From NCBI RefSeq assembly GCF_000025625.1, contig NC_013922.1, forward strand, positions 62,001 through 126,000: a stretch of 64,000 nucleotides of DNA, given 5' to 3'. Both the position numbers and the translations under genes were made by a program. The notes under the pieces are model-generated. The model saw only the letters and a list, made by a program, of their open reading frames with translations. It searched no databases and was not told the DNA's origin. Shown in pieces: positions 1 through 64,000 of the stretch (the first letter of the stretch is position 1; every line of letters starts with the position of its first letter). Source of the DNA: Natrialba magadii ATCC 43099 (GTDB lineage Archaea > Halobacteriota > Halobacteria > Halobacteriales > Natrialbaceae).

Positions 1-27
1 TTTTCCAGAACCTCACCAACTGGAAAA
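1..27. repeat. 8-bp perfect inverted repeat at the left edge
   Basis: TTTTCCAG at 1-8 is the exact reverse complement of CTGGAAAA at 20-27, with an 11-nt spacer. TTTTCCAG occurs again at 95-102. The core TTTCCAG/CTGGAAA is also in the inverted repeat upstream of the replication-like gene (3408-3414 and 3567-3573). It could be a recombinase or regulator site of the integrated element. The window edge prevents seeing what lies to the left. Confidence 0.5.
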
Positions 28-147
28 GTGGAGCGGCAGATTCTGGATTCATTTATAAGGAGACGGTGAACTGTGGGGATTCATCGTCAAAGCGTTTTCC
101 AGTAAACCGCTCACTGTGAAGCAATTCGATCGTCGCCACTATGTGAG

Positions 148-429
148 GTGGGGATAGTTGCGGGTGAGTTTCTAGATAGAAGGGGCGAAATGACGGTAAT
201 GGTTGTAATTAGGCCATACGGCGGCCAGAAAGTGGTCACGTCCCCCAGAAATAGAGGGTATATCACCTCTCTGGAACTGAAATTAGACAGCACTCTGTGG
301 TACAAACGCGCGTCAATGTGGAATGGATTGATCGCGACTCTCCCGCGCCGCAAGGATCAAGCCCTAACTCAACTGGAACGAAATGGTCTGATTCCCTTTC
401 TACGAGAGCGACGGATCCCCAATGTTTGA
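148..429 (+). CDS. possible small hypothetical protein
   Basis: A 93-codon open frame starts with GTG at 148; an internal ATG lies at 190. The product is basic (many Arg and Lys), unlike the acidic haloarchaeal norm, and contains no motif I recognise. No clear TATA box lies 25-30 nt upstream. It sits between the window edge and the convergent 290-aa gene of the presumed integrated element. It could be a viral or plasmid gene remnant or simply a chance frame in this gene-poor 470-bp stretch. The rest of 1-469 shows no other supportable gene. Confidence 0.2.
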   Translation: MGIVAGEFLDRRGEMTVMVVIRPYGGQKVVTSPRNRGYITSLELKLDSTLWYKRASMWNGLIATLPRRKDQALTQLERNGLIPFLRERRIPNV

Positions 430-469
430 GGTTCAGCCGGTCGTTCAATGATCCGGTGTAGAGAAATGA

Positions 470-1342
470 TTAGTCGTTATACGCTGGTGAGTGTTCATCC
501 AAAATTGGACAGGGATCTCCCGGTTCACCATTGTCTTCCTCAGAAATAAGAAAGCCTTCTGCGTCTTCATGAACGTTCTCGCGGGGTTGATATGCACACC
601 ATGTTAGATCTTCAAAATAATAGAGTGCATAAATATATTCGTCGTAGTTATCTCCCGCATTTTCAATTATATCTTCTTTCACTTCATACTCTTCGGACTG
701 TTGAATAGTACTATCTTCAAGATACACGCCTTGTGATTCCCACATGTAATCGGTTTTGACTGGAAGATTTGTGTTCAGTCCATAATATCGTGTATCCTCG
801 GAGAGAACATCGGTGTCCACTACAAAAGCAACAGTTGCGTCCGTACCCGGGTCCAACTCTCCAATATTCACCGTTTGTGAACAATATTCTCTGCTATCAC
901 CATTTTCCTTGATTTCCTCTTCTCTGGGTAGGATTGGATCGCGGACAGATACACCTTCTGAGGTCCCCAGTTCAGAATTTTTAACCAAACAACCGGGTAG
1001 ATGGACTTCTGCCTCGATATTCTCGGCGGTTGCATCGCCCTTATTGGTGAATTGGACTTGGTATGTCACATAGCTACTTTCCCAACTTAGATTGTCCAAC
1101 AACTCAATCTCATCACCCTCACGATAATCCGGATCCCCGACTTCATGCTCAATTTCTATCACTGGTGAATTGTATACACCAACAGCATCCCCAATAGGAA
1201 CAAAAATTGGTGTGAGGAGAGGGGTTATGACAAATGTCAAGAGTATACCAGTCAAAAGTCCAGCTACGAACCCATGTTCCTCGATAAATTCCGTAATCTT
1301 GCTATAGGCCGTCTGAAGCGCAGAGATTAGTCTTAGACTCAT
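470..1342 (-). CDS. membrane-anchored hypothetical protein with extracellular beta domain
   Basis: A 290-aa protein with one strongly hydrophobic segment at about residues 27-49 (GLLTGILLTFVITPLLTP). A long, very acidic, presumably extracellular region follows. Residues ~90-185 have the alternating pattern of archaeal DUF11/CARDB-like adhesion domains (VTYQVQFTNKGDATAENIEAE, then ELDPGTDATVAF). Four cysteines are present. The gene is visibly AT-richer than the chromosomal genes to the right, consistent with transferred DNA. It is downstream of, and on the same strand as, the 564-aa replication-like gene, separated by the hairpin cluster. Function unknown; a virion or cell-surface protein of the element is one possibility. 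Confidence 0.75.
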   Translation of the reverse strand: MSLRLISALQTAYSKITEFIEEHGFVAGLLTGILLTFVITPLLTPIFVPIGDAVGVYNSPVIEIEHEVGDPDYREGDEIELLDNLSWESSYVTYQVQFTNKGDATAENIEAEVHLPGCLVKNSELGTSEGVSVRDPILPREEEIKENGDSREYCSQTVNIGELDPGTDATVAFVVDTDVLSEDTRYYGLNTNLPVKTDYMWESQGVYLEDSTIQQSEEYEVKEDIIENAGDNYDEYIYALYYFEDLTWCAYQPRENVHEDAEGFLISEEDNGEPGDPCPILDEHSPAYND

Positions 1343-1682
1343 TATTGGTATCCTATTTCACTGTAGAACGATAATCTATCTTTGTATAACCTTTTGACGG
1401 ATCTAAAATGAGAAGCGCCAAAGTTTCGCGTGGTCCCTACGGGGGTGCGTTTTTGCGCGCCTGCGGCGCGCAGCGGTGTGGTGTATTTTGATGGTGTGGC
1501 CTTAGCCACACTCCTAACGGGGATCCCGACCGGGGCGGTCGGGATTCCCCGCGTGGGTGCGGGACGGGGGCCAACCGGCCCGCCCCTCGCGGGGCGCGGC
1601 GAGGGGGTAGAACCAGGTATTACACGCAGAAATAAGTGAAAATAAGAGTGTTTGATAGTGATGCCTCTCACCGGGCGGGCCG
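1343..1682. repeat. GC-rich cluster of five hairpins between two element genes
   Basis: This 340-bp intergenic stretch holds a run of stem-loops: TGCGCGC/GCGCGCA (1454-1460, 1466-1472), GTGTGGC/GCCACAC (1494-1500, 1505-1511), a 13-bp arm with one bulge (1519-1531, 1537-1550), GGGCC/GGCCC (1568-1572, 1577-1581) and CGCCCC/GGGGCG (1581-1586, 1591-1596). The flanks are AT-rich, so the patch stands out in base composition. Overlapping open frames on both strands are Gly/Pro/Arg-rich and look like composition artefacts. Possible roles are a structured RNA, a tandem transcription block or part of a replication origin. None is established. Confidence 0.6.
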
Positions 1683-3377
1683 CTACAGGTAGTGCCAGAC
1701 CGTAGCTACGCCGCGCTCACCAAGGTCTACCTGTCCGCCCCGGAACCGAGCCGGATCCTTTCCGGCGTCACACCACAACCGGTACGCTTCCTCAATCCGG
1801 GCACTGACGTTCCGGATGCCACGCATTCGGAGCTTCAGACGGGCGTCCTGCCGGTCGTCTACGTCGATTCCGTGTTTTGCGCACCACGCTACCAACGCGC
1901 TGGTTGTCTCGTCTATACCGCGCTTGCTGGCCTCAATCGCTTTCGCCCCGGCTTCCACAGCGCGACGAGTGGCGTCCTTCGCCTCTTGTACGGACTCGTG
2001 GACCATCTCAGCGATGTGATTCGACCGGAGCGAGACAGACCCATACTCAGCCTCTACGAGTTCAGGGATGCGGTTCAGCGCTCGCCTCACGCTATCTACG
2101 TGGCGGTCATTTGCCTCGGCTATGTCGGCAGGTGAAACGTCGCCACCGTCTGTTACCAGATATTCCAGAGACTCCCATTCTACGGGGCTGAGTCCGTCAG
2201 CGAGGTGTTTGATAACGACCGATTCCTGAGAACTTCGGATCTGCGTCAGGTCCAGCGAGACGACGTTACGATCCTGTTCTTGGGTGGGGTCGAAGTAGTC
2301 ATCCGCAACGAACGGCCCATAAAGGCCCCGCCCGGGACCGTTGCTGTCCCCGTCACCCTGTTCGTCGTCTCCGGGGTGGATCGGGATACCGGCCTCGGCC
2401 AGTACGGACAGCACCGTCTCGTCAAGCTGCCGCGTGAGTTCTTCAAGTTCGTCGGGACTGACACCGATTTTCTCATCCCACAGGTTCACCTGATAACTCG
2501 CTCCGACTTTCGGATGTGCCAGTGCCCGCGAACTGGACATGCTGGCGGACTCGCGGCTGTAGTAGTGTTTCACTTCTCTCGGGAAGGTGTGGGACGGGAA
2601 CACCTCAGTAACGCGCTGAGGTCCGAGAGTAGCCGTGTGGTAGTATCCCTTCACGTTCCGGCCCTTCTCATCCCGGTCGTTCTGTACGAGTTTTCTGTAG
2701 CCACTACGGTCGTTTTCAAGCAAGTGGCCGAGTGACGCGATTGGCCCGTCACGGGCGTGGACCGGACCACTGCGCTCATCAAGCAGGCGTACGTACCGTT
2801 CGGCGTCCTGCGTGTTCGAGTGAGGATGGTAGTCCTCGAAGTACCTGCGGTGGATTCCCACGGCTTCAGCGGCTTCTCGTAGCAGTTCCTCGTACCGCTC
2901 GAAAGCGATGTTCGACCCGTTGATTTTGATGTTCACCGCTTCGTGGACCGGTCGCTCATCAGTTCCGTCAGGGACGGAGAACTCGGATTTCTCACCCCAC
3001 TTGTTTTCGGTCTGCATGCCCTGCCAGCGGGGAGCGAGGTGCGCGTTGAAGGACTGCTGTCCCGCCGGATCTTCGTCGGTGTGGCGGGCAACAGACAGCC
3101 GGAACTCACGCATTTCCTCAATCCAGAACTCGGTTCCCTGTGGGTTCGTCGCGCCTGGCTGAATATCTCCGTCATCGTCCTCACCGGGATGGGCGATACC
3201 GCTATCTTGGTAATACAGCTTCACTACCCATTGTTCCCCGTCGTTCTGGAACGCGGCAACCTGTGACCCGCCCCCGTCCTTCACTCGTCTGTCGGCTGCA
3301 AAGAACGGCTGGAGCCCGTATTGCTCAAACAGGTAGTTGGCCGAATACTCGTGGTAAGCGAGCCCGACGGCCTTCAT
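1683..3377 (-). CDS. winged-helix replication/regulator-like protein of an integrated virus or plasmid
   Basis: A 564-aa acidic protein that I recognise as a type found in haloarchaeal proviruses and plasmids, often annotated only as DUF7845 or MarR-like. Residues ~395-455 form a winged-helix-like segment (LSPVEWESLEYLVTDGG, then DIAEANDRHVDSVRRALNR). The C-terminal ~110 residues are helical and Ala/Arg-rich. No rolling-circle Rep or polymerase motif is visible. Its position next to the 3' end of tRNA-Met, with iterons and a TATA box upstream, resembles SNJ2/HRPV-3-type pleolipovirus elements, where a large conserved protein of unknown mechanism is proposed to start replication. That role is inferred from context. 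It could also be a repressor. Confidence 0.7.
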   Translation of the reverse strand: MKAVGLAYHEYSANYLFEQYGLQPFFAADRRVKDGGGSQVAAFQNDGEQWVVKLYYQDSGIAHPGEDDDGDIQPGATNPQGTEFWIEEMREFRLSVARHTDEDPAGQQSFNAHLAPRWQGMQTENKWGEKSEFSVPDGTDERPVHEAVNIKINGSNIAFERYEELLREAAEAVGIHRRYFEDYHPHSNTQDAERYVRLLDERSGPVHARDGPIASLGHLLENDRSGYRKLVQNDRDEKGRNVKGYYHTATLGPQRVTEVFPSHTFPREVKHYYSRESASMSSSRALAHPKVGASYQVNLWDEKIGVSPDELEELTRQLDETVLSVLAEAGIPIHPGDDEQGDGDSNGPGRGLYGPFVADDYFDPTQEQDRNVVSLDLTQIRSSQESVVIKHLADGLSPVEWESLEYLVTDGGDVSPADIAEANDRHVDSVRRALNRIPELVEAEYGSVSLRSNHIAEMVHESVQEAKDATRRAVEAGAKAIEASKRGIDETTSALVAWCAKHGIDVDDRQDARLKLRMRGIRNVSARIEEAYRLWCDAGKDPARFRGGQVDLGERGVATVWHYL

Positions 3378-3401
3378 CGAACCACCCCGTGAGCGGTGGC
3401 G

Positions 3402-3579
3402 ATTCTATTTCCAGACTGCCGGGACACCACCGGTTCGCGTGGTTCGTGTGGATACCCAACACCACCGGTTCGTGTGGCGTACCACAGAGGGACTAAACCC
3501 CTCAAATTTCTTATTTCTGGGGCATATATAACCAGTTCTGTGGAGGACAGGTATTCAGTCCCAGATCTGGAAATAGAAT
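3402..3579. repeat. 14-bp inverted repeat enclosing iterons and a promoter
   Basis: ATTCTATTTCCAGA at 3402-3415 is the exact reverse complement of TCTGGAAATAGAAT at 3566-3579. Between the arms are two direct copies of ACACCACCGGTTCG (3424-3437 and 3459-3472, 35 bp apart, each with a GTGG tail) and an AT-rich promoter box. The right arm overlaps a 10-bp palindrome, CCAGATCTGG (3561-3570). The arrangement lies just upstream of the 564-aa gene and 58 bp from the tRNA 3' end. That fits an origin/operator or recombinase arm sites. Confidence 0.6.
3523..3532 (-). promoter_or_regulatory. TATA box for the replication-like gene
   Basis: On the minus strand this reads GTTATATATG, a strong archaeal TATA element. 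The predicted transcription start is near 3498, giving a leader of about 120 nt that would contain both iterons. Binding to the iterons could therefore control expression as well as replication. Confidence 0.45.
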
Positions 3580-3636
3580 TGTGGGTGGAACGTACTCCCG
3601 TACCCTTTTTCTTGGGCACCGGAACAAATAGTTTTA

Positions 3637-3790
3637 TGCCCGGGGAGGGCTCCGAACCCTCGATCTCCGCATGTCCCAGGTCCGAGGCTCGGCAGAGTCC
3701 TCGTGGGGACACGGAGGCTTCCAAGGCGAAACCGCACCGAATCTCTGAACCCTATGAGTGCGGCGCTATGTCCAGCTAAGCCACCCGGGC
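3637..3790 (-). tRNA. elongator tRNA-Met (CAT) with intron
   Basis: On the minus strand the acceptor stem GCCCGGG (3790-3784) pairs with CCCGGGC before discriminator A at 3637. The anticodon stem CCGCA/TGCGG encloses loop CTCATA, giving anticodon CAT. The T-stem is GAGGG/CCCTC. The 5' exon is about 3753-3790 and the 3' exon about 3637-3672. The intervening ~75-80 nt (roughly 3673-3752) is an intron inserted after the anticodon. Intron-containing elongator tRNA-Met is well known in haloarchaea. The gene's 3' end borders the presumed integrated element, as expected for tRNA-targeted integration. Confidence 0.93.
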
Positions 3791-3892
3791 TCACTTTCCG
3801 GTAGTCGCCTGCCTTTCTTTAAGCTTCTCATTCCCGTTCGTCGTGCAATCTGGACCCACGGATTTATCACACGTTATTACGAACTGCGACCC

Positions 3893-5191
3893 ATGAACGT
3901 TCCCGGCATCGTTCAATCTACTCTCGATGGCGAGGAGATCGCCGCACGAGTCTCGCTCGGGGGGGAGGACGAACTCTTCGTCACATCTTCGAGAACACTC
4001 GTCTATCGCTCCGAGGGTCTGCTGAGCGATGAATCAGTCGACGACTACCCACACGACGCCGACCGACTCACCCTTTCGGAAGGCCGACGCAAAACCAAGT
4101 TCACACTCGAGTACCCACTCGAGGACGACAGGCAGTTTACCGTGCCATCGAAGGCGACGGACGACGTGTTGCACCCGGTCATTGCGGGTGTGTTGAACGG
4201 TAACGGAATTACGGATGCCGGTGAGACGGTTGTCCAGACCTACCGTTTCAGTGAGCTGACGCTGATCATCACGAGTGATCGGCTGGTCAAGCACATCGGC
4301 GCTGCCGTCTGGGACGAGGATTACGAGGAGTACGCTTTCGAGGACGTGACGAACCTCGCCTTCGAAGACGGCAGCGTTGCGACGCAGATTGTCCTCGCGG
4401 TTGACGGTCGTCCACAGCGGATCAAAGCGCCGAACGATGAGGCGAACGATCTCCGGGAACGCCTTCAGCGGGCGCTGTTTGACTACCACGACGTGGAGTC
4501 GCTCGCCGAACTCAATGACGTTGTCGGGGTAGACGAGGACGACGAGCCTGACGAATCCACCTCGTCGATGGACTTCGGCGACAGTGTCGATCCGCTCGAT
4601 GCGAATCCGCCGGAGCTTTCAGACCGGGAGGATAGTGGTCGTGCTCGGGAACAGACACAGCCACAGACTCAATCCCAATCGCAACCACAGGACCAGTCGA
4701 TGTCCGACACCGAGGCACAGGCCAGCCAGGCCGCGGCCTCGGACCCACTCGCCCAGCAGGAGACACAAACCCAGGCCCAGGCCCAAACCCAAACACAGAC
4801 GCAGGCGAACACATCGAGCGAGACCTCCAGCGTAGCGGAGTGGGGACAGCAAAACCAGGAGTCGTCGACGGGCGTCGGCTCGGCTGACTCAGCGCAGTCC
4901 ACACCGACAGGTAGCGATGTCGCTACCGACTCACCTGACGAGGACCGCACAGGAGAGGCCGGCATTGTCGACACCGACCCGATCTTCGAAGAACCAGCCG
5001 ACTCGAGTACGACCGATGGCGATGCTGCCCTCGATACTGATCCCACCCACGAACCCGCACCCGCACCCGCACCAGCGGTGCTCGATCGACTCGATGCACT
5101 CGAGACGGCCGTCGAGGAACAGAACGAACTCATCGAGCGACAACAGGAGACGATCGAGCAGTTGATCACTGAGCTTCGACAGGGTCGGTAG
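3893..5191 (+). CDS. haloarchaeal conserved protein (DUF7115-like) with Gln-rich linker
   Basis: 432 aa. The start is placed at ATG 3893, because the longer frame runs back through tRNA-Met. Residues ~1-210 form a globular part with two related halves (FVTSSRTLVYRSEGLL, then IITSDRLVKHIGAAVW) that look like repeated PH-like/bPH-type strands. From ~220 it is disordered and acidic with a striking Gln/Thr/Ala run (about residues 270-305). It ends in a ~35-residue heptad-like coiled coil (LDALETAVEEQNELIERQQE). I recognise it as a haloarchaea-specific conserved protein without known function. The PH-like halves and coiled coil suggest a scaffold or oligomeric assembly; that is inference. Confidence 0.85.
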   Translation: MNVPGIVQSTLDGEEIAARVSLGGEDELFVTSSRTLVYRSEGLLSDESVDDYPHDADRLTLSEGRRKTKFTLEYPLEDDRQFTVPSKATDDVLHPVIAGVLNGNGITDAGETVVQTYRFSELTLIITSDRLVKHIGAAVWDEDYEEYAFEDVTNLAFEDGSVATQIVLAVDGRPQRIKAPNDEANDLRERLQRALFDYHDVESLAELNDVVGVDEDDEPDESTSSMDFGDSVDPLDANPPELSDREDSGRAREQTQPQTQSQSQPQDQSMSDTEAQASQAAASDPLAQQETQTQAQAQTQTQTQANTSSETSSVAEWGQQNQESSTGVGSADSAQSTPTGSDVATDSPDEDRTGEAGIVDTDPIFEEPADSSTTDGDAALDTDPTHEPAPAPAPAVLDRLDALETAVEEQNELIERQQETIEQLITELRQGR

Positions 5192-5203
5192 TCGCGTTTC
5201 AGG

Positions 5204-5217
5204 CTCTTTTTTGTTTT
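5204..5217 (+). terminator. T-rich transcription terminator
   Basis: The run CTCTTTTTTGTTTT follows the stop codon of the preceding gene by 12 nt. In Halobacteria, T-rich stretches of this kind terminate transcription without needing a hairpin. The next ~100 bp contain short direct repeats (TCTGG...CTTCG units at about 5230-5270) and no gene. Confidence 0.55.
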
Positions 5218-5319
5218 AGCTCAGTCCAGTCTGGTCTGGCTTCGTCTGGTCCGGCTTCGTCTGGTTCTGGGTCCGATTATAGCCGTCCCCGATACCAGCA
5301 ACCATACTTCTCTTTCTCC

Positions 5320-6615
5320 TCACGCAGCCTTCACTTCATTTTGGTGCTGTCGATGGCGGTTGTCGATCAACTCCCTGGCACGCCGTGCCTCTGTCGCTGG
5401 GAGCGCCCGCAACATGACATCCACGTCGTCATCGTCCGCTCCGAACGAAGCGCTCTCGGTACTCGAGAACACCGTTCGAAATCGACCGTCCCGCGCTCCG
5501 GTTGGCGGCTCCTCGAGTCGAAGGCAGACCGAGCCGAGGTTAAGTACTCGGGGTAGGATGCCGCGGTAGCACGTGCAGTCCTCGATAGCCCGGTGTGGGA
5601 CGAACCGGGCAACTGTCTCGTGTCGCGTGTTGTACATTGCGACCCCTGTCGGATAGATTCGGTACTCGAGTCCTCCGTATCGTCGGCGGAGAACGCCGAC
5701 ACCGAACGCGGTGAGACTGAGTGTGGTGACGAGCAGTATACCTCCGAGGGCGAGCACACCGGTGTACGGATGACCGATCACCTCGAGGATAAGGAGTCCG
5801 TAGAGGCCGAGTGTGAGAGTCCCGGCGAGCGCCGAACCGGCGACGATGACCGGGGTCCAGACGAGAGTGAGGGCGCGTACCGAAGGCTCGCCGGTCCAGT
5901 CGGGCGGTGCAGTCGGTGTGAACGATTCGGTTCGTGATCTGGCGGCTCCGGAAGGTGGCTGAACGCGAAGTCCACGCTTCGCCAGCGCGTCACCTGTGGT
6001 CTTGAGCAGGATCAACGCCGTCGCGAGCACCGTCGGATTCCCGTCGAAGACAGTGTGGCCGCTTGCAAAGAGGAGCACGAGGAAGAACAGCCAGAGTTGT
6101 CCGATCGGTCGGACGAACTGCACCGCGGGCGTGACACGTTCGTATTCGCACTCGCCGATAAATTCAGCTCTAAATGCGAGCAACTGTGAGCCGAGCATCG
6201 CTCCGACCGTGAGCATCACGGTTCCGGCCGCGATCTCGCCCGTACTGCCTCTCGAAAGCGTCATCTCGCCGAACACGGACCAGAGTGGCGATCCGCTCGT
6301 CACGACGAGGTACGCAACTCCGTAGACGACGACCGAGAGGATAGCAAGCCAGGCCGTTCCGAGGCGAATTGTTGGGCCGTCGGGCCAGCAGACGACATCG
6401 TCCGGCAGTCGTCCCGTCCGGTCGCCGCTGGCCAGCATGATTTTCGGCGCGTTCAGCAACAGGAGCACGCCGAATTCGAGCCAGTAGAGAAGGACGACGA
6501 CCAGCGGATCCCACCCGAGGAGGACGATACCCACCAGCGGGAGTGCGTTCCAGAGCCAGTACGGCACTGAGTCTGCAGATGCAGATTGTGTCGATTCGAA
6601 ACCTGACCCGTTCAT
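5320..6615 (-). CDS. DUF6498 membrane protein
   Basis: 431 aa, starting at ATG 6615; the longer open frame on this strand only shadows the upstream gene. About eight hydrophobic segments are visible. The N-terminal part contains PLVVVLLYWLEFGVLLLLNAP, typical of haloarchaeal DUF6498 proteins, with a conserved aromatic/acidic membrane motif (YWLEFG). The C-terminal ~100 residues are soluble and look like a PH-like domain (YGGLEYRIYPTGVAMYNTR). The gene lies 11 bp after the DUF5830 gene on the same strand, so they are probably cotranscribed. Function unknown. Confidence 0.85.
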   Translation of the reverse strand: MNGSGFESTQSASADSVPYWLWNALPLVGIVLLGWDPLVVVLLYWLEFGVLLLLNAPKIMLASGDRTGRLPDDVVCWPDGPTIRLGTAWLAILSVVVYGVAYLVVTSGSPLWSVFGEMTLSRGSTGEIAAGTVMLTVGAMLGSQLLAFRAEFIGECEYERVTPAVQFVRPIGQLWLFFLVLLFASGHTVFDGNPTVLATALILLKTTGDALAKRGLRVQPPSGAARSRTESFTPTAPPDWTGEPSVRALTLVWTPVIVAGSALAGTLTLGLYGLLILEVIGHPYTGVLALGGILLVTTLSLTAFGVGVLRRRYGGLEYRIYPTGVAMYNTRHETVARFVPHRAIEDCTCYRGILPRVLNLGSVCLRLEEPPTGARDGRFRTVFSSTESASFGADDDDVDVMLRALPATEARRARELIDNRHRQHQNEVKAA

Positions 6616-6626
6616 ATTCGTCGCTC

Positions 6627-7232
6627 TCAGTCCGTATCCCGGCCCGTAACCTTCCGAATGCACGAGGAGCCGAAGGGGCCGAGTTCGCCCGCCTCGAGTT
6701 TGATGAAGTGTCCCGTCGAGAGCCCGCAGCCACAGCGCTGACAGTCGAACTCTCCCTCTCGCTGGACGACATCTTGTTCGAAGCGGACGTACTGACGGCT
6801 CTTCGGACGGACGATTCCGTCTTCGCGGTCGATAATTCCACGAAGTTCGGCCTCGTCGAGAATCGTCCGCGTGACCGTCGGATCGCTCGTCACCGTCTCG
6901 ATGCGGTCGACGACATCGGCGAGCGAGAGCGAGTCGTGCTCGAGTCGCTCGAGCAACGCGAGGCCGAGTTCGACGCGGTCGTCGTCGTGTGTATAGCGTG
7001 CGGCCGTGTTTCCGGAGTCGGTATCGTCCGTCTCGGTATCCGGACGCTGTCGTTTGCCAGCCTCCGACGGGGCCGCCGCCGTCGTTTGGTGTTCGCCTTC
7101 GCCACGCCGGTCCTGCCAATCCGTCAGTCGTTCACCGTCGGCAGGCTCACGACCCGTTTCAGGTGTTGAACCAGCGTCTCCGCTGCCATCGTCGGCTGTC
7201 GAACCGTCGGAGTCGGCCCCGTCACGCACCAT
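6627..7232 (-). CDS. DUF5830 family protein, helical plus zinc ribbon
   Basis: 201 aa from ATG 7232. An upstream in-frame start at 7454 would overlap the divergent VTT gene and adds unconserved sequence, so it was not used. Residues 1-85 are a disordered acidic leader. Residues ~88-150 are helical and winged-helix-like (LGLALLERLEHDSLSLADVV). The end carries CxxCxC...C zinc ligands (FDCQRCGCGLSTGHFIKL, GSSCIRKVTG). This domain pairing is the haloarchaeal DUF5830 family. DNA or RNA binding is plausible but untested. It probably heads a two-gene unit with the DUF6498 gene. Confidence 0.85.
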   Translation of the reverse strand: MVRDGADSDGSTADDGSGDAGSTPETGREPADGERLTDWQDRRGEGEHQTTAAAPSEAGKRQRPDTETDDTDSGNTAARYTHDDDRVELGLALLERLEHDSLSLADVVDRIETVTSDPTVTRTILDEAELRGIIDREDGIVRPKSRQYVRFEQDVVQREGEFDCQRCGCGLSTGHFIKLEAGELGPFGSSCIRKVTGRDTD

Positions 7233-7389
7233 CGATGAGTGCTCACAGAGCAGCGCGAATAAACGTTGTGACGTTTCGGCCGGCGTGGCCGTTCTGAGCG
7301 ACTGATGGCGACTAGTTGGTGTCCAGTTCTCCGATTCGGTGCGCCACCAGAGCACAAAAGCTTCAATACCTGCTCCAAAATCTCGACCG

Positions 7390-8163
7390 ATGTCGGTTCC
7401 CTCGGTGTCGACTCGAGTACTCGCTGGCGTGGTGGTCGCCAGCGCAGCGGTCACCGCGGGGCTGCTCGTCTCGCCGACTGCGACCGTGGCGACACTCGAG
7501 TCGGTGACGGCGAGTCCAACACTCTTCGGGGGTGCAATCGGTGCCCTCTATCTCGTTCGGCCGTTGTTTGCCTGGCCGACGACGCCGCTGGCCGCGGTCG
7601 TCGGCTACGGTTTTGGCGTGACGATGGGTGTACCGATCGCCCTCGCTGGCGTGATCGTCACAGTGACGCCGATTTTTCTGGTCGCCAGAGCTACTACCGG
7701 GCGTGGCTCGAGCCGTCCGTCCACGACTGGCCCTGATGGAAACACGGCTGTGTCGACTTCGGTTTCCGAACGCCGAGAGCCGACCGAAGCCGGCTGGATT
7801 GGTTCCGCACTGGGACGGACTACCGCCGTCATCGACCGATACTTCGATACCGCGGGCCCTATCCGGGGTGTCATCGCGTCACGTCTGGCACCGATCCCGT
7901 CCGATATCTCGACCTGTGCTGCGGCCGTCAGCGGCGTCAGGTATCGGCACCTCGTGATCGGAACCGCGATCGGTGAACTTCCGTGGACGATCGCAGCAGT
8001 CGTCGTCGGCGCGTCGGCTGGCACCGTCACCGCCGGCGGGTTCGGCGAACTGGGCCTCGTACTGACGCTCGCATGCTGTCTCGCTGCGCTAGTCTTGCTC
8101 GCCGGTCCCGCCTATCGCGTTTTCAGGACACGTACCGACGAGCAATCTGCGATCGACGGTTGA
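7390..8163 (+). CDS. VTT/SNARE-associated (DedA/TVP38-like) membrane protein
   Basis: 257 aa from ATG 7390, favoured because earlier in-frame codons would overlap the neighbour's region and are not hydrophobic. There are about six membrane segments. The VTT signature is clear: a loop region followed by SRLAPIPSDISTCAAAVSGV and GTAIGELPWTIAAVVVGA, matching the R-x-x-P...G-x-x-P re-entrant pattern. Family members act as phospholipid scramblases or flippases or are linked to membrane homeostasis. An unusual Ser/Thr-rich hydrophilic insert (about residues 105-150) separates the two halves. Transcribed divergently from the DUF5830 gene. Confidence 0.85.
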   Translation: MSVPSVSTRVLAGVVVASAAVTAGLLVSPTATVATLESVTASPTLFGGAIGALYLVRPLFAWPTTPLAAVVGYGFGVTMGVPIALAGVIVTVTPIFLVARATTGRGSSRPSTTGPDGNTAVSTSVSERREPTEAGWIGSALGRTTAVIDRYFDTAGPIRGVIASRLAPIPSDISTCAAAVSGVRYRHLVIGTAIGELPWTIAAVVVGASAGTVTAGGFGELGLVLTLACCLAALVLLAGPAYRVFRTRTDEQSAIDG

Positions 8164-8292
8164 GTACGCTCCGTTCGCTGGTCGTTGGATCGGGGACAGG
8201 AAAGGACGGACAGAGAGCGAAAGCGAAACGAGACTGGATCGTTCACAGCGGCGGGACTCGAGTACGAGTCGAACTCTCCGATCCGATCCGTG

Positions 8293-8559
8293 CTACACCC
8301 AGAACGTGTCTGCGCAGTCGAAGACGACGCCGTGTTGTGGACAGATGTACTTGCAGTGGCGTTTGTACATTGGTGTTTCACAGTGTGGGCAGGGGCGGCC
8401 GTTTCGTCTGTGTTCGGAGTTCGCTGGGTGTTCTCTATTCTCTGAGTCCTCTGCACCCTCTGCATCCCCTGAATCCTCTGAATCCTCTGAATCCTCTGCA
8501 CCCTCTGCATCCTCTGAACCCACTGCACCCGCCGTATTCGACTCGCTCGACTCAGTCAT
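8293..8559 (-). CDS. HVO_2523-like small zinc-finger protein
   Basis: 88 aa from ATG 8559. The C-terminal ~35 residues (RPCPHCETPMYKRHCKYICP, QHGVVFDCADTFWV) form a four-cysteine zinc knuckle. I recognise it as the haloarchaeal HVO_2523 type, whose function is unknown. The N-terminal half is an acidic low-complexity segment of Ser-Glu-Asp/Ala-Glu-Gly repeats, encoded by near-identical 9-bp units, which lengthens the protein relative to the family norm. It is transcribed convergently with the VTT gene. Confidence 0.8.
   Translation of the reverse strand: MTESSESNTAGAVGSEDAEGAEDSEDSEDSGDAEGAEDSENREHPANSEHRRNGRPCPHCETPMYKRHCKYICPQHGVVFDCADTFWV
8446..8522. repeat. tandem 9-bp-type repeat in the zinc-finger gene
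   Basis: Imperfect units of the form CCTCTGAAT/CCTCTGCAC recur about eight times. On the minus strand they encode the Ser/Glu/Asp/Ala-rich leader of the zinc-finger protein. The unit length is a multiple of three, so expansion or contraction by slippage keeps the frame. Confidence 0.7.
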
Positions 8560-8832
8560 TGGACAGAACAAGAGTGCGGTGACGACACTGGTCGGGTCGC
8601 CCACCGGGCAGTGCCAGTGTCGGTGCTGGTTCGGGTACTGGTCGTCGGCAGTCACTTGTCCTCGAGACGCACACCATTCGGTTCGACCGATGCGTTCCGT
8701 TCGTATGAACACAGTGGATAGCTACTCGATCGTGTCTGGGACACAATACATTTCCACTTAACAGTTCGTATCACTTGCAGCTACGGGAATGGGAACGAGC
8801 GTTGAAACCCCCAATTCACGTACAGTACGCCG

Positions 8833-9705
8833 ATGGACTGCGAGCGCGTTTGCGTTCTCCTCGACGACGAGTGTTGCCCCGCGTATCAGCTGTCGGCGAT
8901 TCGAGAACTCGCTGAACAGACGTCGGTCGAGTTCCCGCTCATCGTTATCAACGACGACGAGTTTCGTCTTCGCGACCAGTCTCCGTCGTATCTGGCCCGC
9001 CGGTTCCGGAGCTGGGGCTCATTACTCCCCGTCTGTGCGGCCACCGAGCTTTCGAGAGCAATTCGCGGCCCGCCGGCGTACGATGAACGCCATCACTACT
9101 CGACGGTCGATGCACTCACTGAGTCGACCGTCGTCCGCTGTTCGCCGCTCTGGGAGGACGACCGCTGGCGGTCGCTCCCCGACCCGCTCGTCGACAGGAT
9201 TGCTACCGAAACCGACGTCGCGATCCGTTTTGGCTTCGGGCTCCTGACCGGTCGGATCTTGGCGGCACTCGAGTACGGTGTGCTCTCGTTTCATCTGGGG
9301 GACATCCGAGAGTATCGTGGGCGAATCGGAGCGTTCTGGGAGTATCTCGAAGACGAACCGGCGGCAGGCGTGACGCTCCAACAGCTCACGCAGCGGGTCG
9401 ACGGCGGGCGGATCGTCGCCGTCGACGACGTTCCGATCGAGCCGCGAGATACGTACGGCGCAGTCAAACGGCGACAGCGGTCGATACTTGGGGAGTTGCT
9501 GGTCGAAGGTGTACAGAATCTGAACGACCCAGATTTCGAGCCGCGGGTTCCGGAGACGCTGGGTCCGTACCGGTCGTCGCCGACGGTTCCTGAACTGGGT
9601 CGGTTTTTGCGAAAGAACGGGACGAACGCGGTTCGGCGCGTGGTTACAGGGAACCGGGTTACCGAGAACGAGACGCCGAGCCATCACGTAGACGACTTTT
9701 CGTGA
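8833..9705 (+). CDS. formyltransferase-like protein with altered active site
   Basis: 290 aa. The middle matches the formyl-transferase fold of PurN/Fmt: GVLSFHLGDIREYRG corresponds to the family's N-x-H-PS-LLP...G motif, and GVTLQQLTQRVDGGRIV to GvTlh...DtGpil. The family's catalytic Asn-His-Asp triad appears as Ser-His-Asp: the Asn before FH is Ser here, while the His and the Asp of VDGG remain. This resembles formyltransferase-family proteins in surface-sugar gene sets rather than true Fmt, which archaea lack. The N-terminal 100 residues are divergent. Substrate unknown. Confidence 0.75.
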   Translation: MDCERVCVLLDDECCPAYQLSAIRELAEQTSVEFPLIVINDDEFRLRDQSPSYLARRFRSWGSLLPVCAATELSRAIRGPPAYDERHHYSTVDALTESTVVRCSPLWEDDRWRSLPDPLVDRIATETDVAIRFGFGLLTGRILAALEYGVLSFHLGDIREYRGRIGAFWEYLEDEPAAGVTLQQLTQRVDGGRIVAVDDVPIEPRDTYGAVKRRQRSILGELLVEGVQNLNDPDFEPRVPETLGPYRSSPTVPELGRFLRKNGTNAVRRVVTGNRVTENETPSHHVDDFS

Positions 9706-9813
9706 GAGCGGCCCAGGCAGCGAGAGACGGATCTGAAGCGCAAAAATCGAAGAGGAGAGAGGTGGTCCGCTTCGTCGTGATTGTGCCGTCAGCTGGCAGG
9801 CGACTCCTGCCAG

Positions 9814-12800
9814 TTAGCACTCGCTCCAGCCACAGGACTCGCAGGTCTTGCAGCCTTCGGAGAAGTACAGCGAGAGTGCGCCACAGGATGGACATTCCGG
9901 CGACTCGCCGGCGTCGATGAGGTCCTGCGTCGCGTCCTCGGTGTCGCGGTCGGCGACACCGGCGCCGCCGTCGGTTTCCGGCTCGCTGAACTCGGCTTCA
10001 GTATCCGCTTCGGCCGCGTCTTCGAGCGTCTGCTGGGTCGGGTAGGGTTTGTCGATCTCGTTCTCCAGGTATCGGCGCATTGCGGTGCCGATGGCGTCCG
10101 GAATCGATTGGATCTGTTCGCCCTTGTCCCAGGCAATCTTCGGCGAGCGGGTGCCACAGAGTTCGTCGACGATCTCCTCTGGGTCGACACCCGAGCGCAG
10201 CGAGGTCGAGATGACCTTCGCGAGCGCCTCGGTGAAGGAGTTCGTAAAGCCACCCGAGTGGCCGATGTTGGCGAACAGCTCGAACGGCTGGCCGGTTTCT
10301 GGGTCCTCGTTGATCGTCACGTAGACTTTGCCGTATCCGGTGTCGATGCGCTGGCTGACGCCCTGGAGTGCGTCGGGTCGTTCGCGCTTTTCGGTGAAGT
10401 CGACGTGAACCGGTTCGGCGTCGGGATCGCGGAACTGGTCTGGCTCGGAAGCGAGCGCGTCGATGTCCTCATCGAGGGCCGCCTGCACGTCCTCGCTCTC
10501 GAGGAAGGTCTCGAGTCCGCCGAAGATCTCGTCGATCTGGTCGACGAGCGCTTCTGCCGCTTCGGTTTCGTCGGCGAAGTCGGCGTTGTCCGCGCGCGTG
10601 GTGAGCACCTGCTTCGAGCGGGTGCCGTCGCGGTAGTAGGTGACGCCCTTGCCGCCGTTTTCGTAGACCCACTCGAAGACATCCTTGGCGTCCTCGAGAC
10701 TGGAGTCGTTCGGCGCGTTGACGGTCTTCGAGATGGCGGAGTCGACGCCCTTCTGGCAGGCACACTGGACTGCAGCGTGCTGTTTTGCCGAGAGGTCTGA
10801 GGTGATGACGAACAGTTCACCGATCGCGTCTGGCACCGTCGAGAGTCCTTCGACGCCCTCGAACTGGTTGGTCGCCATCTGCTCCTGGGCCTCTTCCTTG
10901 ACGGCGTCGACGTCGATGTCGTTCGCCTCGAGGGTTCGGAGGAAGTAGTCGTCGAACTCGACGAGCATCTCGTCGCCCTGGACGTCGTCGGTGACGTTCT
11001 TGTAGTAGGCGACGTTGTAGATCGGCTCACAGCCGCCAGTGGTGTTGCCGACCATGCTCGTCGTTCCAGTGGGTGCGATGGTCGTGACGTTGTGGTTCCG
11101 AATTGGGAAGCCATCCTCCCAATCGTCGGCGTCCTCTCCCGTCTGGTGTTCGAACCACTCGCGGTACTCGGTTGGGTTCGCGTACTTGGAGTCGTCCCAG
11201 TCGTTGAACGAGCCGCGCTCGGTCGCGAGTTCGTGGCTCGTCGCCTTCGCGCCGTGGTTGATGTGGGTCATCAGCTGGCGGGCGACTTCGTTCCCCTCCT
11301 CGCTACCGTAGCGGATGCCAAGCTGGATGTAGAGCTGTGCGAGCCCCATGATACCCAGGCCGATCTTGCGCATGTCGCGGACGGTCTGCTCGATATCCTC
11401 GACCGGGAAGTCGGACATCGTCACGACGTTCTCGAGGAATCGGGTACCGTAGGAAATGCGCTCGTCGAACTCCTCGTAGTCGATGGCTTCCTCGAGGAAG
11501 GCGTCGACCGCCTCGGCCTGCGAGTCGTACTCGTCCGCGTGGGCCTCGGACCAGACGCGCCAGTCGGGAGCGTCCGTATCTGCGAGCGTCGAGAGGTTGA
11601 TGTGACCGAGGTTACAGGCTTCGTTCTCCTCGAGTGGCTGTTCGCCACAGTTGTGAACAACGAATCCGTTCGCGACAAACGAATGCGTATCTGGCTCCGT
11701 CAGGTCGTAGACCGCTTCGTGCCCGTCGGATTCGACGGATTCGACGGTCACTTCGAACTGTTCACTGTACGGACCGCGGTCGTACTCCGACAGACGTTCC
11801 TCGAGCGCCTCGGTCTTGTACTCGAGCAAGAACCCGATCTCGTCAGCGAAGCGTTCGAGGTTATCCTTGACGATGACGAGTTCATGCTGTGCCTTCGTCT
11901 CGTACGCTTTCGTTCCACCGCAACCGTCAGAGAGTTCTCGAGTGCCAGCTTCCTTGCGGTTTTCGTAGACCTTGCTGGCGATACCGAAGTTGAGCAGGAG
12001 TTGCTGGACCTCGCTAAGGAGATCGGCGTCGGAACTCCACAACCGAACGGAAACGCCCTTTTCGACGTTCCCCTGAACACAGCCGTCTGCCGTGAATAGC
12101 GATTGGAGGAATCCACGAGCCATCTCTTCACTGCCCCGCATCACTGTATCGGGGACCTGAAGCTTCTCTTCGGTGAGTCCGACTTCTTCAGCGTATTCAT
12201 ACAGGCGAGTCGATCGAATCCGTTGTTCGATCGCCTGAGCGCCACGATACTCATCGTGGCGACTGATTGAGTTGACGCCGATTTCGTAGTTCGCGTTTCC
12301 GAGTGGTTCGCGAACAACTTCGTTTACGTCTTCGGCGAACGCTTCGGAAATTTCGGCATCCTCATCGTAGAAGTTCAAGACAGCACGCTCTTCGCTGTGT
12401 TTGAGGTGGCCGTCCCCGACGAGCCACCCCAGCGTCCGGCCTTGCTCAGCGGTTCCGTGCTGCCCGAACTTCCCCTTCCGGTTCTGGATATGAACCGTGT
12501 CACCAGTATCGAGGTTCTGTGCTTCGACCCACCCGTCAGCAGTCATGACGCGGTGGTCTGCCGTGAGTCGAAGCTCGTACCCTTCTTTGGTCGTGAGTTT
12601 GTAGACGTCTTTCTCACCAGTTTTGTAGACGCTACTGGCTTCTTTGATCGAATCTTCGCTAAGTCGTCCGTCAACGACGACGTCGGTGGCAACGCCCTGC
12701 TCATACAGCTCTTCGGCAGGAATGAGACCGCGTTCAGTGCTGATGAGGCTATCTCCGGTTACACAGGGGTTCGTCGCCAGGATACGGTGATCTTCGTGTT

Positions 12801-14064
12801 CCTCGGTGTCGAAGGAGTGCTCCTTGTTGACCCGTTCGAGATAGATCACGCCAGGCTCGCCGTTTTCGTGGGCGCCCTCGACGATCCGCTCCCAGATGAG
12901 TTCTGCAGGGATCGACAGCGGCTCGCCGACCTCGATGTGCTCGCCGAGGTCGTAGCGGCTGTACATCTCCTTGGTTTCCTCGGTCGCGATGTGCGGTTCC
13001 TCGGTCCGTGGGTTGGTGAAGGTGTACTCCTCGCCGTTCTGCAGCGCTTCCATGAACCCGTCAGTGACGCCGACGGAGATGTTGAAATTAGAGAGATGCC
13101 CTTCGACAGCGTTGCGAAGGTGCTTTGGAACGCGCCCGTCCTCGTCGATCAGATCACGGGCCTCCTCGAGTGCCTCGCTGAAGGACGTGTAGGTGTAGTC
13201 GTCGGGGTCGTTGAGACGGAGACAGTGGGCCAGGGAAACGTCCTTGTTCTTCGCGTGGATGAACTCGATAACGTCGGGGTGGGAGACGCGCATGATGCCC
13301 ATCTGGGCACCGCGGCGGGTGCCACCCTGGGCGATGGTCTCACAGAGCTGGTCGTACGTGCGCATGAAGGTGATCGGCCCGGAGGCGATGCCGCCTGTGG
13401 AGCCGACTGCGTCGCCGTAGGGACGCAGTTTCCAGAACCCGTAGCCGACGCCGCCGCCGGACTGGAAGACCTCTGCGGCCTTCTTGGCCGTCTCGTGGAT
13501 GTCAGAAAGGTCGTCGTCCGGAGACATGACGAAACAGGCCGAAAGCTGCTGGAGTTCGTCGCCGGCGTTCATCAGGGTCGGCGAGTTCGGCATGAACGAC
13601 AGGTTTTCCATGCCCTCGGTGAACGTGTCGGCGACGTCTTCGACGTGCTCGCGGACCTCGTCCGGCAGCTCCGGGACGACGGTGTCGTAGGTGAACTTGT
13701 TGACGTTGTGTTCCGTCAAGACCGTCTCTACATCGTCGTCTACGGTCGTTCCCTCGCCGAAGACTTCCGCGGCGAGTTCGTCGCGACGCGGGTGATCCGG
13801 CTTGAGCTGGTCCGGCGTGACGGTGATCTCGAGATCGTGCGTTTCGGCCTCGTAGACGGCTTCGGCCAGCGCGATGTTCTTGCCAACGCGGTCGAAGAGA
13901 TCTTCCTGCTCTTCGATGAGGTCGCCGTTAGCGTCCTTGCGCAGATAGCGGGCTGGCAGGATGTTGTGATAGGCGTTGTCCGTCATCCGTTCCTCGAGTG
14001 TCTCCCCCTCGGTGCGCTTGATCGGGAGGGTGAGGTCGGCCGCGGAGATGTCGTGTTCGCTCAC
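9814..14064 (-). CDS. nrdJ: adenosylcobalamin-dependent ribonucleotide reductase with intein
   Basis: 1416-aa precursor. After removal of a 372-aa intein (residues 434-805) the enzyme is 1044 aa. It reduces ribonucleotides to deoxyribonucleotides using a B12-derived radical. Visible features are the N-terminal region with SPTLMNAG and SACFVMSPDDDLSDI (redox Cys177), the finger-loop radical site TNP|CGEQ split by the intein, EACNLGHINLS, PTGTTSMVG and the C-terminal zinc ribbon CPSCG...CKTCESCGWSEC with shuttle cysteines. The catalytic Asn-Cys-Glu set (N432, C806, E808) is complete only after splicing. It is monocistronic, with a candidate operator upstream at 14187-14211. Confidence 0.95.
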   Translation of the reverse strand: MSEHDISAADLTLPIKRTEGETLEERMTDNAYHNILPARYLRKDANGDLIEEQEDLFDRVGKNIALAEAVYEAETHDLEITVTPDQLKPDHPRRDELAAEVFGEGTTVDDDVETVLTEHNVNKFTYDTVVPELPDEVREHVEDVADTFTEGMENLSFMPNSPTLMNAGDELQQLSACFVMSPDDDLSDIHETAKKAAEVFQSGGGVGYGFWKLRPYGDAVGSTGGIASGPITFMRTYDQLCETIAQGGTRRGAQMGIMRVSHPDVIEFIHAKNKDVSLAHCLRLNDPDDYTYTSFSEALEEARDLIDEDGRVPKHLRNAVEGHLSNFNISVGVTDGFMEALQNGEEYTFTNPRTEEPHIATEETKEMYSRYDLGEHIEVGEPLSIPAELIWERIVEGAHENGEPGVIYLERVNKEHSFDTEEHEDHRILATNPCVTGDSLISTERGLIPAEELYEQGVATDVVVDGRLSEDSIKEASSVYKTGEKDVYKLTTKEGYELRLTADHRVMTADGWVEAQNLDTGDTVHIQNRKGKFGQHGTAEQGRTLGWLVGDGHLKHSEERAVLNFYDEDAEISEAFAEDVNEVVREPLGNANYEIGVNSISRHDEYRGAQAIEQRIRSTRLYEYAEEVGLTEEKLQVPDTVMRGSEEMARGFLQSLFTADGCVQGNVEKGVSVRLWSSDADLLSEVQQLLLNFGIASKVYENRKEAGTRELSDGCGGTKAYETKAQHELVIVKDNLERFADEIGFLLEYKTEALEERLSEYDRGPYSEQFEVTVESVESDGHEAVYDLTEPDTHSFVANGFVVHNCGEQPLEENEACNLGHINLSTLADTDAPDWRVWSEAHADEYDSQAEAVDAFLEEAIDYEEFDERISYGTRFLENVVTMSDFPVEDIEQTVRDMRKIGLGIMGLAQLYIQLGIRYGSEEGNEVARQLMTHINHGAKATSHELATERGSFNDWDDSKYANPTEYREWFEHQTGEDADDWEDGFPIRNHNVTTIAPTGTTSMVGNTTGGCEPIYNVAYYKNVTDDVQGDEMLVEFDDYFLRTLEANDIDVDAVKEEAQEQMATNQFEGVEGLSTVPDAIGELFVITSDLSAKQHAAVQCACQKGVDSAISKTVNAPNDSSLEDAKDVFEWVYENGGKGVTYYRDGTRSKQVLTTRADNADFADETEAAEALVDQIDEIFGGLETFLESEDVQAALDEDIDALASEPDQFRDPDAEPVHVDFTEKRERPDALQGVSQRIDTGYGKVYVTINEDPETGQPFELFANIGHSGGFTNSFTEALAKVISTSLRSGVDPEEIVDELCGTRSPKIAWDKGEQIQSIPDAIGTAMRRYLENEIDKPYPTQQTLEDAAEADTEAEFSEPETDGGAGVADRDTEDATQDLIDAGESPECPSCGALSLYFSEGCKTCESCGWSEC
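11650..12765 (-). other. intein in NrdJ with LAGLIDADG-type endonuclease motifs
   Basis: The 372-residue intein starts with Cys (CVTGDSLI, block A), has the block B TxxH motif (LTADHRVM) and ends with block F/G VYDLTEPDTHSF...GFVVHN followed by Cys+1 of the host. Two dodecapeptide motifs are present: LGWLVGDGH at intein residues ~112-120 and FLQSLFTADG at ~219-228. Both keep an aspartate, so the homing endonuclease looks intact rather than decayed. The insertion point lies between TNP and CGEQ, directly before the thiyl-radical cysteine, a site under the strongest sequence constraint. Confidence 0.95.
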
Positions 14065-14186
14065 GCGCGCGTCACCTCGCAGGTGTTACGTCGCGCTGTG
14101 TCGATTCGTGGGTCTTGCGGAGTCCTGGCTCTCATCATTCGTGACGAAGGTCTGGTATTCATGCATACCTCATAAAATGTGGTGTT

Positions 14187-14211
14187 GTTATCCCACCTGT
14201 GTTGGAGTAAC
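14187..14211. promoter_or_regulatory. inverted repeat upstream of the nrdJ TATA box
   Basis: GTTATCCCAC (14187-14196) and TTGGAGTAAC (14202-14211) form an imperfect inverted repeat, 8 of 10 positions matching, with a 5-bp spacer. On the minus strand it is followed within about 8 nt by CATTTTATGA (14170-14179), a TATA-like box for nrdJ. A leader of about 80 nt would result. Position and symmetry suggest a transcription-factor site, possibly NrdR-like. The sequence is not a clear bacterial NrdR box. The remaining DNA of 14065-14511 shows no other gene. Confidence 0.4.
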
Positions 14212-14511
14212 ACAAATTTGATTGGAGTGATGTCTCTCTCCTATCTGTCGTGGGAGGGCCGTGGAGAGCCCTCGTTGGTCGTGCTCACAACTACGTAGTC
14301 AAGTGCCTTAATCATTGTTAGAGCATCCTGAAAGTGAAGTCGAGAGCGCTCATATACCAGGATTCTAGTAGATTCGAGAGTGGTGAAATCGACGCGTTGC
14401 CTCACTGGAAGCGCGTCCCCTGATAATGGGTCACCAGTCGTGAACACTCAGTGATTCTCTGTTGTCACGATATCCGGAAAGATTACGGCACTGGGGTACG
14501 GGGATTCGACT

Positions 14512-14679
14512 ATGCTCGAACCACTAACGGGGTCGACGGTGCTGCTCGTCCTGGCGGGACTCGCCGCCGTCGCAGTCGCCATCGTCGCGATTCGCATCGC
14601 AATCAAACTCGCCATCCGCCTCGGGCTCATCGCCGCGGTCGTCCTCGCCGGCCTCTACACGGTCGGCTACCTCGGTTGA
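14512..14679 (+). CDS. 55-aa small membrane protein
   Basis: ATG 14512 opens a 55-codon frame ending at TGA 14677-14679. The product is almost entirely hydrophobic (TVLLVLAGLAAVAVAIVAIR, then LGLIAAVVLAGLYTVGYLG), with a short RIAIKLAIR turn suggesting a two-helix hairpin with a basic loop. Third codon positions are strongly G/C, as in real haloarchaeal genes. It is convergent with the trp operon. Function unknown; similar short hydrophobic proteins are common but poorly annotated in Halobacteria. Confidence 0.65.
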   Translation: MLEPLTGSTVLLVLAGLAAVAVAIVAIRIAIKLAIRLGLIAAVVLAGLYTVGYLG

Positions 14680-14814
14680 AAACGACGACAGACACGCTCA
14701 CCGCACCATTCTGGGTAGACATACCTGATTCAGCAAGCAGCCAGTTCCACCACATCGCCGCCCGGTCCAACTCGTTCGACTCCTTTCTCGCTGCTTGACT
14801 GCCGTTGCTCACAC

Positions 14815-15503
<689 letters not shown>

Positions 15504-15507
<4 letters not shown>

Positions 15508-17276
15508 CGGTGCACCTCCTGGGGCTCGGACTCGATCTTCTCGAGTGCAGCGAGTACGCCGCCCATCTTCTTCTCGGTCTCCTCGAACTCGGCTTCGGGA
15601 TCGCTGTCGGCGACCAGTCCGGCACCGGCCTGGACGCGGATTCGGTCCTGGGCGGTTTCGTTCCCGTCCCCGTTCCCGTTCCCGTTTCCGTCCTCGTGTT
15701 CGTGCTCGACCGTCGCCGTTCGAATCACGATCGCGAAATCAGCGTCGCCGGTCCAGGAGTAGTAGCCGACACCACCGCCGTACAGGCCGCGGGGCTCGGT
15801 CTCGAGATCGTCGATGATCTCCATCGCACGGATCTTCGGCGCGCCGGAGAGCGTCCCGGCAGGGAACGAGGCTCGCGTCGCGTCGAACGCGTCGGACTCG
15901 GCGGCCAGATCCCCAGTGACCGTCGACTCGATGTGCTGGACGTGGCTGTACTTCAGGACGTTCATGAATTCGTCGACACGGACAGAGCCGGCGTCTGCGA
16001 CCCGGCGCACGTCGTTTCGTGCAAGGTCGACCAGCATGGTGTGCTCGGCGCGCTCTTTCTCGTCTGCGAGCATCTCTCCTGCGAGTCGACGGTCCTCGAC
16101 GGGACTCGTCCCGCGGGCGCAGGTACCCGCGATCGGATTTGACATGATCTCCGTGCCACGAACCGAAATCAGGGTCTCGGGGCTCGCACCGACGACAGTC
16201 AGATCGTCATGCTCGAGGAGGTACATGTACGGCGAGGGGTTCACGTCACGCATCGCCTCGTAGAAGCCCAGTGTATCGATCTCGCCGGTGAGTTCTCGCG
16301 TCCGGGAGATGACTCCCTGGTAGATGTCGCCGTCGAGAACGTGCTCTTTCGCGCGTTCGACGCTCTCCTCGTAGGTTGCCTGTGAGCCGGCAACCTCGTT
16401 TTCGCGAACGAAGCCGCCCGTTTCTGGCTGCTCAGCGTCGCGAAGCGTCGACGCGACCGCCGCCGCTTCCTCACGGAGTTCGTCGTAGACCGCACCCGGA
16501 TCGTCGCCGGACTCGAGTACTGGCGTGAAGATGAGCGAGACGGTGCCGTCGTGTTCGTCGAACGCGAGCGTCTTCGTCGTCAGGACGAACTGGGCGTCGG
16601 GAAACCGCGAGTCGGGCCGCTCGCAGCCGACCTCCTCGAGCCAGAGGTCGTAGACCGCGTCGTAGGCGAGAAAGCCGACGAGACCGCCGTCGAGGTGCTG
16701 GCGGTCGCGGTCGTAGTCCGGGACGTTCTCGAGTCGGACGTCCGGCATGACGTGTCGAAGGCTGTCGACGGTGTCCTCGTCTCCAGCGTTCTCTCCCCTG
16801 TTCCCAGTAGCGGACTCGAGTACCGCCTGCGGTGCTCGGTCGCTGAGTGCCTCGACGTGTGTTCCGTCGGGGTCGACGGTGACGACGGCATCGGGGTCGT
16901 AGCCGACGTACGAAAAGCGCGCGTGTCGCTCAGCCCCCTCGGATCGTGGTCGGAACGCACCGTCGGGGTCGCTCGAGGGCGTCTTGTCGGCGCTCTCGAG
17001 CAGGAAGGCGTACGGCGAGCGCGTACAGTCACTGCCGCTCGAGCGACCTGTCAGGGCCGCGTACGCGGTGAGCGGTGTCGTCTCAACGTCGAGCGTTGCG
17101 ACGGTTCGGACGACGACAGGGCGCTCGTTGGCACTGTCGCTTCCGCCGTTGGCACCCGCTGCCGTCGCCGTCGCCGTCGCCGCTTCTTCACCGGCCGCGA
17201 GGGCACAGAACTGTGCGCGGTCGATGTCGAACTGGACCGGCTGGCTGTCGTCGTACGTCTGCGTCAGATCAGTCAT
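15504..17276 (-). CDS. trpE: anthranilate synthase component I
   Basis: 590 aa. It converts chorismate and ammonia to anthranilate. The C-terminal chorismate-binding domain is complete (YSHVQHIESTV, FPAGTLSGAPKIRAMEI, GGGVGYYSWTGDADFAIVIRT, QAGAGLVADS). The N-terminal regulatory domain is somewhat long. Residues ~530-539 are a Gly-Asn repeat, from a GTTCCC-type DNA repeat at 15660-15689, placed in a surface turn between the last strands of the catalytic domain. It overlaps trpG by 4 bp and trpF by 8 bp, indicating translational coupling. Confidence 0.95.
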
Positions 17277-17949
17277 GTGTGGTGTGGTATGGGTGGGGTT
17301 GGGCCGGCGCTTCCCTGTTGGTACAACTCGCTCGCTCGACGAACGACCGGACGGCGTCGGTGTCTTTTACGCCGCCAGTCGCCTCGACGCCGCTCGCGAC
17401 GTCGACCGCGAACGGTTCGACAGTCTGTACCGCCTCTGTAACGTTTGCGGGGGTCAACCCACCCGCGAGAATCACAGGCGTCTCGAGTGCCGCCACGAGA
17501 TCGCGGGTCCGCTCCCAGTCGTGGGTCTCGCCCGTGCCACCGCCGCCGTCTTCGTCGGTGCTGTCGACGAGGAGTGCGTCAGCGGCGGCCGCGGCGTCTT
17601 CGGCCTCGTCGACCGCCTGACTATCCACCGCGTAGATGAGTTCCGTGCTGGTCTGTTCGCGAACGGACTCGAGTGCGGCCGGTTCGAGACTGCCGTGAAT
17701 CTGGAGCGCGTCGGGCTCGACGGTTGCGGCCAATTCGGCGGCCGCAGCCGGTGTTTCGGGCATCGTAACGAGAACGGACGTGACGAACGGTGGAACGTTC
17801 GCGACGAGGTCGCGCGCCTCCTGAACTGCGACTTCACGAGGCGAGTCGACCGGAACGTCGCAGATGACGCCGACGGCGTCAGCGCCCGCGTCGACCGCGG
17901 TCTGCAGATCGTCCGCGTTCGTCAGACCACAGATTTTGACGCGCGTCAT
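17269..17949 (-). CDS. trpF: phosphoribosylanthranilate isomerase
   Basis: 226 aa, normal for the family. It catalyses the Amadori rearrangement of phosphoribosylanthranilate. Motifs include VKICGLTNADD at the start with the catalytic Cys, GADAVGVI, DALQIHG, LAGGLTPANV and the phosphate-binding end DVASGVEATGGVKD with the catalytic Asp. The start codon overlaps the trpD stop by 4 bp and the 3' end overlaps the trpE start by 8 bp. The order D-F-E-G on one strand is the standard haloarchaeal partial trp operon; trpC, B and A are elsewhere. Confidence 0.95.
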   Translation of the reverse strand: MTRVKICGLTNADDLQTAVDAGADAVGVICDVPVDSPREVAVQEARDLVANVPPFVTSVLVTMPETPAAAAELAATVEPDALQIHGSLEPAALESVREQTSTELIYAVDSQAVDEAEDAAAAADALLVDSTDEDGGGGTGETHDWERTRDLVAALETPVILAGGLTPANVTEAVQTVEPFAVDVASGVEATGGVKDTDAVRSFVERASCTNREAPAQPHPYHTTHD

Positions 17950-18986
17950 TGGGCACTCGGCTCCGCCTCGGCCGCTGTCTCGGAGTCAGCTGCGCCGCTG
18001 CACAGGTGCTTGAGCTTCGTCGCCGCCGCGCCAGATTCGATCGCCTCGCGTGCGATGGTTGCACCCTCCGACAGGGAGTCGGCTTCGCCTGCGACGTAGA
18101 TCGCTGCGCCGGCGTTGGCGAGGATCACGTCGCGCTTGGCTCCAGTCACGTCACCCGCGACGATCCCGCGAAGATCGGTTGCGTTCTCCTCCGGGGTTCC
18201 GCCTGCGATGTCGTCGATTGCGTGTCCGGAGAGTCCGAGATCCGCGGGCTCGACGGTAAATTTCTCGACGTGGTCGCCTTCGACCTCGGCGACAGTCGTC
18301 TCGCCGTGGATCGCGATTTCGTCGGTGCCGGCACCGTGGACGACCAGCGCACGTTCGACGTCCATCCGTGCAAGTGCGCTCGCGAGAATCGGCACGAGTT
18401 CGGGATCGTAGACGCCGACCACCTGCGCGTCTGCACCTGCGGGGTTCGTCAGCGGTCCGAGCACGTTGAAGATCGTTCGCATGCCGAGTTCCTTGCGCGG
18501 GCCGATGACGGCCTTCATCGCCGGGTGGAATACCGGCGCGAGCATGAAGCCGATGCCGTCGTCCTCGATCGCGTCTTCGACGGCTGGCGGTTCGGCCTCC
18601 ACGTCGACGCCGGCGACCTCGAGGACGTCTGCGCTGCCGGAGGAGGAGGAGACGGAGTAGTTGCCGTGCTTTGCGATGGGAACGCCTGCCCCCGCGGCGA
18701 CGATTGCGCTCGTCGTGGAGACGTTGATCGTGTTATAGTCGTCTCCACCGGTTCCGCAGGTGTCGACCAGCGGCTCGCGGTCGGGCGTGATCGTTCGTGC
18801 GGCCTCGTGCATCCCCTGTGCGAAGCCGGCGATTTCGGCTTCAGTCTCGCCTTTCGCACGCAGCGCGGTCAGCAACGCACCGATCTGGGCCTCTGTGGCT
18901 TCCTCGAAGACGGCCGTCGACGCCGCTCGAGCCTCCGATTGTGTTAGATCCTGTCCCTCGGTCACCCGTTCGACGAACTCCTGCAT
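17946..18986 (-). CDS. trpD: anthranilate phosphoribosyltransferase
   Basis: 346 aa from ATG 18986 (MQEFVERVTEG), which matches the usual start of haloarchaeal TrpD. A TTG 13 codons upstream (19025) is possible but less likely. It transfers the phosphoribosyl group of PRPP to anthranilate. Motifs include VDTCGTGGDDYNTINVST (PRPP site), AKHGNYSVSSSSGSADVLE and the anthranilate-binding FMLAPVFHPAM...GPRKELGMRT. It is the first gene of trpDFEG. Confidence 0.95.
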   Translation of the reverse strand: MQEFVERVTEGQDLTQSEARAASTAVFEEATEAQIGALLTALRAKGETEAEIAGFAQGMHEAARTITPDREPLVDTCGTGGDDYNTINVSTTSAIVAAGAGVPIAKHGNYSVSSSSGSADVLEVAGVDVEAEPPAVEDAIEDDGIGFMLAPVFHPAMKAVIGPRKELGMRTIFNVLGPLTNPAGADAQVVGVYDPELVPILASALARMDVERALVVHGAGTDEIAIHGETTVAEVEGDHVEKFTVEPADLGLSGHAIDDIAGGTPEENATDLRGIVAGDVTGAKRDVILANAGAAIYVAGEADSLSEGATIAREAIESGAAATKLKHLCSGAADSETAAEAEPSAQ

Positions 18987-19038
18987 AGTGGACACCAATG
19001 TACGTTGTTGTGTTGTGATGCTCAAATCCGTACATCAA

Positions 19039-19044
19039 CTTAAG
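19039..19044 (-). promoter_or_regulatory. TATA-like box of the trp operon
   Basis: CTTAAG on the minus strand sits about 55 nt before ATG 18986, predicting a transcription start near 19016 and a leader of ~30 nt. No long leader ORF with Trp codons is visible in the available space, so bacterial-type attenuation is not supported. Confidence 0.4.
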
Positions 19045-19165
19045 CCTATCGGAGCGTGGGGTCGACTCGCGTACGGCGTCCGATTCGAAACCTTCAATTA
19101 GGGTGGCCGGCAACCAACGAGTGCAGACAAGGTGGCGACGCGCCACGATGCACGCAAAACCGGAC

Positions 19166-19240
19166 GGGTTGGTGGTCTAGTCTGGTTATGACACCTCCTT
19201 GACATGGAGGAGGCCGGCAGTTCAAATCTGCCCCAACCCA
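19166..19240 (+). tRNA. tRNA-Val (GAC)
   Basis: A 75-nt cloverleaf. The acceptor stem GGGTTGG pairs with CCAACCC followed by A. The D-arm is GTCT..., the anticodon stem CCTCC/GGAGG encloses TTGACAT (anticodon GAC), and the T-arm is GGCAG/CTGCC with loop TTCAAAT. No intron. Its last 21 nt are duplicated downstream at 19331-19351 and again, degenerate, at 19534-19553. Confidence 0.95.
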
Positions 19241-19553
19241 CTATTTCTGTCGCGAACAAATCCGTGAGCGACAGAATCGTCATGTTTGGCTGATTTGAAT
19301 CAGGGAGTGGAGCGAAGCGAAACGACCGTGGTTCAAATCTGCCCCAACCCATTTTTCGAGCGTCACATTTCGAGGAGCGGAGTCGTTCGAAACGGCTTCG
19401 CCGTTTCGTGATGACGAAAGACGCGGAGCGTCTTTCGAACCACGACGAGCACATCGCTCGAAAAATTGTTACGGGTAGTTTGAACCAGACAAGTCGCAGC
19501 GCTCGAGCACCGCGAGAGCGACCGTCTCGGCGTAGTTCAACTCTGCTCCAACC
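19220..19553 (+). repeat. three copies of the tRNA-Val 3' end (att-like scars)
   Basis: The tRNA 3' end GTTCAAATCTGCCCCAACCC(A) at 19220-19240 recurs exactly at 19331-19351. A third copy with two mismatches (AGTTCAACTCTGCTCCAACC) is at 19534-19553. Such repeats arise when elements with tRNA-targeting integrases insert and regenerate the tRNA end. The 90- and 182-bp segments between copies contain no integrase. They appear to be residues of excised or decayed elements. Confidence 0.75.
19245..19437. repeat. three perfect hairpins downstream of tRNA-Val
   Basis: TTCTGTCGC/GCGACAGAA (19245-19253, 19268-19276), CGAAACGG-CTTCG-CCGTTTCG (19388-19408) and CGAAAGACGC-GGA-GCGTCTTTCG (19415-19437). 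The first directly follows the tRNA and may affect its 3' processing or termination. The other two lie between att-like copies 2 and 3. Confidence 0.65.
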
Positions 19554-19925
19554 GCTGTTTCTGAACACATTCCCGACTAACACGTAGTGCGGTAGTGCCA
19601 CGAGATCCCAACCCACGGTATTCCGGGCACCGCGTACACGTTACAGATATCCCTTCTCGAACCGTCGAAGCTACCGTCTCTTCCGTCAACAAGCAACGTC
19701 CGCAGCAGTGGCTACTCGGCGTGGTTGATGGACTCGAGTACAGGTCGGGGTACAGCTCCGAGTCTCGTCCCTGCGCTCTGGATCTGTCTTTGTCTCTGCC
19801 TCACGTGATCGGGCACGTGGAGCAAGCGCTCGCCTGCAGAGAGGGAGAACAGGGTCTGGCAAGCAGTGGCCTCATAACGGCGGCGATTGTGGAGGGGATG
19901 TATGTGTATCCCGGGTCCGGGTCAG
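19554..19925. other. gene-poor stretch between tRNA-Val scars and the BCCT gene
   Basis: About 370 bp. A 138-codon plus-strand frame crosses it, but its Arg/Ser/Cys-rich, motif-free translation and its overlap with the small TM peptide argue against a gene. CGTGATCGGGCACG near 19803-19816 is a short imperfect palindrome. I see no convincing feature otherwise. Confidence 0.4.
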
Positions 19926-20027
19926 ATGAGCGTGAGCCGTGGACTGACTGTGGGTGTGTCCGTGGTCATGGTCGTGCTCGTGGCTGTAGCCGGTGTCGCT
20001 GGTGTGACTGAGAACACACTCGTGTAA
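19926..20027 (+). CDS. 33-aa single-TM peptide preceding the BCCT transporter
   Basis: ATG 19926 to TAA 20025-20027 encodes a 33-residue peptide made of a short polar start (MSVSRGL), a ~20-residue hydrophobic stretch rich in Val/Ala/Gly (VSVVMVVLVAVAGVAGV) and a short polar tail. The stop is 3 bp before the transporter start, so the two are translationally close. A transporter-associated microprotein is plausible, but a chance frame cannot be excluded at this length. Confidence 0.45.
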   Translation: MSVSRGLTVGVSVVMVVLVAVAGVAGVTENTLV

Positions 20028-20030
20028 TTT

Positions 20031-21782
20031 ATGGCTGATGATGAGTCCGGTGACGACGAGTGGGTGACGGACGGATTGTTCGAGGCGGATCCTGATATCG
20101 AACCTGGAGGGACGAACGTACAGATCGCCGGCGTAGATATCCAGCCGCAGGTCGTCATCACCTCGGCGGTGGTCATCCTCGCGTTCGTGTTCGGGACGTT
20201 ACTCGCACCGGATCGGGCCGAACTGTTGTTCAACCAGGTTTCAGATGGCGTGAACGCGGCGTTCGACTGGGTCTACGTACTCGCGATCAACGTGTTCATC
20301 CTCGTCGTCCTCTACTTCGCGCTGAGCAAGTACGGGAAGATCAGAATCGGCGGCGTCGACGCTGACAAGGAGTTTAGCGACCTGTCGTGGTTCGCAATGT
20401 TGTTCAGCGCGGGGATGGGGATCGGCCTCGTGTTCTGGAGCGTCGGCGAGCCGCTCTTTCACTTCGCCGACCCGTTGTTCGGTACCGAGCCGGAGTCCGC
20501 TGCCAGCGCGGAGTCGGCAATCGCACTTACGTACTTCCACTGGGGGATTCACCCGTGGGCGGTCTACGCGCTCGTTGGTCTAGGGCTTGCGTTTTTCACG
20601 TTCAATCGAGGATTGCCGCTGACGTTCCGCTCGGTGTTCTGGCCGCTCCTCGGCGAGCGCATTTACGGCTGGTGGGGCCACGTTATCGACATCCTGACCG
20701 TGTTCGCGACGCTGTTCGGTATCGCGACGTCGCTCGGACTCGGTGCGTTGCAGATCAACGCAGGCCTGTCGTTCCTCGGCAGTGATGTTTTTGGTATTGC
20801 CGTTCCCGAAGGGGCGGGGCCACAGGTCGTCATTATCGGGATCATTACCGCCTTCGCGCTGGTTTCGGTCGGCCTCGGGTTGCAGGCAGGGATCCGCCGA
20901 TTGAGTAACCTGAACGTCATTCTCATGACGTTCCTGATGCTGACCGTGTTGCTCACCGGACCAACGCTGTTCGTACTGGGGCTGTTCCCCCAGACGCTCG
21001 GGAACTATCTGTCGAGTCTTCCCGAACTGTCGCTGTGGACTGGCTCCTTCGACGGGGCCCCTTACGAAGGCTGGCAGGGCGACTGGACCATCTTCTACTG
21101 GGGTTGGTGGATCGCCTGGTCGCCGTTCGTCGGCATGTTCATTGCCCGAATTTCGCGCGGCCGGACCGTCCGTGAGTTCATCCTGGCGGTCCTGTTTCTC
21201 CCCTCGCTCTTCTCGTTCGTCTGGATGACCATCTTCGGCGGCACCTCGCTTCACTTCGAGCTGTTTACCGACCAGACGATCGTCGAGACGGTTCTCGAGG
21301 TCGGCGAGGAAGTTGCCATGTTCGAACTCTACACGCTGTTGCCCCTGACGGCCATCCTCTCTGCCGTGACCGTCTTGCTGGTGACCACCTTCTTCGTCAC
21401 GTCCTCGGACTCCGGCTCGCTGGTACTCGCCCACATCACCTCCGGCGGACTCCACCAGGCCCCGCGAACCCAGCGTATCGGCTGGGCGCTCACCGAGGGC
21501 GTCATCGCTGCCGTCCTCCTCATCGGCGGCGGACTCGCTGCACTCCAGACTGCGGCGATCACTGCCGGCCTCCCGTTTGCACTCGTCTTGTTGGTGTTGT
21601 GTTACAGTCTCTGGAAAGGCCTTGGCGAGGAGTACGAGACACTCGAGTCCGAGGAGTTCGCGGAGGCGGTCGACGAGTTGGTTGAGAACCGGGACGTGGT
21701 AGTCGAGCGGGCGGGAACGGGGGTGGTGACGGAGATACAGGATGAGACGGATGAGGAGCCGGCTGTGGACGAACGAGCGTGA
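20031..21782 (+). CDS. BCCT family transporter (betaine/choline/carnitine)
   Basis: 583 aa with twelve membrane segments. It imports quaternary-ammonium osmolytes such as glycine betaine, coupled to Na+ or H+. Family marks are the glycine-rich TM3 stretch SAGMGIGLVFWSVGEPLFHF, the TM8 tryptophan box YWGWWIAWSPFVGMFIARIS and the RGRT loop. The acidic N-terminal (~40 aa) and C-terminal (~50 aa) tails are cytoplasmic and may sense osmotic state. It follows the 33-aa peptide by 3 bp. The exact substrate is not determined; osmoprotection in a halophile is the likely role. Confidence 0.92.
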   Translation: MADDESGDDEWVTDGLFEADPDIEPGGTNVQIAGVDIQPQVVITSAVVILAFVFGTLLAPDRAELLFNQVSDGVNAAFDWVYVLAINVFILVVLYFALSKYGKIRIGGVDADKEFSDLSWFAMLFSAGMGIGLVFWSVGEPLFHFADPLFGTEPESAASAESAIALTYFHWGIHPWAVYALVGLGLAFFTFNRGLPLTFRSVFWPLLGERIYGWWGHVIDILTVFATLFGIATSLGLGALQINAGLSFLGSDVFGIAVPEGAGPQVVIIGIITAFALVSVGLGLQAGIRRLSNLNVILMTFLMLTVLLTGPTLFVLGLFPQTLGNYLSSLPELSLWTGSFDGAPYEGWQGDWTIFYWGWWIAWSPFVGMFIARISRGRTVREFILAVLFLPSLFSFVWMTIFGGTSLHFELFTDQTIVETVLEVGEEVAMFELYTLLPLTAILSAVTVLLVTTFFVTSSDSGSLVLAHITSGGLHQAPRTQRIGWALTEGVIAAVLLIGGGLAALQTAAITAGLPFALVLLVLCYSLWKGLGEEYETLESEEFAEAVDELVENRDVVVERAGTGVVTEIQDETDEEPAVDERA

Positions 21783-21938
21783 TTCGGGGAGTAGTGGTAG
21801 TGATGTTCTGGAGTGCTGTACCGTGATGGGGGTGGGGTGCTGTACTGGAACGCTGTGACGCGATAGTGCGGTGTGGCCTGAACGCTGGAACGAGAGCGAG
21901 CCCACTGAGACTCTGCCCCCTCGAGTGTGAACTGTCTC

Positions 21939-22373
21939 TTATCCTCGATGCCGAATCGTCGTCACAGGTGCGTCGGCCGTCCGAACAACCTTCTCGGCCG
22001 TCGTTCCGGTGATGTAATCACCGAGTTCGGTTCGCCCTCTCGTTGCCATGACGATGCCGTCGATATCCTTCTCGTCGACGTAGTCCGTAATCTCCTGCGC
22101 GACACTCCCCGTCCGGACTGAGCCGACGGCAGAAAGGCCTTCCTCTGCCGCTTCGTCGACGACCTCGGTGACGACACGCTCGCCGTAGTCGCGGTACTCC
22201 TCGAGTTCGCCTGGATCGTGGCCGGCGCTGGTGAAGATGTAGTGAGCCTTCGTTTCGATCACGTAGAGTGCGTGTACGGTCGCATCGAACGCGTTCGCTA
22301 TGCCAATCCCGTGGTACATTGCTCGTCTCGCCTGCTCGCTCCCGTCGGTCGGAATGAGTATCGAGTCGTACAC
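21939..22373 (-). CDS. universal stress protein (UspA family)
   Basis: 144 aa, standard single-domain length, with a GTG start at 22373. The N-terminal ILIPTDGSEQARRA and the C-terminal nucleotide loop (ATRGRTELGDYITGTTAEKVV, near G-x2-G-x9-G-S/T) place it in the ATP-binding branch. A Gly-Thr replaces the usual Gly-Ser. It is a cytoplasmic dimer in the family, linked to stress survival. Convergent with the BCCT gene and divergent from the AEC transporter. Confidence 0.92.
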   Translation of the reverse strand: MYDSILIPTDGSEQARRAMYHGIGIANAFDATVHALYVIETKAHYIFTSAGHDPGELEEYRDYGERVVTEVVDEAAEEGLSAVGSVRTGSVAQEITDYVDEKDIDGIVMATRGRTELGDYITGTTAEKVVRTADAPVTTIRHRG

Positions 22374-22544
22374 GCTTTCTCAGGTATCCTACGACGGCCA
22401 GCCGCAAATAATCGGGGCCGACAGCGGACGTCTGTGGCTCAGCCGTAGCCATCACGAACTGGTTGACGCTGTCACACCGTCACAACGTGTCGCAGTATCG
22501 ACCGGAACCGAACGGTAAAAACCCCCGAACCAACTGGGCGACGT

Positions 22545-23453
22545 ATGGAGGTCCTCGGTCGGCTGCTGGCGCTGCTCGTCGTGTTGCTCCTCGGAGCGGG
22601 GCTCCGGATGAGTGGCGTTCTCGACGAGCGCCGAACCGGCCGACTCAACGCCGCTGCCTACTACGTTGCTCTCCCCGCACTCATCTTCGTCTCGACGTAC
22701 AATCAGGCGGTTGGCTCGCTCCTTTCGCTCGAACTCGCTGTCGGCGTGACTGTCGTCCTGTTCTCGACGGCGGGGCTCGCCTGGCTTGTCCACCGCCACC
22801 GGTCGTCGCCAGCACGTCGGAGTGTCGCTATCGTCCAGTCGTACCACTCGAATCTCGGCTATCTCGGCCTGCCGCTCGTCGCGGCGACCTTTGGAGACGA
22901 CGTAACGGGGATCGCAAGCGTCATTCTCGGCTTCGTCACACTGATGCAACTCCCGCTTACGATCGTCCTTCTCTCGACGATCAACGGCGCCAGTGCCGAC
23001 ATCGGTGCTGAACTGCGCGGCCTCGCGACGAACCCTGTTCTACTCTCGCTGCTCGTTGGCCTTGGCGTTGGGTCACTTGGCGTCACGGTACCGTCGGGGG
23101 CGGCAACCGGACTCGATGTGCTCGGCGCGCTGGCACTCCCGCTCGCATTGCTCTGTGTCGGTGCGTCGCTCCAACTCGAGACGCCCGCTATCGATTTTGG
23201 TGCAACCGGAACCGTCGTCGCACTCAAAATCTGCTGTATGCCGGTACTCGCCTGGGTCGTCTTCTCCGCGCTCGCCGTCGACGCCGCGACGCTCACCGCG
23301 ACGGTCGTGATGCTCGGCACTCCCACTGCCGTCTCGACGTTCGTCTTCGCGAACTCACTCGGTGGCGACGAGGAGTTTGCCTCGCTGAACGTGTTCGTCA
23401 CGACGCTCGCCTCAGTCGCCACGCTGTTCGTGTTGATTACGCTGGTCGGCTGA
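22545..23453 (+). CDS. AEC family transporter (auxin efflux carrier-like permease)
   Basis: 302 aa with about ten membrane segments. The fold has two inverted five-helix repeats. The conserved Asn-Leu-Gly/Pro motif of the family is visible as QSYHSNLGYLGLPLVAATFG, and a second repeat ends in LGTPTAVSTFVFANSLGGDE. Substrates in prokaryotic members include malonate, malate and other small anions; here it is unknown. A TATA-like GGTAAAAAC lies about 27 nt before the ATG, suggesting a leaderless transcript. Confidence 0.88.
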   Translation: MEVLGRLLALLVVLLLGAGLRMSGVLDERRTGRLNAAAYYVALPALIFVSTYNQAVGSLLSLELAVGVTVVLFSTAGLAWLVHRHRSSPARRSVAIVQSYHSNLGYLGLPLVAATFGDDVTGIASVILGFVTLMQLPLTIVLLSTINGASADIGAELRGLATNPVLLSLLVGLGVGSLGVTVPSGAATGLDVLGALALPLALLCVGASLQLETPAIDFGATGTVVALKICCMPVLAWVVFSALAVDAATLTATVVMLGTPTAVSTFVFANSLGGDEEFASLNVFVTTLASVATLFVLITLVG

Positions 23454-23484
23454 GCCTGACCCTGAGCCTGAGCCTGAGCCTGCG
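23452..23484. repeat. CCTGAG hexamer repeat
   Basis: Three perfect and two imperfect CCTGAG units directly follow the AEC transporter stop codon, between two convergent genes. Such repeats vary in number by slippage. No other signal is visible in this 69-bp gap. Confidence 0.7.
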
Positions 23485-23522
23485 TTCCCGGACCGAGTCG
23501 AAAACCGACCACTGACCGACGA

Positions 23523-24479
23523 CTATCGTGAGAAGAACTGCTTGAGTCGAGCGATGAATCCGCCCGACTCCGAGCCGTCGGCAGTTTCGCCCGCAGTTGT
23601 TTCCGTACTGGCCCCTCCGCTCTCACTTCCTGCCCCCGTCGCGCTGTCGACTGTTTCGGTTCCGGTTCCAGTCCCGGCCGAAGACGCTGTCGCGTCGATC
23701 GCGCCAGCGAGCGGCCCGGCATCGTCGGGGAGCGAGTCAGTAGGTGTCGTCGCTTGGCCATCCGCACTCGAGTTCCCATCCACACCACCAGTCTCCAGGT
23801 CGTCCAGCGAGAGGTCGACGTCGTCGATCTCGGGCGTCGACTCGCGGCCGGTGCCGGCTTCGGCGGCGCGGACGTCTGCGCCGGTAACGTCGCCGCTGTC
23901 GATCCGTGCGGCGAGTTCGCTGGCGGCATCGTCGACGTTCTGTCCCGGTTCGGAGTCCGTGGTGTTGCTGGCGCTGCCGGTGGGCGCGTCCGCCGAGTCG
24001 TCGTCAGTTGCTGCGTTGTCGGCCTCCGCGTCCGCTGATTCGTTCGAGGTCGTGTCGGGCGAATTGGTCTCGGATGGTGTGGCGGTACTCGAGTCGGGAG
24101 CGGACTCGTGGTCGTCCGACGTGTCGAGTTGTTCGCCAGCACGTTCAGTGGCTGGCTCGTCGCTGGTGCCACTTTGCTCGATTGTGCTCTCGGACGATGA
24201 CTCGTCCGGGGCCTCGGAGGGAGGGCCCGAACCGTCGGCAGGGGCGTCGGAATCGGATCCACCACTGATGTCGATGCCGGAGTTCGTCGTCTCGCCGAGG
24301 GAGTCGAGGATATCGTCGACGCTCTCGTCGGAGACGACGCGCTGGGGACCACCGCTCGGCTGGAACGGATCGTCGGCGCTGGTGTCGTTGTCAGGACTGT
24401 CGCCAGTCTCGGCGTCGGAGTCACCAGCGGCCGACTCGTCCTCACCAGCCGAGTCGGACTGCACTCGATCGTCGCTCAT
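23523..24479 (-). CDS. highly acidic, disordered protein with basic amphipathic tail
   Basis: 318 aa, dominated by Ser, Asp, Glu, Thr, Ala and Gly. Two short conserved-looking segments stand out: RVVSDESVDDILDSLGETTN (~47-66) and the C-terminal SGGFIARLKQFFSR, an amphipathic helix with the only cluster of basic and aromatic residues. A further ordered-looking piece is ASELAARIDSGDVTGADVR. There is no transmembrane segment. The tail could dock to a partner or membrane. I do not recognise a function. A TATA-like box (minus-strand CGATTATGG) is about 28 nt upstream. Confidence 0.75.
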   Translation of the reverse strand: MSDDRVQSDSAGEDESAAGDSDAETGDSPDNDTSADDPFQPSGGPQRVVSDESVDDILDSLGETTNSGIDISGGSDSDAPADGSGPPSEAPDESSSESTIEQSGTSDEPATERAGEQLDTSDDHESAPDSSTATPSETNSPDTTSNESADAEADNAATDDDSADAPTGSASNTTDSEPGQNVDDAASELAARIDSGDVTGADVRAAEAGTGRESTPEIDDVDLSLDDLETGGVDGNSSADGQATTPTDSLPDDAGPLAGAIDATASSAGTGTGTETVDSATGAGSESGGASTETTAGETADGSESGGFIARLKQFFSR

Positions 24480-24526
24480 TGTCCGACTCTGCTAATGCCG
24501 TGACCATAATCGTTCCCCTGCCGGTT

Positions 24527-25417
24527 TTACCACTCCAGACAGAAATTGTGCGACGCGTACACCGCGCCATCCTCAGCGATGTAGACGCCCACACCGCCAC
24601 GGTCCCAGCCGAAATCACTGTGCTCCTCGAGGATCGCCTCGCGGTGCTCGGTCGAGTTCATCCACTGATTGACCAGCCCAGTCGCGAGTCCCTCCGCGGT
24701 CTGGTACTCGACTACTTCGTCCTGGCCGCTGGACTCGACGGGCCGATCGACCCACGTCATCGCGATGTTCTCGCCGTAGGCCCGACAGTAGTCGTCTACC
24801 TCGGAAAACCGATCGTACGGCCCATCGCCGTCGGGGTTCGTGTGCGCGAAGTAATCACGCTCGGCCATGTCGACGCTGTGGGCGCGTGACACCGAGGCAA
24901 CTGTACCGTCCCACTCGAGTGGGTCGATGTCGTGGTCGGCTCGGCGCTCGTTGACTTCGGCGTGGACGAAGTCCTCGACGTCGTCTGAGGTGATGGTCTC
25001 GACGTCGGTTTCGTAGCTCGACTGACCGGGATCACCGGGGTCCGTGACGGCGGGGTTGCGCTCGCCGGCAGGTGGCGGTTCCGAACTGGGCGAGGGGCGG
25101 TCCCCGATGGAGTCAAAGTCCCCGATAGAGTCGAAGTCGTCGATGGAATCGAGGTCATCGATGACGACGGGTGCGAGGAGTGCCCCACCGGTGAGGAGCG
25201 CGGTCACGAGGAGTGCGATGACAAAGAGGCGAGTGAGTGTTCCGAGGATGGACCCGGCAGTCGAACTGGTCGTCTCGCCCTCGATGGAGTCGCTCGCGGT
25301 GGTCGCAGGCGAGCGATGAGACGGTTTGGCACCGTCGCCGCTCTCGCTTCCACCGTTCGAGTCGGCTGCGTCCGTGGACCACTCCGACTCACTCGTCGAC
25401 TCGTCCCATCGATCCAT
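24527..25417 (-). CDS. membrane-anchored CAP/SCP-domain protein
   Basis: 296 aa. It has an acidic cytoplasmic N-terminus, a TM helix at about residues 62-85 (LFVIALLVTALLTGGALLAP) and an acidic repeat of DSI(D/G)DF units at ~88-106. An extracellular CAP domain occupies ~145-296. CAP motifs are HAEVNERRADHDIDPL, RAHSVDMAERDYFAH, GENIAM and QWMNSTEHREAILE...GVGVY, with paired cysteines. CAP proteins are secreted proteins of varied function; the haloarchaeal ones have no assigned role. TATA-like CTTATTAC (minus strand, ~25440-25447) supports this start. Confidence 0.88.
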   Translation of the reverse strand: MDRWDESTSESEWSTDAADSNGGSESGDGAKPSHRSPATTASDSIEGETTSSTAGSILGTLTRLFVIALLVTALLTGGALLAPVVIDDLDSIDDFDSIGDFDSIGDRPSPSSEPPPAGERNPAVTDPGDPGQSSYETDVETITSDDVEDFVHAEVNERRADHDIDPLEWDGTVASVSRAHSVDMAERDYFAHTNPDGDGPYDRFSEVDDYCRAYGENIAMTWVDRPVESSGQDEVVEYQTAEGLATGLVNQWMNSTEHREAILEEHSDFGWDRGGVGVYIAEDGAVYASHNFCLEW

Positions 25418-25463
25418 TCACCTCGACTATCGAGAGCGAGTAATAAGACAGCCCGGATCGGTT

Positions 25464-25835
25464 TCACCCGGTGATACCTGCGCTCGTCTCGTCCGTCTCC
25501 GCCGTGTTTGTTGCCTGTCCGTCGGCTACAGCGCCACCATCACCGAAAATCGTCTCGTGGAACCCGATCACCAGTCCCGGCACGACCGCCATGAACAGGT
25601 GTTCCTCGAGTGGGATGCCGGCAATGTCGATCCCCGTCCGGAGTTTGATGTCGAAGACGCCAACGGCGAGGGTGTAGCGGTCCCAGAGGTAGGCAATCGG
25701 GTACAGTGCGAGGATTGTCACCGCAGCCTTCCGGAGCGCATTGGCCCGGTAGAGCAAGGCAGCGGCGATTGCTCCCCAGAACAGTTCGGTCGCGAGGTAG
25801 GTGTACCGTCCGAGAACGCCGATGTTTGGCACCAT
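25464..25835 (-). CDS. lycopene cyclase-domain protein (single domain)
   Basis: 123 aa with three membrane segments. YTYLATELFWGAIA, YPIAYLWDRYTLAVGVF and the motif GIPLEEHLFMAVVPGL match the CarR/CrtYcd-type lycopene beta-cyclase domain (P-x-E-E-x-x-F). A full haloarchaeal CrtY has two such domains in ~240 aa, whereas this protein has one. Activity would need a partner or homodimer. No other carotenoid gene is nearby. It may alternatively serve another membrane isoprenoid function. Confidence 0.8.
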   Translation of the reverse strand: MVPNIGVLGRYTYLATELFWGAIAAALLYRANALRKAAVTILALYPIAYLWDRYTLAVGVFDIKLRTGIDIAGIPLEEHLFMAVVPGLVIGFHETIFGDGGAVADGQATNTAETDETSAGITG

Positions 25836-25939
25836 AATCGCGTGACATCACGACGGGACAAAACGGTTGCTTGCGTCCCCACCCGGCCAAAACGTGCGGT
25901 ATGTTCAAAACCCTTGACGCAGTACACCCATTCGTAAGG

Positions 25940-27097
25940 ATGAATATCGCTGATATCGCCAGCCAGGACTACATCGAGGTTGATGTCGGAACGCGGATGG
26001 GCAAAGTCCGTTCGACGTTCGAGGACGGCAACCCCAAGGGAATTATCGTTACGAACGACGGGGACTACGAGGGCGTCATCAGCGAGCGGGAGGTCCTCCA
26101 ATCTCACGTCGAGGACGACGCGAAGGTCGCAGCACTCACGAAACCGAGTCGAAACACGCCTTCCCCGAAGGTCGACCGACAGGAAGACGTGCGAGAAACC
26201 GCACGCGTGCTTATCGAGGGCAACGCCAAGGTCGCACCGGTGTTCGAAAACGACGACCTCTGGGGTGTCATCACTGACGACGCGATTCTCGAGGCGGTAC
26301 TCGAGAACCTGGACACGCTCACCGTCGAGGATATCTACACGTCCGACCCGGTGACGTTACAGGAGGACGACGGCATCGGCAAGGCGATCAACCACCTCCG
26401 TGAGCACGGCATCTCACGAATTCCGGTGTTGAACGACAACGGCTACCTCACCGGCGTGGTTACGACCCACGACATCGCGGACTTCGTCATCCGGAAGAAT
26501 CACACGATGACGACGGGCGACCGGGTTGGCGATTCGCAGCGTCTGCTCGACGTGCCGATCTACGACATCATGAACAGCCCGGTCGTGACGACCACGCTCG
26601 ACGCCACCGCGAAGGAGGCCGTCGAGCGGATGCTCGACCAGGACTACGCGGGACTGATGGTCACGCCAGAAGACGATGACCGGGTCGTCATCGGCGTCAT
26701 CACCAAGACGGACATCCTCCGTGCACTCACGTTCACCGAGGAAGAGCGCATGGACGTCCAGATTACGAACATCTCGCTGCTCGACACGATTACTCGAGAA
26801 AGCATCGTCGAGAGCATCCAGGATGTCTCGGACAAGTACGCGGATATGCAGGTGTTCCATGCGCACGTCCGCTTCAAGGAGCACAAAGAGAAGCTCCGGG
26901 GGACGCCGCTGGTGCACTGTCAGATCCGGCTCCGAACGAACAAAGGCCAGGTCGCCGGCACGGGCGAGGGTTACGGTGCGGAGAACGCCTTCCGCGTTGC
27001 ACTCGACAAACTCGAGCGCAACGTCCTCGAGGTCAAGGGCGTGACGAGCGACGAGGAGTACCGCGGGCAGCTGCTTCGGAAGCTGAACGAACTGTAA
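25940..27097 (+). CDS. four-CBS protein with C-terminal HPF/S30AE-like domain
   Basis: 385 aa from ATG 25940; the upstream in-frame ATG at 25871 overlaps the promoter region. Four CBS repeats cover residues ~3-275 (e.g. DYEGVISEREVL, DLWGVITDDAILEA, GYLTGVVTTHDIADFV, VVIGVITKTDILRAL), which bind adenosyl ligands. The C-terminal ~100 residues (VFHAHVRFKEHKEKLRGTP, CQIRLRTNKGQVAGTGEG, AFRVALDKLERNVLE) resemble the ribosome-hibernation factor S30AE fold. This suggests an energy-sensing ribosome-associated regulator, by inference from family roles. Confidence 0.88.
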   Translation: MNIADIASQDYIEVDVGTRMGKVRSTFEDGNPKGIIVTNDGDYEGVISEREVLQSHVEDDAKVAALTKPSRNTPSPKVDRQEDVRETARVLIEGNAKVAPVFENDDLWGVITDDAILEAVLENLDTLTVEDIYTSDPVTLQEDDGIGKAINHLREHGISRIPVLNDNGYLTGVVTTHDIADFVIRKNHTMTTGDRVGDSQRLLDVPIYDIMNSPVVTTTLDATAKEAVERMLDQDYAGLMVTPEDDDRVVIGVITKTDILRALTFTEEERMDVQITNISLLDTITRESIVESIQDVSDKYADMQVFHAHVRFKEHKEKLRGTPLVHCQIRLRTNKGQVAGTGEGYGAENAFRVALDKLERNVLEVKGVTSDEEYRGQLLRKLNEL

Positions 27098-27264
27098 GTT
27101 CCCAACAGCTGCGTTATTCCTCTGCGTCGCTTCCTCGTCTTTTGCGTGTGATGACGGGTTTCACATCGCGGTGATGAATTCCGCGTAGTAGTGGCGAGCC
27201 ACAGCCTGCTGATGGATTATATAACCGTAACTCACTTTCTCAGTAGTTGAACTCTCCAGGTGCC

Positions 27265-27270
27265 TATAAT
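27265..27270 (+). promoter_or_regulatory. TATA box of the secreted protease gene
   Basis: TATAAT lies 28 nt before ATG 27298, placing the transcription start at or next to the start codon (leaderless). It supports 27298 rather than the upstream in-frame ATG at 27286. A second AT-rich box (TTATATAA, about 27215-27222) lies further up. Confidence 0.5.
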
Positions 27271-27297
27271 CATAACCGATAGCAAGTGTGGTGTGTC

Positions 27298-28506
27298 ATG
27301 GCAGACAACACCACACGTCGAACGGTACTGGCTGGAACAGCGGCGGGGCTCGGACTACTCACGGTCGGAACGGTAGCGGCGGACGAAGAACAGGTGCGGT
27401 ACGTCGTCACCGGTGGGAGCCCACAGCAACTCGAGCGCGAGGGGTTCACGGTCGTCCACGAAATCTCGGACGCGAACGTCTATCTCATCCTCGGTCCCGA
27501 GGATGCAGATCCGACGAGCGTCGACGGCGTCAACAGCGCTTTCGAGGACTTCACGTACGAACTCGACGTTGCCGACGAGCCAACCGAGGCGCCGACGGGT
27601 GAGCTCGAAGACGAACAGTGGGACAAAGACCTGATCAACGCGTTCGACGCGCACGATCACGCGACGGGTGCGGACACTCGTATCGGCATCATCGACACCG
27701 GCGTCCACGACGGCCATCCCGATCTGGGGAACGTCGATGTCGACGCCAGTCGGACGTTCATCGACTGGGAGGAGTCGGACCACACGGGCGACGTGCAGTA
27801 CCACGGCACCCACGTCGCCGGCATCGCTGCAGCGACTGGTTCCGAAGGCGTGACCGGCGTTGCGCCGGATGCAGAGATTGTCTCACTCCGTGTCTTCCCG
27901 TCGGAAGGACCCCTCCTCGCCAGCGTTGGAGACACCCTCCTGGCGCTCGATCATGCCGCAGAACAGGGCCTCGATGTCGTGAATATGAGCATCGGCAGTG
28001 CGCCACAGCCGCCTGAAGAGAATCAGGAGGGGTATCGCATCGCTCGCCAGCAGGTCGTCCGAAGCGTCACCCAGCGGGGAACGTCCGTCGTCGTGAGCGC
28101 TGGCAACGACAGCCAGAACCTCCAGCAGGGCGGCTGGATCAGTCTCTGGGGAAGTATCCCCCGTGCGTCGTCCATCAGCGCGACCACGGAAGCCGACGAA
28201 CTCGCAGACTTTTCGAACTACGGCGCGAACGAAATCTCGGTCGGTGCGCCTGGTGACATGATCCTCTCGACGTTCGACCCGGACAACGAGGCGCTTCCCG
28301 GTACCGAGTACGCGAGCGCATCCGGGACCTCCATGTCCGCCCCACAGGTCGCCGGCCTCGTCGGCCTCGTCCGCGAACTCGATCCGAACGCCAACGTAAA
28401 TCAGGTCGAAAACGCGATCGAACGCGGTGCGACGGGCGACGGCCGCGACGATCCTGAGACCGGTGCCGGTCGCATCGACGCACTCGAGACGGTCGACCTC
28501 CTGTAA
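27298..28506 (+). CDS. secreted subtilisin-like serine protease (halolysin-like)
   Basis: 402 aa from ATG 27298. The N-terminus is a Tat signal (NTTRRTVLAGTAAGLGLLTV). A propeptide of ~75 residues follows. The S8 catalytic domain carries Asp in IGIIDTGVHDGHPDL, His in YHGTHVAGIAA, oxyanion Asn in VVVSAGND and Ser in SGTSMSAPQVAG, so it should be active. The C-terminal extension typical of classical halolysins is absent, as the protein ends soon after the catalytic domain. It is expected to be exported folded and self-processed in the medium. Confidence 0.92.
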   Translation: MADNTTRRTVLAGTAAGLGLLTVGTVAADEEQVRYVVTGGSPQQLEREGFTVVHEISDANVYLILGPEDADPTSVDGVNSAFEDFTYELDVADEPTEAPTGELEDEQWDKDLINAFDAHDHATGADTRIGIIDTGVHDGHPDLGNVDVDASRTFIDWEESDHTGDVQYHGTHVAGIAAATGSEGVTGVAPDAEIVSLRVFPSEGPLLASVGDTLLALDHAAEQGLDVVNMSIGSAPQPPEENQEGYRIARQQVVRSVTQRGTSVVVSAGNDSQNLQQGGWISLWGSIPRASSISATTEADELADFSNYGANEISVGAPGDMILSTFDPDNEALPGTEYASASGTSMSAPQVAGLVGLVRELDPNANVNQVENAIERGATGDGRDDPETGAGRIDALETVDLL

Positions 28507-28637
28507 CCGATCACCCTACCGCTGCGATCCGCGAACCGATCGGCCGCTCGCTTCTTTCGTGTTCTTCTGGGATTCCTACCGCACAGACCTGACAGCCGAA
28601 CACAAAGTCTATTAGCGATGGCTGTGGCCTCTGCTGT

Positions 28638-29567
28638 ATGGCCGCCATCGAACTGCGCGGCGTCACGAAACGCTACGAGCGGCGCGGCCTCCTTCGTAGC
28701 AACTCCGTGACTGCCCTCCACGACGTCGACCTGGCCGTCGAAGACGGCGAGATATTCGGCTTTCTCGGCCCCAACGGGGCCGGCAAGTCGACCGCGATTG
28801 ACATCATGCTCGACTACGTCCAGCCGACCAGCGGTGCCGTCCGCGTGCTCGGCCACGACGTCCAGACCAACAGCGTCGCCATCCGGGAACGGACCGGCGT
28901 CCTCCCCGACGGCTACGACGCCGTCGGGGAGCGCACCGGCCGCGAACACGTCGAACTCGCCATCGAGGCCAAGGGCACCAACGACGACCCCGAGGACCTC
29001 TTGGAACGCGTCGACATGCTCGGCCCCGACAGCTACCCCGTCGAGCAGTACTCGAAGGGGATGGCCCAGCGACTCATGCTCGCGATGGCCCTCGTCGGCA
29101 ACCCCGACCTGCTCATCCTCGACGAACCCTCGACCGGCCTCGACCCCAACGGCGCACGCACCATGCGCCGCATCGTCCGCGAGGAGAACGACCGCGGCGC
29201 GACCGTCTTCTTCTCGAGTCACATCTTAGAACAGGTCGAGGCCGTCTGCGACCGCGTTGGCATCCTCGACGGCGGCGAACTCGTCACCGTCGACAGCATC
29301 GACCGCCTGCGCGAAACGATCGGCGGGACTGCACGGGTGACACTCGAGTGCTCGCAGGTTCCGGACGGTGCCCCTGATCGCATTGCTGCGATCGATGGCG
29401 TCGCCTCGGTGGAGACGAACGGGACGAAGATTCAGGTGGCCTGTGCGAATCGTGCGAAGGCACCCGTCATCGCGGCGTGTCACGACTCGGCGACGGTGAC
29501 GAACGTGTCGACGACGGAGCCGTCGCTAGAGGATCTCTTCGCGACGGTGACCGGAGGTGGCGCATGA
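28638..29567 (+). CDS. ABC transporter ATP-binding protein (ABC-2 export type)
   Basis: 309 aa. Walker A is GPNGAGKST, Walker B LLILDEPSTGLDP, the signature YSKGMAQRL (a YSKGM variant common in this branch) and the switch His is in SSHILEQV. A C-terminal ~80-residue domain follows the ATPase, as in NatA/CcmA-like exporters. Its stop overlaps the permease start by 4 bp (ATGA). The two genes form a typical two-component exporter, energising release of a drug, ion or lipid-like substrate; the substrate is unknown. Confidence 0.92.
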   Translation: MAAIELRGVTKRYERRGLLRSNSVTALHDVDLAVEDGEIFGFLGPNGAGKSTAIDIMLDYVQPTSGAVRVLGHDVQTNSVAIRERTGVLPDGYDAVGERTGREHVELAIEAKGTNDDPEDLLERVDMLGPDSYPVEQYSKGMAQRLMLAMALVGNPDLLILDEPSTGLDPNGARTMRRIVREENDRGATVFFSSHILEQVEAVCDRVGILDGGELVTVDSIDRLRETIGGTARVTLECSQVPDGAPDRIAAIDGVASVETNGTKIQVACANRAKAPVIAACHDSATVTNVSTTEPSLEDLFATVTGGGA

Positions 29568-30415
29568 GTCAGCCGGGATTCCTCGAGCGACTGCTGCTAT
29601 TCGCCCGCGAGGACATTCGGGATTCGGTTCGCGAGCGCCAGGCGCACCTCCTGATCGCCATTTTCGCGCTCGTCGGTGGCGGACTCGCCTACGCCGCGGG
29701 CCAGCAGGTCCAGCGCTGGGCGAATCGGGAAGGGGAGTTCGTCGTCGAACTAATGCCACAACTGCTCGGCCCGCTCATGTTTCTCGTCCCGCTGGTTGCG
29801 CTCGGCGTGGTCGCGCCGGCAATCGTCGAGAAGCGCTCGACGGGGGCGCTGACGGTGTTGCTTAGCCTGCCGTTCTCGCGATGGGTGGTCGTTCTGGGAA
29901 CGCTTATCGGCCGAGTGGTCGTCATCACGACGTCAGCGCTGGCCGCGATCGTGATCGCAATTCCGATCGCCGCGCTGTTCGGCGTCTCGGTCGATCCCAC
30001 GCAGGTGGCTGCAGGTGTCTTCGCGATTGTCCTCCTCACGGTGACGTTTACCGCAATTTCGGTGTCGATTTCGGCGGTCTCACAAACGTCGACGCGGGCG
30101 TCGTTTGCCGCCATTTTCGCGTACGTCCTCTTCGTATTCCAGCTCTGGTCGATCATCCCGGTCTACGTCCTCTCGGGCTTCCAGATGCCCGAGACGACCC
30201 CTGGCTGGGGAGAGGTGCTCAGCGCGTTGAATCCGATGGCCGCGTTCAGTAACCTGCTCGCGGCGATTCCGGAACTGGCTGATATCGGACTTCACGGAAC
30301 CGCGGAGAATCCGGCGATCTACGAACAGCCGGCTGTCGCACTCCTCATCTTGCTCGCGTGGATCGTGGTGCCGATCGGTGCGAGCTACCTGCGATTCCGG
30401 ACGACCGACCTCTGA
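29564..30415 (+). CDS. ABC-2 type permease partner
   Basis: 283 aa from ATG 29564, coupled to the ATPase by a 4-bp overlap. There are six hydrophobic segments with an ABC-2 pattern: an N-terminal cytoplasmic helix (FAREDIRDSVRERQ), a large extracytoplasmic loop, EKRSTGALTVLLSLPFSRW after the second helix (the conserved cytoplasmic coupling motif) and a final TM near the C-terminus. It forms the membrane channel of the exporter. Confidence 0.9.
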   Translation: MSQPGFLERLLLFAREDIRDSVRERQAHLLIAIFALVGGGLAYAAGQQVQRWANREGEFVVELMPQLLGPLMFLVPLVALGVVAPAIVEKRSTGALTVLLSLPFSRWVVVLGTLIGRVVVITTSALAAIVIAIPIAALFGVSVDPTQVAAGVFAIVLLTVTFTAISVSISAVSQTSTRASFAAIFAYVLFVFQLWSIIPVYVLSGFQMPETTPGWGEVLSALNPMAAFSNLLAAIPELADIGLHGTAENPAIYEQPAVALLILLAWIVVPIGASYLRFRTTDL

Positions 30416-30441
30416 TCTGTCGGGTTCGACCGGTTTCTGCA

Positions 30442-31692
30442 CTACCCGTCGCTTTGCTCCGCTGTGTCCGATCCAGCACGGGACTCCCGAAGCGGCGGTT
30501 TCGACTTGTACGTCAGCGCCCGCCAGAGCCACTCCATCGGCCCGTACCGGAAGTACCGCAGCCACAGCACCGACAGCGGCACCTGCACCGCCCAGATGGC
30601 GACGACAATGGCGAGCAGTTCGACCCGCGTGACCGCGCCGAACAGGCCGAGGCCGTGGCCGTAGAAGATGGACGTGGCGAGCACCGTCTGCAGGAGGTAG
30701 TTACTGAACGCGGTGCGGCCGACGGCGGCGAACGACCGGGTTGCGAGGCCGTCGGGTCGCCACTGACAGAACCACATCACGAGTGCGAGGTAGGCAGCAG
30801 CGAGCGGGAGGCTGCCCCAGTAGTTGAACTGCCGCCAGAGGAGCGCGCCCTCGACGCCCCAGTCGTGGGCGTGGATGTAGGCGACGCCAGCCAGGATCAC
30901 GACAAGGCCACTGACCGCGCCGACGGCTGCCAGCCGGGCGTAGAATCGTGCGGACCGCTCGTTCGTCAGCACGCCCCACTTGAACAGCGCCATCCCGAGG
31001 AGCATCACGCCACCGACGCGCCAGGCGGTGTAGCCGACAAAGTCAGTGGTTTGGCGGCGGAACGACGTCGACGCACGGTGGTCGAACTGCTCAATCCAGC
31101 CGCTTCTGTAGGTCTCGACTTCAGCGCGGAGAACTGACTCGGCCGGCCGCCACGTATCCGCGACCGTGCTTGGGTCTGCCGTCAGCGCCGCCAGTATCTC
31201 GAGAAGCGACGGCACTGCGATGAGCCCGATTCCGATTGCTGACAGGGTTCGGGCCGGAAGGTCTCGGAGGACGAGGACACCGAACGCGCACGCGCCGTAC
31301 GCCACGAGGATGTCGCCGTACCACAGCAAGTAGGCGTGGGCGAGTCCGAACAGCACGAGCCAGCCGAAGCGACGCGCCGACAGCACGGTCGCAGCGTGCT
31401 CCGTCGATTTCGACCGGACACTCTGCGTGAACAGGCTGATGCCGGCTCCGAACAGCAAGGTGAACAGCGTGATGAACTTCTGCTGGGCGAAAACGTGCGT
31501 GCCGAACCAGGCCCAGTAGTTCCAACCGGTGAACTCGCCGTGCACCGTCGGATTCGACAGCGTCGCCTCTGGCATCGCAAACAGCCAGATGTTGACGAGC
31601 AAAATCCCAAGCAAGGCAACCCCGCGCAGCGCATCGAGGGCGACAATCCGTTCCGAGGGCGGTGTCGGTCCGTCCTCGGCGCGTTCACTCAT
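30442..31692 (-). CDS. DUF418 membrane protein (YeiB-like)
   Basis: 416 aa with about ten membrane helices. The N-terminal IVALDALRGVALLGILLVNIW is the family hallmark and is shared with heparan-N-acetyltransferase/acyltransferase-like membrane proteins. LFTLLFGAGISLF is conserved. The C-terminal half contains the DUF418 core (WGSLPLAAAYLALV, GRTAFSNYLLQTV, GPMEWLWRALTY). Function not established; a role in membrane acyl transfer is suggested by the fold. It lies 57 bp after radB on the same strand. Confidence 0.9.
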   Translation of the reverse strand: MSERAEDGPTPPSERIVALDALRGVALLGILLVNIWLFAMPEATLSNPTVHGEFTGWNYWAWFGTHVFAQQKFITLFTLLFGAGISLFTQSVRSKSTEHAATVLSARRFGWLVLFGLAHAYLLWYGDILVAYGACAFGVLVLRDLPARTLSAIGIGLIAVPSLLEILAALTADPSTVADTWRPAESVLRAEVETYRSGWIEQFDHRASTSFRRQTTDFVGYTAWRVGGVMLLGMALFKWGVLTNERSARFYARLAAVGAVSGLVVILAGVAYIHAHDWGVEGALLWRQFNYWGSLPLAAAYLALVMWFCQWRPDGLATRSFAAVGRTAFSNYLLQTVLATSIFYGHGLGLFGAVTRVELLAIVVAIWAVQVPLSVLWLRYFRYGPMEWLWRALTYKSKPPLRESRAGSDTAEQSDG

Positions 31693-31749
31693 CGCTCATC
31701 TCTTTTCGTCTCACGACAAAAGCGGTGTGTCTTCGCGTCGCGTGGTTCG

Positions 31750-32577
31750 CTATCGCGACGCCGGCTCCGCCCCACCTTCGACACCCGAATCCGTAATCCG
31801 GAACTGCGAACTCTCACCCACCGGCTTCGACCGGTGCTTCTCGAGTGTCGCTCGTCGCTTGCCACCCCGGAACCGATCCAGTCGGAGCACGACACCGGTC
31901 CAGTGCTCGAGGGTGTTGCCACCGAGTGCGCGCGTGCGATCCGATTCGGGGTCCGAAAACACCTGATTCGTGAGGACGACCGCCAGATCGTACTTGCGCG
32001 CGAGCGAGAGCAGGTGTGTCACCTGCCGGGTAACACTTCGCAGCGCCTCGCCGTCGTTGCCCTCACCAGTCCGTTCGAGTCTGTAGAAGCCGGTCGCGCT
32101 GTCGAGGACGATCAGATCCGCGCGCTCGGCGAACTCCTCGGCGTCGCGGACGGCCTCTGCTTGCTCTTCGAAGTCGAGTGCGTCCTCGATGACGATTCGC
32201 GAGGCGACGGTTTCGACGTCCGGCGTGGGATCGGTGTCGCTTGAGTCTAGGTCGGACTCGAGTGTCCCGGGCCCGGGCCCGGGCCCGCCGTCTCTCGCGA
32301 CGGGGGTGTCACTGTCGGTGGCAGTGTCCGTGCCGGCCCCAGTGTTGCCGACGCGTGCGGTGAGCAACTGATCGAATCGGTCGACGGAGACGCCCTCGGT
32401 GTCGATGTAGACGACGGTCCCGCCCTCCACAGCGGTTTCGACGGCGGCTGAGAGCGCGAGATTCGTCTTGCCCGCGGCTGGCGGACCGTACAGTTGTGTC
32501 ACGGTCCCGCGTTCGAATCCCCCACCGAGTAACTCGTCGACCGGTCCACAACCGGTCGGAAGTGCCGCGTCGTTCAC
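31750..32577 (-). CDS. radB: DNA repair and recombination protein RadB
   Basis: 275 aa with GTG start 32577 (VNDAALPTGCGPVDELLGGG). The long upstream extension of the frame is unconserved and overlaps the divergent promoter. It is a RecA-family core: Walker A YGPPAAGKTN, Walker B DLIVLDSATGFYR, and C-terminal VVLTNQVFSD and GGNTLEHWTGVVLRLDR. A 45-residue Gly/Pro/Asp-rich insert (~75-122), encoded partly by a GGGCCC repeat at 32268-32288, makes it longer than the usual ~225-235 aa. RadB is a RadA paralogue that assists recombination. Confidence 0.93.
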   Translation of the reverse strand: MNDAALPTGCGPVDELLGGGFERGTVTQLYGPPAAGKTNLALSAAVETAVEGGTVVYIDTEGVSVDRFDQLLTARVGNTGAGTDTATDSDTPVARDGGPGPGPGTLESDLDSSDTDPTPDVETVASRIVIEDALDFEEQAEAVRDAEEFAERADLIVLDSATGFYRLERTGEGNDGEALRSVTRQVTHLLSLARKYDLAVVLTNQVFSDPESDRTRALGGNTLEHWTGVVLRLDRFRGGKRRATLEKHRSKPVGESSQFRITDSGVEGGAEPASR

Positions 32578-32661
32578 GGCCGTAGTTGGGTCTGTCCGGG
32601 CAAAAAGCCCCCGAAAACCGACCGTCGCGTGTTGACTGGCTGGCCGAATCGGTCGAACACG

Positions 32662-32667
32662 TTTATT
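32662..32667 (+). promoter_or_regulatory. TATA box deciding the start of the RuvC-like gene
   Basis: TTTATT lies 24-29 nt before GTG 32691. This is the spacing for a leaderless transcript and supports that start over the ATG at 32586. The radB promoter (CTTTTTGC on the minus strand, ~32604-32612) is in the same 113-bp divergent region. Confidence 0.5.
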
Positions 32668-32690
32668 CACATCCACAGCGAAGACTGCGT

Positions 32691-33476
32691 GTGATCGTCG
32701 TCGCGACAGCGGATTTCGAAGTCTATCACGGCGTCGTCAACGAACTCCGGGACCGTGGCACCGAGTTCACGACCGTCGAACTGGGCGCTGCACTGCCAGA
32801 ACAGACGGCCGTGGTCATCACGGACGCAGCCGCTGCTGGCGAGTTTGAGGGCCACCAGACCATCGTCGCCGACCCAGAGGACTCTCGCCGCGCGGTCGAC
32901 CAGGCGCTGACCGCGATGCGAGGGTCGGGCGGACGAATCATCGTCGGTGTCGACCCGGGCCGGAAACCCGGCATCGCCGTCCTCGACGGCGAAATGGTCG
33001 TTGCCGCGTTTCAGGTACCGATCGCCGACGCCGTCGACGTCATCCAGCAGGAGGTAAGCGACGCACCCGACCCCGTCGTCCGGATCGGTGACGGGGCGCG
33101 CCTCCAGAGTTCGAAACTCGTCAACGAACTCGAGGACGTCCGGGTCGAACTCGTCGACGAAACGGGGACGACGCCGTATCTTGGCACCGGCGGCCGCGGC
33201 ATGGAGGACGTGCTGGCCGCGGTGAACATCGCCCGACTCGAGGGTGAGGTGGTTGACGCGCGTGACATCGAGCCGACGGCTGGCGAGTTGCAGGTCATCA
33301 AGGACCGCTCGCGCGAACAGAGTCGAACGAATCGGGCAATCGACGACGTGCTCGCGCGTCGAGTTGCAGCGGGTGAGTTGACAATTGCGGAGGCGCTGGC
33401 CGAGCACCGGACTGGGGATGTGAACTCGGACAGTTCAGATGGGTCAGACGAGCAGACCGGCCAGGAGAGGACGTGA
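32691..33476 (+). CDS. RNase H-fold (RuvC-like) conserved protein
   Basis: 261 aa from GTG 32691. Residues ~78-100 read GGRIIVGVDPGRKPGIAVLD, the first strand-turn-strand with acidic residue of the RuvC/RNase H-like nuclease superfamily. A second acidic site could be in VRIGDGARLQ. DVRVELVDETGTTPYL and EDVLAAVNIAR occur where YqgF/RuvC-type proteins have their C-terminal acids. A helical region follows (NRAIDDVLARRVAAGELTIAEAL). Divergent location next to radB hints at a DNA repair or recombination role. I know of no characterised member. Confidence 0.7.
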   Translation: MIVVATADFEVYHGVVNELRDRGTEFTTVELGAALPEQTAVVITDAAAAGEFEGHQTIVADPEDSRRAVDQALTAMRGSGGRIIVGVDPGRKPGIAVLDGEMVVAAFQVPIADAVDVIQQEVSDAPDPVVRIGDGARLQSSKLVNELEDVRVELVDETGTTPYLGTGGRGMEDVLAAVNIARLEGEVVDARDIEPTAGELQVIKDRSREQSRTNRAIDDVLARRVAAGELTIAEALAEHRTGDVNSDSSDGSDEQTGQERT

Positions 33477-33570
33477 CTGTTGAGGAGTCGGCAACCGATA
33501 CGGATAGGGCTTCGTCAGGAACAGCGGACGGTACTCGAGAGCAAGCGTAGCAGAGACGGTTTGCTCGAGA

Positions 33571-34275
33571 TCACTGCGTAATCGAGGTCCAGATGTCTTG
33601 GACACGCGGCTGCGTGCTCACCCACCAGGCCCCAGCGCCGCCGACACAGCCGGCGAAGGCGAGCCAGCCGTCCGTCTCGCCGCCGGTGATGAGGAGCGCG
33701 ACCGTTCCGAGACCGACCGCGCCGGCGAACATGGTCGCTGGCTGTTCGTTCGTGAGCCGTGCAGCGAGATACAGGTAGCCGAGTCCGAACACCACCGAGG
33801 CCAGTACGTCGACGAGGAAGTGGACGCCGAGTGCGAGCCGCGAGAACGCGACGAGTCCGATGATGCTGGCTGCGGCGATTGTTCGCCTCTGGGCCGTCGA
33901 TCGGCGGCTCCAGATCGCGAGCGCGCCCCAGAGGACTGTCGCGGCCATCGTGTGTCCGCTCGGAAACCCGTCGCTCTCGCGGGGGACCGCCTGCAGCGAT
34001 TCGGGTGGGCGGGGGGAGCCAAACGCTGTCTTGAGCACCAGTGTGAGCGCGAGGCCACCAAGGACGACCGCCAGGACGAACGCGGTTCGATCCGGGAGCA
34101 GTTGGTTGGTGTCATTGGTACTGGTGGCCTGATAGGCTCCTGCGAGTGCGAACAGGCCGAGCACGCCGACGACGACGAACTCGTCGCCAAACAGTGCCGT
34201 CACCTCGAAGATGGGGACGGTCCACTCTGGGAGTGTGTTGCGTACGAGTTCGGTCACGCCGAGATTTCGGCTCAT
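33571..34275 (-). CDS. PAP2 superfamily membrane phosphatase
   Basis: 234 aa with six membrane helices. All three phosphatase signatures are present: K-x6-R-P (KTAFGSPRP), PSGH (GFPSGHTMAA) and SR-x5-H-x3-D (SRLALGVHFLVDV). It probably dephosphorylates a polyprenyl or lipid phosphate at the outer membrane face, such as dolichyl pyrophosphate recycling. Ninety bp separate it from the upstream M20 gene on the same strand, so cotranscription is possible but not required. Confidence 0.9.
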   Translation of the reverse strand: MSRNLGVTELVRNTLPEWTVPIFEVTALFGDEFVVVGVLGLFALAGAYQATSTNDTNQLLPDRTAFVLAVVLGGLALTLVLKTAFGSPRPPESLQAVPRESDGFPSGHTMAATVLWGALAIWSRRSTAQRRTIAAASIIGLVAFSRLALGVHFLVDVLASVVFGLGYLYLAARLTNEQPATMFAGAVGLGTVALLITGGETDGWLAFAGCVGGAGAWWVSTQPRVQDIWTSITQ

Positions 34276-34365
34276 GGGTGGCGTGTGGGTGCTCGAACTG
34301 CCTGCGTCTCGTCTCGCTGGTGTCGCTGGACCATCGTCGTGTCCGTCGATACGAGCGCCGTGACG

Positions 34366-35670
34366 TTAATTCTTCGAACGTGACCCTTCAGGTTCGTGGC
34401 TGGTACGGGCCGTGTTGGTCGGTGTGTCCTCCCCCAGAATAGCTGCAAGCGTGTCTACGAGGACATCTTTGCTCTGTTCAACAGCGTCCCACTGAATGGA
34501 CTCGTTCGGGAAGTGTGCATTGTCGATCGACCCCGGCCCAAAGAGAACGGTTGGTATCGATGCAGCCTGATAGTGTCTCGAATCCGCGCCGTACGTCGCG
34601 CCTTTTGGCGCGGTATCTGCGAGGCCGTTCTGTTCCATTCCCGCTTGCAAGTGACGGACGATCGGCTCATCGTGGGACACAGACGCCGGTTCGAACTGGA
34701 CTGAAAACCGTTCGAGTGATGGGGGATGTGCTTCGAGCCAGTCGTCTCCGTCGACGACAGCGTCAATCCGGTCGCGGACGGCCGACTCTACCTCTGTGAC
34801 TGTTTCCCCGGGTGCGACACCGACCCGTATCTCAGCGGTGAGCGTCGCCGGAACTGAGGAGGCCCACGAACCAGCCTGAACTGTTCCAACTGAGATCGGC
34901 CACGGTGTCTCAAACCGCTCGTAGAGTGGATGTGTAACGGTGAGAGAGCGCTCCGTCTCCAGTTCTCGAAGCGCTGTTCGAATTCGCTCGAAGTGCGGCA
35001 GTACTGATTCCCCACGCCACCGTGTCGCCGCGTGAGCAGATTTCCCCTCGAGTTCCAGCCGGAGCATCACCGAGCCCTCGACTGCTGTGACCAACTCTAG
35101 CTCTGTTGGTTCCGCAACGATTGCTGCATCTCGCTCAAACGGATACGGGTTCGATAGTGCGGCCATTGCTGCACCGATTCCGCCCTCCTCTTCGCCGACG
35201 ACGCTCTCGACGACAAGACGCCCATTCAGTTCGTCGCTGTCTGTGTTTTGTGCAGCAAGTTCTTTTGCAGCGAAGAGACAGGCGCTCAGGCCGGCTTTCA
35301 TGTCTGCAGCGCCACGGGCAATCAGCTTCTCGCCGTCCCACGTTGGCGTGAACGGGTCAGTATCCCACTGTGCTTCCTCAGCAGGGACGACATCGACGTG
35401 GCCGTTGAGAACGATCGTTTGGCCTTCATCAGGATCCCCGAATTCAACAACGCCAGCCACCGATGGCCGGTCTGCGGTCTCTATTGTGGCCGGATCTGAT
35501 GGAAACGATGGATGGTTCGCAAGCAGCTCCGGATCTGCCGTCCACTCATAGGTTTCGAACCCAACTGCATCTAACTGGTTACGAATCCACCGCTGTGCTG
35601 GTTGTTCGTTGCCGGACTCTGTACGGAATGATAGGAGTTTCTCGGTGAATGATTTGAATTGGCTTCCCAT
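34366..35670 (-). CDS. M20 family deacylase/peptidase (ArgE/DapE-like)
   Basis: 434 aa. Metal and catalytic motifs are NGHVDVVP (His, Asp), GAADMKAG (bridging Asp), GEEEGGIG (base Glu and ligand Glu) and AEPTELE, with a C-terminal His in NAHFPNES. The dimerisation domain lies at ~185-300 (GKSAHAATRWRGESVLPH). The family removes acyl groups from N-acyl amino acids or cleaves small peptides. It is divergent from the polyamine-type ABC operon, sharing a ~300-bp promoter region, which suggests a common regulon. It is distinct in sequence from the three M20 genes at 53-59 kb. Confidence 0.9.
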   Translation of the reverse strand: MGSQFKSFTEKLLSFRTESGNEQPAQRWIRNQLDAVGFETYEWTADPELLANHPSFPSDPATIETADRPSVAGVVEFGDPDEGQTIVLNGHVDVVPAEEAQWDTDPFTPTWDGEKLIARGAADMKAGLSACLFAAKELAAQNTDSDELNGRLVVESVVGEEEGGIGAAMAALSNPYPFERDAAIVAEPTELELVTAVEGSVMLRLELEGKSAHAATRWRGESVLPHFERIRTALRELETERSLTVTHPLYERFETPWPISVGTVQAGSWASSVPATLTAEIRVGVAPGETVTEVESAVRDRIDAVVDGDDWLEAHPPSLERFSVQFEPASVSHDEPIVRHLQAGMEQNGLADTAPKGATYGADSRHYQAASIPTVLFGPGSIDNAHFPNESIQWDAVEQSKDVLVDTLAAILGEDTPTNTARTSHEPEGSRSKN

Positions 35671-35971
35671 GGTTTGTCTGCTATTCTATGTGCGGGTGGT
35701 TATCAACTCTGTTATGACCTGCCCTCACGACCCACGTTGCGTCCTATCATCGGTCTCTCTCACTGGTGTGGTGACTTCAGCCGCCAGTCCCTCTATACAC
35801 ACTGTCTGTGCTATTTCGCTGCTCAACGGACGGTGATGGCAAGTCACGTAGTGTTCAATTGGGCAACCCATTCTCGGATGGAGTCCTATTGAGTGTAATA
35901 TGTTAAGATTAAACATGATTGTTAGTGGCTCTCTCCGGTGGGTTTATATACCATGGATTGGACTCACAAGC
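35671..35971. promoter_or_regulatory. divergent promoter region between M20 gene and ABC operon
   Basis: This 301-bp region is AT-rich. GGTTTATATA (35941-35950) is a strong TATA box 23-30 nt before ATG 35972, giving a leaderless binding-protein transcript. I find no gene in it; the short frames are shadows. Confidence 0.55.
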
Positions 35972-37114
35972 ATGGCATATGATGGCAATCACGCAAGCCG
36001 TCGGTCCGTTCTCGGGGCCGTCGGCGGCGCGGGCGCAGCAGCCCTCGCTGGGTGTCTTGGAGGCGGCGACGATATCGAATACGTTCGCCCAATCGAGATC
36101 GAGTCGTTCCCCGTCGAGGAGTACGAGTCCGAAGTAAACGTCTGGAACTGGTACACGGACTGGGTCGATTGGCATACTGATGAGTTTCAGGAGAGCTACG
36201 AGGGAATCGATCGGGTATACTCGCAGGCGTACTCCGGACCCAGCGAATGGTACTCTCGATTAGAGGCTGGTAACGACGAAATCGACAACATCTGTGCAAC
36301 AAACGAGTGGGTTGTCCGGGCGATGGACAACGACTACCTGGAGCCACTCCCTGTCGAGCAGATGGAGGCCTGGGACGTCCTCGATCCGCTTGCAAGAGAG
36401 GACGCAGAAGAATACTACGGCAGAGACGGCGAGGTCTATGCAATTCCCGAGTCGATCGTGATGCAGCCATCTCTGACGTACAATACCGAGTATTTCAGCA
36501 GTCCCCCGGATTCGTGGGGTGTGCTGTGGGATGAGGATCTCGCCGGAATGATGTTCATGGAGGACTGGCCGGAAGTGTCCTGTCGTATTGCAGCACTGTA
36601 CACTGGCCAGGATCCAAACGACCCCGACGACTTCGAGGAGATCGAAGAAGTGCTCATGCAACAGCGTGACCTCAACGTCACGTACTGGAACGAGTTCTCG
36701 TCTGCGATGGAGATGTTCATCGACGAAGAGGTCGTCGTCGGGCCGCTGCGTGATGGCCGAACGTGGATGGCACAGTTCCTCAACGACGCACCGATCGATT
36801 ACGCGGTCCCAGAGGAGGGTATGATGTACACGTACGACAACTTCGTCATTCCAACCGGTGCGCCAAACCCCCGTGCAAGTGCTGCATGGATCGAACACGG
36901 CGGCCAGATCCCTTCACGTGTCCAGTTGTTCGCAGAGATGGGATATGTTCCACCGATCGAGAATCTCGAGGACGAACTCACAGAGGTTGTCTCCGAGGAG
37001 GAAGCCGCGTTTGCTGACTGGCTCGACCCTGACGAACTAATCTTTGTTGAACCGCTCGATGAAGAGACGCTCGACCGGTACGACGAGATCTGGACGACCG
37101 TCGTCGCTGGCTAA
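35972..37114 (+). CDS. PotD-type ABC substrate-binding lipoprotein
   Basis: 380 aa from ATG 35972. The N-terminus combines a Tat motif (SRRSVLG) with a lipobox (LAGC), so it should be exported folded and anchored by a lipid on Cys. The mature part has the PotD/PotF-like two-lobe pattern (NVWNWYTDW..., YAIPESIVMQPSLTYNTEYF, WGVLWDEDLAGM, FVIPTGAPNPRASAAWIEHG). It binds polyamines or related cations in the family; the actual ligand is inferred. It is the first gene of a four-gene importer operon. Confidence 0.9.
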   Translation: MAYDGNHASRRSVLGAVGGAGAAALAGCLGGGDDIEYVRPIEIESFPVEEYESEVNVWNWYTDWVDWHTDEFQESYEGIDRVYSQAYSGPSEWYSRLEAGNDEIDNICATNEWVVRAMDNDYLEPLPVEQMEAWDVLDPLAREDAEEYYGRDGEVYAIPESIVMQPSLTYNTEYFSSPPDSWGVLWDEDLAGMMFMEDWPEVSCRIAALYTGQDPNDPDDFEEIEEVLMQQRDLNVTYWNEFSSAMEMFIDEEVVVGPLRDGRTWMAQFLNDAPIDYAVPEEGMMYTYDNFVIPTGAPNPRASAAWIEHGGQIPSRVQLFAEMGYVPPIENLEDELTEVVSEEEAAFADWLDPDELIFVEPLDEETLDRYDEIWTTVVAG

Positions 37115-37138
37115 CTACTACGCTACGCTTTTGCACTC

Positions 37139-38242
37139 ATGTCCGTTTTACAAGTCGAAAACGTTCGGAAAGAATACGATGATGTATTGGCTGTCGAGGA
37201 TGCTTCGTTCACGGTCGAAGACGGGGAGTTCGTCTCCATTCTGGGTCCGAGTGGCTCAGGAAAGTCGACGATGTTACGAATGGTTGCCGGATTCGAGTCC
37301 CCGACGAGTGGGGACATTCGAATCAACGGTGAGAACGTCGTTGGCGTGCCGTCGTTCGAACGAGACACCAACATGGTGTTCCAGAACCTGGCGCTGTTCC
37401 CACACCTGACGGTGGCTGAAAATATCGCGTTCGGTCTCAAACGCCGCGGTGTTGGCCGCGAAGAGCGGGAAAAGCGAATCGAAGATATCCTCGAAGTGGT
37501 CGAACTCAGCGGCTACGGTGACAGAGACATCGATCAGATGAGCGGTGGTGAGCAACAACGAATTGCCCTTGCGCGGGCGATCGTCAACGAGCCCTCTATT
37601 ATCCTCCTCGACGAGCCGCTTGCCTCGCTCGACCGAAAGCTTCGCCAGCACATGAAGTTCGAACTGCAGCGGATCCAGGAGGAGACCGGCATCACCTTCC
37701 TCTATGTCACCCACGATCAGGAGGTTGCGATGTCGATCTCCGATCGGATGGTGATCCTGAACGAGGGCCAAATCGAGCAGAAAGGCTCGGTCCAGGATAT
37801 CTACGACCGGCCTGAGACACGGTTCGTTGCCCAGTTTATGGGCGATCTCAACTCCGTCACGGGAACCGTCGTCGATCAGACTGCGGATACAATCGAATTC
37901 GAGATCGGCGATACGTCCGCTACAGTCCCGTACGACGACGGGACCACCGTTGCTGCTGGTGACACGATCGATATCGGTATCAGACCATCACATGCTGATC
38001 TCGTTCCTCCCAGCACCGGCGGTATCATGTCGGGAACAGTGACGAACCATATCTATGCCGGAGACGAGATGGTGTATACTGTCGATATCGGCCAGGAAGT
38101 GTTCCAGGTCGAAACTGAAGCAGACAGCTTCGAAACTGGAGATACCGTTGCACTCTCCTGGGATGCTGAGCAGACGTTCTTGTTCAACGATGGACAGAAC
38201 GTCTCCGTACGAGACGAGCAAGCCGTCCAACTCGAGGGATAG
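37139..38242 (+). CDS. PotA-like ABC importer ATPase
   Basis: 367 aa. Walker A GPSGSGKST, Q-loop FQNLALFPHLT, signature MSGGEQQRIALARA, Walker B IILLDEPLASLD and switch THDQEVAMS are all intact. Residues ~245-367 form a TOBE regulatory domain (IGIRPSHADL). It energises import through the two downstream permeases. It starts 24 bp after the binding-protein gene and ends 3 bp before the first permease. It closely resembles the ATPase at the right edge of the window. Confidence 0.93.
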   Translation: MSVLQVENVRKEYDDVLAVEDASFTVEDGEFVSILGPSGSGKSTMLRMVAGFESPTSGDIRINGENVVGVPSFERDTNMVFQNLALFPHLTVAENIAFGLKRRGVGREEREKRIEDILEVVELSGYGDRDIDQMSGGEQQRIALARAIVNEPSIILLDEPLASLDRKLRQHMKFELQRIQEETGITFLYVTHDQEVAMSISDRMVILNEGQIEQKGSVQDIYDRPETRFVAQFMGDLNSVTGTVVDQTADTIEFEIGDTSATVPYDDGTTVAAGDTIDIGIRPSHADLVPPSTGGIMSGTVTNHIYAGDEMVYTVDIGQEVFQVETEADSFETGDTVALSWDAEQTFLFNDGQNVSVRDEQAVQLEG

Positions 38243-38245
38243 ATC

Positions 38246-39187
38246 GTGTCGACACCGACTCCTGACTCAGGCTCGACTGCCGGCGGCGTTCGACAGCGAA
38301 GTCGACAGTACCTCAGACAGATCCTGGATGCGTTCCGAGATCGACCTCGTGCACGCCTTCTCGTTCTCGTCGGCATTCCAGCGTTTGTACTGCTGTTGTT
38401 CTTCATCTTGCCGCTGGCGTACATGGTCTGGCTGTCGTTCCACGACGGCATGCCACCCGCATCGCTCACGCTCGAGAATTACCTGAACGTCGTTACGACA
38501 GACCTCTACTTGCGGGTTGTCTGGCGAACGACGGTGCTAACGGTCCAGACGACGGCGCTCGTCGTTATCCTCGGGTACACGCTTGCCTACAGTATGGCTC
38601 GGTTCTCGAAGCGGACGACACTGCTGTTGTTGTTGGTCATCCTCCCCTTCTGGACGAATTACATCGTCCGGATGTACGCGCTGATCAACATCTTCAGCCG
38701 GGACGGCCTGCTCGACTGGATGCAGATCGTCACTGGTCTTGCACAGGATCCAAGCGGGATCATGTACACCCACACAGCGGTCTTGCTCGGCCTGACGTAC
38801 GTCTGGCTCCCGCTTGCCACGCTGCCGTTCTACGCGTCGCTGACAAACATGGACGACAACCTGATCGAGGCTGCGAAGGATCTCGGCGCAGGACCGATAG
38901 AGACGTTCTTCACGGTGACGCTTCCCATGACGAAAAACGGCGTCATCGGTGGGATCATTCTCGTCGCAATCCCCACGTTCGGTGCGTTCGTCACTCCGAC
39001 GTTGCTCGGGGGGACTGACCAGTTGATGATCGGAATGGTGATCGAGAATCAGTTCACCGAAGCGTTCAACTGGCCGTTCGGCTCGGCGCTGAGTGTTATC
39101 GTCTCCGCGTTCGTCGTGTTGATGCTACTCGTCGCCGTGAAGTTCGGTGCCAGCGATGTCGTCACCCGACGGAGTGATACCCAATGA
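38246..39187 (+). CDS. PotB-like ABC importer permease
   Basis: 313 aa, GTG start 38246. Six membrane helices follow an N-terminal cytoplasmic leader. The EAA coupling loop reads EAAKDLGAGPIETFFTVTLP. TARFSKRT-like and PFWTNYIVRMYA segments match the PotB branch of type I importers. Its stop overlaps the next permease start by 4 bp. Confidence 0.92.
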   Translation: MSTPTPDSGSTAGGVRQRSRQYLRQILDAFRDRPRARLLVLVGIPAFVLLLFFILPLAYMVWLSFHDGMPPASLTLENYLNVVTTDLYLRVVWRTTVLTVQTTALVVILGYTLAYSMARFSKRTTLLLLLVILPFWTNYIVRMYALINIFSRDGLLDWMQIVTGLAQDPSGIMYTHTAVLLGLTYVWLPLATLPFYASLTNMDDNLIEAAKDLGAGPIETFFTVTLPMTKNGVIGGIILVAIPTFGAFVTPTLLGGTDQLMIGMVIENQFTEAFNWPFGSALSVIVSAFVVLMLLVAVKFGASDVVTRRSDTQ

Positions 39188-40002
39188 TTCCGAGTACGAT
39201 CGAGCGGTTTGTCGACCGACGCGGCCGTGCGATTGGCCTCGGTCTTATGTGGGCAGTCATTGCGCTGCTCTGGATTCCCATCGGCATTGTCACGCTGATG
39301 TCGTTCGCAGCCGACCGCGCGCTTGCGTTCCCACCAGACGAATTTACCCTTCGCTGGTACCGTGAGTTCTTACAAAACGACGCCGCGATCGATGCGGTCT
39401 TCACGTCGTTACAGGTGAGCGTCATCGCGACGCTGATTACCGTCGTCCTCGCGACGATTCTCTCGTACGCGATTGCGAAGTACGAGTTCCCCGGCAAGGG
39501 CGTAATCCAGCTGATCGTGACACTTCCGATCATCGTCCCGCTGGTCGTCGTCGGTGTGGCGATGGTGCTGTTCTTCGGCGTCATCAACGTCGGCACTGGC
39601 TTCTGGAGTGTCGTCATCGCACACGTCGTGCGGACGATTCCGTTCGCCGCACTGATCATTATTCCAACGATGCTCCGGTTCGACGAGACGCTGGAGGAAG
39701 CCGCGAAGGACCTCGGGGCAGACGAACTCGACGTCTTCGTCAACGTCCGGCTTCCCAATATCCTGCCCGGCATTGTGGCAGGCGGGTTGCTCGCGTTTAC
39801 GATTTCGTTCAACGAGTTCGTCTACACCTACTTCGTTCGGGATACACGAACGGAGACGCTGCCAATCTACCTGTGGAACCAGATCCGGTTCGAAGCGTCC
39901 CCAGAAGTGAACGTGATCAGTGTCGTCTTCTTGCTCGTTGCAGTCGGGATGATTCTGCTGGCACTGGCGATTACGAACGTCCAGCGCATTACGATGCGCT
40001 GA
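39184..40002 (+). CDS. PotC-like ABC importer permease
   Basis: 272 aa with six membrane helices. The coupling loop is EAAKDLGADELDVFVNVRLP, and FTLRWYREFLQND and SFNEFVYTYFV are typical of PotC. It overlaps the upstream permease by 4 bp and completes the importer. About 175 bp separate it from the deacetylase gene on the same strand. Confidence 0.92.
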   Translation: MIPSTIERFVDRRGRAIGLGLMWAVIALLWIPIGIVTLMSFAADRALAFPPDEFTLRWYREFLQNDAAIDAVFTSLQVSVIATLITVVLATILSYAIAKYEFPGKGVIQLIVTLPIIVPLVVVGVAMVLFFGVINVGTGFWSVVIAHVVRTIPFAALIIIPTMLRFDETLEEAAKDLGADELDVFVNVRLPNILPGIVAGGLLAFTISFNEFVYTYFVRDTRTETLPIYLWNQIRFEASPEVNVISVVFLLVAVGMILLALAITNVQRITMR

Positions 40003-40177
40003 CCGCCGCCGTTTTCCGTTTCCGTTCTGTACCCCTTCCTCAGCAGCGATTCTGTGGCATGTGAACCACCACTCACTACACGCCCAGATATTTGAATAGC
40101 AGTCAACTACCTAACTCGATCTGGGACTGACCGGTATTATCATAGTGGTTGCTATTCTCACTCGTACTATACTCTCT

Positions 40178-41314
40178 ATGAGCAACGATACGTCGCTGTC
40201 AGTCTACTGGCACCCGCGAACGTTCGATCACGCCCCTCCGGACGGCGCCTTCAAACTCCCGTCGATGCCGTTCCTTGCGTCCGATGAACCGCATCCGGAT
40301 CAACCCGAACGGGCGAAGAATATCAAGCGAATCATCGAGTCGACGTTTGGGGATGCCGTGTTCACGACTGCGGACCCTGCACCGGAGGATGCGATCGAGC
40401 GCGTCCACGATTCGGAGTACGTCTCCTGGCTCAAGAAGTTCGCCGAGGACGGCGGCGGGTACATCGACGGCACTACCACCGCCATGAGTGATGCCACCTT
40501 CGAGGCAGCACAGCATGCCACCGGTGCAGCCCTCGCTGCAACGGACGACGCACTTGCTGCGGACTCCCAGACGGTCCCGTACGCGCTCGCCAGGCCGAGC
40601 GGCCACCACGCCCAGAGCGACCGGGCCGACGGCTTTTGTTTCCTGAACCACGCTGCGATCGCAGCCCAGCACGCACTCGATACTGATCCGGCTGTCGATC
40701 GGGTCGCAATCGTCGACTGGGACGTCCATCACGGTAACGGCACGCAGGAAATCTTCGAAGACCGCGACGATGTGCTCTTTCTGAGCATTCACAACGACCA
40801 CGGTGCCTGGGATCCGACGTACCATCCACAGACCGGCGGCCTCGAGGAGGTCGGCGTCGGCGACGGCGAGGGGTACACGGTCAACGCACCGGTTCCGCCG
40901 GGTACCGGCGACGAGGGCTACGAACGTGTGTTCGACCGCCTCGTCGAACCCATCGTTTCCGAGTACGATCCAGACCTGCTCGTCTACAGCGCCGGGCAAG
41001 ACCCCGGCCCATCCGATCCGCTCGGCCGAAACCTCATCTCGCGTGATGGCTTCCGGATGCTCGGCTCGCGCGCCGCGGAACTCGCCTCGACGGTGACCGA
41101 CGGCCACTACCTCATTCTGCAGGAGGGCGGCTACCAGATCAGCCACCTGGCGTTTGCGACACTGGGGGTACTCGAGGGCGCGACCGGCGAGACACACGAC
41201 CTGCCCGAGTATGGTGAGGGTGATCCCTACGCGTGGCTCGACGAGAACACGGAGCCGCTCGTCGATGCACTCGAGGAGATCCGTGAGGCACACGGCGAGT
41301 ACTGGCCCGTCTAA
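40178..41314 (+). CDS. histone deacetylase / acetylpolyamine amidohydrolase family enzyme
   Basis: 378 aa from ATG 40178. Active-site features of the arginase/deacetylase fold are present: the His pair in SGHHAQSDRADGFCFLN, zinc ligands in DWDVHHGNGTQ, the Asp in SAGQDPGPSDPLG (a Gln-Asp-Pro variant of the usual Phe-Asp-Ala-His) and the catalytic Tyr in QEGGYQ. Position directly after a PotABCD-type importer favours acetylpolyamine or other N-acetyl-amine deacetylation over histone deacetylation, since archaeal histones are not the obvious substrate here. That assignment is inferred. Confidence 0.85.
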   Translation: MSNDTSLSVYWHPRTFDHAPPDGAFKLPSMPFLASDEPHPDQPERAKNIKRIIESTFGDAVFTTADPAPEDAIERVHDSEYVSWLKKFAEDGGGYIDGTTTAMSDATFEAAQHATGAALAATDDALAADSQTVPYALARPSGHHAQSDRADGFCFLNHAAIAAQHALDTDPAVDRVAIVDWDVHHGNGTQEIFEDRDDVLFLSIHNDHGAWDPTYHPQTGGLEEVGVGDGEGYTVNAPVPPGTGDEGYERVFDRLVEPIVSEYDPDLLVYSAGQDPGPSDPLGRNLISRDGFRMLGSRAAELASTVTDGHYLILQEGGYQISHLAFATLGVLEGATGETHDLPEYGEGDPYAWLDENTEPLVDALEEIREAHGEYWPV

Positions 41315-41449
41315 GTCGACGGCGGCTGTGTCGACGATTCTGCGAACGTGACAGGCTACCCTGCCGTTTATCGTTCCGGCGGCGGTAGCATCGGGTGATT
41401 CTGCGCTGTCCATTTGGACGTGGTCTGTGCTGTCCGGGTGGATACAGCG

Positions 41450-42322
41450 ATGAAGGTCTCGCGTGACATGGCTCCCGCACTCACTCACTTCCTCGCCGGC
41501 GCGACGCTCGTCCTCCTCGCAGCGGGACCGCTTGCGCTCCGTGGCTATCTCACGCGCCGCCATCTCTGGCTGGTCGTCTTCGGCGGGCTCTGGGGGATGT
41601 TTCCGGACATTCACTACGTGACGCCCGTGTTCCAGTCCGAACTGACGGCCATGCACGACTCTCGCTGGGCCGACCTCTTTGCCTTCCACTACACGCTCGA
41701 CCAGCCGCCGTTCGACACGCGTGACCTCCTGAGCATCGCCGCCTCGGTCGTGACCTTCGTCATCGCCGTCGCCGTGTTCACCGCTGCAACCGCCGTCGGC
41801 GACCGTAATAGCCACGGCCGACCGCCGCGGTACGGCCTGCTGGCCCGAACGCTCGTCTTCGGCTACGCCGCTGGGATCGTGGGTCTCCTCGGGGCACTCG
41901 TCGTTGGTGGGGCCCTCGTCTGGACGGGGCGACTCGAGTTGGTCGCCGAACTGGTCGGCCGTGAGAGTACGGCCGCGGGCTGGCTGGTCCTCATTGGCGG
42001 GTGTGTGGTGGCGAGTGCTGGGTTCGCGGGTGGTGTCTCGGTGCTCAACAGGCGCTGGCACGTGCTGCGGCCGGGGCCGTCGCTGGTGCTTGGCGTCTGG
42101 TATGGACTCGGTGTCTGGCTCGTGGGTGTCGCGTTCGCGGTCCCGATCTGGATGCGCGTCGTGCTGGATCTCTCCCGGCCGGTGCCGTACCTGCACGTGT
42201 TTGGGCTGGTCGTTCTGGGTAGCTTTGGCGCGGTGATCGGGTTTGCCTATCCGCTCGTCTGGCGGTTCATCGGGCCGCCGGTTGCGGATCTGGGGTCCTC
42301 AAAGCGGGTGTCGGAGCAGTGA
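41450..42322 (+). CDS. multi-pass membrane protein of unknown function
   Basis: 290 aa from ATG 41450; ATG 41468 is equally possible. About seven membrane helices. The N-terminal THFLAGATLVLLAAGPLAL...FGGLWGMFPDIHYV resembles membrane-bound metal-dependent hydrolases of the YdjM/DUF457 kind, with a His near the start and PD-x-H after the second helix. The remaining conserved acids are not obvious. It is convergent with the DUF389 gene. Confidence 0.65.
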   Translation: MKVSRDMAPALTHFLAGATLVLLAAGPLALRGYLTRRHLWLVVFGGLWGMFPDIHYVTPVFQSELTAMHDSRWADLFAFHYTLDQPPFDTRDLLSIAASVVTFVIAVAVFTAATAVGDRNSHGRPPRYGLLARTLVFGYAAGIVGLLGALVVGGALVWTGRLELVAELVGRESTAAGWLVLIGGCVVASAGFAGGVSVLNRRWHVLRPGPSLVLGVWYGLGVWLVGVAFAVPIWMRVVLDLSRPVPYLHVFGLVVLGSFGAVIGFAYPLVWRFIGPPVADLGSSKRVSEQ

Positions 42323-42389
42323 TCGATCAGATTGGGGGTTGGCTACTCGTCGGTGGTGCTCGTCCCCGGTGACCTCGCCAGGAACGAGG

Positions 42390-43718
42390 TCACGCCGTCT
42401 CGTACTCGATGAACCGAACGTCGACCCGTACACCGTCTCCCGTTTCGTCGGTGACTCGTTCGTTCAGTTCCGAGACGAGTTCCGGATGTTCGACAGCAGC
42501 CGGTTGCTCAACTGTGATGACGATGCGTTCAGGCTGCTCGAGAATGGCTCCTTCTTCGATCCGTATTGCGGGATCAAACGGGACTTCTTCCTCGAGAAAT
42601 AGCTCCACCTCGACGAGGGTGACGTCCTGATACGCCGGTGAGTCGAGCACGTCCTCCACCTCCGTCGTGACTGCGTTCTCGAGCGATGCGCTCTCATACG
42701 ACGCCCACGTGACGCCGATCAGGAACGTCGACAGGACGAGGATGACAATAGTAAACATGACGAGACGGCGGCGGACTAACTGCCGTGCGATCCCCGTCTC
42801 ACTCCGAACGCGGGGACGGTATCCCATCGCCCAGAGGGTGAACAGGCCCGTGATATTGACGCCCAGCAGATTAACGAAGACGAGGATAAGCGAGCCGATG
42901 ACGGCGTTTGGAACGCCCCACGCGATCGCGATGCCTGCGGCTGCGGCGGGCGGAATCAGTGCAGCGGCGATCATCACGCCAACCAGCGCAACGGAGATAC
43001 CCGTCGAGAGGCTCAACACGCCGGCAATTCCCGCCCCAAAGGCAACGACTAGCGAGAGCAGGTTCGGAAGAACCCGCTCGCTGAGTTCGTCGATTTCGAG
43101 GATTTCGATCCCGGGTGGGACGAGAAACATCGACTTCGAAATCCACGCGAACACCGCGGCACCGCCGATTGCGACGCTAATGCCAAGCACCTGATACACA
43201 ACGCCGGTCCAGAACAGATCGTGTTCGTTGAGAACGGTTCCAACGCTGGCTGCGAGCGTCGGGCCGATCAACGGTGCGATCACCATCGATCCAACCACGA
43301 CGGCGGCCGAATCGAGCAATAGTCCTGCCGTCGCGACGATCGCACTCATCAGTGTCATCGTCACGTAGACCGGAATCGCCGGTACGAGTTCCTCCGATTC
43401 GGCGTACAGCTCGTAGCGAGCGAGGCGTGCGTCGGCAAGTATCTCCCCCGTGTACCGTTCTTTGAGCGCGCCGAACTGTCGGGAGATGACCGTCTCCGCC
43501 GTCACGACTACCGTATGGTCGTCCTCGTCGAGTCCCGCCTTCTCTAACTTATCCAGGACGACGTCGACGGCGCTTTTTGGGAGGGAAAACGAAACGAGGG
43601 ACTCGTACTCGCTGGTCTCGTCGGCCGGAACGACCGTGTAGTCGATCTGCTCTGCGTCAAGCACCGCCAGCACTGGTTCGCGCGTCTTCGGCCGGACCGA
43701 AATCTCGACGTGACGCAT
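42390..43718 (-). CDS. DUF389 / TIGR00341 membrane protein
   Basis: 442 aa from ATG 43718 (MRHVEISVRP). A soluble ACT-like N-terminal domain (~1-95) precedes about seven membrane helices with the family motifs MSAIVATAGLLLDS, VGSMVIAPLIGPTLA and ALIPPAAAAGIA. A C-terminal soluble domain (~350-442) follows. The family is widespread, and its function is not established. Upstream lies a Pro-rich gap and the divergent HTH gene. Confidence 0.9.
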   Translation of the reverse strand: MRHVEISVRPKTREPVLAVLDAEQIDYTVVPADETSEYESLVSFSLPKSAVDVVLDKLEKAGLDEDDHTVVVTAETVISRQFGALKERYTGEILADARLARYELYAESEELVPAIPVYVTMTLMSAIVATAGLLLDSAAVVVGSMVIAPLIGPTLAASVGTVLNEHDLFWTGVVYQVLGISVAIGGAAVFAWISKSMFLVPPGIEILEIDELSERVLPNLLSLVVAFGAGIAGVLSLSTGISVALVGVMIAAALIPPAAAAGIAIAWGVPNAVIGSLILVFVNLLGVNITGLFTLWAMGYRPRVRSETGIARQLVRRRLVMFTIVILVLSTFLIGVTWASYESASLENAVTTEVEDVLDSPAYQDVTLVEVELFLEEEVPFDPAIRIEEGAILEQPERIVITVEQPAAVEHPELVSELNERVTDETGDGVRVDVRFIEYETA

Positions 43719-43850
43719 TTGACACGTTTTCACTGGAGACAGCTATCAAGCACTGGGTGTCTCTCAGTAACTCGGAATCGAAGACGGCCAGCGCCCCGTC
43801 TCCTGTCTTTCTTTCCGCTGCCCCTCTCTTTCAGGCTCCCTTGAATATGT

Positions 43851-43860
43851 GTTTTATCTG
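43851..43860 (+). promoter_or_regulatory. TATA box deciding the start of the two-HTH protein
   Basis: GTTTTATCTG is 24-33 nt before ATG 43884, so the first ATG is compatible with a leaderless transcript. The downstream ATG codons at 43923 and 43980 would need a leader. Confidence 0.4.
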
Positions 43861-43883
43861 AGAAAGATATAACGGGTCGGTCG

Positions 43884-45383
43884 ATGTCAGATACGTTAAC
43901 TGACAGCGGTCCACTGGTGAGAATGAGCAACTCGACATCATCACCGACAGCTACCCGGACGCACAGCACTCACAACCGGATGCCTCGTGCCATCCTCCAC
44001 AAGAAGGTCCTCGACGTCGCCGTATCCCGACCGGACGCCTCGCTGGAGGAACTCGCTGATGAGGTCAGCGGTGCAACCGTCTCGATCGTCGAGCAGGTAC
44101 TCGAGGAGTACGGTGATCCAGGCGAGACGGCAGCCGAAAGTGCTGCGAGCAGTGGGGATGGTGAGAGTGAAGAGAGAGACAGTGCTGAGTCGGCGTTACA
44201 GGGAGAGGAGGCAGACGGAGCGGGTGGTGACGAGAGGGGGGTCGCGGAGCAGGATGTGACTGTCGGTGTGAGCAACGACGAGGACGCAGACCCGGGGACA
44301 GAAACCGAAGCGAGCGCAGACGAAAACGAGGACCAGCGCACTGCAGAAACAATTCCCGACCAGGATTGCGACGACGATACGGGAGAGACACCTGTTTCCA
44401 CGGATGGCGCACCAACAGCTTCGGACACAGCCACCAATTCGACGATGACCACCGACAACTCGACGGATTCGACACCCGACGTACCGACCGATCCGACAGC
44501 ACTGACGCCACGCCAGCGCGAGACACTCCAGGAGATTGCTGCCCGGCCCGACGCAACGCAGGCCGCACTCGCCGAGACGCTCGGCGTCACCAGCGCGACG
44601 ATCAGCCAGCGGGTGAACTCGATCGACGGCTTCGAGTGGTCGCGCCGACGCGAGTTCGTCGCGAACCTGTTCGACGACGAAGACAGTGCAGTGGCGGCGG
44701 CTCGTGATCACGAGGGCGCTGGCGAGTCCGACTCCAGCGCTGAAGCCACTGTGGATGGCGAGAGGGTACTCGAGTCCGAGCCGGAATCGGTGGTGGCCGG
44801 GAATGGGAACGGGAACGAGAACGAGAACGGAGACGGGAACGTGATCGAGAACGAGAGCGGGGCGGAGTCCGTGGACAGCGACGCTGATAGCGCTGCGTCG
44901 GAGGCTTCCGATGCGGTTGGCGATGGGGCTGGACAGGGAGTGGCTGTGTCTGAGTCCGAGTCCGAGTCCGAGTCCGAGGCTGGAAGCGAGCGCAGTGACG
45001 AACAGTCCACCGGAAACACGTACGAATCGCGTCGGTTCGATCGCCAGGATACACAGACACAGGCAGACGAACCGGCGGAGACGCCAGACGCCGCTGCAGG
45101 TTCCGGGTCGGAGACGGGAGCGAGAACGGAACTCGGCACGGACACCCACACCCACACCATCGCCACTGACATCGCCGCACTCGCCGAGCAACTCGAGTCA
45201 CTCGAGTCCACCGTCCAGTCTGCGTCATCCGACCGCCAGGGCTGTCTCGCCGATCCCGAGTTCGCACACAAGGTCTTGCGCGCGTGCTTCGACGCCGAGC
45301 ACATCACCGAGGAAGACGAGGTGCGACTGCTGCGAGAGATCGCTGGTGAGGGTGGGGACTCGAGTGTGGGTTCCGCGGAGTAG
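43884..45383 (+). CDS. acidic protein with two HTH segments and a C-terminal helical domain
   Basis: 499 aa. Residues ~33-75 form one helix-turn-helix-like unit (ILHKKVLDVAVSRPDASLEE...), and ~208-260 a clear winged HTH (LTPRQRETLQEIAARPDATQ, LAETLGVTSATISQRVNSID). The linkers are very acidic and repetitive, including Asn/Glu/Gly and Ser-Glu runs. The C-terminal ~80 residues form a helical, coiled-coil-like region (ALAEQLESLESTVQ...). It resembles haloarchaeal MarR/ArsR-like regulators with long disordered linkers. Target unknown. Confidence 0.75.
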   Translation: MSDTLTDSGPLVRMSNSTSSPTATRTHSTHNRMPRAILHKKVLDVAVSRPDASLEELADEVSGATVSIVEQVLEEYGDPGETAAESAASSGDGESEERDSAESALQGEEADGAGGDERGVAEQDVTVGVSNDEDADPGTETEASADENEDQRTAETIPDQDCDDDTGETPVSTDGAPTASDTATNSTMTTDNSTDSTPDVPTDPTALTPRQRETLQEIAARPDATQAALAETLGVTSATISQRVNSIDGFEWSRRREFVANLFDDEDSAVAAARDHEGAGESDSSAEATVDGERVLESEPESVVAGNGNGNENENGDGNVIENESGAESVDSDADSAASEASDAVGDGAGQGVAVSESESESESEAGSERSDEQSTGNTYESRRFDRQDTQTQADEPAETPDAAAGSGSETGARTELGTDTHTHTIATDIAALAEQLESLESTVQSASSDRQGCLADPEFAHKVLRACFDAEHITEEDEVRLLREIAGEGGDSSVGSAE

Positions 45384-45414
45384 CGATTCTAGTACTAGGT
45401 TGTGGATAGAGATG

Positions 45415-45500
45415 CTATAGTAGCCACTGCAAGTCACTGCACACCTGATCGCCAGCCTGCTCGGCGATCAGTGTGTAACTAGTTGCAGTTGTTACTATCG
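45415..45500. mobile_element. 86-bp palindromic MITE-like element
   Basis: Arms 45415-45453 and 45463-45500 are imperfect inverted repeats of ~38 bp (CTATAGTAGCCACTGCAA versus, in reverse complement, CGATAGTAACAACTGCAA; both end in TGATCGCC next to the loop). The 9-bp loop is AGCCTGCTC. It has no coding capacity. The structure is that of a small non-autonomous element whose ends would match a haloarchaeal IS. No clear target duplication is seen. Confidence 0.6.
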
Positions 45501-45668
45501 AACTAGAACTCTCGTCTCAGTAGTGTCACCGTCAAGCCGAGGGTGGTGTCGCGCTTTTAGGGTCGGAATCCGTCGCCAAGTGTGACTGTTCACTGGTCGT
45601 CCTAGTGTCGGCTGCAAATCCGAGCACACGCGGCAATTTGGCGGGCATCCAGCATGGACAGGGGGTGG

Positions 45669-45678
45669 CTATTTATCC
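45669..45678 (+). promoter_or_regulatory. TATA box of the nucleotidyltransferase gene
   Basis: CTATTTATCC is 23-32 nt before ATG 45701, which is therefore the likely leaderless start. The in-frame ATG at 45605 lies upstream of this box. Confidence 0.5.
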
Positions 45679-45700
45679 CGGTTCGAAGTGGGCAGTGTCT

Positions 45701-46474
45701 ATGCAAGCGGTCGTTCTCGCAGCCGGAAAGGGGACTCGCCTCCAGCCGCTCACCGACGACAAGCCGAAGGCGCTCGTCGAAGTCGACGGGCGGCCGATCA
45801 TCGAGGATGTCTTCGACAACCTCATCGCGATCGGTGCGACGGAGTTGCTCGTCGTCGTCGGCCACCTCAAAGAGCAGTTGATCAACCGCTACAACGACGA
45901 GTATCGGGGCGTGCCGATCACGTACGCCCACCAGCGCGAGCAGCTGGGGCTCGCCCACGCCATCCTCCAGGTTGAGTCACTCGTCGAGGACGAGTTCATG
46001 CTCATGCTCGGTGATAACGTCTTCCGGTCGAACCTCGGCGACGTGGTGACCCGCCAGCAAGAAGATCGCGCAGATGCGGCGTTCCTGGTCGAGCAGGTGC
46101 CCTACGAGGAGGCCTCGCGCTACGGCGTGCTCGATACGAACGAGTACGGCGAGATCGTCGAGGTCGTCGAGAAACCCGACGACCCGCCGTCGAATCTCGT
46201 GATGACTGGCTTCTACACGTTCACACCCGCAATCTTTCACGCGTGTCAACTCGTCCAGCCGAGCGACCGCGGCGAGTACGAACTCTCGGACGCGATCGAT
46301 CTGTTGATCCAGTCCGGGCGGACGATCGACGCAATTCGAATGGAGGGTTGGCGCGTCGACGTCGGCTATCCGGAGGACCGAGATCAGGCGACGGCGTTCC
46401 TGCAGGGAGAGGATGTCCCACCAGCGGAGGTTCCCGGTGCGTCGGTTAGCGCGCCGGAACTCGAGACCGACTGA
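45701..46474 (+). CDS. AglF-like sugar nucleotidyltransferase
   Basis: 257 aa from ATG 45701. The opening MQAVVLAAGKGTRLQPLT is the nucleotide-binding signature of sugar-1-phosphate nucleotidyltransferases, followed by DDKPKALVEVDGRPI and LMLGDNVF (Mg-binding Asp). It closely resembles Haloferax AglF, a glucose-1-phosphate uridylyltransferase in protein N-glycosylation. The following gene is an STT3/AglB-like protein, which strengthens a glycosylation role. The specific sugar is not determined. Confidence 0.88.
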   Translation: MQAVVLAAGKGTRLQPLTDDKPKALVEVDGRPIIEDVFDNLIAIGATELLVVVGHLKEQLINRYNDEYRGVPITYAHQREQLGLAHAILQVESLVEDEFMLMLGDNVFRSNLGDVVTRQQEDRADAAFLVEQVPYEEASRYGVLDTNEYGEIVEVVEKPDDPPSNLVMTGFYTFTPAIFHACQLVQPSDRGEYELSDAIDLLIQSGRTIDAIRMEGWRVDVGYPEDRDQATAFLQGEDVPPAEVPGASVSAPELETD

Positions 46475-46507
46475 GGTTTCGGTCCGGTGGTCGGTTTCGC
46501 TCTGTCG

Positions 46508-46563
46508 GTGGCGAGGAGGCGTCGTGGAGGTGTCGAAGAGGTGGCGAGGAGGTGTCGTGGAGG
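46508..46563. repeat. two 23-bp direct repeats before the STT3-like gene
   Basis: GTGGCGAGGAGGCGTCGTGG (extended by AGG) at 46508-46530 recurs with a single C/T difference at 46541-46563, a 33-bp period. It lies just upstream of the TATA box GTATTTATCC (46579-46588), about 25-34 nt before ATG 46613. The repeat could be a regulator binding array or a slippage product. Confidence 0.6.
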
Positions 46564-46612
46564 GATGGTATTCTCACAGTATTTATCCGCTCCCACGCAA
46601 ACGTAGTGGCTA

Positions 46613-49075
46613 ATGGCCGACGCCGACGACCCGGCACCCCACACAATCGCCGACGCAGCAGCGTCGTTCGTCGAGGAGTACGACGACGGAGCAGCGACAC
46701 TCGAGACAGTTCTCGCTGTCGACGACGACCACGAGACGTGGGAGTTTGCGGAGCTGCCGCTTGACTCCGGGACGTTCGGCGAACTCGTTTCCCGCAATAT
46801 CGTCGTCAAAGACGACGGTGAGTACCGCGTCTCGAGCCGTGAGGGCGTGCGAGCCGGGCTGACCGGCGAGGAACTTGCCGATGAGAGCGAATCCACATCG
46901 GTCTCGCGTGATCTCAGCGACGTCGTGACCGTCGACTGGCGGTCGGTCGGTGCACTCGCGGGCGCACTGGTCTTCCTGTTTGTGATGCGGCTGGTGAACT
47001 ATGGGTCGGTGTTTCGCGACGAGTACGTCGTCTCGCCGGGGAACGATCCGTACTACTACCGGTACTGGATGGACGAACTGCTTGCTGAGTCCGACGGGGT
47101 GACCGACTGGGGCGTGGTGACGTCGATGCCCGACGGTGCAGCCGGGTTGCGTCCGCTCACCCACGCCTCGAACTGGTTTGTCGCCGAACTGCTCGGCGGC
47201 GATCAGTGGGCGGCAGATATGGTCGCTGCCTGGCTGCCTGTGGTTGCGACGCTGGCGCTGGGTGTCGTCATCTACTGGCTGGCTGTCGTCGTGACGGACG
47301 ACGTTCGCGTCGGCGTCGCGTCCGTCGTGTTACTTGCGCTGATGCCCGTCCACGCGGTTTACTCCGGCGTAGGCTTTCTCGAGCACCGGCTCTACCAGTA
47401 CTTCTGGCTCGGCGTAACGCTGCTCGGACTCGCGTGGCTGGCGATGGACCTCCGACGGCGGCGGACGGTCGCACCGACGACACGAGAGGCGGTGCTCGGC
47501 CACTGTCGATCGCCGTGGGCCTGGCTTGCTGCCGTCACGTTCGGCGTGGCGCTCGCACTCTCGGCACACGCCTGGGGTGGCTCGATCCTGATGTACATCC
47601 CGGCGGCCGGCTACGTCGGCATGAAGGCCGCACTCGACGCTCGCGAGGACGTGTCGCCGGTACTCGCAAACGGACCGCTGATCGGTGGCCTCGTCGTGAG
47701 TGCCCTCCTGTCCGCGTTCTTACACCTCCGCTGGGGCTGGCACGAGTCGTTCATCGCCGTCGTTCCGGCTGTGGTCGTGGTTGGCGCGCTCGGCGTCGTT
47801 GTAATTGGTGAAGGATGGCGGCGAGTCGATCACGGAGTACCCGTTAGCGTGTTCGTCGGTCTTCAGGTGCTACTCACTGGTGTGGCTCTCGCAGCGTTCC
47901 GGTCGAACTGGACCGAGGAGTGGGGCCGGCTGCGAGAACGAGCTGATGACGTGTTCTTCCGGGAGCATCACGGTGCAACGGAGACTGCATCATTGTTTGC
48001 CACAGAGAACTCGATCATCCTCGAGCCACTTGCACAGCTCGGCGCGACGTTCTACCTCGCAATTATCGTCCTCGGCTGGGCGATCTGGGTCGTCAGCCGC
48101 CGATACGAGCCGGCGTGGCTGTTGCTGTCCGTCTACACGCTGTTCTGGATCGCTCTGGCCGGGTTTCAGGTCCGGTTTGCCGCACAGCTCGCGATCCCGA
48201 TGGCTGTTCTGGGCGGTCTCGCTCTCGTCTACCTGCTCGCGTGGGTCGACCTTGCCCGACTGCCGCGTCCGTTCAGAGAAGGCGATGTGGACGATCGGGG
48301 CGGCTCACCCAGCACCCGGCGGACTGCAGCCGACGGTGGCGACCCAGAACCGAGTATTATCGTCTCCCGCGATTGGCGAAAGCTCGCGACGCTCGCCTGG
48401 ATCGCCCTGCTCGTCTGTGGCATGAGCCTGTTCTTCGTTCCATCGCTGAGTGCCCAGACCGCCTACGGCGATGCAGAAGTTGCGGCGACGGTCGCGATCG
48501 AGGAGCACGCCCTCGAAACCGACCGGGAGTATCCCGACAACTTCGTGTTGAGTCCGTGGGGTGACAACCGGATGCACAACTTCTTCGTGAACGGTGAAGC
48601 CAGTAGCTACAGTTACGCTGCGAACAACTTCGATGAGTTCCGGACCGCAAGTGATCCGGACGACTGGTACGATCAGTTCGAGGACCGAGTTGGCTACGTC
48701 GTCATGCCCGGGACATCCGAGATGCCAGCTGAGATGGCACAGACACAACTCCACGAAAACTACGGCGCTGGCGGGAACGAGACCGACGGACTCGCACACT
48801 ACCAGGCCATCTATCTCGATGAGGAGGCCTCCGCCTTCGCCGTCGTCCCCGGCGCGACGATTACCGGCTCTGGCGAGGCCGGCGAGGAGCTATCACTCGA
48901 GACCGAGGTCAGCGTCTCAGACGAGACGTTCACGTACGAACGGACGGTGACGGTCGACGAGGACGGCTCGTTTGCCGTGACGGTGCCATATCCTGGCGAG
49001 TACATCATCGGCGACAGCGAACTCGAGGTCTCGATGGACGACGTGGAGAACGGCGAGCAGGTTGTACTCGAGTAG
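46613..49075 (+). CDS. STT3/AglB-like oligosaccharyltransferase family protein, divergent
   Basis: 820 aa. An N-terminal soluble region (~1-105, winged-helix-like, acidic) is followed by about 13 membrane helices and an extracellular C-terminal domain. The first loop has SPGNDPYYYRYWMDE, matching the D-x-D/Asp-Tyr-Tyr metal site of STT3. VGFLEHRLYQYFW corresponds to the second acidic loop. The catalytic WWDYG motif of AglB is replaced by SPWGDNRMHNFF at ~645. It therefore belongs to the GT-C superfamily but may not be a canonical AglB. It follows the AglF-like gene by 138 bp. Confidence 0.8.
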   Translation: MADADDPAPHTIADAAASFVEEYDDGAATLETVLAVDDDHETWEFAELPLDSGTFGELVSRNIVVKDDGEYRVSSREGVRAGLTGEELADESESTSVSRDLSDVVTVDWRSVGALAGALVFLFVMRLVNYGSVFRDEYVVSPGNDPYYYRYWMDELLAESDGVTDWGVVTSMPDGAAGLRPLTHASNWFVAELLGGDQWAADMVAAWLPVVATLALGVVIYWLAVVVTDDVRVGVASVVLLALMPVHAVYSGVGFLEHRLYQYFWLGVTLLGLAWLAMDLRRRRTVAPTTREAVLGHCRSPWAWLAAVTFGVALALSAHAWGGSILMYIPAAGYVGMKAALDAREDVSPVLANGPLIGGLVVSALLSAFLHLRWGWHESFIAVVPAVVVVGALGVVVIGEGWRRVDHGVPVSVFVGLQVLLTGVALAAFRSNWTEEWGRLRERADDVFFREHHGATETASLFATENSIILEPLAQLGATFYLAIIVLGWAIWVVSRRYEPAWLLLSVYTLFWIALAGFQVRFAAQLAIPMAVLGGLALVYLLAWVDLARLPRPFREGDVDDRGGSPSTRRTAADGGDPEPSIIVSRDWRKLATLAWIALLVCGMSLFFVPSLSAQTAYGDAEVAATVAIEEHALETDREYPDNFVLSPWGDNRMHNFFVNGEASSYSYAANNFDEFRTASDPDDWYDQFEDRVGYVVMPGTSEMPAEMAQTQLHENYGAGGNETDGLAHYQAIYLDEEASAFAVVPGATITGSGEAGEELSLETEVSVSDETFTYERTVTVDEDGSFAVTVPYPGEYIIGDSELEVSMDDVENGEQVVLE

Positions 49076-49958
49076 CGCCGGCGCGGGATACTCGTTGTCT
49101 GAACCTCGGTTTCTTCGTTTGTCTTTTCGTTGCACACTGCGGAGATGTGTTTCTCTTCTCCAGGGAAAGTGGGGACAGTCGTTCTGGCGCGTCTGTACTG
49201 CCATCCACCCAGGTAACAGCGTTCCAGAGCTGCTGGTGTCAACGCGGGCTTCGTTCTCGTGTGGTCCATCGGAACGCTTTGTGTTCTGAGGACGACTTCG
49301 CTGTCTCGAGGCCTAATAGTAAAATCTATTTTATAAATGGGTTCGATAGGTATTGCTAGATTAACACAATACTATTTCGCTGACGAATACTTCTTACTGT
49401 CTCGGAATGTGGGTGAGAGAGCTCCAACTCAGCCGTGGTAGCCATGTGATTTTACTATATTTTCCAACACCGAGTGATATATCTGTTGGGATGTTGCATT
49501 CGATAGGGCGTTATCTGGCCATATGGGGATGAGTAACCAACTCTCTTATACCAAGAAACACCTGGCCGAAAAGTGGCTCTGTACCTTCAAGACCAAGTTG
49601 ACTACTTTCATACCTCCTCAGTCACAATCGGGTGAGCGCCAGCTCAGTATTGGTCATCTCTGGCATAACTACAACACACCTGGCGAAGATAGATAATTTT
49701 TATTATATAATATGCGACGATGCTACACTGGAGGGTGCCGCAAGTAGGACACCACCAAATCCAAGCGGAAGCTGGCAGTTGGTGCCTGCTGACAGGCAAG
49801 ACGTATCCACTCGAACGGCAGCCGTGCGATTGGTTGTAAATGGTTCCAGAGTTACTATAGCGTTCGTGAGATAGCTATCTCGTTCTGGGTAGTATTGACC
49901 GAAAGAAGGTGCAGAGAGCTGCTCTCGACTGTCCAGTAACCAGTCACAGCAGTCCGTC
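49076..49958. other. 883-bp gene-poor, AT-rich gap
   Basis: 49310-49720 is markedly AT-rich compared with the flanks. ATG 49529 opens a 55-codon frame (to TAA 49694-49696) that is Lys/Thr-rich with no motif I recognise. GAGATAGCTATCTC at 49868-49881 is a perfect 14-bp palindrome. TTATTATATAATATG near 49698-49713 is the strongest TATA-like stretch. It may be a decayed insertion separating the core region from the catabolic island. No intact gene, tRNA or IS is seen. Confidence 0.45.
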
Positions 49959-51644
49959 TCAATCGTGAACTAACACGTCGAGGACGGTCGTTCCATCCTG
50001 GTCGCGTGCCGATTCAATTGCCGATGCGATTTCCGATGGGGAGTAGACCATCCGGCTGCTTGCGCCGTAGCTCTCCGCGTTTTTGGTGATGTTCAGCGGC
50101 GGTTCGAAGTCCATCCCCACAAAGTCGTGCTCGTCCTCGTTGCCGCCGAGGACGCGGAGCGTATTGTCCTTCAGAATACGGTAATTGTTGTTGTTCGCAA
50201 CGATGACAGTGAGATCAACGTCGTACCGAACGGCGGAGTAGATTGACTGCGGATAGTAGAAGTATGAGCCGTCGCCGATGAACGCCACGACGTCCCGCGG
50301 GTCCGGCCGTTCGCGTTCGGCGATGGCCGCGCCGATTGCCGCCGGGAGCCCGTACCCGAGTCCGCCGCTTTTGTTCGACAGCTTCCCTTCCGTGCCGTAC
50401 GGAACGTGCCACCGGACGGCTCTGCTACTCGTTACGCCCTCGTTGACGAGAAACGCGTCAGACGCGGATTCGAACATCGCCTGTCCGAGCTCACCTTTCG
50501 ATGCGCGGGGATCGTCGTCGTCCGCCTCTGCGGGCCGCTGCTGTTCGCTGAAGTGCTCGATGGCTTCTTGGACAGTGTCGATTCGTCTCCGGCGCTCGTC
50601 CTCCGAGATGCGTGTTTCAAGTTCGGCGGCCAGTTCGCTCATCACAGCGCCCGGATCACCGATAACGGAGACGTCTGCCGGTCGATTCTTCCCGAGTTCT
50701 CGGGGGTTCATTCCGATCTGAATAATCGTCGTCTCCGGTGAGAACAGCGGCTCTTCATGCCGAATCGATGTCGTCAGGGACGAACAGCCGGCGAGGACGA
50801 CTGTGTCGGTATCGACGAGGTCGGCGAACTGGCTCTCGGTTCCAGGGACGTAGTGGCCCCACTGTGGATGGTCCATCGGGAAGCTGACTTCCCCGGGGAG
50901 GAACTCGCCGTGGACACGAGCACCGCTCGACTCGGCGAACGAAACGGCTGCCTCGACCGCGTCCGGGCCGGACCGTGCGATTTCGTCGCCGGTGATAACC
51001 ACGGGTTCCGTTGCATCGGCGATCGCGTCGGCTGCGGCCTCGATCGAATCGAGGTCGCCCCGTCCGGCGCGTGGAATCTCGCCGAGTCGTTCGACTTCCT
51101 GTGTCGTTTCGTCCAGCATCACGTCCAGGGGGAGGGCAAGAAAGACGGGGCCGGTCGGCGGCGTGAGTGCGTATCGAACCGCCCGTCGTAGCATCGTGGG
51201 GAGTGCCTCGACGGATTTGACCTCGCCACTCCACTTTGTGTACTGACGGACCAGTTCTTCGAGGTCACCCGACAGAATCGGCTCTTCGTGCTGGAAGTCC
51301 GTACTGTGGTTGCCGGCCGTCACGAGTAGCGGTGACCCGGCGAAATAGGCGCCGATGACGTTCCCGACCCCGTGTGCGAGACCGGGGGCAACGTGCAGAT
51401 TGGCGACACCGATCGGATTTATGTCCTCGTCGTGGTGGGAGTGATAGCGTCGGGTTCGGGCGTATCCGGACGCCATTCCGACGGCGACATCTTCGTGGAG
51501 TCCGAGAACGTACTCGATCGAACTGTCGCTTAGTGACTGAACTACCGGAAGTTCAGTTGTACCTGGATTACCGAAGAGGTGTTCTACACCATACTGATCC
51601 AACGCATCGACGACATACTCGGCTCCTGTGCGGGATGTAGTCAT
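49959..51644 (-). CDS. ThDP-dependent decarboxylase (benzoylformate decarboxylase-like)
   Basis: 561 aa from ATG 51644. It has the three-domain thiamine-diphosphate fold. The cofactor-activating Glu is in LHEDVAVGMASGYAR, the N-terminal HLFGNPGTTELP is typical of benzoylformate decarboxylase/AruI-type enzymes, and the ThDP/Mg motif is GDGSYFYYPQSIY...VIVANNNNY. It is expected to decarboxylate a 2-oxo acid to an aldehyde; AruI-type 2-ketoarginine decarboxylation is a possible alternative. It is divergent from an aminotransferase (170-bp intergenic), suggesting transamination followed by decarboxylation. Confidence 0.85.
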   Translation of the reverse strand: MTTSRTGAEYVVDALDQYGVEHLFGNPGTTELPVVQSLSDSSIEYVLGLHEDVAVGMASGYARTRRYHSHHDEDINPIGVANLHVAPGLAHGVGNVIGAYFAGSPLLVTAGNHSTDFQHEEPILSGDLEELVRQYTKWSGEVKSVEALPTMLRRAVRYALTPPTGPVFLALPLDVMLDETTQEVERLGEIPRAGRGDLDSIEAAADAIADATEPVVITGDEIARSGPDAVEAAVSFAESSGARVHGEFLPGEVSFPMDHPQWGHYVPGTESQFADLVDTDTVVLAGCSSLTTSIRHEEPLFSPETTIIQIGMNPRELGKNRPADVSVIGDPGAVMSELAAELETRISEDERRRRIDTVQEAIEHFSEQQRPAEADDDDPRASKGELGQAMFESASDAFLVNEGVTSSRAVRWHVPYGTEGKLSNKSGGLGYGLPAAIGAAIAERERPDPRDVVAFIGDGSYFYYPQSIYSAVRYDVDLTVIVANNNNYRILKDNTLRVLGGNEDEHDFVGMDFEPPLNITKNAESYGASSRMVYSPSEIASAIESARDQDGTTVLDVLVHD

Positions 51645-51790
51645 AGGTGTTAGCATCAAACACACAAATAAATAATTTTGGGTCAGTTCGCGAGTTCTAT
51701 ATAAGAGAGTGGACTCGACGCGGTGAACCAGGCCACTTTCGCGACATCGTGGACAGTCAAATCCCTACAGTAATGGACACTGATGGGTAT

Positions 51791-51800
51791 CTTAATAGGG
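51791..51800 (+). promoter_or_regulatory. TATA box of the aminotransferase gene
   Basis: CTTAATAGGG lies 15-24 nt before ATG 51815 and fits a leaderless or near-leaderless start there. The ThDP gene has its own AT-rich box (AAATTATTTATTTG on the minus strand, ~51667-51680) in the same divergent region. Confidence 0.4.
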
Positions 51801-51814
51801 CAAAACACAGTACT

Positions 51815-53050
51815 ATGGACGCAGAGAGAAACTGCATGAAAAAATCCGAGAGATCCGGTGCGTTCGACCATATTTTTGCGACGACGGTGAAAGAGCAGAT
51901 TGGAAAGGCTGGATACGGCGACTGGCGAACGATTTCGGCCCCCGACGCCGTCTCGCTTGGGTACGGGTTCCCGTATCCGGAGTCGCTCCCCGAAGACGAC
52001 CTCATCGAGGCAACCGAGACCGTCCTGACGGACGAAGACGAGCAGGTGCTCCAGTACGGCGGCGGTAGCTACACCGAGCAACTCGAGACGTTCCTCGCCG
52101 ACCGAGCTCACAGCCGCGGCATCGACTGTGGGACATCGAACGTGCTGGTGACCAACGGTGGCACCCGTGCCATCGACACGATCTGCCGGGCCTTCCTCGA
52201 ACCAGGTGACTCGATGTTCGTGGAGGGACCGACGTTTATGGGTGCAATCAGCGTCTTCAGAAATCATGGCGTGGAACTAACGAGCATTGGTGTCGACGCC
52301 GACGGACTCGACATCGACGCGCTTGCCGAAACGTTGCGTCTGCGTGAACAACAGGGTCGCGACTCACCGAAGCTCCTGTATACGATTCCAACCTTCCAGA
52401 ATCCGACTGGCGTTTCACTTTCGATGGATCGCCGAAAGCGACTGCTCGAACTGGCTGAGGAATACGACTTCGTAATCATTGAAGACGACGCGTACGGCGA
52501 CCTGCGGTACACAGAGCACGACCTGCCGCCGCTCAAGGCTCTCGATGATACCGGACGCGTCGTCCACATCGGAACCTTCTCGAAAACGATTGCCCCGGGT
52601 GTTCGGACCGGCTGGATAATCGCGACCGAGGAGATCCTTGCGGTGCTACGCAAGCTCAGTGCGGGCGGTACCAACACGTTCACGCGGAGCCTCGTCGCCC
52701 ACTACTGTACGTCGGGCAAGCTCGCGGCGAATATTGATGCCATACGGCGTGCGTACGGAGAGCGCAAGGATCGGATGCAACAGAGCCTCGAAACCCACAT
52801 GCCGCCAACAGCTGAGTGGACCGAACCCACCGGTGGCTTTTTCGTCTGGGTTACGCTCCCAGCGCAGATTGATACCGAAGAGATGCTGGTTGATGCCGCC
52901 GAAAACGGCGTTACCTATCTCCCCGGATCGATGTTCTTCCCCGAGGATACTGGGAACAATAGTTTGCGGCTCTCGTTCAGTTACGTTTCGCCCGACGAAA
53001 TCGACCGCGGGATCGCGGCCCTCGGACAGACGGTTCGCGAGTGGACGTAA
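51815..53050 (+). CDS. PLP-dependent aminotransferase, fold type I (LysN/ARO8-like)
   Basis: 411 aa from ATG 51815; an in-frame ATG at 51836 is possible. PLP Lys is in GTFSKTIAPGVRTGW. Other motifs are LQYGGGSYTEQL, NGGTRAIDTICRAF, TIPTFQNPTGVSLS and IIEDDAYGDLRY (Asp and Tyr contacting PLP). The pattern fits 2-aminoadipate/valine-pyruvate-type aminotransferases of the MocR-like subgroup without the HTH. It probably produces the 2-oxo acid used by the divergent ThDP enzyme. Confidence 0.9.
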   Translation: MDAERNCMKKSERSGAFDHIFATTVKEQIGKAGYGDWRTISAPDAVSLGYGFPYPESLPEDDLIEATETVLTDEDEQVLQYGGGSYTEQLETFLADRAHSRGIDCGTSNVLVTNGGTRAIDTICRAFLEPGDSMFVEGPTFMGAISVFRNHGVELTSIGVDADGLDIDALAETLRLREQQGRDSPKLLYTIPTFQNPTGVSLSMDRRKRLLELAEEYDFVIIEDDAYGDLRYTEHDLPPLKALDDTGRVVHIGTFSKTIAPGVRTGWIIATEEILAVLRKLSAGGTNTFTRSLVAHYCTSGKLAANIDAIRRAYGERKDRMQQSLETHMPPTAEWTEPTGGFFVWVTLPAQIDTEEMLVDAAENGVTYLPGSMFFPEDTGNNSLRLSFSYVSPDEIDRGIAALGQTVREWT

Positions 53051-53103
53051 CACAATGGCCGGTCACGCGGGCACGACCGGTATAGTGACACCACCCACTC
53101 GGA

Positions 53104-54405
53104 TCACGTCCTCTCGGTGCCACACCAGTCGATCGCCGTCAGCGCGAGCGTCTGGGCGGTCTCGACCAGCGAGTCGATCTCGACGTACTCGTCCGCGCCG
53201 TGGATGTTTTCTCCGCGAGGGCCAACGCTCGGACACGGAATGTCGTAGTAGTTGACGTAGAACCGTTCATCCAGCCCCGCCAATCCGCCGACCCACGTTC
53301 CGTCTTCGCCAATGACGGATTCTGCGTTGTCGCTCACGAGTTGCGTAATCTCCGCATCGCGGTCGACCTCGTGAGCCTCCGCCCTCCAGCCGAACCACTC
53401 GAGTTCGGGCGGGTTTTCCGAGAGCCACTCGTCCTGGTCGACGACGTCCTGGATCGTCTCTTCAATCTCCGTGCGCACCTCTTCGCGCGACTCACCGGGT
53501 GGCCATCCGAGCCGACACTCCATCGTCGCTTCGGAGGGAACCGTCGACGGCCAATCGCCGGAATCGAAGATGCCGACGTTTAGGTTGGTCACGCTGCCCT
53601 CCGCCGCTGGTCGCTCGTTGACCGCGGGCTGGAAGGAAATGCGCTGTTTGCGCTCGGACTCGAGTTCTCTGAGCGCTTCGAAGATTCGGGTCGCCTTCCA
53701 GGCGGCGTTGACCCCGTTGAACGCGTGTGCGGCGTGAGCCGCTCTGCCCGGAACGGTTACTCTGAAATAGAGCACGCCCGCGCTGGCGACGCCGATGTTG
53801 GGGACCCCGTATGGTTCGGTGATGATCGCCGCGTCGGGCTGGTAGCCGCGCTCGAGCGCGGAGAGCGCCCCGCCGGTCCCGCCGGCTTCCTCGTCGATCG
53901 TCGATTCGAGGATCAGATCGCCGGCGAGTTCGACGCCGAGTTCGTCGAGCACTTTCGCGGCGTGAATCCCGGCTGCGAGCCCACCTTTCATGTCACAGGT
54001 GCCCCGTCCGTAGATGCGTCCGTTCTCGACCGTCGCGGCCCACGGCTCGTAGCTCCACCGTTCCTCATCGACGGGGACGACGTCGATGTGGCCGCTGAAC
54101 CCGAGTGAGCGTCCGTCCCCTGCCCCATCAATGGTGGCAGCGACGTTTGGTCGCCCGTCGTAGCCATACTCCTCGTAGGTTTTCGTGTCAAAGTAGCCGG
54201 GGTGGTCTTCCAGTTCTGAAACGTCGGGTTCCCAGACGTCCGGCTCGAGTCCAATTCCTTCCAGTTCGTCGATGACGACTTCCTGGGCCGCCGCCTCGTT
54301 CCCTTCGTGTGTCGGCTGTTCGACGAGTGATTCGACGAGCCCTACCAGCTCGTCGCGCGTCTCTTCGATTCGCTTGACGACCGCACGCTGTTGTGCGTCG
54401 GACAT
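53104..54405 (-). CDS. M20 deacylase, island paralogue 1
   Basis: 433 aa from ATG 54405. Motifs: GFSGHIDVVPVDE (metal His/Asp), GRGTCDMKGG (bridging Asp), STIDEEAGGTGG (catalytic and ligand Glu), ITEPYGVPNIG and the C-terminal GENIHGADEYVEIDSLV with the final His. The dimerisation domain contains GRAAHAAHAFNGVNA. It belongs to the ArgE/DapE-related deacylases. It shares long stretches with the M20 genes at 54571 and 57571, including the end LVETAQTLALTAIDWCG. Convergent with the aminotransferase and divergent from paralogue 2. Confidence 0.9.
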   Translation of the reverse strand: MSDAQQRAVVKRIEETRDELVGLVESLVEQPTHEGNEAAAQEVVIDELEGIGLEPDVWEPDVSELEDHPGYFDTKTYEEYGYDGRPNVAATIDGAGDGRSLGFSGHIDVVPVDEERWSYEPWAATVENGRIYGRGTCDMKGGLAAGIHAAKVLDELGVELAGDLILESTIDEEAGGTGGALSALERGYQPDAAIITEPYGVPNIGVASAGVLYFRVTVPGRAAHAAHAFNGVNAAWKATRIFEALRELESERKQRISFQPAVNERPAAEGSVTNLNVGIFDSGDWPSTVPSEATMECRLGWPPGESREEVRTEIEETIQDVVDQDEWLSENPPELEWFGWRAEAHEVDRDAEITQLVSDNAESVIGEDGTWVGGLAGLDERFYVNYYDIPCPSVGPRGENIHGADEYVEIDSLVETAQTLALTAIDWCGTERT

Positions 54406-54536
54406 GACTATGACATCAGTTGACATTGACCTAAAGATACCGGTGGCTGTCGGCGGCGGACGACAATCACTCGCTCATGCACTCAAATTACTCACCGCAG
54501 CTGTGTTTGAGACAACTTCTGATTAGCAGGTGGGAT

Positions 54537-54546
54537 AAAATATAAA
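54537..54546 (+). promoter_or_regulatory. TATA box of M20 paralogue 2
   Basis: AAAATATAAA is 25-34 nt before ATG 54571, supporting a leaderless start there instead of the upstream ATG at 54556. Confidence 0.5.
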
Positions 54547-54570
54547 TCAGGTGCTGTGATTGGTGGTAGC

Positions 54571-55860
54571 ATGAAGTCTGAAGTATGTGAACAAATCGAA
54601 GCAAAACAGGGCCGAATGCTATCGCTGCTCGAAGAACTCGTCGCCGCCCAGTCTATCTCAGGGCAGGAACAGCCGGGACAAGAGATCATCCACGAACGGC
54701 TACAGGAGCACGACCTGGAGATAGACACATGGGAACCGTCGGTGGAGAACCTCGAGGACCATCCCGGCTTCTTCGAGACAGTTACGTACGACGAGTTCGG
54801 CTACGATGGACGACAGAATATTGTCGCAAAACGGGCTGGATCCGGGGACGGTCCGAGTCTCGCGTTCAGCGGCCACATCGACGTCGTAACACCCGAGCCA
54901 GTGGCAGATTGGGCGTACGATCCGTGGGAGCCGACGATCGAGGACGGCAAAATGTACGGCCGCGGGACGATGGACATGAAGGGCGGCATCGCTGCGTTCA
55001 TTCACGCGTACGAGGTGCTCGAAGAGCTGGGTATCGATCTCCAGGGAGATCTGTTGCTCCAGACGACGATCGAGGAGGAGGCCGGCGGCGTCGGCGGCGT
55101 GCTCTCGGCGCTCGAGCGCGGCTACCAGCCCGACGCGGCGGTTATCCCGGAACCGTTCGGTATCCCTAACATCGGTATCTCGGGGGCAGGTGTTTCCTAC
55201 TTCCGAGTAACTGTCTCGGGGAAGGCAGCCCACACTGCCCGCAAGTACCGCGGTGTGAACGCGATCGGGAACGCGATGGACGTCTATCACGCACTCACCG
55301 AACTCGACCGGGAACGACGAGAACGCATCTCGTACGAACCCGCCGTCGCACAGGACCCCGAGGCCGAAGGGAGTGAGACGAACCTGAGTGTCAGCGTTGC
55401 CGAGGCGGGCGACTGGGTATCGAAAGTACCCGGCGAGGCGGTGTTGACCGGACGCGTCGGCTGGCCGCCAGGCGAGCAGAGCGAGGAGGTTCGACAGGAG
55501 GTAACCGACGCGATTATGGGTGCCGCCGAGGAGAACTCCTGGCTGGCGGAACATAAGCCACAGATCGAGTGGTTCGGCTGGGACGCCGATCCACACGAAG
55601 TCGACACTGACGAGCAGATCGTCCAACTCGCAACGGAGCACGCCGAACAGATTACCGGCGGCAACACCTCATACGTTGGCGGACTCGGCGGTGTCGATGA
55701 ACGATTCTACCAGCTATACTACGACATTCCAGCCATCTCCGTGGGGCCACGTGGGCACGGTGGCCACGGTGCAGACGAGTACGTCGAGATCGACTCGCTG
55801 GTCGAGACCGCCCAGACGCTCGCGCTGACGGCGATCGACTGGTGTGGAACCACGGAGTGA
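54571..55860 (+). CDS. M20 deacylase, island paralogue 2
   Basis: 429 aa. Motifs: FSGHIDVVTPEP, GRGTMDMKGGIA, TTIEEEAGGVGGVLSALERG, PEPFGIPNIG and GHGGHGADEYVEIDSLV. The active-site set matches paralogues 1 and 3, so all three should be catalytically competent. The dimer domain reads GKAAHTARKYRGVNA, differing from the others near the substrate pocket, which suggests different specificity. It is convergent with the binding-protein gene at 55996. Confidence 0.9.
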   Translation: MKSEVCEQIEAKQGRMLSLLEELVAAQSISGQEQPGQEIIHERLQEHDLEIDTWEPSVENLEDHPGFFETVTYDEFGYDGRQNIVAKRAGSGDGPSLAFSGHIDVVTPEPVADWAYDPWEPTIEDGKMYGRGTMDMKGGIAAFIHAYEVLEELGIDLQGDLLLQTTIEEEAGGVGGVLSALERGYQPDAAVIPEPFGIPNIGISGAGVSYFRVTVSGKAAHTARKYRGVNAIGNAMDVYHALTELDRERRERISYEPAVAQDPEAEGSETNLSVSVAEAGDWVSKVPGEAVLTGRVGWPPGEQSEEVRQEVTDAIMGAAEENSWLAEHKPQIEWFGWDADPHEVDTDEQIVQLATEHAEQITGGNTSYVGGLGGVDERFYQLYYDIPAISVGPRGHGGHGADEYVEIDSLVETAQTLALTAIDWCGTTE

Positions 55861-55995
55861 GTTGCAGATCGCTCCGGTCTCCGCCTCGGTCTTCGTGTCG
55901 CGGTTGACTGGATCGGTTCACTTGCCGTTGGCGCTTCGTTGCGGACATCTACATCGTCAGCGACCATCTCTTCAATACAAAGAAAAGGAACAGTA

Positions 55996-57192
55996 CTATC
56001 CGGCGGTGACTTCGGTCCAGATCTCGTCGTACCGTTCGATGACGTCGTCCGAGCGGGGCCAGTTGTGGTGCATCCGGTCGAACTCTTCGTCGGTGATAAC
56101 CAGGTCGTCGATGAAATCTTCCGCCTCGCCGTGTTTGTCCCACTCATCGTCCCACTTTTCGCGAATGGCGTCGCCGAGTTCCCCGTCGGTGAACTCTTCG
56201 TTTTCGAACGGCGGTCGGTACACCGTCGTTTCGACAAACTTCTCCCAGCCAGTATCCGTGAACAGGTGGTCGATGTACATCGTCGCCGTTACCGGGTTCG
56301 GAGCGTTTTGTGGCAGCAGGATCACGTCTGTCCCCCAGGTCGCGCCTTCTTCCGGGATGAACCAGTCGACGTCGCCGCCCTGGTTGTACATCGCCCTGAA
56401 CGCTCGCCCGTCTGTGTGCGTTCCAAGGGCAGCGTCACCGCTCATCACGAGTTGCATCTGTGTCTCGTGTTCGTCGGCGTAGTTGAAGACGAGGTCGCGC
56501 TGTTGCTCGAGTACCTCCTGGATCTCTTCGAAGTCGTCCGGATCGTTCGGATCCTGGCCGGTGTACAGCGCTCCGACATCGCAGAGGAACCCGCCGTGGT
56601 GTGCCATCATCGAAATCTCATCCGCGTACTCCTCATCCCAGAGGATGTCGAGCGACTCGGGCGGGTCCTCGACCTCCTCGGTGTTGTACATCACGATCGG
56701 GCTGATCACAACTGAGTGGGGTAGTCCGTAGACGCCACCGACGCCGTCGTCGCTCCAGAACAGTTCACGGTGTGGATCGAGGTACTGATCAGCGACCTCG
56801 ACGTTGGGTAACTCGTCGATCGGTATCGGTTCGATCATCTCTTCCTCACGGGCGCGGTGAACCCACTCCGTGAAGGCACCGATGTGATCGATCCCGTGAT
56901 TCTCTGGGCTGGCTTGTAGATTGCTGAACCAGTCGGTTGGCGTCGAGTACGCCTCTGTGGAGTAGCTGTCGAGGTCGTACTCCTCGGCGAAATCCTCGGC
57001 TCCCCACTCGTTCCACTCGACGTACCAGTTCCAGGCGTTAAGATTGCCGCCGTACTCCTCTGGCGGCCAGTCGTCGAAATCGATCTCGACCGGTCTGATG
57101 TCCCTGCCGCCGTTGTCTCCACCGAGACACCCGGCCAGACCCGCTATGCTAGCTGCTCCCGCACCTTTGATGATGTCGCGTCGATTAACCAT
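55996..57192 (-). CDS. PotD-type substrate-binding lipoprotein, orphan in the island
   Basis: 398 aa from ATG 57192. Tat motif NRRDIIKG with lipobox LAGC. The mature protein has the same two-lobe pattern as the binding protein at 61755, and long segments are nearly identical (WDEE(Y/F)ADEISM, GALYTGQDP, GGDVDWFIPEEGATWGTD, NWPRSD-VIERYDEIW). No ATPase or permease adjoins it. It probably feeds the importer that begins at 61755-62984. Flanked by M20 genes on both sides. An AT-rich box (57224-57235) lies ~37 nt upstream. Confidence 0.88.
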   Translation of the reverse strand: MVNRRDIIKGAGAASIAGLAGCLGGDNGGRDIRPVEIDFDDWPPEEYGGNLNAWNWYVEWNEWGAEDFAEEYDLDSYSTEAYSTPTDWFSNLQASPENHGIDHIGAFTEWVHRAREEEMIEPIPIDELPNVEVADQYLDPHRELFWSDDGVGGVYGLPHSVVISPIVMYNTEEVEDPPESLDILWDEEYADEISMMAHHGGFLCDVGALYTGQDPNDPDDFEEIQEVLEQQRDLVFNYADEHETQMQLVMSGDAALGTHTDGRAFRAMYNQGGDVDWFIPEEGATWGTDVILLPQNAPNPVTATMYIDHLFTDTGWEKFVETTVYRPPFENEEFTDGELGDAIREKWDDEWDKHGEAEDFIDDLVITDEEFDRMHHNWPRSDDVIERYDEIWTEVTAG

Positions 57193-57570
57193 CGTGTAAC
57201 CACACCCCAACCCATTACGCTTCCTTATTTAAATGTTTGGTCAGTGCTAACACAGGTATTGCCGGTCCCCGTGCCGATACGCACCCGAACTGAGTCGAGG
57301 CGTGGTCGCCGTCCTCGAGTGGCAGCCACTATGCTCTGACACTCACGTCGATACCCGACGTAGGCGCGGTGCGCACCCATCGAAGGGGAGTCTCTCACAC
57401 TCATCCAAGGGGATGAACCGCATGGAACGTGTGTCTTGACAATGCAACTTTTCGACTGATAGTGGCTGACCGTGCTGGTGTCGAATCGGCCACGTACTAC
57501 TGTGTGGATTGCCAGCAAATAGCACCTATTGGAGAACGTATAAATGGACGTTTCTCGTTTTCGGGGACTG
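57193..57570. promoter_or_regulatory. divergent promoter region between binding protein and M20 paralogue 3
   Basis: 378 bp without a gene. CTTATTTAAATG (57224-57235) serves the minus-strand binding protein and GTATAAATG (57538-57546) serves ATG 57571. Two near-identical 14-mers, CCCATCGAAGGGGA (57376-57389) and CTCATCCAAGGGGA (57400-57413), are candidate regulator sites 24 bp apart. Confidence 0.45.
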
Positions 57571-58884
57571 ATGTCAGCCACGAAAACAGAAGTCTGTGAG
57601 TACATCGAGTCGAATCGCGACGAGTTGGTCGCCTTTCTTTCGGAACTGGTTGCCGCCCGCTCCCTGCCTGGCGAGGAGCAACCGGCACAGCGAGTAATGC
57701 GTGAGAAGTTCGACGAACTGGACCTCGAGATCGACGCCTGGGAGCCGGATATCGAATCCTTGCGGGAGCACCCGGCATTCTTCGAGACGAATACATACAC
57801 CGAGTACGGATACGAGGGACGGGAGAACATCGCGGCGACCGACTTCAGTGATGGAGATGGGCCATCGCTTACGTTTAGCGGCCACGTAGACGTCGTCTCG
57901 CCGGAACCAATCTCCGATTGGTCGTACGACCCCTGGACAGGCACTGTCGAGGACGGCCGGATATACGGCCGTGGCACGTACGACATGAAAGGTGGTGTCG
58001 CCGCAATGACAATGGCGTACCAGGCTCTTGCGGACCTCGGCGTCGAACTCGACGGTGATTTGACGCTCCAGACGACGATCGAGGAGGAGGCCGGCGGCGT
58101 CGGCGGTGTCCTCTCCGCACTCGAACGCGGTCACCAGCCCGACGCGGCGATCATCACCGAACCGTCCGGTGTTCCAACGCTCGGCGTCGCGAGCGCTGGC
58201 GTTCGGTACTTCCGGGTGACGGTTCCTGGGAAGGCTGCTCACACGGCGTTCCAATTCCGTGGTGTCGACGCCGTTGGAGAAGCGTTCAAGATCTACCAGC
58301 GGCTGATGGATCTCTACGACGAGCGAAACGAACGCATCGAAGACTACGGCCCAGCCATCAACCAGTACCCGGAGGCCGAAGGCAGAACGACGAACCTCAG
58401 CCTGACGAACATCGAGGTCCCCGGATCGTGGACATCAACCGTCCCAGGCGAGGCGATAATGGAGTACCGGATCGGCTGGCCACCCAGCGCGGAACAGACA
58501 CACGAGGACATCGAAGAAGAGGTTGCGGCGGCGATTGCCGAGGTGGTCGACGAGGACGAGTGGCTCTCGGAGAACCCACCCGAACTCGAGTGGTTCGGCT
58601 GGAAGACGAACCCACACGAGGTGGACTTCGAGAGTGAGTTCTTCGAACTCGTCTGCGAGAAGACCGAAGAAACGACTGGTGGCGAGGTTGACTACCGCGG
58701 GGGCCTCGCTGGCAACGACGAACGATTCTACAACCGATACTATGACATTCCGTGCCCGAGCGTCGGTCCTCGCGGTGAGAACGCCCATGGTGCGGACGAG
58801 TTCGCCGAAATTGACTCGCTCGTCGAGACGGCCCAGATACTCGCGCTAACGGCGATGGATTGGTGTGGCGTTCGTGAGGAGTGA
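57571..58884 (+). CDS. M20 deacylase, island paralogue 3
   Basis: 437 aa from ATG 57571, chosen over ATG 57544 because the TATA box overlaps the latter. Motifs: FSGHVDVVSPEP, GRGTYDMKGGVA, TTIEEEAGGVGGVLSALERG, ITEPSGVPTLG and GENAHGADEFAEIDSLV. The dimer domain has GKAAHTAFQFRGVDA. It has the same architecture as paralogues 1 and 2. It precedes the amidohydrolase gene on the same strand by ~230 bp. Confidence 0.9.
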   Translation: MSATKTEVCEYIESNRDELVAFLSELVAARSLPGEEQPAQRVMREKFDELDLEIDAWEPDIESLREHPAFFETNTYTEYGYEGRENIAATDFSDGDGPSLTFSGHVDVVSPEPISDWSYDPWTGTVEDGRIYGRGTYDMKGGVAAMTMAYQALADLGVELDGDLTLQTTIEEEAGGVGGVLSALERGHQPDAAIITEPSGVPTLGVASAGVRYFRVTVPGKAAHTAFQFRGVDAVGEAFKIYQRLMDLYDERNERIEDYGPAINQYPEAEGRTTNLSLTNIEVPGSWTSTVPGEAIMEYRIGWPPSAEQTHEDIEEEVAAAIAEVVDEDEWLSENPPELEWFGWKTNPHEVDFESEFFELVCEKTEETTGGEVDYRGGLAGNDERFYNRYYDIPCPSVGPRGENAHGADEFAEIDSLVETAQILALTAMDWCGVREE

Positions 58885-59118
58885 GTAACCGGCTGCGAGA
58901 GCTTCGTTTTACCACTAACCGACAGAGAGTACACTGGTTGGGACGGGCGGTCACCCACCAATCCACGTACCAGTATTCAACCGTGGGACTCACTACTCAC
59001 TCCGAGTCGCCGTTCGGTATACGTCGGTTTTGCGAACACTGTTTGCTACCCCAAACACTTATGCAGGATTTTGTCCATGGTATGATGTAACGCACCCGAC
59101 AGCGTTACAGGAGAGATG

Positions 59119-60399
59119 ATGGCAGATTACGACAGTATCATTCGAAACGCGTACAGTACCGAACACGACCAGATACTCGACATCGGAATTACGGACGGAA
59201 CGATCACCGCGCTCGACGAGGAAATCGATGCGGCTGCCGACACCGAAATCGATGCCGAGGAGAATCTCGTTGGACCGGGATTCGTCGACAGCCACATGCA
59301 CATCGACAAGTCGTTTGCCGCGTGTGGCGAACGAAGACCGAAGGGGAACGAATCTGCGTTCGACTTCAGTGACATCAAGACTCGCGAAGAGGAGTATTTC
59401 GCAGATGCGTCCGTCGAAGACATTACACAGCGTGCGTTGCAGAACATCGAGATGGCTGTCGCTGCAGGAACAACCTATATTCGTAGCCACGTCGCCGTCA
59501 ATCACGAGACGTTCGGACTCCAGAATATGGAGGCCGTGACTGCGGCACGAGCGGAGGCACGACAGCTTGCGGACCTTCAGCTGGTCCCCGCAGCGAGACA
59601 CGTCCCTGATGCGGCGGGGAAGGAACTCCTCAGCGACGCGATCGAACTCGGGAAACGCGACGAATCTACCGGTGAAGCGGTCCTCGTCGGCGGGAGTGAT
59701 CCGGCGGGCAGTAACAAGGATATCGAGAGAACCATGGAAGCGTGGTTCGACGTCGCGAGCGAACACGACGTCGGGCTGGACGTACACATCCAGGACGGCG
59801 GCACGCTTGGCGGCTATACGCTCGAACGCCTTCTCGAGTACACGAGAGAGAACGGGTATGACGGCAGGGTGACTGCGAGCCACTGTTTCTGTCTCTCCCA
59901 CATTTCAGACTGGCAACTGGATGAGTTGATCGATGCGTTTACTGCGATGGATGCAAACATCGTTACCTGTTATCAGAGCACCAGGCCGTCGATGCCGGTT
60001 CGCAAACTGCTGGAAGAAGGTGTCACCCTCGCCCACGGAACCGACAATGATCGAGATTTCGTCTTCCCCCACGGCAACGCAGACTCATTGGAGGGTGCAC
60101 TCGTCGAATCGACCAAGCTCCACGGCGACCGGACGTTCGCCGATGACTACCGGTGGTTCGATACGAACGAGGGGCTCGGCTGGCTCTGGCGCATGATTAC
60201 TGAGCAGGGGGCAGCTGCCCTGGGGATCAGCGACCAGTACGGACTCCAGGAGGGAACGCCCGCGGATCTTGTGGTTTTCGACGAGCCATCGCCACAGTGG
60301 GCTATTATTTCACAGGCAACCAGACGATACGTCATCAAAGACGGCGTGGTCGTTGCCCGGGATGGTGAACTCGTCCCGGAGTACAAAGTAACCGAGTAG
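59119..60399 (+). CDS. cytosine-deaminase-like amidohydrolase
   Basis: 426 aa from ATG 59119; ATG 59116 directly precedes it. The amidohydrolase barrel has metal motif H-x-H in DSHMHIDKSFA, a second-metal-region VHIQDGG, a His in TASHCFCLSH and the final Asp in LAHGTDNDRD. The overall pattern is that of CodA-like deaminases (cytosine, isoguanine, ammelide or creatinine-type substrates). The Glu of CodA's His-x-x-Glu proton shuttle appears as His-x-x-Asp. Substrate unknown. It lies within the island of M20 and ABC genes. Confidence 0.85.
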   Translation: MADYDSIIRNAYSTEHDQILDIGITDGTITALDEEIDAAADTEIDAEENLVGPGFVDSHMHIDKSFAACGERRPKGNESAFDFSDIKTREEEYFADASVEDITQRALQNIEMAVAAGTTYIRSHVAVNHETFGLQNMEAVTAARAEARQLADLQLVPAARHVPDAAGKELLSDAIELGKRDESTGEAVLVGGSDPAGSNKDIERTMEAWFDVASEHDVGLDVHIQDGGTLGGYTLERLLEYTRENGYDGRVTASHCFCLSHISDWQLDELIDAFTAMDANIVTCYQSTRPSMPVRKLLEEGVTLAHGTDNDRDFVFPHGNADSLEGALVESTKLHGDRTFADDYRWFDTNEGLGWLWRMITEQGAAALGISDQYGLQEGTPADLVVFDEPSPQWAIISQATRRYVIKDGVVVARDGELVPEYKVTE

Positions 60400-60730
60400 T
60401 AGCAGTCTCCGAACAGCCGTGGCGCGATATCTATACGTATTTCATCAGCAGTTGAAGCGGATTCCCGCCCTCTCGGACGGAGTTGGTGACACTACTGATC
60501 AGGCATCCGTCCGTCCGAAACTATCACTGGTTTTTCGAATATGTGGGAATGTTGTGTGGGAACAAACAACAAATGTATCGTAGCTGTCGGTCGTTTGACG
60601 AGGGCCATTTACAGGTGTACGCCAGTAATTTTATCGGTGATTTTTACTGTTGTACATGCGTAAACATCGATCGTATCGCACCGATGACTTAAAAAGATGT
60701 TACTTGGGTTATTGTACAAGATATGTCCCA
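60400..60730. other. gene-poor gap between convergent amidohydrolase and IclR genes
   Basis: 331 bp with AT-rich patches near 60510-60720. The 69-codon plus-strand frame at 60483 is Cys/His-rich by chance and lacks motifs. T-rich TTTTTT runs (60530-60534, 60747-60752) could end both converging transcripts. No other signal is visible. Confidence 0.4.
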
Positions 60731-61519
60731 TTATTTGGAATCCATTTTTTCTAAGTACCGAAAATTCAGCTCCAGTTCATTGCTAATCCCGAGCAGGAGA
60801 TCCGGAAGCTCGCCGGTGAACCAGTCGCCTTTCATACGGTGTGTCGGTCCCGAGACGCTCAGTGCTCCGAGCGTGTTCTCGCCAGCACCGGTAATTGGGA
60901 CGGAGACGGCCTTCAACCCCTCGACGTTCTCCTGGTTGTTGACGCTGTACCCCTGTGCTCGCACCTGGTCCAATTCGTCGAAGAGTTCTGCTTCAGTTGT
61001 AATCGATTGAGACGTCAGTTTCGCAAGCCCGTACGTATCGATGAACTCGCTCACTTCGTCCCTGGACCACGTAGAGAGGATTGCTTTTCCAGCGGCGGTC
61101 GTATGGACCGGATCGGATTTTCCGATCTTGGTGTTGATTTGAACGCCGTTTTCACCGGTTGCTTGCAGGACGTAGATTGCCTGTCCGTGTTCTGCGATGA
61201 TGAACTGGACGAGTTCGCCGGTTTCTTGGGCAAGTTGCTCCACCTTCTCTTCGATCAGGCCGTATCTGGGATCCCGAGTGCGCACGTGCGACGCAAAGCG
61301 AAGGAACCGGTGAGACAATTTATACTGATTTCCGTCCTGGTATAGGTATCCCATCGCCTCGAGTGTCTTCAGGTAGCGGTGTGTGGTGCTTCGTGCCAGA
61401 TTGACTTCGGCTGCGGCATCTGTTAACCGGAGTCCGTTATGCTCTTCTATCGTTTCGAGTATGTGGAAGGCCCGCTCAACGCCTTTCACTGGGTTCTTGG
61501 CCTGTGTTTGTTCCGCCAT
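60731..61519 (-). CDS. IclR family transcriptional regulator
   Basis: 262 aa from ATG 61519. The N-terminal winged HTH has GVERAFHILETIEEHNGLRL and NLARSTTHRYLKTLEAMGYL. The C-terminal effector domain is of the IclR type (LVQFIIAEHGQAIYVLQ, HTTAAGKAILSTWS, NQENVEGLKAVSVPI, GALSVSGPTHRM). IclR proteins sense small aromatic or carboxylic compounds and control catabolic genes. It is divergent from the island's binding protein and importer, so it probably governs them. AATAATATG (minus strand, 61545-61553) is a TATA box for a leaderless start. Confidence 0.92.
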   Translation of the reverse strand: MAEQTQAKNPVKGVERAFHILETIEEHNGLRLTDAAAEVNLARSTTHRYLKTLEAMGYLYQDGNQYKLSHRFLRFASHVRTRDPRYGLIEEKVEQLAQETGELVQFIIAEHGQAIYVLQATGENGVQINTKIGKSDPVHTTAAGKAILSTWSRDEVSEFIDTYGLAKLTSQSITTEAELFDELDQVRAQGYSVNNQENVEGLKAVSVPITGAGENTLGALSVSGPTHRMKGDWFTGELPDLLLGISNELELNFRYLEKMDSK

Positions 61520-61754
61520 CACACACCACACATATACATTCGCCCATATTATTGTTTCGAATACTCGAATTATTGACGTGGCATGAACGAGAGCGGCTCT
61601 GGGCATCTCTTTCCGGGTCTCCCTGGGGTGTGTACCTTCTGAATAGAACGAAAACCCAGTTTCACCGGTGTCGTAATCGGGGCGAGATATCGCCGTATGA
61701 TTCCTCAGCAAACGTTTAAATAGCCCGACATGGATGGGGGTGTTGAATGTCACT
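61520..61754. promoter_or_regulatory. IclR/importer divergent regulatory region with two 5-4-5 palindromes
   Basis: TTCGA-ATAC-TCGAA (61556-61569) lies just upstream of the iclR TATA box. GGCGA-GATA-TCGCC (61681-61694) lies ~21 nt upstream of TTTAAATA (61715-61722), the TATA box of the binding-protein gene. They share a CGA-N4-TCG core and are candidate IclR operators. Such short cores occur by chance in this GC-rich genome. Confidence 0.4.
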
Positions 61755-62945
61755 ATGACAAATAGACGCGCGATTCTCAAAACCGCAGGTGTGCTCGGGA
61801 CAGGGTGTCTCGCAGGCTGTCTCGGTGGGGACAGCGACGGGGAGTCGATTCGCCCCGTTGCTATCGAGGAGTGGCCGCCAGAATCATACAACAACGAACT
61901 CAATACCTGGAACTGGTACGCCGAGTGGAACGAATGGGGGACCGAAGCGTTTGCCGAGGAGTACGATCTCGATAGCTACTCCACTGAGACATACGCGTCA
62001 CCCGGTGATTGGTTTACCAATCTCCAGTCGAATCCGGAGAATCACGGAATCGATCAAATCGGTGCCTTCTCCGAATGGCAGTATCGGGCCGTTGAAGAGG
62101 ACCTGTTAGAACCGATTCCTATCGATATGATGCCGAACGTAGAGATTCCCGACCAGTACCTCGACGTCCACCGGGAGCAGTTCTGGAGCGACGACGGTGC
62201 AGGTGGACTCTACGGTATCCCTCACTCAATCGTGATCAGCCCGATCGTCATGTACAACACGGAGGAATTGCAGGACCCAGGCGAATCGATCGACATCCTC
62301 TGGGACGAGGAGTTTGCCGACGAAATCTCCATGATCGCTCACCAACCAGCGATCCTCTGTGAGGCTGGTGCACTTTACACCGGTCAGGATCCGACCGATC
62401 CGGACGATTTCGAAGAGATTCAGGAGGTACTCGAACAACAGCGCGACCTCGTGTTCACCTACGCCGATGACCACCAGACACAGATGCAACTCGTGATGAG
62501 CGGTGATGCAACGCTCGGTTCACACATGGACGGCCGAGCGTTCAGGGCGATATACAACCATGGCGGTGACGTCGACTGGTTTATTCCGGAGGAGGGTGCG
62601 ACCTGGGGGACGGATACGCTCGTTATCCCGAAAAACGCGCCAAACCCGGTTACGAGCACGATGTATCTGGACTACCTCTTCAGCGACGAAGGGATGGAGC
62701 AGCTGATCGACACGTCCCTGTATCGTCCACCGGTTGCCAACGACGAATTCACTGACGGTGAACTCGGAGAGATAATTCGCGAAAACTGGACCGACGAGTG
62801 GGAGAAAGAAGGCGATGCCGAGGACTTCATCGACGACCTCGTGTTGACAGAAGAAACAATGGACAATCTGTACCACAACTGGCCCCGTTCAGACGAAGTC
62901 ATCGAGCGATACGACGAGATCTGGACGGCAGTTACCGCGGGATAA
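61755..62945 (+). CDS. PotD-type ABC substrate-binding lipoprotein, island importer
   Basis: 396 aa from ATG 61755. Tat motif NRRAILKT with lipobox LAGC. The mature domain resembles PotD/PotF (NTWNWYAEWNEWG, YGIPHSIVISPIVMYNTEEL, WDEEFADEISM, FIPEEGATWGTD). It is strongly similar to the orphan binding protein at 55996 and more distant from the one at 35972. The ATPase gene starts 38 bp downstream. It shares the divergent region with iclR. Confidence 0.9.
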   Translation: MTNRRAILKTAGVLGTGCLAGCLGGDSDGESIRPVAIEEWPPESYNNELNTWNWYAEWNEWGTEAFAEEYDLDSYSTETYASPGDWFTNLQSNPENHGIDQIGAFSEWQYRAVEEDLLEPIPIDMMPNVEIPDQYLDVHREQFWSDDGAGGLYGIPHSIVISPIVMYNTEELQDPGESIDILWDEEFADEISMIAHQPAILCEAGALYTGQDPTDPDDFEEIQEVLEQQRDLVFTYADDHQTQMQLVMSGDATLGSHMDGRAFRAIYNHGGDVDWFIPEEGATWGTDTLVIPKNAPNPVTSTMYLDYLFSDEGMEQLIDTSLYRPPVANDEFTDGELGEIIRENWTDEWEKEGDAEDFIDDLVLTEETMDNLYHNWPRSDEVIERYDEIWTAVTAG

Positions 62946-62983
62946 ACATTAATGCCCCACGACAACAAATAGCAAAGAGAGCC

Positions 62984-64000
62984 ATGTCAATTGTATCAAT
63001 TCAAGACCTACGGAAGGAATTTGGCGACGTTATCGCCGTCGAGGGTGCCAACTTCGACATCGAAGAGGGTGAGTTCGTCTCTGTCCTGGGACCGAGCGGT
63101 TCAGGCAAGTCGACGATTCTTCGAATGATCGCCGGATTCGAGTCGCCGACGAGTGGTTCGATCGAGATTCTCGGAGATGATGTCGTCGGGATGGCACCGT
63201 TCGAACGTGAAGTGAACATGGTGTTCCAGGATCTGGCGCTGTTTCCCCACCTGACAGTTTCTGAGAACATCAGATACGGGCTGCAACAGCGAGGTGTCCC
63301 AAAGGACGAACAGCAGCGTCGAACCACGGAGATGCTCGAAATCGTCGACCTCGTGGGCTACGACGATCGAAATATCGACCAGTTGAGCGGCGGGGAGCAA
63401 CAACGTGTTGCGCTCGCGAGGGCACTGGTCAACGAACCGAGTGTCGTGTTGTTCGACGAGCCGCTTGCCTCGCTCGACCGCAAACTCCGCCAGCGGATGC
63501 AGTTCGAACTCCAGCAGATCCAGGAGGAGACCGGCATTACGTTCCTGTACGTGACCCACGACCAGGAAGTGGCGATGTCGGTCTCCGACCGCATGGTCGT
63601 CCTGAACGAAGGACAAATCGAGCAGATCGGAACGCCCGAAGAGATCTACCGCGATCCAGAATCGCAGTTCGTTGCGCAGTTCATCGGCGACCTGAACTCG
63701 GTGTACTCAGAAGTTGTCGCAATGGACGACGATGCGGTCGAAGTGCAACTAAACGGGCGACCGATTCAGGTGCCAGTAACTGAAACGGAGGACGTCGCAC
63801 CCGACGTCGAGACGGTCGACATCGGCGTTCGACCGCAGAACGTCCAGCTGCAGCAAGCCTCCTCGACTGGAGACGGAACCGCGTTCGAGGTGGGCGGGAC
63901 AGTGAGAAATCGGATGTACCGTGGAGACAACATCGCATATATCGTCGACACGGAGGACGAAGAGTTCCTCGTGATTGAACAACAGGAACACGAGACAGGA
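62984..64000 (+). CDS. PotA-like ABC importer ATPase (runs off the window)
   Basis: 339 codons are visible from ATG 62984 with no stop before the edge. Walker A GPSGSGKST, FQDLALFPHLT, signature LSGGEQQRVALARA, Walker B VVLFDEPLASLD and THDQEVAMS are intact. A TOBE domain (IGVRPQNVQL) is present, so little should be missing. It is very similar to the ATPase at 37139. Permease genes are expected to the right of the window. Confidence 0.93.
   Translation, partial: MSIVSIQDLRKEFGDVIAVEGANFDIEEGEFVSVLGPSGSGKSTILRMIAGFESPTSGSIEILGDDVVGMAPFEREVNMVFQDLALFPHLTVSENIRYGLQQRGVPKDEQQRRTTEMLEIVDLVGYDDRNIDQLSGGEQQRVALARALVNEPSVVLFDEPLASLDRKLRQRMQFELQQIQEETGITFLYVTHDQEVAMSVSDRMVVLNEGQIEQIGTPEEIYRDPESQFVAQFIGDLNSVYSEVVAMDDDAVEVQLNGRPIQVPVTETEDVAPDVETVDIGVRPQNVQLQQASSTGDGTAFEVGGTVRNRMYRGDNIAYIVDTEDEEFLVIEQQEHETG

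Follow-up and report, generated by a model that had tools for sequence, protein, structure and literature searches.

Our analysis revealed that the only tRNA gene in the window (the whole 64-kb stretch of Natrialba magadii DNA examined here), tRNA-Val(GAC) as annotated by ARAGORN, is followed by an array of units in which hairpins are arranged in a fixed order with antisense and sense copies of the 3′ part of the tRNA. The sense copies represent attachment cores, but the spacers between them are not debris. We tentatively favour the view that the array is a series of cassettes that can fold, that is anchored on the tRNA gene and in which every cassette closes with a spare attachment core. The earlier note on this DNA had observed the repeated tRNA end correctly but missed its scale: the spacers have a fixed order that includes an antisense T-arm, and the same arrangement is common to other tRNA genes of the organism and to other haloarchaea.

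The array behind tRNA-Val(GAC)

The array comprises two units of about 110 and 204 bp, each running from hairpin A through an antisense T-loop/T-arm copy (S*) and hairpin B to a sense copy of tRNA nt 53-73 (S). This order emerged when some 30 related loci, and after them the tRNA genes of N. magadii, were compared; one to three consecutive units are found behind such genes. The features of the window locus, all on the plus strand, are as follows.

19166..19241, + strand: tRNA-Val(GAC) gene (end as given by ARAGORN; discriminator base at 19240)
19220..19240, + strand: S core within the gene, tRNA nt 53-73, the repeated part
19244..19277, + strand: unit 1 hairpin A, stem TTCTGTCGC/GCGACAGAA
19286..19299, + strand: unit 1 S*, antisense T-loop/T-arm copy, GATTTGAA plus part of the T-stem
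19300..19330, + strand: unit 1 hairpin B of the B1 family, TCAGGGAG...CGACCGTG
19331..19351, + strand: unit 1 terminal S, exact sense copy (21/21 identical)
19352..19473, + strand: unit 2 hairpin A, outer stem TTTTTCGAGCG/CGCTCGAAAAA, with more palindromes nested within
19474..19484, + strand: unit 2 S*, antisense and degenerate, AGTTTGAA
19485..19534, + strand: unit 2 hairpin B of the B2 family, AGACAAGTCGCAGC...ACCGTCTCGGCG
19535..19555, + strand: degenerate sense S at the distal end of the array (4 mismatches in 21)

The three copies of the tRNA-Val 3′ end were thus as the earlier note had reported them, and so were the hairpins in the spacers, since unit 1 folds with a z-score of -4.8 relative to dinucleotide shuffles and the tRNA together with unit 1 with -5.5. 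In line with its statement that the locus lacks an integrase, no such ORF was evident by eye among the ORFs neighbouring the array. The S copies in the window enclose 90 and 183 bp of hairpins, no gene was evident inside the two window units (111 and 204 bp), and no two core copies bound an inserted element at this locus. In the N. magadii genome (4,443,643 bases in four contigs), the Val 21-mer occurs exactly four times, twice at tRNA-Val(GAC) and twice bounding an element at tRNA-Val(CAC), once in that gene and once 43.7 kb downstream, whereas the reversed pattern has no occurrence in these 4.44 Mb; the repeat is therefore not a chance match. Elsewhere in the window, a ribonucleotide-reductase-like ORF on the minus strand (9814-14064) contains an apparent intein (CVTGDSL...VVHNC, recognised by eye).

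Cognate units at other tRNA genes and their turnover

The copies behind tRNA genes are cognate. When the last 20 nt of each tRNA were searched with up to 3 mismatches over 450 bp, identical genes being collapsed, 24 of the 43 distinct tRNA genes of N. magadii carried their own end downstream (22 exact), while none of the 1696 non-cognate pairings gave a match and a cognate copy lay upstream of only one of the 43 genes. A genome from another family of the same order had cognate copies at 16 of 30 distinct tRNA genes (non-cognate 3/794), and another genome of the same genus, some of whose tRNA flanks contain N, at 8 of 34 (non-cognate 1/1034). A non-haloarchaeal genome of the same phylum had 2 of 29 (non-cognate 8/736), both of them complete tandem tRNA genes; these three comparisons cover 30 of 42, 30 of 46 and 30 of 54 tRNA hits, respectively. 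A tRNA-Trp gene missed by tRNA scanners also has a unit.

The core sequence differs between tRNA loci, and its limits are sharp: over 74 copies, identity is 0.95 at nt 53 and 0.92 at nt 73 but drops to 0.23 at nt 51 and to 0.50 at nt 74, and this block is the 3′ part of the tRNA that is needed to restore the gene. S* was recognised in 127 of 153 units, and the median unit length is 122.5 nt in sets restricted by construction to about 80-220 nt. Among the hairpins, the B1 family was found at 19 tRNA identities, with fixed orientation and with borders that are sharp at the T-loop.

The arrangement is spread across the haloarchaea. Using the pattern GATTTGAANNAG(15-45)GTTCAAATC, which contains T-loop sequence only, we found S*-B-S in 29 of 43 genomes of the order, from six families, and in none of 203 other genomes of the phylum, and the reversed form never occurred. 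All seven palindromes of this type in N. magadii adjoin tRNA genes. Arrays were also present in Haloferax prahovense. In a scan of named genomes, the 80 listed of 118 stretches contained at least 64 matches in 59 haloarchaeal loci, one of which, a 'Euryarchaeota archaeon' locus (L237), is counted here as haloarchaeal and left out of the 153-unit, hairpin-identity and decay sets. Among the matches listed, 59 of the 64 haloarchaeal ones lie at most 700 bp downstream of a tRNA gene on the same strand and 54 of the 64 are cognate, whereas none of the 22 in other organisms is both tRNA-linked and cognate. The earlier note had regarded a three-copy arrangement fixed across distant genera, with no inserted elements ever found, as evidence against its reading. 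The layout does recur in distant genera, but the number and content of the units vary and inserted elements exist.

The arrays change within a genus through gain, loss and replacement of entire units and of individual B hairpins. The tRNA-Val(TAC) and tRNA-Phe arrays of seven Natrialba genomes contain zero to three units, and a comparison of these arrays between related flanks gave units 1-2-3 in N. magadii and 1-4-3 in a sister species. Behind tRNA-Val(TAC), two other Natrialba genomes with 195 of 200 flank bases identical have three units and one unit, respectively, and their last units share the same A but differ in B. Hairpin A stays with its tRNA while B changes. Accordingly, among the 7641 pairs from different tRNAs that 127 units gave, 164 were at least 85% identical in hairpin B and 2 in hairpin A, although the value for B is inflated by the short B1 hairpins; within one genome, such pairs numbered 23 of 663 for B and 2 of 663 for A. 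Moreover, distal copies decay: of 48 arrays with at least two copies, 27 had a last copy that was worse than the first and 4 had a better one (p=3e-5).

Such turnover could also arise at a neutral hot spot where template switching at hairpins and homologous recombination act without any dedicated system. The alternation S-A-S*-B-S is the expected product of two template switches, the S-A-S* part of unit 2 is itself a degenerate palindrome, and the constancy of A at its tRNA with a changing B fits this explanation as well. However, the recurrence of B families at many tRNAs (19 identities in the case of B1), in a fixed orientation and with sharp borders at the T-loop, speaks against it, as do the covariation of the stems (see below) and the confinement of the order of parts to haloarchaea within the sampled phylum, and we regard it as improbable.

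Folding of the units and their relation to integrated elements

The units fold in a strand-specific manner. Pairing between S and S* at nt 54-63 was present in 82-96% of 78 units. Calculated with RNA energies, the strand in tRNA sense has the higher stability in 82 of 104 units and the lower in 21; DNA energies give 80 versus 24, in contrast to a control region without such a bias (46 versus 59 with RNA and 54 versus 52 with DNA energies); in an earlier set of units, the sense strand folded better in 44 of 50. Furthermore, among 13 distinct B1 hairpins, three base pairs had changed on both sides in 11 cells, compared to 3.3 expected from shuffles and at most 2 in slid structures.

These observations are in part what would be expected if the array were a structured RNA, i.e. 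a tRNA 3′ trailer that was amplified by tandem duplication and is under selection for a role in termination, processing or stability. The units lie downstream of tRNAs on the same strand, their sense strand folds better, their stems covary beyond the shuffled expectation, and G.T pairs slightly outnumber A.C pairs in the unit stems (73 versus 51, p=0.06), which leaves room for selection at the RNA level. Nevertheless, a trailer would leave the exact cognate S with its sharp ends at nt 53 and 73 unexplained, the presence of copies varies within the genus (24/43 versus 8/34), and DNA parameters give the same strand bias as RNA parameters. The ratio of G.T to A.C is also below that of tRNA stems (15 versus 4), a difference that is not significant (Fisher p=0.13). 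A run of T in the first bases after the tRNA was present in only 65 of 180 cases, and in 10 loci no Rfam family matched the units, with hits to tRNAs, to ribosomal-protein leaders elsewhere and to sub-threshold matches only. We therefore consider a trailer RNA unlikely. An argument that the G.T to A.C proportion is DNA-like, suggested by a first set (47 to 36, with 13 to 0 for tRNAs), was dropped in view of the p=0.13 in the larger set. Two motifs in hairpin A were likewise rejected: a kink-turn, by eye, for want of a three-base bulge, and GCGAAC..GTGAGC at the tip as a signature of tRNA flanks, which is not confined there (34 matches versus 15 for the reversed pattern). A shorter form of the tip motif occurs 6 times in the window versus 2.6 expected.

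The assignment of the repeat as an attachment-type core, proposed in the earlier note, is borne out by its sharp limits and by elements that use it. At tRNA-Val(CAC), a 43.7-kb element (G000:C1:338667-382460, L035-L037) lies between the tRNA core and a solo core; the latter has a tyrosine recombinase gene next to it and a unit behind it. This element took the tRNA's own core despite the unit behind it, and neither of its arms contains A, S* or B. The cargo near the recombinase gene is CBASS-like: Pfam identified a SMODS nucleotidyltransferase, a ThiF and JAB fusion and a SAVED protein, with a weak TIR match below the cut-off.

A second element, of 3.1 kb, is located at tRNA-Gly(TCC) (L355, G000:C1:3344600-3348400) and encodes a tyrosine recombinase, a DUF7342 protein and two small ORFs. 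It is flanked by 175-bp direct repeats (172/175 identical) extending from the anticodon loop through a whole unit, so that a unit lies inside the direct repeats of this element. Relatives of the Gly(TCC) recombinase were detected in 39 of 80 genomes, and in 28 of 30 loci taken from them a tRNA gene on the same strand lies at most 515 bases upstream. In 25 of these 28, the element's own arm follows the tRNA directly and is devoid of A, S* and B, although one of them (L376) has a degenerate core copy. In the other three, a unit is situated between the tRNA and the arm: the elements at L360 and L368 are plainly inserted at the S of the unit, and the Gly(TCC) locus is complex in that its repeats reach into the anticodon loop. 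Taken together, the three loci with an intervening unit and the 25 bare arms indicate that S copies can serve as attachment sites and that the units are not arms of this integrase family.

Further insertions and element features were noticed at several loci. In elements of this integrase family (P′ arms at L356-L385), inspection by eye showed shared direct repeats resembling GACGCCGTCTTGCGATT between the tRNA and the integrase gene, which may be binding sites of the arm type. About 41 kb from the tRNA-Glu(TTC) gene, an orphan core resembling its end is followed by an A hairpin (L352, G000:C1:740700-741400), and its T-stem does not match that of today's gene, as though the 3′ end of the gene had been exchanged by an element. 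Behind a tRNA-Val(TAC) gene, a 4.8-kb insertion ends in S*-B-S (L349, G006:C8:135900-142300); by eye, it contains an IS-transposase-like ORF and no integrase was seen. A 1.2-kb insertion with an endonuclease/phosphatase-like ORF (by eye) separates tRNA-Val(GAC) from the next core at L350/L024 (G008:C17), where a broken partial tRNA-Val precedes the B hairpin.

The earlier note had interpreted the spacers as leftovers of at least two integration/excision or decay events. In such a scenario each S would be an old attR and each spacer the remnant of an element whose body was deleted. Indeed, S coincides with the block commonly used for attachment and is a site of element integration, distal copies are decayed, and the unit within the repeats of the 3.1-kb element indicates that elements can carry units and could leave them behind. 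However, the flanks of the cores match neither the 25 of 28 P′ arms in the tested integrase family nor either end of the 43.7-kb element. Moreover, the spacer is an ordered A-S*-B module that recurs behind tRNAs in six families of the order, in the same arrangement and at comparable size across many genera, an outcome that random deletion would not produce. Viral contigs and plasmids also provided no source: no S*-B-S pattern on 30 viral contigs was near a tRNA or contained a B family, B3 had no match on viral contigs, two single-query blastn searches with the Val unit and a 44-nt B1 sequence found nothing among plasmids and phages, and no viral relative of a 369-aa integrase was found. Matches to B1 on two viral contigs and to the Val 21-mer on one were judged on inspection to be due to chance. 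The interpretation of the spacers as leftovers is thus unsupported, and we give footprints of integrated elements little weight as an explanation of the arrays.

Possible workings of the arrays and related systems

If the arrays are sets of cassettes, each cassette would be a pair of hairpins (A, then S*-B-S) that closes with a full copy of the core, nt 53-73. Tyrosine recombinases recognising the tRNA could then recombine at any proximal core, since the proximal cores are intact, and cassettes between two S copies could be lost, gained or exchanged as a result. Exchange might proceed by site-specific or homologous recombination at S and, in the case of B, at the T-loop of S*/S. Incoming elements could insert at a distal S, so that the tRNA and its trailer stay untouched. 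S* would allow a single strand in tRNA orientation to fold and thereby make S double-stranded, as in integron attC sites. New or retained intact copies would be next to the tRNA, with old ones decaying at the far end. We infer that a recombinase moves the units and that they fold as single-stranded DNA; a mechanism for cassettes to take on the S and S* of a different tRNA, and a benefit of spare cores to the host, would also belong to this proposal. Several points weigh against it. Our searches found no unit-specific recombinase, circular unit or free unit, the units (median 122.5 nt) are short for a double-stranded circle, and short homology tracts together with ordinary recombination could explain much of the turnover. 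Furthermore, since 25 of 28 elements of the tested family are at the tRNA itself, spare cores do not reliably divert integration. A more doubtful step, beyond cassettes as such, is that the arrays amount to a novel type of recombination system, with every tRNA gene serving as an integration platform in its own right and with palindromic hairpin cassettes that copy the local core in both orientations, fold single-stranded, travel among tRNA loci and supply spare cores.

The arrays have features in common with several known systems. A CRISPR array consists of a constant repeat and unique spacers and is accompanied by cas genes. The tRNA arrays resemble it in their repeat-spacer layout behind a leader-like anchor and in the degenerate distal repeat, but their repeat differs from tRNA to tRNA and their spacers are hairpins from shared families. 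The R boxes of integron attC sites read GTTRRRY and RYYYAAC. By eye, the start of S, GTTCAAA, does not fit GTTRRRY. With archaeal integrons and their attC sites, as described in the available part of PMC9668308, the arrays share tandem cassettes between cores, a strand-specific fold and a core that ends a palindrome with a variable hairpin. The match is one of anatomy, not of recombination. The array units show no gene of their own, their core is the local tRNA end, and no IntI was identified in Pfam/PHROG scans of two element integrases; the words tRNA and Halobacter are absent from the text of that paper. Short palindromic non-coding elements are also known from Haloquadratum as REP-, PATE- and MITE-type repeats (PMC3119063, in part), but our units lie behind tRNA genes with ends copying the local tRNA, a type that does not appear in the accessible part of the table of mobile elements in that paper. 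The closest parallel in the core itself is with tRNA-located attachment sites (PMC8371274, in the portion available), where the repeat also extends from the T-loop to the tRNA end, and tyrosine-recombinase elements use the same core in N. magadii and its family. Unlike such sites, the arrays have no element between their copies but ordered hairpins and an antisense copy, and they occur behind about half of the distinct tRNA genes of N. magadii. As far as their available parts extend, PMC8371274, PMC3119063, PMC3403918, PMC6471424, PMC9668308, PMC11078007, PMC9897764 and PMC6972569 describe element-bounded tRNA fragments, integrons, islands and other repeats rather than these units, and the accessible text of PMC10599561 is relevant only to pleolipovirus integrases. 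The units are undescribed in the open-licence literature searched; with subscription papers outside this scope, the term new is provisional.

Overall, many tRNA genes in one archaeal class are followed by folded cassettes that carry spare cores cognate to the tRNA and that differ among members of a genus. Even under duller readings, the arrays can mislead searches for attachment sites and integrated elements in haloarchaeal genomes, since exact repeats of tRNA ends occur without an element. Mobile DNA enters prokaryotic genomes mainly at tRNA genes, and how the host tolerates this is an open question. If the arrays work as we propose, host buffering of integration into essential tRNA genes would become testable, and haloarchaeal tRNA genes would provide a further cassette platform beside integrons and CRISPR arrays.
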